Positions 1 to 11,674 of a DNA stretch of 11,674 bases are shown one piece after another. Below the pieces are notes generated by a model. The model searched no databases. It was not told the DNA's origin and worked only from the letters and a program-made list of their open reading frames with translations. The stretch lies in assembly GCA_946407175.1 (NCBI GenBank), contig CAMJNB010000013.1, positions 1 to 11,674 on the forward strand. The letters are read 5' to 3'. Source of the stretch: an uncultured Selenomonadales bacterium (GTDB taxonomy: Bacteria; Bacillota_C; Negativicutes; Selenomonadales; Selenomonadaceae). How positions within the stretch are numbered: position 1 is the stretch's first letter; each line of letters begins with the position of its first letter. A program made the translations under genes and the position numbers.

Positions 1-1138
1 AGTGGACGTGAGGACCCGTGCTGAAACCGGTACTTCCCATGTACGCAATGAGTTGACCGCGCTTAACTTGCTGACCGGCAGAAACCACAACTTGCGAAGC
101 GTGACCGTAGCGCGTCATTATGCCGTTGCCGTGATTTATGTCAACCATATTGCCGTAGCCGCCCGCGTTCCAACCCGCGTAGTCGACAACACCGTCAGCA
201 GTCGCAACAATCGGCGTGCCCATGTCGTTGGCAATATCAATGCCGGGATGAAAGTCACTGCCGCCCCAACGCAAGCCGTAAGGTGACGTGACGACGCCGG
301 TAGTTGGCCAAATTGAAGGCATATGCGAATCAGCCGCAGGCATTCCGCCGAACTGGCTTAAATCGTACGTGATAGAGGTGCTTGCCCATGAGCCGCTGAA
401 ATTCGGAATTGAATTTGCCACGCTTGTAGCATTTGCAGTAGCTGCCGCCGCCGCCAACTTTTCACGCTGATTTTTAAGTTCGGTTTGAAAATCGTCCAAA
501 CTTTCCTTGCGAATGTTGACGCGCGTTTCAAGCATTGCCAACGCCTCTGCAACGTTTTCTACCGTTAAGTCGTCAATCGGGCCGCCTTGTCCGTTATGTT
601 CACTTTCAGCCGGTGCAGATTCTTCAGTAGCGGCAGTTGCTGACTCTGCAGAAGTTTCAGCCGCCGCATTTTCAGCCGGTGTTTCACCTTCGGCAGACGT
701 TGTATTTTCAGAAGTTGCCGGCGTTGTACCTTCTGCGGGTGTTTCGACTTTATCTTCCTTAGGCGGATTCAGTCCCGCTTGAATACGAAGTTCCTGTTCC
801 TGCTGTGCAAGATTATGCAACGTTTCATTTAATTCAGACGCCTTTTTTGATACTGATAAAAGTTGCTCTTGCTGATGCTCCTCCGCTTGCTGAATTTCTT
901 GAACAATCGCCGCATTTCGCTGTACATTCAGCGCGCTGTAAATTGAGTAGCCGCACGCGCCTATGAAAATTGCAACGCCTACAAAAAATGTAAAGACGCC
1001 GAATTTATAAAGTCCCGCGCTTAGTTTTATTTCACGATCCTTGCCGCCGCCCGTGACGTGTATGACATATTCTTCTTCTTTTAATTCAAGCGCGTCATCG
1101 TCTTCAAACGGCACAAGGTCTTTCTTCTCCTCGTCCAA
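1..1138 (-). CDS. membrane-anchored M23 family metallopeptidase (C-terminus cut by window edge)
   Basis: This is a probable peptidoglycan endopeptidase of the lysostaphin/M23 type, held in the inner membrane with its catalytic domain outside. 379 codons are visible. Residues 1-43 are acidic and cytoplasmic. One membrane helix spans about 44-66, followed by a coiled-coil-like Gln/Glu-rich stretch (73-122) and a low-complexity Ala/Thr/Glu/Pro linker (130-185). A second helical part (190-235) leads to the M23 domain from about 277. Zinc ligands are visible: H297 and D301 in the HPGID motif, H346 in YGHA, and H377/H379 in HVH, the last complete codons in the window. The start is TTG: a TAA lies in frame two codons upstream and a GGAGGGAGA sequence (1157-1149) precedes it. 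The gene follows tolC but a terminator separates them, so it probably has its own promoter. The family assignment is secure. Hydrolase activity is inferred, and a regulatory role is possible. Confidence 0.9.
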   Translation of the reverse strand, partial: MDEEKKDLVPFEDDDALELKEEEYVIHVTGGGKDREIKLSAGLYKFGVFTFFVGVAIFIGACGYSIYSALNVQRNAAIVQEIQQAEEHQQEQLLSVSKKASELNETLHNLAQQEQELRIQAGLNPPKEDKVETPAEGTTPATSENTTSAEGETPAENAAAETSAESATAATEESAPAESEHNGQGGPIDDLTVENVAEALAMLETRVNIRKESLDDFQTELKNQREKLAAAAATANATSVANSIPNFSGSWASTSITYDLSQFGGMPAADSHMPSIWPTTGVVTSPYGLRWGGSDFHPGIDIANDMGTPIVATADGVVDYAGWNAGGYGNMVDINHGNGIMTRYGHASQVVVSAGQQVKRGQLIAYMGSTGFSTGPHVH

Positions 1139-1174
1139 CTGTTAAATATCTCCCTCCGTGTAGGAATTTTTATA

Positions 1175-1222
1175 ACAAAAAACGTAATTTTTCGCTGAAT
1201 GACAACAGCTGAAAAAATTACG
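1175..1222 (-). terminator. rho-independent terminator after the tolC-like gene
   Basis: An imperfect hairpin spans 1222-1183, with arms CGTAATTTTT...CAGCTG and CAGCGAAAAATTACG. On the minus strand six T residues (1182-1177) follow at once. It lies between the tolC-like stop (1271) and the M23 start (1138), so it should end transcription from the tatA-tolC unit. Confidence 0.75.
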
Positions 1223-1270
1223 CTAATTTTACACTTTGAATATGAATTTTTCAAGGTAATTGCAATTTTG

Positions 1271-2524
1271 TTATGGATTAATGACGGACATCGTGTCGCC
1301 GATTGCATGAGCCAAGTCAAGGCGATAACGTGTCACGTCGTAAGTAGCGCTGACAAAATTTTTTTTCGCAGTGGCAAGCGCTTGTTCCGCGTCTAAAATG
1401 TCAAGCAAAATTCCTTCGCCGGCATTATATTTTTCCGTCGCGATATACCTTTCTTCTTCGGCAAGGTCAACCGCCGTTTTCGTAGTACGAAGACGCATAA
1501 CGGCAATTTTTAAATTTTTGTACGCCGTGACAACGCTTTCATGCACCGAGTTAATATCATTTTGCATGGCAAGGCGCAGGCGTTCAAGTTCAATTTCTGC
1601 GGCTTTAATCTTCGCGTCGGTAACTCCGCTGTCAAAAATCGTCATTGACGCGCTGACGCCTACAGTAACGTCCGGCGTTGGGTGCCATGAATCGTAAACG
1701 GAACTGAAACCGGTTGACACATCTGCCGATACAGTAGGGCGTTTATCTGCGCGGGCAAGTTCAATATTCAATTCGCCCTTTTCAACATTAACCGCGTCCG
1801 CCTTCAAATTGTTTCGGTTTTCATCGGCAAGCGCCAAAAAATTTTCAAGTTCGACGAGTTCAAGCGCGGTAGAAAATTCTTCCAGCGTGAAATTTGAAAT
1901 GCTGTCGACCGACATTAACGTTGCAAGCTTAACTAAATTAACTTCATACGCGGCGTGAGATTTTGCCGTAGTCTGTCCGGCGTTGGAAGTTTCAACCTGC
2001 GCACGCAGAAGATCAATTTTTGCCTTAGCTCCCGCGTCGTACAAAAGTGCAATGTAATTTTCATGCGCCGCGTAATTTTCCTCTGTCTGCAAATCTACCT
2101 TAGCCGTCGCCAAACTTTCCAGTGCGTCGACGTAGGCAGTGGCAACTTGGTAAATTAAATCGTCCTTCGCTTGATAAAAATTCAACCGCGCAGTTTCTAT
2201 GTCAAGCTCCGCTGATTTTATCTGCGTTTCAAGCTTATTGCCGCTGTACAAAGGAAGTGACGCCGAAATAGTTCCGCGCAGAGATTTTGAATGGTTATTG
2301 CCTTCGGTCTTCGACATATTAAAACTACTTGACCCGCTGACTCTTACGCCTTTACCTCCCTTCGCCGATTTTAAATCTGCCTCTCTTACTGCGATTGCGT
2401 ATTCTGTTTGTTGCAGGGAAGGATTATTTTCAAGTGCCGTCTGTACTGCCTCTTGCAATGTTAGTGCACTTGCTGACATAGGCATCATAAGTGACAGTGC
2501 CAGTGCCGCCAAAAATTTTTTCAT
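1271..2524 (-). CDS. TolC family outer-membrane efflux protein
   Basis: This is an outer-membrane channel protein of the TolC/OEP family, expected to form a trimeric beta-barrel with a periplasmic helical tunnel serving an efflux pump or type I secretion. The 417-residue protein starts with a clear signal peptide (MKK, a hydrophobic core, cleavage likely after ASA at 18-20). The mature part shows the two-fold OEP repeat: long Ala/Glu/Lys-rich helices at about 25-55 and 100-205, and again at about 235-265 and 315-410, separated by beta-rich segments (60-95 and 270-305). The last helix carries the typical YNAG...LDILDAEQ segment. AAGGAG lies seven bases before the ATG. The gene starts inside the 3' end of the tatA-like gene, so translation is probably coupled. 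No inner-membrane pump or adaptor gene is present, so the substrate is unknown. Presence of this gene implies a diderm cell. Confidence 0.9.
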   Translation of the reverse strand: MKKFLAALALSLMMPMSASALTLQEAVQTALENNPSLQQTEYAIAVREADLKSAKGGKGVRVSGSSSFNMSKTEGNNHSKSLRGTISASLPLYSGNKLETQIKSAELDIETARLNFYQAKDDLIYQVATAYVDALESLATAKVDLQTEENYAAHENYIALLYDAGAKAKIDLLRAQVETSNAGQTTAKSHAAYEVNLVKLATLMSVDSISNFTLEEFSTALELVELENFLALADENRNNLKADAVNVEKGELNIELARADKRPTVSADVSTGFSSVYDSWHPTPDVTVGVSASMTIFDSGVTDAKIKAAEIELERLRLAMQNDINSVHESVVTAYKNLKIAVMRLRTTKTAVDLAEEERYIATEKYNAGEGILLDILDAEQALATAKKNFVSATYDVTRYRLDLAHAIGDTMSVINP

Positions 2525-3428
2525 AGATTTTCTCCTTGACGAAGGAATTATTTTTCGCCATTTCTATCACGTCATACACATTTAACGCAGTTTTTTTTTC
2601 CGCCAATTTATTTTCTTCCGCCGTGCAAACTTTATCAGCCGAATCATTTTTATCTGCTTTATCAGACGTTGAATCATTTTCCGCCGCCGCAACACTTTCA
2701 GCTACAGCAGAATTATTTTCAGTTGCCGAAATATTTTTATCTGACGTTGCAACATTATCAGCTGTTGAAACTTTATCAGCCGCCGCAACACTTTCAGCCG
2801 TGCTAACTTTTTCAGCTGATGAAATTTCATTTTTAGCGCTGTCATCTTCCGGCTTGGCAAGTGAAGTATCTTTCGCCATTTGTATTACGTCGTCAACACT
2901 GACCGCAGTTTTTTTTTCTTCAAAAACTTTATTTGCGGCGTCAATAAGTTTTTCGCGCGAAATATTTTCTGTAGGATTGTCCAAAGGCAGAGACTTTTCA
3001 ACGCTAACGGTTTTGTCCGCAGTTACAGCTTTGTCCGCCGTGACATTTTTTTTTACGTTAACAGTTTTGTCAACGGCAACATTTTCAGCAGGTTTATCAG
3101 CCGCAATGTTTTTGTCAAGCGTAACGGTTTTATCCGCCGTGACATTTTTTTCAACCGTAACAGCTTTGTCCGCAGTTACAGCTTTATCTGCGGTAACGAT
3201 TTTATCTGCGCTAACATTTTCGGCAGGCGGTTTTTCAAGCGTGACAGATTTTTTTTCATTTTCCAGTGACACTTCGTCCAGCGTAGCACGAAACATTGCC
3301 TGCGCCTTGCGAAATTCACGTAAACCCTTGCCGATAGCGCGACCGACTTCAGGCAATTTGCCGGGACCGAAAATTACAAGTCCGGCGATTAATATCATTA
3401 CCAATTCTCCGGCGCCAATTCCGAACAT
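2430..3428 (-). CDS. TatA-like protein with long hexapeptide-repeat tail
   Basis: The first 45 residues are a textbook TatA/TatB/TatE module: a short N-terminal membrane helix (about 5-19), the FGPGKLPE hinge (20-27) and an amphipathic helix (GRAIGKGLREFRKA). TatA oligomers normally form the protein-conducting element of the twin-arginine system with TatC. Members are usually 60-100 residues; this one has 332. The extra 270 residues are low-complexity: hexapeptide repeats of the V-T-A-D-K-x type (about 72-147 and 203-272) and a 24-residue segment present twice (170-193 and 276-299). An AGGTGG sequence precedes the ATG. No tatC is in the window. The frame runs 95 nt into the downstream tolC-like gene before stopping, so the last 32 residues are encoded in overlap. 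The TatA domain is certain. Whether the protein works in Tat export, or uses the TatA module only as a membrane anchor, cannot be told. Confidence 0.85.
   Translation of the reverse strand: MFGIGAGELVMILIAGLVIFGPGKLPEVGRAIGKGLREFRKAQAMFRATLDEVSLENEKKSVTLEKPPAENVSADKIVTADKAVTADKAVTVEKNVTADKTVTLDKNIAADKPAENVAVDKTVNVKKNVTADKAVTADKTVSVEKSLPLDNPTENISREKLIDAANKVFEEKKTAVSVDDVIQMAKDTSLAKPEDDSAKNEISSAEKVSTAESVAAADKVSTADNVATSDKNISATENNSAVAESVAAAENDSTSDKADKNDSADKVCTAEENKLAEKKTALNVYDVIEMAKNNSFVKEKIYEKIFGGTGTVTYDAYVSKCTNIARGSTDGT
2532..2921 (-). repeat. 24-residue duplicated segment in the TatA-like tail (copies 2921-2850 and 2603-2532)
   Basis: Residues 170-193 and 276-299 share the pattern EKKTA-x-x-V-x-DVI-x-MAK-x-x-S-x-x-K and align without gaps. 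The second copy reaches the ribosome binding site of the tolC-like gene. The segment looks like a short amphipathic helix repeated at the end of each hexad block. Confidence 0.8.
2613..3215 (-). repeat. hexapeptide-coding repeats in the TatA-like tail
   Basis: Two blocks encode degenerate six-residue repeats: 3215-2988 (consensus [VI]-[TSAN]-x-[DE]-K-x, about a dozen units such as VTADKA and VTVEKN) and 2822-2613 (units such as STAESV, AAADKV, STADNV). A P-x-EN interruption recurs near residues 68-71, 113-116 and 152-155, hinting at a higher-order unit of about 40 residues. A region without this pattern (2987-2823), which holds the first copy of the 24-residue segment, separates the blocks. 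The strict hexad period is visible directly; any fold is a guess. Confidence 0.8.
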
Positions 3429-3482
3429 TCACTTTCCACCTTTTAACTTTTTTTGCTCTAAACTGACGTTTTTAGTTTTTAT

Positions 3483-3488
3483 ATTATA
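3483..3488 (-). promoter_or_regulatory. putative -10 element for the tatA-tolC unit
   Basis: On the minus strand a perfect TATAAT lies just past the cysK terminator, about 55 bases before the tatA-like start. I see no good -35 at 16-18 bases; the sequence there falls within the terminator stem. Support rests on position and the -10 hexamer only. Confidence 0.5.
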
Positions 3489-3492
3489 ACAT

Positions 3493-3526
3493 AAAAAAAA
3501 CGTCTCGAAAAATTTTTTCCGAGACG
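3493..3526 (-). terminator. rho-independent terminator after cysK
   Basis: A seven-base-pair CGTCTCG/CGAGACG stem (3526-3520 with 3507-3501), extended by A/T pairs, is followed on the minus strand by eight T residues (3500-3493). It begins 30 bases after the cysK stop and closes the sulfur cluster. Confidence 0.9.
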
Positions 3527-3555
3527 ATTAATATTGCCTACAAAAATTTTTATTT

Positions 3556-4485
3556 TCAGCTGAATAATTCGGTAGAAAGGTAGCGGTCACCGGTATCAGG
3601 CAACAGTACTACGAAAGTTTTACCCGCGTACTCTTCGCGCTTTGCAAGTTCACAAGCCGCCGCCAATGCCGCGCCGGCCGATATTCCTACCAAAATGCCT
3701 TCCGCGCGTGCAAACTCTCTGCCGAATTTAAAAGCGTCATCATTCGCAACGGCGACGACTTCATCATAAATTTTCGTGTCCAAAGTTTCAGGAACGAATC
3801 CCGCGCCGATGCCTTGAATTTTATGTGCACCTGCTTTACCTTGCGACAAAACGGGTGACGTGGCAGGTTCAACGGCAATGACTTTAACATTGGGATTTTG
3901 CTTTTTCAAAAATTTTCCCGTGCCGGTAACCGTGCCACCGGTACCTACGCCGGCAACAAACACGTCAACAGCGCCGTCAGTGTCACGCCAAATTTCGGGA
4001 CCGGTTGTAACTTCGTGAATCGCGGGATTTTCGGGATTGGTGAACTGCGACGGTATGAATGCATTTGGAATTTCTTTTGCCAATTCCTCCGCCTTAGAAA
4101 TGGCGCCTTTCATACCCTTAGCGCCGTCAGTCAAAACAATTTCTGCGCCGTAAGCTTTCAACAAATTGCGACGTTCAACACTCATTGTTTCAGGCATTGT
4201 CAAAATTGCACGGTAACCTTTCGACGCCGCGACGCTTGCGAGACCGATACCGGTGTTGCCGCTGGTAGGTTCGATAATCACCGAGTCAGCTTTAAGCTTG
4301 CCTTCACGTTCCGCCTTTTCAATCATCGCCTTTGCAATTCTGTCTTTGACACTGCCGGCGGGATTGAAGTATTCAAGCTTGACGAGAATTTTTGCATTGA
4401 CGTTAAACGCGGCAGAAAAATTTTTCGCGTGCAAAAGTGGCGTATTGCCGATTAATTCCGTGACGCTTGTATAAATGTTTGCCAT
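3556..4485 (-). CDS. cysK: cysteine synthase (O-acetylserine sulfhydrylase)
   Basis: This cytoplasmic PLP enzyme converts O-acetylserine and sulfide into cysteine and acetate. It has 309 residues, the usual length for CysK. Visible landmarks are the PLP lysine K47 in NPAGSVKDR, the substrate loop TSGNTG (74-79), the phosphate-binding loop GVGTGGT (179-185), S269 in GISAG that contacts the PLP ring nitrogen, and the C-terminal [10 protein letters not shown] chose the ATG at 4485 because GGAGG lies eight bases upstream; an in-frame start at 4500 would place that site inside the gene. It is the last gene of the sulfur cluster, 94 bases after metY. A perfect 16-bp palindrome in that gap may regulate it separately. 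Some CysK-like enzymes take other acceptors, but the motifs here are those of the classic enzyme. Confidence 0.96.
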
Positions 4486-4505
4486 GAAATTTTCCTCCAA
4501 AATAT

Positions 4506-4521
4506 TTTAAAGCGCTTTAAA
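4506..4521. promoter_or_regulatory. 16-bp perfect palindrome before cysK, LacI/CcpA-operator-like
   Basis: TTTAAAGCGCTTTAAA is fully self-complementary and centred on CG. It matches 12 of 14 positions of the Bacillus cre consensus (TGWAANCGNTNWCA) and fits the AAnCGnTT core common to LacI-family operators. It sits 20 bases upstream of the cysK start, just above its ribosome binding site, in the metY-cysK gap. Function is inferred from sequence only. Confidence 0.45.
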
Positions 4522-4540
4522 TCCTTCGTCCCTTTTTAGT

Positions 4541-4582
4541 AGCTTAGAGCTTGGAGCTTAGAACTTAGAGTTTAGAGCTTTA
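4541..4582. repeat. heptanucleotide tandem repeat tract A, ending in the metY stop codon
   Basis: There are six consecutive 7-bp units on the plus strand with consensus AGCTTAG (variants AGCTTGG, AACTTAG, AGTTTAG, AGCTTTA). The last unit contains the TAA stop of metY read on the minus strand. In metY orientation the units read CTAAGCT, so a stop triplet recurs every seven bases. Confidence 0.85.
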
Positions 4583-5872
4583 ATTTAAAGCATTAAAACC
4601 GGTTTCAAGGTCGGCAATAATGTCATCAATGTGTTCAGTGCCGATTGAAAGGCGAATGGTAGATTGAGAAATACCGGACGCGGCAAGTTCGGCGTCATTC
4701 ATCTGCGAATGCGTAGTTGACGCAGGGTGAATCACCAAAGATTTCACGTCGGCAACATTGGCAAGCAGTGAGAAAATTTTAAGGTTGTCGATAAACTTTT
4801 TAGCCGCCGCCGCGCCGCCTTTAATTTCAAAAGTGAAAATGGAAATGCCGCCGTTCGGAAAATATTTTTTGTAAAGTTCATGGTCCGGGTGATTTGCAAC
4901 GGCAGGGTGATTGACTTTCGTAACATTGGGATTTTTGCTTAAGTAGTCGACAACTTTCAAGGCGTTTTCTACGTGACGTTCGACGCGCAGAGATAAAGTT
5001 TCCGTGCCTTGCAAAAGTAAAAATGCATTGAGCGGTGAAATTGCCGCGCCCGTGTCGCGCAGAATTGTAGCACGAATGAAAGTGGTAAATGCCGCCGCGC
5101 CGAGTGCTTTATAAAATTGCACGCCGTGATAGCTTGCATTGGGTTCAACGAGCCATGAGAATTTGCCGGATTTTTCCCAGTCAAACTTGCCGCCTTCAAC
5201 GATAATGCCGCCTAAAGTCGTGCCGTGACCGCCGATAAATTTTGTAGCGGAATGAACTACGATATCGGCGCCGTATTCAAAGGGACGAATTTGGTACGGC
5301 GTTGCAAAGGTGTTGTCGATAACCAGCGGAATTTTATGTTTATGCGCGATATCGGCGACGGCTTTAATGTCAATCAAGTTCGCATTGGGATTGCCGACGG
5401 ATTCAATGAAAATAAATTGCGTGTTGGGTTTAACCGCTTTGTCAAATGCGTCAACGCCTTGCGTAGGGTCGACAAAAGTAGTTTCAACGCCGTAGTCGGG
5501 CAGTGTATGTTCAAAGAGATTGTAACTGCCGCCGTAAATCGTGGTAGCGGCAACAATGTGATGACCTTTGTGCGCAAGAGCTTGGGCAGTGTAGGTGACA
5601 GCCGCCGCGCCGCTTGCCAACGCCAATGCAGAAGTGCCGCCTTCCAATGCCGCAATACGCTTTTCAAAAATTTCTTGCGTGGGATTGGTCAAGCGTCCAT
5701 AAATATTTCCGGCGTCACGAAGTGCAAAACGGTCAGACGCATGGTCGAAATTATGAAAGACGTAGGACGTAGTTTGATAAATCGGAACTGCGCGCGCGTC
5801 CGTCACGGGATCAGCCTGCTCCTGTCCTACGTGTAGCTGTAACGTTTCAAATTTGTACTTTCTTTCACTCAT
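4580..5872 (-). CDS. metY: O-acetylhomoserine sulfhydrylase (aminocarboxypropyltransferase)
   Basis: This PLP enzyme of the Cys/Met metabolism family makes homocysteine from O-acetylhomoserine and sulfide, the direct-sulfhydrylation route to methionine. It has 430 residues, the usual MetY length; the related MetB and MetC are nearer 380-400. Visible features: the N-terminal ETLQLHVGQ and PIYQTTSYVF segments, the phosphate-binding tyrosine and arginine in NIYGRLTNPT (57-66), SGAAAV (88-92), D186 in VIDNTFATP, and the PLP lysine K211 in HSATKFIGGHGT. The ATG at 5872 has AAAGGAG eight bases upstream; an in-frame start 24 codons earlier lies inside the preceding hydrolase gene and lacks support. 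Only 13 bases separate it from that gene, so the two are co-transcribed. It pairs with cysK: both enzymes consume sulfide. Confidence 0.95.
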   Translation of the reverse strand: MSERKYKFETLQLHVGQEQADPVTDARAVPIYQTTSYVFHNFDHASDRFALRDAGNIYGRLTNPTQEIFEKRIAALEGGTSALALASGAAAVTYTAQALAHKGHHIVAATTIYGGSYNLFEHTLPDYGVETTFVDPTQGVDAFDKAVKPNTQFIFIESVGNPNANLIDIKAVADIAHKHKIPLVIDNTFATPYQIRPFEYGADIVVHSATKFIGGHGTTLGGIIVEGGKFDWEKSGKFSWLVEPNASYHGVQFYKALGAAAFTTFIRATILRDTGAAISPLNAFLLLQGTETLSLRVERHVENALKVVDYLSKNPNVTKVNHPAVANHPDHELYKKYFPNGGISIFTFEIKGGAAAAKKFIDNLKIFSLLANVADVKSLVIHPASTTHSQMNDAELAASGISQSTIRLSIGTEHIDDIIADLETGFNALN

Positions 5873-5885
5873 TTTAAAAACTCCT

Positions 5886-6728
5886 TTATAAAATAATTTC
5901 GTGCGGCAAAACGTCGGCGTCATGATTCGCCAAAGACTCCACACAATTTTTATCCAAACTCATCTGCCTAATCCATTGCAAAGACTTCAACGCGCTTTCT
6001 TCGTCCAACGCAGTACCCGGCGGTATCATCTCTTTCCATGACTTTGTAGCGTAACCGCCGTCCGAATAAAGTAAGACAAACTTTTCACCGACGTTAATCT
6101 TTACCGCCGTCAAGCCGCTTGTATGTCCAGGAATTTTTATCAGCTCAACGGCGCCGTTGCCGAGCAGGTCAAAACTTTTTCCTACGGGACCGACGCCGGT
6201 ATCTGCAAAGTCAAACTTTTCAAAATTAATGCCGTCCCACATACTTTTGACGTAGCGTATCGGAAAATTTTTAGTATCTTGAAGTTCGTCCGTGCTGACG
6301 ATAATTTTTTTTGCGTCTTTAAGCTGTCGAAGTCCGCTTGCATGGTCGGTGTGCAGGTGCGTCAAAATTACAAAGTCGATATCGCGCGGCAGGATATTAA
6401 TTTTTTCAAGCTGTTCGGTAATGGATTCGCCTTTAGGCAAAACGCCTTGATTAATCAAAAAATGTCCAATGCCAAGATGTTTAACCTGCGCGATTCTGTC
6501 ATATTCGCCGTCGGGAGAAATTTCACGATGCCAGCCGGTATCGACTAGGATTTTCAGCTTTTCAATTTCAATCAAGTACGCGGAAACAGGTAACCAAATT
6601 CTATTCTTCCTGCCGTACAAAGATACAAGCGAAAGTTGCACGGGGTTGGGATTTTTTACGCTGTCTTTGAAAGGCAGTGCATGAGAAACATAAACTTTGC
6701 CGGTATGAAAGATTTTAATTTTTGCCAT
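5886..6728 (-). CDS. metallo-beta-lactamase fold hydrolase, N-acyl-homoserine-lactonase-like
   Basis: This is a soluble 280-residue di-zinc hydrolase of the MBL superfamily. Metal ligands can be read off: HLHTDH at 124-129, H202 in PGHTSG, D223 in YSDGGY and H269 in NHD. The layout matches AHL lactonases of the AiiA/AttM group, including ILVDTG (60-65) and a tyrosine three residues after the bridging aspartate (Y226), the position of the catalytic tyrosine in AiiA. There is no signal peptide. GTAGGAG lies eight bases before the ATG. The gene ends 13 bases before metY, whose ribosome binding site overlaps the stop, so it belongs to the sulfur cluster. This context argues for a metabolic role, possibly on a homoserine- or homocysteine-derived lactone or thiolactone, rather than quorum quenching. 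The fold is certain; the substrate is not known. Confidence 0.85.
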   Translation of the reverse strand: MAKIKIFHTGKVYVSHALPFKDSVKNPNPVQLSLVSLYGRKNRIWLPVSAYLIEIEKLKILVDTGWHREISPDGEYDRIAQVKHLGIGHFLINQGVLPKGESITEQLEKINILPRDIDFVILTHLHTDHASGLRQLKDAKKIIVSTDELQDTKNFPIRYVKSMWDGINFEKFDFADTGVGPVGKSFDLLGNGAVELIKIPGHTSGLTAVKINVGEKFVLLYSDGGYATKSWKEMIPPGTALDEESALKSLQWIRQMSLDKNCVESLANHDADVLPHEIIL

Positions 6729-6750
6729 GATAATTGCTCCTACATTTACA

Positions 6751-6799
6751 AATTCTAATTTCTAATTCCCAGCCCCTAATTCCCAGCCCCTAAATTCCT
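6751..6799. repeat. heptanucleotide tandem repeat tract B, at the DUF2292 gene stop codon
   Basis: Seven 7-bp units on the plus strand include ATTTCTA, ATTCCCA and GCCCCTA, with a 14-bp pair (ATTCCCA then GCCCCTA) present twice. In the orientation of the upstream gene the tract carries TAG triplets at multiples of seven, and the first functional one is the gene's own TAG stop (6792-6790). It fills most of the 61-base gap before the MBL-fold gene. Confidence 0.85.
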
Positions 6800-7128
6800 T
6801 CGCCGTCAAGACCGGTAAAACGGTGACGGACAATGCGTTCAATCTGCACGACGCGCCCTTTCTGAATTTTTATGGAAAGTTGCCCATATTCAAGCTTGGA
6901 AAATTCCTGCCGAATTTTATTTTCAAGCACGGTAAAAGTTTTTTCGTCACGCTGAAAAATTTCTTCGCGCCATTCGGCAAGTCTGCGCTTATGATGAATT
7001 TCAACTTGGATTAAGCAAGCGTCCTGCGCGATAAAAATAATTTCGCCGTTTGGAATTTTACAAAGCTCGTTCAATACGAAATTTAAAACTTCGTCGGGAA
7101 TTGTACCTGCGGAAAATTTTTTTGCCAT
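6790..7128 (-). CDS. small protein with two DUF2292 (YezD-like) units
   Basis: This is a 112-residue soluble protein. Residues 68-103 match the DUF2292/YezD pattern: an amphipathic helix, then G-[QE]-hydrophobic-x-I, then Q-x-G-x-VVQIE and a late RxRF. Residues 11-52 repeat the same layout: VLNELCKIPNGEIIFI, then QDACLIQVE, then HKRRL. It therefore looks like a tandem duplication of a domain that is usually single in proteins of about 50-60 residues. The ATG at 7128 has AAGGTG six bases upstream; an in-frame start at 7167 lies in the leader. It is the first gene of the sulfur cluster, behind its own promoter and attenuator. The function of DUF2292 is unknown to me; from memory, YezD proteins often occur near sulfur-assimilation genes, and this context agrees. 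Confidence 0.75.
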   Translation of the reverse strand: MAKKFSAGTIPDEVLNFVLNELCKIPNGEIIFIAQDACLIQVEIHHKRRLAEWREEIFQRDEKTFTVLENKIRQEFSKLEYGQLSIKIQKGRVVQIERIVRHRFTGLDGEGI

Positions 7129-7228
7129 AGTTTCACCTTGAAAACGCAAAAAGCCCGCAAAGTTCAACTTTCGCTAAACTTGCAGGCTTTCGCTTATCGA
7201 ATCACCTAAAAAGTTTCTATTATTCATG
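7129..7228 (-). promoter_or_regulatory. attenuator-type 5' leader of the sulfur cluster
   Basis: About 100 nt lie between the predicted start of transcription (near 7228) and the first start codon. They hold a strong intrinsic terminator (7188-7148) before the ribosome binding site. A competing hairpin, with arms AAAGT at 7171-7167 and ACTTT at 7163-7159 extended by GC at each side (one bulge), would use the terminator's 3' arm. This is the layout of a transcription-attenuation switch. A 17-codon reading frame (ATG at 7227, TAG at 7176-7174) ends inside the terminator's 5' arm; it has three Ser codons but no Cys or Met beyond the start, and no ribosome binding site. I do not recognise S-box, T-box or other sulfur-linked riboswitch signatures. 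Confidence 0.5.
7148..7188 (-). terminator. intrinsic terminator inside the leader of the sulfur cluster
   Basis: The arms AGCCTGCAAGTT and AACTTTGCGGGCT pair over about 12 base pairs with one bulge and one G-U pair, and are followed by five T residues (7152-7148). It lies downstream of the promoter at 7263-7235 and upstream of the first gene, so it can act as an attenuator. It could also stop transcripts arriving from hpf. Confidence 0.8.
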
Positions 7229-7234
7229 GCGGCA

Positions 7235-7263
7235 ATTTTACCGCAGAAAAATTTTTTTGTCAA
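7235..7263 (-). promoter_or_regulatory. sigma-A-type promoter of the sulfur cluster
   Basis: On the minus strand a perfect -35 TTGACA (7263-7258), a 17-base spacer and a -10 TAAAAT (7240-7235) lie in the gap after hpf. It is one of the two best promoter matches in the window and would drive the leader, DUF2292 gene, MBL-fold gene, metY and cysK. Confidence 0.8.
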
Positions 7264-7311
7264 TTAAAATGCGAACCGAGACTTTTCAGATACTTGGTCA
7301 AGGTTTAAAGT

Positions 7312-7869
7312 CTATTCGTTTTGGGATTCGAGTAAACCGTAGGCTCCGTCATTGCGCTTGTAGACTACGCAAATTTCATTGGTGGTACCGTCACGGAAGA
7401 CGAAGAAATTATGGTTGAGCAAGTTCATCTGCAAAATCGCCTCTTGCACGTCCATAGGCTTGACGAAAAAGCGTTTTGTCTTGACGATAGGAAATTCGCC
7501 GCTTTCTTCTTCAACTTCGGCATGAGATTGGGCTTTTTGTTCTTCGATTAATTCTGACTTGAACCCGCCGGCGCGGAAACGTCTTTCCAATTTAGTTTTT
7601 TGCTTACGAATTTGGCGTTCAAGTTTTTCAATGACGAGGTCGATTGACGTGTACATATCGCCGGTTGCCTCTTCGCCGCGCAGAATCAGACCGCCGGGAA
7701 CTTCCGCCGTGACTTCGACGATGTGACGATCTTTTTCAACCGCCAACAAGACAAAAATTTCGTCAATGTTGCCGAAGTACTTTGTAATTTTTCCCACGCG
7801 CTTTTCAACGTATTCGCGCAGTGCCGGCGTAACTTCGGTGTTTTTACCTCTGATGTTGAATGTTGCCAT
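7312..7869 (-). CDS. hpf: long-form ribosome hibernation promoting factor
   Basis: This is the stationary-phase factor that binds the small ribosomal subunit and dimerises 70S ribosomes into inactive 100S particles. The 185 residues match the long form: an N-terminal S30AE/RaiA domain (about 1-100, starting FNIRGKNTEVTPALREYVEKR), a charged linker (101-127) and the C-terminal dimerisation domain (about 128-182, with KRFFVKPMD-x-QEAILQMNLL-x-H-x-FFVFR). The ATG at 7869 is preceded by GAAGGGG at nine bases; a start nine codons upstream is less likely. A sigma-H-like promoter lies 44 bases upstream, in keeping with control of this gene by general-stress and sporulation-entry sigma factors in Bacillus. 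It is monocistronic or read into the next leader. Confidence 0.95.
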   Translation of the reverse strand: MATFNIRGKNTEVTPALREYVEKRVGKITKYFGNIDEIFVLLAVEKDRHIVEVTAEVPGGLILRGEEATGDMYTSIDLVIEKLERQIRKQKTKLERRFRAGGFKSELIEEQKAQSHAEVEEESGEFPIVKTKRFFVKPMDVQEAILQMNLLNHNFFVFRDGTTNEICVVYKRNDGAYGLLESQNE

Positions 7870-7912
7870 GAAATTCAACCCCTTCCGATATTTCATTTAT
7901 CTTGTTGGTAAT

Positions 7913-7939
7913 ATTCTGCAAATTTATTAATAATCCTTT
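7913..7939 (-). promoter_or_regulatory. sigma-H-like promoter of hpf
   Basis: On the minus strand AAAGGATTA (7939-7931), an 11-base spacer and GCAGAAT (7919-7913) match every specified position of the Bacillus subtilis sigma-H consensus RnAGGAwWW, N11-12, RnnGAAT. No equally good sigma-A site was found in this gap. The match is visible; use by sigma-H here is inferred from the known regulation of B. subtilis yvyD/hpf. Confidence 0.6.
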
Positions 7940-7967
7940 ATCGTGAAAAAAAAGTGCAAAAAAATTT

Positions 7968-8044
7968 AGCGGTTAGTGATTAGCAGTTAGCCGTTAGCTA
8001 AAAAATATCTGATAAAAGCTACCGGCTATCAGCTAAAAAAATAA
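7968..8044. repeat. heptanucleotide tandem repeat tract C between rpiB and hpf
   Basis: There are five clear 7-bp units on the plus strand (AGCGGTT, AGTGATT, AGCAGTT, AGCCGTT, AGCTAAA; TTAGnnn when rotated). Six further units fit the same register more loosely. TAGCCGTTAGCT (7987-7998) and AGCTACCGGCTA (8017-8028) form an inverted repeat with one mismatch, so the tract can fold as a hairpin. Unlike the other tracts it does not touch a stop codon. Confidence 0.8.
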
Positions 8045-8070
8045 CCGTCGAAAAACTCGGCGGCATTTTT
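8035..8070. terminator. hairpin with A tract and T tract, probable terminator of rpiB
   Basis: CCGTCGA (8045-8051) and TCGGCGG (8057-8063) form a seven-base-pair stem with a five-base loop. A seven-base A tract lies to its left (8035-8041) and a five-base T tract to its right (8066-8070), so either strand could terminate. rpiB ends 52 bases away on the minus strand and is the likely client, although on that strand the stem has one C-A mismatch where the plus strand has a G-U pair. Confidence 0.55.
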
Positions 8071-8082
8071 AATCTGATTTAA

Positions 8083-8110
8083 TTGACATAGAAAAATATT
8101 TTGCTAAAAT
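8083..8110 (+). promoter_or_regulatory. promoter-like sequence pointing antisense into rpiB
   Basis: TTGACA (8083-8088), a 16-base spacer and TAAAAT (8105-8110) lie just outside the 3' end of rpiB and face into it. No plus-strand gene follows until 8699, so a transcript would be antisense to rpiB. The match is good, but the region is AT-rich and chance is possible. Confidence 0.4.
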
Positions 8111-8121
8111 TTTTGCGTAGA

Positions 8122-8583
8122 TTATTTCACGGGCACGCAATGTTTATTGTTAATGTCGGCAACTTTTTGAACGCGGCGACGATATTTTTCCGCAGTCAAA
8201 GGTTCGGTCTTCATCCACGTTTTAACAATTTCCATAGCGATAGCGCCGCCGATAATCTTACCGCCGATGCAAAGTACGTTGGAGTCGGTATGTTCGCGTG
8301 ACAGCTGTGCGCAGAAAGGGTCTTGGCAGACGGCGGCATAAATGCCGTAAATTTTATTGGCAATGAGCGCACTGCCGTAGCCTACGCCGTCAACAAAAAT
8401 GCCGCGATCACATTCGCCCTTAGCAACGGCAAGAGCCGCAGGATAAACGAAGTCCGAAAGGTCGCAACCTTCTTCGTCGTACGTGCCGAAATCTTTTACC
8501 TCGTGTCCCTGACTTTCGAGATATTTTTTAATTTCGTTTTTAAGTTGCGTACCGGCATGATCATTCGCCATTGCAATTTTCAT
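8122..8583 (-). CDS. rpiB: RpiB/LacAB family sugar-phosphate isomerase
   Basis: This 153-residue protein fits ribose-5-phosphate isomerase B in length and fold: MANDHAG (5-11) with the substrate-binding D8/H9, GIFVDGVGYGSALIANK (61-77), SREH-x-DSNVLC (95-105) with H98, and a C-terminal YRRRV. RpiB interconverts ribose-5-phosphate and ribulose-5-phosphate; LacA/LacB relatives act on galactose-6-phosphate. An oddity: the catalytic cysteine of the E. coli type (CGTGIG) is replaced by D65 and the following threonine by V67, and the position of the mycobacterial glutamate appears to be S71. The protein may therefore use another base or another substrate. AAGGGGG lies seven bases before the ATG. 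The gene stands alone, divergent from the glucosaminidase gene. Family is secure; the exact reaction is less so. Confidence 0.85.
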   Translation of the reverse strand: MKIAMANDHAGTQLKNEIKKYLESQGHEVKDFGTYDEEGCDLSDFVYPAALAVAKGECDRGIFVDGVGYGSALIANKIYGIYAAVCQDPFCAQLSREHTDSNVLCIGGKIIGGAIAMEIVKTWMKTEPLTAEKYRRRVQKVADINNKHCVPVK

Positions 8584-8621
8584 AAAAACGCCCCCTTAAC
8601 TTTTAATCTATTAATAAACTG

Positions 8622-8650
8622 TTGACATATTTCAAATTTTGTTTTCTAAT
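8622..8650 (+). promoter_or_regulatory. sigma-A-type promoter of the envelope cluster
   Basis: A perfect TTGACA (8622-8627), a 17-base spacer and TCTAAT (8645-8650) lie in the divergent gap, giving a leader of about 40 bases before the glucosaminidase start. No promoter of similar quality is seen before the next two genes, so it may drive all three. Confidence 0.75.
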
Positions 8651-8698
8651 ACTTCTATATGCGAAAAATTTTTCCTTTAATAACATGGAGGATTGACG

Positions 8699-9889
8699 AT
8701 GAAAAAATTTTTAAAATTAGCTTTAACCGTTTTAATGCTTGTAGCTTTAATCGGTTTTCAAAATGTCGAGGCGGTAGAATTTAATCACGCGCTTTTAAGT
8801 CAAACGCAACTCACGGAGTCGCCGTCTAAAGAAATTCCGAAAATTATCATGCGTGAAAATCCAAATGACATTACGATTTTCGGTGAACCCGTTGCAACGC
8901 AGGAACAAATGGTAAAATTTATTCTTGCTCGCAATCCCAAACCTAAAATTAATTGCTCGGTTGAAGATTTGGTACGCTACTACTACGAAGAAGGCAAGGT
9001 GGAAGGTATTAGACCGGATATCGCACTTTGTCAGGCGATTAAGGAAACCGGTACATGGAATTACGGCGGTGACGTTACGCCGGATCAAAATAATTTCTGC
9101 GGTCTCGGTACGACCGGCGGCGGCGTGAAAGGCGGTTACTTTCCTACGCCGCAAATTGGCGCACGCGCACACATTCAGCACCTTTTGGTTTACACGTCAA
9201 CACGTCCCACAAAACTTGCCAACGTCGACCCGCGCTATGACCACATTGTAAACAATCGCCGTGACGTTTTCGGAAACATTCATACTTGGACCGGCTTAAA
9301 CGGCGTATGGGCGGCGCCGGGACATAACTACGGACAGGATATTTTAAGCTTGTGGCAACAGGCGCTTGCAATGTACAGCGGCAAAGAATCAATGGCACAA
9401 GTTGCAAGGGAAGGCAACACGCCGGAAGATCGTGCGGCAAATTTCGTACTCAGCGGCTTGATTCATTACGGCAACAAAGATTTTGTAAGTGCGGAGGCTG
9501 ATTTTAAAGCGGCGGTGAACATTCTGCCCGACAACCCCGATGCACTTTGGGAGTTGGCATTGGCGCAGGAGAAAAACGGTAAATCTACAGACGCCATTCA
9601 AACTTACAACAGAATTTTACAGATTAAACCGAATTTTGAAGTCGGTTATTATCAGCGTGGCAGATTAAAGCTTGCACGCAACGATTACAATGGCGCGATT
9701 AGTGATTTCAAGCGTGCATTGCAAATTGAAAGCAGATTCGTCGACGCGCAAAATGAAATTGCCATTGCTCATTTCAGACAGGGTATGTACAACGAGGCGT
9801 GGCAGGATATTCAAATTGCCGCGAAGATTAACACGACTCATGCCATTGTAAATGAAAACTACGCAAAACTTAAAGCGTGCGTGAGATAG
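8699..9889 (+). CDS. secreted GH73-type glucosaminidase with C-terminal TPR repeats
   Basis: This 396-residue envelope protein is probably a peptidoglycan N-acetylglucosaminidase. A signal peptide (residues 1 to about 25, cleavage near VEA) is followed by a short linker and a glucosaminidase domain (about 85-228). That domain has the putative catalytic glutamate E116 in QAIKETG, a conserved NNFCGLGTTGGG loop (131-142), the GARAHIQHL segment (154-162) and the W-A-x-PGHNYG segment near its end. Residues 245-380 form about four TPR units, each near 34 residues, likely for protein contact. The ATG at 8699 has GGAGG seven bases upstream; an upstream TTG at 8693 is only one base from that site and is rejected. 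It lies 70 bases before the LytR-CpsA-Psr gene, in the same direction. Domain calls are firm; the TPR fusion is less usual for this family. Confidence 0.85.
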   Translation: MKKFLKLALTVLMLVALIGFQNVEAVEFNHALLSQTQLTESPSKEIPKIIMRENPNDITIFGEPVATQEQMVKFILARNPKPKINCSVEDLVRYYYEEGKVEGIRPDIALCQAIKETGTWNYGGDVTPDQNNFCGLGTTGGGVKGGYFPTPQIGARAHIQHLLVYTSTRPTKLANVDPRYDHIVNNRRDVFGNIHTWTGLNGVWAAPGHNYGQDILSLWQQALAMYSGKESMAQVAREGNTPEDRAANFVLSGLIHYGNKDFVSAEADFKAAVNILPDNPDALWELALAQEKNGKSTDAIQTYNRILQIKPNFEVGYYQRGRLKLARNDYNGAISDFKRALQIESRFVDAQNEIAIAHFRQGMYNEAWQDIQIAAKINTTHAIVNENYAKLKACVR

Positions 9890-9942
9890 CTGTTAGCTCT
9901 TAGTTGTTAGCGATTAGATTTTAACTACCGGCTAAAAGCTAA
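9887..9942. repeat. heptanucleotide tandem repeat tract D, starting at the glucosaminidase stop codon
   Basis: There are eight 7-bp units beginning with the TAG stop itself: TAGCTGT, TAGCTCT, TAGTTGT, TAGCGAT, TAGATTT, TAACTAC and two weaker ones. Six successive units start with TAG or TAA, so all three frames meet stops within 21 bases. The tract fills nearly the whole gap to the next gene. Confidence 0.9.
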
Positions 9943-9959
9943 CCGAAAGGGATGATGCA

Positions 9960-11501
9960 TTGGAAAATTCAAATTTGCCGCCGCGCCGAACTCGTTCAAC
10001 GAGCCGGCTTGTACTTTTTATCTTTCTCGTAGTATGCTTTGTCTCTTCCGCCGTTGCAGGAGCTATGTTCGCCTCGTCCAGCATTTTTGACGGCAAGAAA
10101 AAAACTCCCGTGACGGTGGTTGAAAGGCAACGCGAAAATAAAAGCGAAGAATTGATAAAGGCAACAGATAAGGCGACAATTTTAATTATGGGCGTCGATA
10201 TCCGTCACGACGACGTAGGACGCTCTGATACTCTCATGGTGGCAACGGTTGACCCTAAGTTAGACCAAGCGTCTCTTTTGTCAATTCCGCGTGACACGCG
10301 CGTTCGCATTTACGGCTACGGTTTTGACAAAATAAATGCGGCGTATGCTTACGGCGGTGAACCGCTTACCGAAATTACCGTAGAAAATTTTCTCGGCATT
10401 GACATTGACCATTACATAATCGTAAACGTTCACAGCTTTGTGAAAATAATTGACGCGATAGGCGGCGTGGATATTTACGTGCCGAAACGTATGTACTACG
10501 AAGATCCCTGGGACGACGACGGTGGGCTTGTAATTGACCTTTATCCCGGCAGACAGCATATGGACGGTAAAACCGCCGTCACTTACGTTCGTTACCGTGA
10601 TTCGGAAGGCGATATCGGCAGGGTGCAACGTCAGCAACAATTTATGGCGGCTTGCTTAGACAAAGTAACTTCGCCTGAAATTATTCCGCGCATACCTGAA
10701 ATTATTCGTGAAGTCATGTACGCCGTCGAAACAGATATGTCTTTCCGCGAACTCTTGGGACTTGCAGGCGCTCTTAAAGCCGCGCAGGCTAACGGTCTTT
10801 ACACCGACATGGTGCCGGGTTATCCTTTGTACATTGACGAAATAAGTTATTGGATTCCCTACGTTGATGAGATTCGTTACGCAATGGCGGAAGGTCTCGG
10901 CGTTTCCGTTGATTCAAATATGCGCCGCCGCTTTGAAAGGGACGCTCACGAATACAGTGATTCAATTCCCGACAGCGCGGTTGAAATTCCCGAAGGCGCA
11001 GAAAATATCGGTTCGGCAAGGCGCAAGGACAGTGATTCAAGGCGCAGAAGTTCATTTGATTCACGCGAAAGTTACAACAGCCGCAGTGATTCGACTTCTG
11101 ATGATGACCGCTATTCAACGTCTGAAAGTCGCACTACCGCAGATGACCGCCGCACTACTTCCGGTGACCGTTACAATTACGATAATCGCAGTGATGACAC
11201 TACGTCGCGCAGGTATGATGAAAGAAGTTCTTCTGAAAATCGCACGTACGACGATAGGCGTGAAAGTTCGACTTCCGATAACTACCGGCGCGGTGAAAGT
11301 TATCCCAGCGACTATCAGCGTGACGATACCGCTACGCGCAGGCTTGATGACACTACGTCGCGCAGGTATGACGACAGGAGTTCTTCAGAAAATCGCACCG
11401 ATTCCGACAGCCGCGTTTATGACGACCGCCGAACTTCCGACAGCTACCGACGTGACACTACAACTGATGAGGCATTCGACACGCCGTCACGAAGGAATTA
11501 A
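9960..11501 (+). CDS. LytR-CpsA-Psr family protein with Ser/Asp/Arg-rich repetitive tail
   Basis: This membrane-anchored protein is of the LCP family, whose members transfer glycopolymers from undecaprenyl phosphate to peptidoglycan. It has 513 residues: a short cytoplasmic start, one membrane helix (about 17-39), then the LCP domain (about 72-290). Conserved residues are visible: GVD-x-R (78-82), R88-SD, SIPRDT (108-113), YVRYR (209-213) and D218-x-x-GR-x-QRQQ. Residues 350-513 are low-complexity and highly charged, rich in S, D, R, T and Y, with an internal duplication (DDTTSRRYD...RSSSENRT at 412-429 and 463-480). Such a long zwitterionic tail is not typical of the family. The start is TTG, with AAAGGG nine bases upstream; nearby ATGs are out of frame. 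A glycosyltransferase gene follows after 36 bases, which supports a role in attaching a surface polysaccharide. Confidence 0.9.
   Translation: MENSNLPPRRTRSTSRLVLFIFLVVCFVSSAVAGAMFASSSIFDGKKKTPVTVVERQRENKSEELIKATDKATILIMGVDIRHDDVGRSDTLMVATVDPKLDQASLLSIPRDTRVRIYGYGFDKINAAYAYGGEPLTEITVENFLGIDIDHYIIVNVHSFVKIIDAIGGVDIYVPKRMYYEDPWDDDGGLVIDLYPGRQHMDGKTAVTYVRYRDSEGDIGRVQRQQQFMAACLDKVTSPEIIPRIPEIIREVMYAVETDMSFRELLGLAGALKAAQANGLYTDMVPGYPLYIDEISYWIPYVDEIRYAMAEGLGVSVDSNMRRRFERDAHEYSDSIPDSAVEIPEGAENIGSARRKDSDSRRRSSFDSRESYNSRSDSTSDDDRYSTSESRTTADDRRTTSGDRYNYDNRSDDTTSRRYDERSSSENRTYDDRRESSTSDNYRRGESYPSDYQRDDTATRRLDDTTSRRYDDRSSSENRTDSDSRVYDDRRTSDSYRRDTTTDEAFDTPSRRN
11193..11398 (+). repeat. 53-bp direct repeat in the LCP tail (11193-11245 and 11346-11398)
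   Basis: Two copies with only a few mismatches lie 153 bp apart, a multiple of three, so both encode DDTTSRRYD-x-RSSSENRT. They show recent in-frame duplication in the charged tail and make the region prone to length variation by recombination. Confidence 0.85.
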
Positions 11502-11522
11502 GAATTAATAATGTAGAATTTA
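11495..11522. repeat. heptanucleotide tandem repeat tract E, overlapping the LCP stop codon
   Basis: Four 7-bp units (GAATTAA twice, TAATGTA, GAATTTA) fill most of the gap before the glycosyltransferase gene. The first unit contains the TAA stop of the LCP gene. It is the shortest and most AT-rich of the five tracts, so chance is harder to exclude here. Confidence 0.6.
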
Positions 11523-11537
11523 AAGTGAGGATAAGTC

Positions 11538-11674
11538 ATGGCAAAAAAATCTGATAAAAAATCCAATGCACCGGCAATTTCAGTTATCATAGCGCTTTAC
11601 AACACTGAAAAATATCTCGCGCAATGTCTTGAAAGTCTCTTGGCGCAAACTATGCAGGACTTTGAAGTTATCGT
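11538..11674 (+). CDS. GT2 family glycosyltransferase (N-terminus only)
   Basis: The first 45 codons are visible. After a lysine-rich start comes AISVIIALYNTEKYLAQCL, the hallmark first strand and helix of GT-A fold family 2 glycosyltransferases, followed by ESLLAQTMQDFEVIV. Such enzymes move sugars from nucleotide donors onto lipid-linked or protein acceptors on the cytoplasmic side. The ATG at 11538 has an AAAGTGAGGA sequence upstream. It lies directly after the LCP gene in the same direction, suggesting a role in making the surface glycopolymer that the LCP protein attaches. Acceptor and sugar cannot be told from this fragment. Confidence 0.88.
   Translation, partial: MAKKSDKKSNAPAISVIIALYNTEKYLAQCLESLLAQTMQDFEVI

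Follow-up and report, generated by a model that had tools for sequence, protein, structure and literature searches.

The repeat tracts of the window

The window, that is the whole stretch of 11,674 nucleotides analysed here, comes from a rumen Quinella-like member of the Selenomonadaceae. The initial annotation had reported five tracts of heptanucleotide repeats, and all five were located where it had placed them, using the sequence and Tandem Repeats Finder (TRF). The tracts and associated features are:

4507..4527, minus strand: leftover copy of a metY 3' end beyond tract 1, resembling the metY end of L001 (alignment with L001 and L003)
4536..4580, minus strand: tract 1, 6-7 heptads, TTAGAGC on the plus strand; TRF period 7, score 60
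6753..6792, minus strand: tract 2, TAG-core heptads in gene direction (TRF)
7966..8000, plus strand: TTAG arm of tract 3, from the sequence; TRF period 7 at 7980-7998, score 31
8018..8036, plus strand: CTA arm of tract 3, inverted partner of the TTAG arm, from the sequence; predicted stem, z -2.9
8045..8063, no strand assigned (listed on plus): terminator-like hairpin outside the array, between rpiB and tract 3
9887..9921, plus strand: TAG arm of tract 4; TRF period 7 at 9887-9911, score 36
9925..9942, plus strand: CTA arm of tract 4, from the sequence; predicted stem, z -1.7, with 11 of 200 shuffles folding equally well
11495..11520, plus strand: tract 5, weak GAATTAA heptads; TRF period 7, score 31

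As had been described, four of the tracts are joined to stop codons, namely those of metY (TAA), a DUF2292 gene (TAG), a TPR gene (TAG) and a LytR-type gene (TAA). Read in the metY direction, tract 1 is a CTAA array which extends to the metY stop at 4580-4582. The stop codon is a component of the array itself in three tracts: it forms the first unit of tract 2 (6790-6792) and of tract 4 (9887-9889), and is included in tract 5 (11499-11501). Tract 2 is a TAG array in coding orientation, with TGG as two of the first six cores, for which TRF gave period 7 at 6753-6767 (score 30) and period 14 at 6762-6798 (score 65). Tract 3 lies approximately 80 nt from the rpiB stop, past the terminator-like hairpin; bases 8035-8044 read as the T tail of this hairpin on the minus strand. 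Tracts 3 and 4 are inverted pairs, a feature overlooked previously.

Taken alone, only tract 1 exceeds our in-house period-7 threshold (one cluster in the window). Tracts 3-5 are weak by themselves, and their reality is based on the arrays which relatives carry in the same spacers. L004 possesses a different inverted pair at the tract 3 site, the arrays of L004 and L001 at the tract 5 site are longer, and at the tract 2 site their letters differ from those of the window. No array is present at the tract 1 site in L001, L003, L012 or L013; L004 is not comparable at this site, its contig ending within metY.

Period-7 arrays in related genomes

The genome-wide tests were run in relatives of the window's genome, represented by metagenome assemblies, one per species. 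Genes were called by an in-house script, not taken from annotation, and the control for period 7 consisted of neighbouring periods and the reversed pattern, not of shuffled spacers. In 31 Quinella-like loci (424 kb), three copies of TTAG at a spacing of seven were found in 22 cases, with none at spacings 4-6 or 8-12; general period-7 arrays also numbered 22, against 1-2 at each of periods 4-6 and 8-13. The other 49 loci (874 kb), not of the Quinella-like group, yielded 11 period-7 arrays and no TTAG series. The G001 sample (674 kb) contained 171 period-7 arrays, with 1, 0, 6, 1, 3, 1, 1, 1 and 0 arrays at periods 4, 5, 6, 8, 9, 10, 11, 12 and 13, respectively, and the G009 sample (220 kb) had 40, against 0-2 at other periods. 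The excess of intergenic 7-bp periodicity over neighbouring periods, which had been anticipated from the window, is found in its relatives.

With the threshold relaxed slightly, G001 had 181 arrays, 171 of them mostly intergenic, in a genome sample of which 12.4% is intergenic; the corresponding values in G009 were 34 of 43 and 15.1%. Early orientation rules, which misread some CTAACAG and TAGCTAT units, were in use in this analysis and in the arm-pairing test, the unit table, the block sharing and the spacer-position tests presented below; a corrected rule was applied later. Across related genomes, matches to the four-unit pattern range from 0 to 2,565 per genome.

Unit and arm order

A typical unit consists of TAG followed by four variable bases ([T/C]AG + NNNN in the unit table), with 127 heptad variants among 899 units. 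The core frequencies of this table are partly a selection effect, since the arms were picked by that core; among 153 arrays picked regardless of core, 103 had TAG or CTA included in their most conserved triplet. Sub-types, one of which is NNAGGGA, are common to different loci, and 15 locus pairs have four-unit blocks in common; when unit order was permuted 200 times, the mean was 5 such pairs and the maximum 11.

Where a G001 spacer contains at least two runs, the TAG arm is first in 49 cases and the CTA arm in 2 (corrected rule); under the early rules the counts were 25 F>R to 1 R>F and, in another count, 35 to 3. The TAG-first order also holds between divergent genes, in four of four two-armed cases. 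Whole inverted pairs occur in tandem as well (FRFR in 5, FRFRFR in 2 and FRFRFRFR in 1 of the G001 spacers).

Relation to stop codons

Arrays in G001 begin within or ahead of the preceding gene's stop codon in 40 of 79 TAG-first cases and in 1 of 19 CTA-first cases (p = 1.9e-4); approximately half of the TAG-first arrays supply the upstream gene's own stop. The samples of G009, G004, G002 and G003 are too small for significance in the corrected-rule analysis (p 0.25, 0.17, 0.52 and 1.0, respectively). Under the early rule, the stop overlapped by a TAG-first array was TAG in 38 of 48 cases, against 68 of 427 other stops in G001; under the corrected rule the 40 overlapped stops comprise 36 TAG and 4 TAA. 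Forty-three G001 genes have a TAG stop in register with an array, as its first, second or third unit in 27, 10 and 6 genes, respectively.

With the array subtracted, spacers measure 35 nt, against 33 nt for array-free spacers (early rule), and cluster starts are not crowded to the stop (20, 16, 19, 7 and 37 of 99 in successive bins). Single F and single R arrays showed no difference in position under the early rule (p 0.51) but do so under the corrected rule (p 3.6e-4). In G001, single TAG arrays (n=36) lie a median of 45.5 nt from the start codon, and single CTA arrays (n=18) a median of 22 nt. The bias toward stop-proximal starts proposed from the window is real, but does not go beyond the null for short spacers; its dependence on orientation does exceed that null.

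The initial annotation suggested that the tracts could act as frame-independent translation stops and mRNA spacers between co-transcribed genes, which would mean that arrays are selected for termination in all frames. The overlap of stops by TAG-first arrays and the genes ending in register speak for such a role, and it could also be favoured by the retention of the core in TAG arms, which is best in the first five units (0.88-0.98, compared to 0.25-0.83 deeper). CTA arms, however, are not stops in the gene direction and yet retain their core similarly (CTA in 0.857 of units, versus TAG or CAGGG in 0.881 for TAG arms), with values of 0.77-0.81 in the first three units and 0.80-1.00 later. These mirror-image gradients imply that cores are weaker toward the array middle in both arm types. 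Moreover, between divergent genes, where no stop faces the array, the order is still TAG-first; the arrays lie where insertion at any point of a short spacer would place them; in many relatives the corresponding spacer has no array; and one stop is normally enough per gene. We consider all-frame termination as the purpose of the arrays distinctly improbable.

Predicted RNA structure

Inverted pairs occur often, several of them folding much better than their shuffled versions (z -7.4 in L001, -7.0 in L002, -7.0 in L023, -4.6 in L009 and -3.5 at L004:4225), and 101 of the 121 array-bearing spacers of G001 lie between co-directional genes. Perhaps the arrays are RNA hairpins which stabilise, process or couple neighbouring messages in the manner of REP/BIME elements. 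Against this, tracts 1, 2 and 5 of the window and L004:6145 fold no better than shuffles, and many arrays have a single orientation (42 F and 24 R among the 121 spacers). Nor are partner-specific hairpins supported: mean pairing energies do not favour an arm's own partner (-21.5 kcal/mol) over the arms of other arrays (-19.8 kcal/mol; p 0.15, early rule). T runs are rarer after arrays (4 of 101) than at random spacer positions (24 of 157), which also argues against intrinsic terminators. A role as RNA hairpins is, on these data, unlikely. No Rfam 15 family matched the window at the gathering score.

Persistence of sites and replacement of letters

Spacers were compared one by one over three stretches of G001. 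Array sites are common to G001 and G004, an array being present in G004 in 13 of the 15 G001 array spacers with a G004 ortholog, against 2/14 (p = 1.5e-4). Sharing with G001 is clear only for G004, p being 0.66, 0.08 and 0.06 for G002, G026 and G003, respectively, and several relatives have no array in the same spacer. In the G003 sample, the same sites can carry octads.

The letters are often replaced at sites which tend to persist among close relatives. At tracts 2-4, the flanks are 94-99% identical between the window and G004, and the arrays are no more similar than shuffled ones, with array limits extrapolated from BLAST ends and some arrays trimmed as a result. At tract 3 both arms have changed between genomes with 96-99% similar flanks. 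Twelve of the 13 orthologous G001/G004 pairs were compared by letters, the remaining one being in a spacer of at least 600 bases; their 6-mer similarity was at most 0.10 in seven, and two were nearly unchanged. Average similarity nevertheless remained higher for orthologous than for non-orthologous arrays (0.245 versus 0.061, p = 0.001). Arrays of different species differ in length and letters, all pairs compared here being from different species.

Search for a mobile or templated origin

The replacement of both arms between close relatives, the sub-types common to several loci and the ordinary spacer length after array removal would also be compatible with mobile or templated elements, that is, with whole arrays inserted or enzyme-written at gene ends. 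Duplications of a gene's 3' end around an array point the same way, and were seen at tract 1 of the window and in G004 at the L129:9474 site; G001 has one clear case of a duplicated gene end (L207:2101-2139). As a general mark, duplicated gene ends do not exceed the control (7 of 131 G001 clusters versus 18 of 651, counts without a significance test), and there is no fixed element sequence. REP/BIME and REPIN elements are intergenic and often palindromic, as the arrays are, but are associated with a Y1 transposase and do not consist of tandem heptads; no Y1 (RAYT-type) transposase was detected in G001 or G009, and the Y1 matches in 6 of 28 genomes were mostly in array-free ones. Reverse transcriptase occurs in 11 of the 28 genomes and is absent from G009, G002 and G010. 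Insertion or enzymatic writing of whole arrays is quite unlikely. Loss of mismatch repair was also considered and rejected: MutS_II is present in 26 of the 28 genomes, including G001, G009 and G004, and was not found in array-rich G002 and array-free G012.

Relation to described heptad repeats

STRR is the name given to heptanucleotide repeats in Cyanobacteria; the initial annotation knew of no description of the present family. The general kind has been described (PMC4692102, PMC4679880), whereas its TAG-core member did not come up among the openly licensed PMC papers searched. These papers yielded nothing on tandem repeats in Quinella or intergenic tandem repeats in Selenomonadaceae, the word "repeat" occurring once in PMC9585023, in a protocol passage.

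G-rich heptads are reported for Xanthomonas (GGGNATC) and Nostoc (GGGGA(T/C)T) by Rehm et al. 2015 (PMC4692102). In the Xanthomonas arrays, which number 186 and 183 per genome and are 89-93% intergenic, the 7-nt units are heterogeneous. These arrays lie nearer to the upstream gene with few between divergent genes, form convergent inverted pairs (70 and 75 cases), and mostly recur between corresponding genes of two species, varying in length and sequence (PMC4692102). Our arrays have the heterogeneous intergenic units, the placement nearer to the upstream gene, the scarcity between divergent genes, the convergent inverted pairs and the shared sites of variable sequence in common with these; differing definitions preclude a direct comparison of array numbers per genome. 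Their core is TAG instead of GGGA, most units lack a G run, and the unit carries stop codons. Only sub-type NNAGGGA is similar to the Xanthomonas consensus GGGANTN. The overlap with stop codons and the arm order were measured in the present arrays.

Direct TAACTGA repeats are known in Beggiatoaceae, Cyanobacteria and some Bacteroidetes (MacGregor 2015, PMC4679880), with a patchy distribution and indels in 7-nt steps between close strains; in the main genome 169 sets are direct and one is indirect, most of them lying shortly before a start codon. These too are intergenic, patchily distributed heptads with stop codons in one orientation. They differ in having one fixed heptad, whereas our family has many variants and frequent inverted pairs, and their position just before start codons does not recur in G001. 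In most genomes, the long simple sequence repeats have heptanucleotides as their most frequent unit class (Mrazek 2007, via PMC4692102 and PMC4679880), and polymerase slippage has been proposed for such repeats and for cyanobacterial heptanucleotides (via the same papers). From those and from STRR, as described there, the present family differs in its three-base core with a variable rest and in its strong arm order. Within this described kind, the present family is best read as one with a TAG core, strong polarity and fast turnover.

Origin of the arrays

We propose, with a probability of roughly 0.6, that the tracts belong with the heptameric simple-sequence repeats described in Xanthomonas, Nostoc and Beggiatoaceae, forming a genus-level TAG+NNNN family with fast turnover and near-neutral effect. 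The period, the TAG core, the intergenic location and the TAG-first order are direct observations, as are, mainly in G001, the persistent sites, the frequent replacement of letters and the arrays that hold the upstream stop; slippage and recombination as writers, and near-neutrality, we infer. This reading draws on the period-7 excess and intergenic bias, the ordinary residual spacer, the orientation-dependent stop overlap, the similar core in both arms, the site sharing with G004 and letter turnover, the cross-locus four-unit blocks, the tandem inverted pairs and the closely similar traits of the Xanthomonas heptads. Arrays would be written by slippage in seven-base steps and by block exchange between arrays, would expand, shrink and be replaced quickly within intergenic DNA, and would be confined to spacers by coding constraint. 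Since TAG recurs every seven bases, a TAG arm entering a gene end still stops translation within approximately 21 bases; this would act as a filter on surviving arrays and not as the reason for them.

Several observations fit this reading poorly. With slippage alone, a young array should keep all seven positions alike, whereas TAG is kept and four positions vary (in core-picked arms). At tract 3, the replacement seen in both arms resembles substitution more than drift, near-neutrality leaves the arm order unexplained, and strictly seven-base slippage does not predict the octads of G003. The residual similarity of orthologous arrays, the two nearly unchanged pairs and the site sharing that is clear for G004 alone also count against it. 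A doubtful further reading is that gene ends in this genus are actively rewritten: arrays would be placed at stops using heptads particular to each genome (in one species also octads, at some sites). The TAG arm would almost always face outward on both strands, and close relatives would exchange entire inverted pairs at inherited sites. Behind this might be a polymerase activity, a recombination system or an element priming on TAG; if so, such an agent would be new, and the invariant TAG beside four changing bases would be a mark of templating, not of slippage.

Heptameric repeats have long been noticed in bacteria, and neither the number seven nor their function has an accepted explanation. 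With many related genomes that range from array-free to array-rich, the birth, arm order and replacement of arrays become traceable site by site. Through the arrays, mutation also supplies stop codons and protein ends: of the 127 TAG stops in the G001 sample, 43 fall within a TAG series.

Window genes and nearest relatives

The window encodes proteins of the following kinds:
PALP (cysK-type)
Cys/Met PLP enzyme (metY-type)
metallo-beta-lactamase
DUF2292
S30AE hibernation factor
LacAB/RpiB
TPR with glucosaminidase
LytR-CpsA-Psr
glycosyltransferase 2
protein whose coding sequence carries a long, degenerate repeat of 18 bases (window 2430-3428), which from its N-terminus we take to be TatA-like

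The metY-like protein matched rumen Selenomonadaceae, including Quinella sp. 1Q7 (L015) and 1Q5 (L051). The closest relative compared was the goat rumen genome G004 (locus L004), which matches the window in two long blocks (94.3 and 90.6%), followed by the reindeer genome G001 (locus L001; blocks at 81-91%).

Heptad periodicity and its genomic range

All five tracts of the initial annotation were found in the window sequence, tracts 3-5 giving a modest signal when taken alone. The expected genomic excess of 7-bp periodicity was borne out in relatives, where period 7 far exceeded neighbouring periods. Among 31 Quinella-like loci there were 22 arrays at period 7 versus 1-2 at periods 4-6 and 8-13, and 49 other loci yielded 11 period-7 arrays of other sequence. 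The G001 sample (674 kb) contained 171 period-7 arrays versus 0-6 at neighbouring periods, and G009 (220 kb) 40 versus 0-2. Counting only G001 spacers of at least 15 nt, arrays occupied 101 of the 339 co-directional spacers, 13 of the 35 convergent ones and 7 of the 39 divergent ones.

A three-unit TTAG pattern matched in 23 of 35 genomes, with 1,071 matches in G001 (reversed-pattern control, 37), 527 (19) in G009, 134 (55) in G004 and 114 (1) in G002. It had no match in Mitsuokella, Selenomonas (two), Schwartzia, Acidaminococcus, Propionispira and Pectinatus genomes, nor in five Quinella-like genomes (G008, G012, G013, G020 and G023). A four-unit TAG pattern matched in 70 of the family's 189 genomes (counts 0 to 2,565); the large counts form a single block of the genome list, the one holding the Quinella-like genomes, and a few genomes outside it had 1-7 matches.

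The initial annotation gave no earlier description of the family. The heptameric kind is already known: Xanthomonas heptads (PMC4692102) share nearly all traits of the present arrays but have a different unit, and PMC4679880 reports TAACTGA repeats and cites Mrazek 2007 on heptamer excess and polymerase contact. The literature searched for Quinella and Selenomonadaceae yielded no report of such arrays.

Unit and arm order

The unit is [T/C]AG plus four variable bases, with 127 distinct heptads among 899 units in 154 arms. Among 153 arrays chosen regardless of core, 103 have TAG or CTA within their best-kept triplet and 36 have TAA or TTA there. Sub-types recurring at many loci include TAGCNNT, TAGTNAG, TAGANNG, NNAGGGA and GAATTAA, and arms of different sub-types occur together within single arrays.

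With F denoting a TAG arm and R a CTA arm, the 121 G001 array spacers comprise FR 40, FRFR 5, FRFRFR 2, FRFRFRFR 1, FRF 1, RF 2, F 42, R 24 and four unclassified. The TAG arm comes first in 49 cases versus 2 in G001, 5 versus 0 in G009, 3 versus 0 in G004 and 1 versus 1 in G002; G003 offered no cases. Divergent gene pairs keep this order (FR 3, FRFRFR 1, RF 0), and convergent pairs gave FR 2 and RF 1. G003 carries octanucleotide arrays (GATCGATA/GATCGATG) at L167:5114-5196, L191:221-261, L191:7555-7591, L204:3151-3206 and L003:12302-12332, some at sites occupied by heptad arrays in other genomes.

Persistence of sites and turnover of content

The features that merit further work are arm order and site-conserved replacement. 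Between the window and G004, flanks agreed at 94.8 and 94.4% for tract 2 (array 0.76 versus 0.72 for shuffled letters), 96.4 and 98.7% for tract 3 (0.78 versus 0.72), 97.1 and 94.1% for tract 4 (0.74 versus 0.73), and 81.1 and 92.2% for tract 5, whose array (0.86 versus 0.78) is therefore partly shared. The window-type CTA-arm end of tract 3 also occurs in L001, so the replacement probably took place on the G004 branch. In L001, the counterpart of window 9889-9960 carries an entire gene, which by eye looks acetyltransferase-like, in place of tract 4.

Over three G001 stretches, G004 had an array at 13 of 15 array spacers versus 2 of 14 array-free ones (p = 1.5e-4); corresponding figures were 4/8 versus 4/11 in G002 (p 0.66), 3/12 versus 0/14 in G026 (p 0.08) and 3/8 versus 0/11 in G003 (p 0.06). 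Of 12 G001/G004 array pairs, 6-mer similarity was <=0.10 in seven and >=0.8 in two, the orthologous mean (0.245) exceeding the non-orthologous (0.061; p = 0.001). At L129:7762 the heptads that follow one and the same gene end differ among G001, G004 and G002, and G003 has GATCGAT octads there; L115:18377 behaves similarly, with G026 lacking an array. The CTAATCC array at L115:17638-17670, reaching the next start codon, is nearly identical in G001 and G004, unlike most.

Relation to stop codons

Between co-directional G001 genes, 40 of 79 TAG-first arrays have a first run that starts before the stop codon is complete, versus 1 of 19 CTA-first arrays (p = 1.9e-4). Arrays of a single TAG arm begin at a median of 2 nt past the stop, those of a single CTA arm at 28 nt (p = 3.6e-4). 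Smaller samples of four other genomes gave no significance. The stop-proximal bias suggested initially therefore holds as an orientation-dependent overlap, not as a special pull: spacers minus their arrays measure 35 nt versus 33 nt for array-free spacers, and no crowding of cluster starts toward the stop was found. Stops in every frame probably permit TAG-first arrays to overlap gene ends, but leave the core of CTA arms unexplained.

A TAG stop lies in register with the array in 43 G001 genes, in unit 1 (27), 2 (10) or 3 (6). If genes ran into arrays at random, the three units would share the stops equally, so either arrays are seeded by the stop or selection disfavours longer extensions. Of the 574 stops sampled in G001 (L115-L130, L206-L225), 127 are TAG; since 43 of these lie in TAG series, arrays shift stop-codon usage.

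Mechanism and other elements

The simplest process would be slippage plus exchange of blocks, whose steps we infer from the observed patterns: whole inverted pairs are repeated in tandem in G001, four-unit blocks are shared above a permutation control (15 versus a mean of 5), neither a Y1 transposase nor a reverse transcriptase follows the distribution of the arrays across the searched genomes, and MutS is present in G001, G009 and G004. Inverted arms would form hairpins. Predicted folding was better than shuffles for five of six relatives' loci and tract 3, weakly so for tract 4, and no better for tracts 1, 2, 5 and L004:6145. Partner-specific pairing of arms was not found, and few arrays are followed by a T run.

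Tract 1 is absent from L001, L003, L012 and L013. Past it lies a copy of an L001-like metY 3' end, the window metY itself terminating in different codons. A similar duplication occurs in G004 at the L129:9474 site; gene-end duplication around arrays is not general. At L207:2101-2139 an array lies between 28-bp near-identical direct repeats resembling a duplicated ribosome-site and start region. A dispersed repeat of ~97 bp (L129:16077-16175), unlike heptads, has many matches in G004, G002 and G026. Another dispersed intergenic element fills spacers of L035, L011 and L002 (tract 1 site) and L001 (tract 3 site), and contains a TTTTCTTTTGGCGCAAAAGAAAAG-like palindrome in the L035 and L011 spacers.
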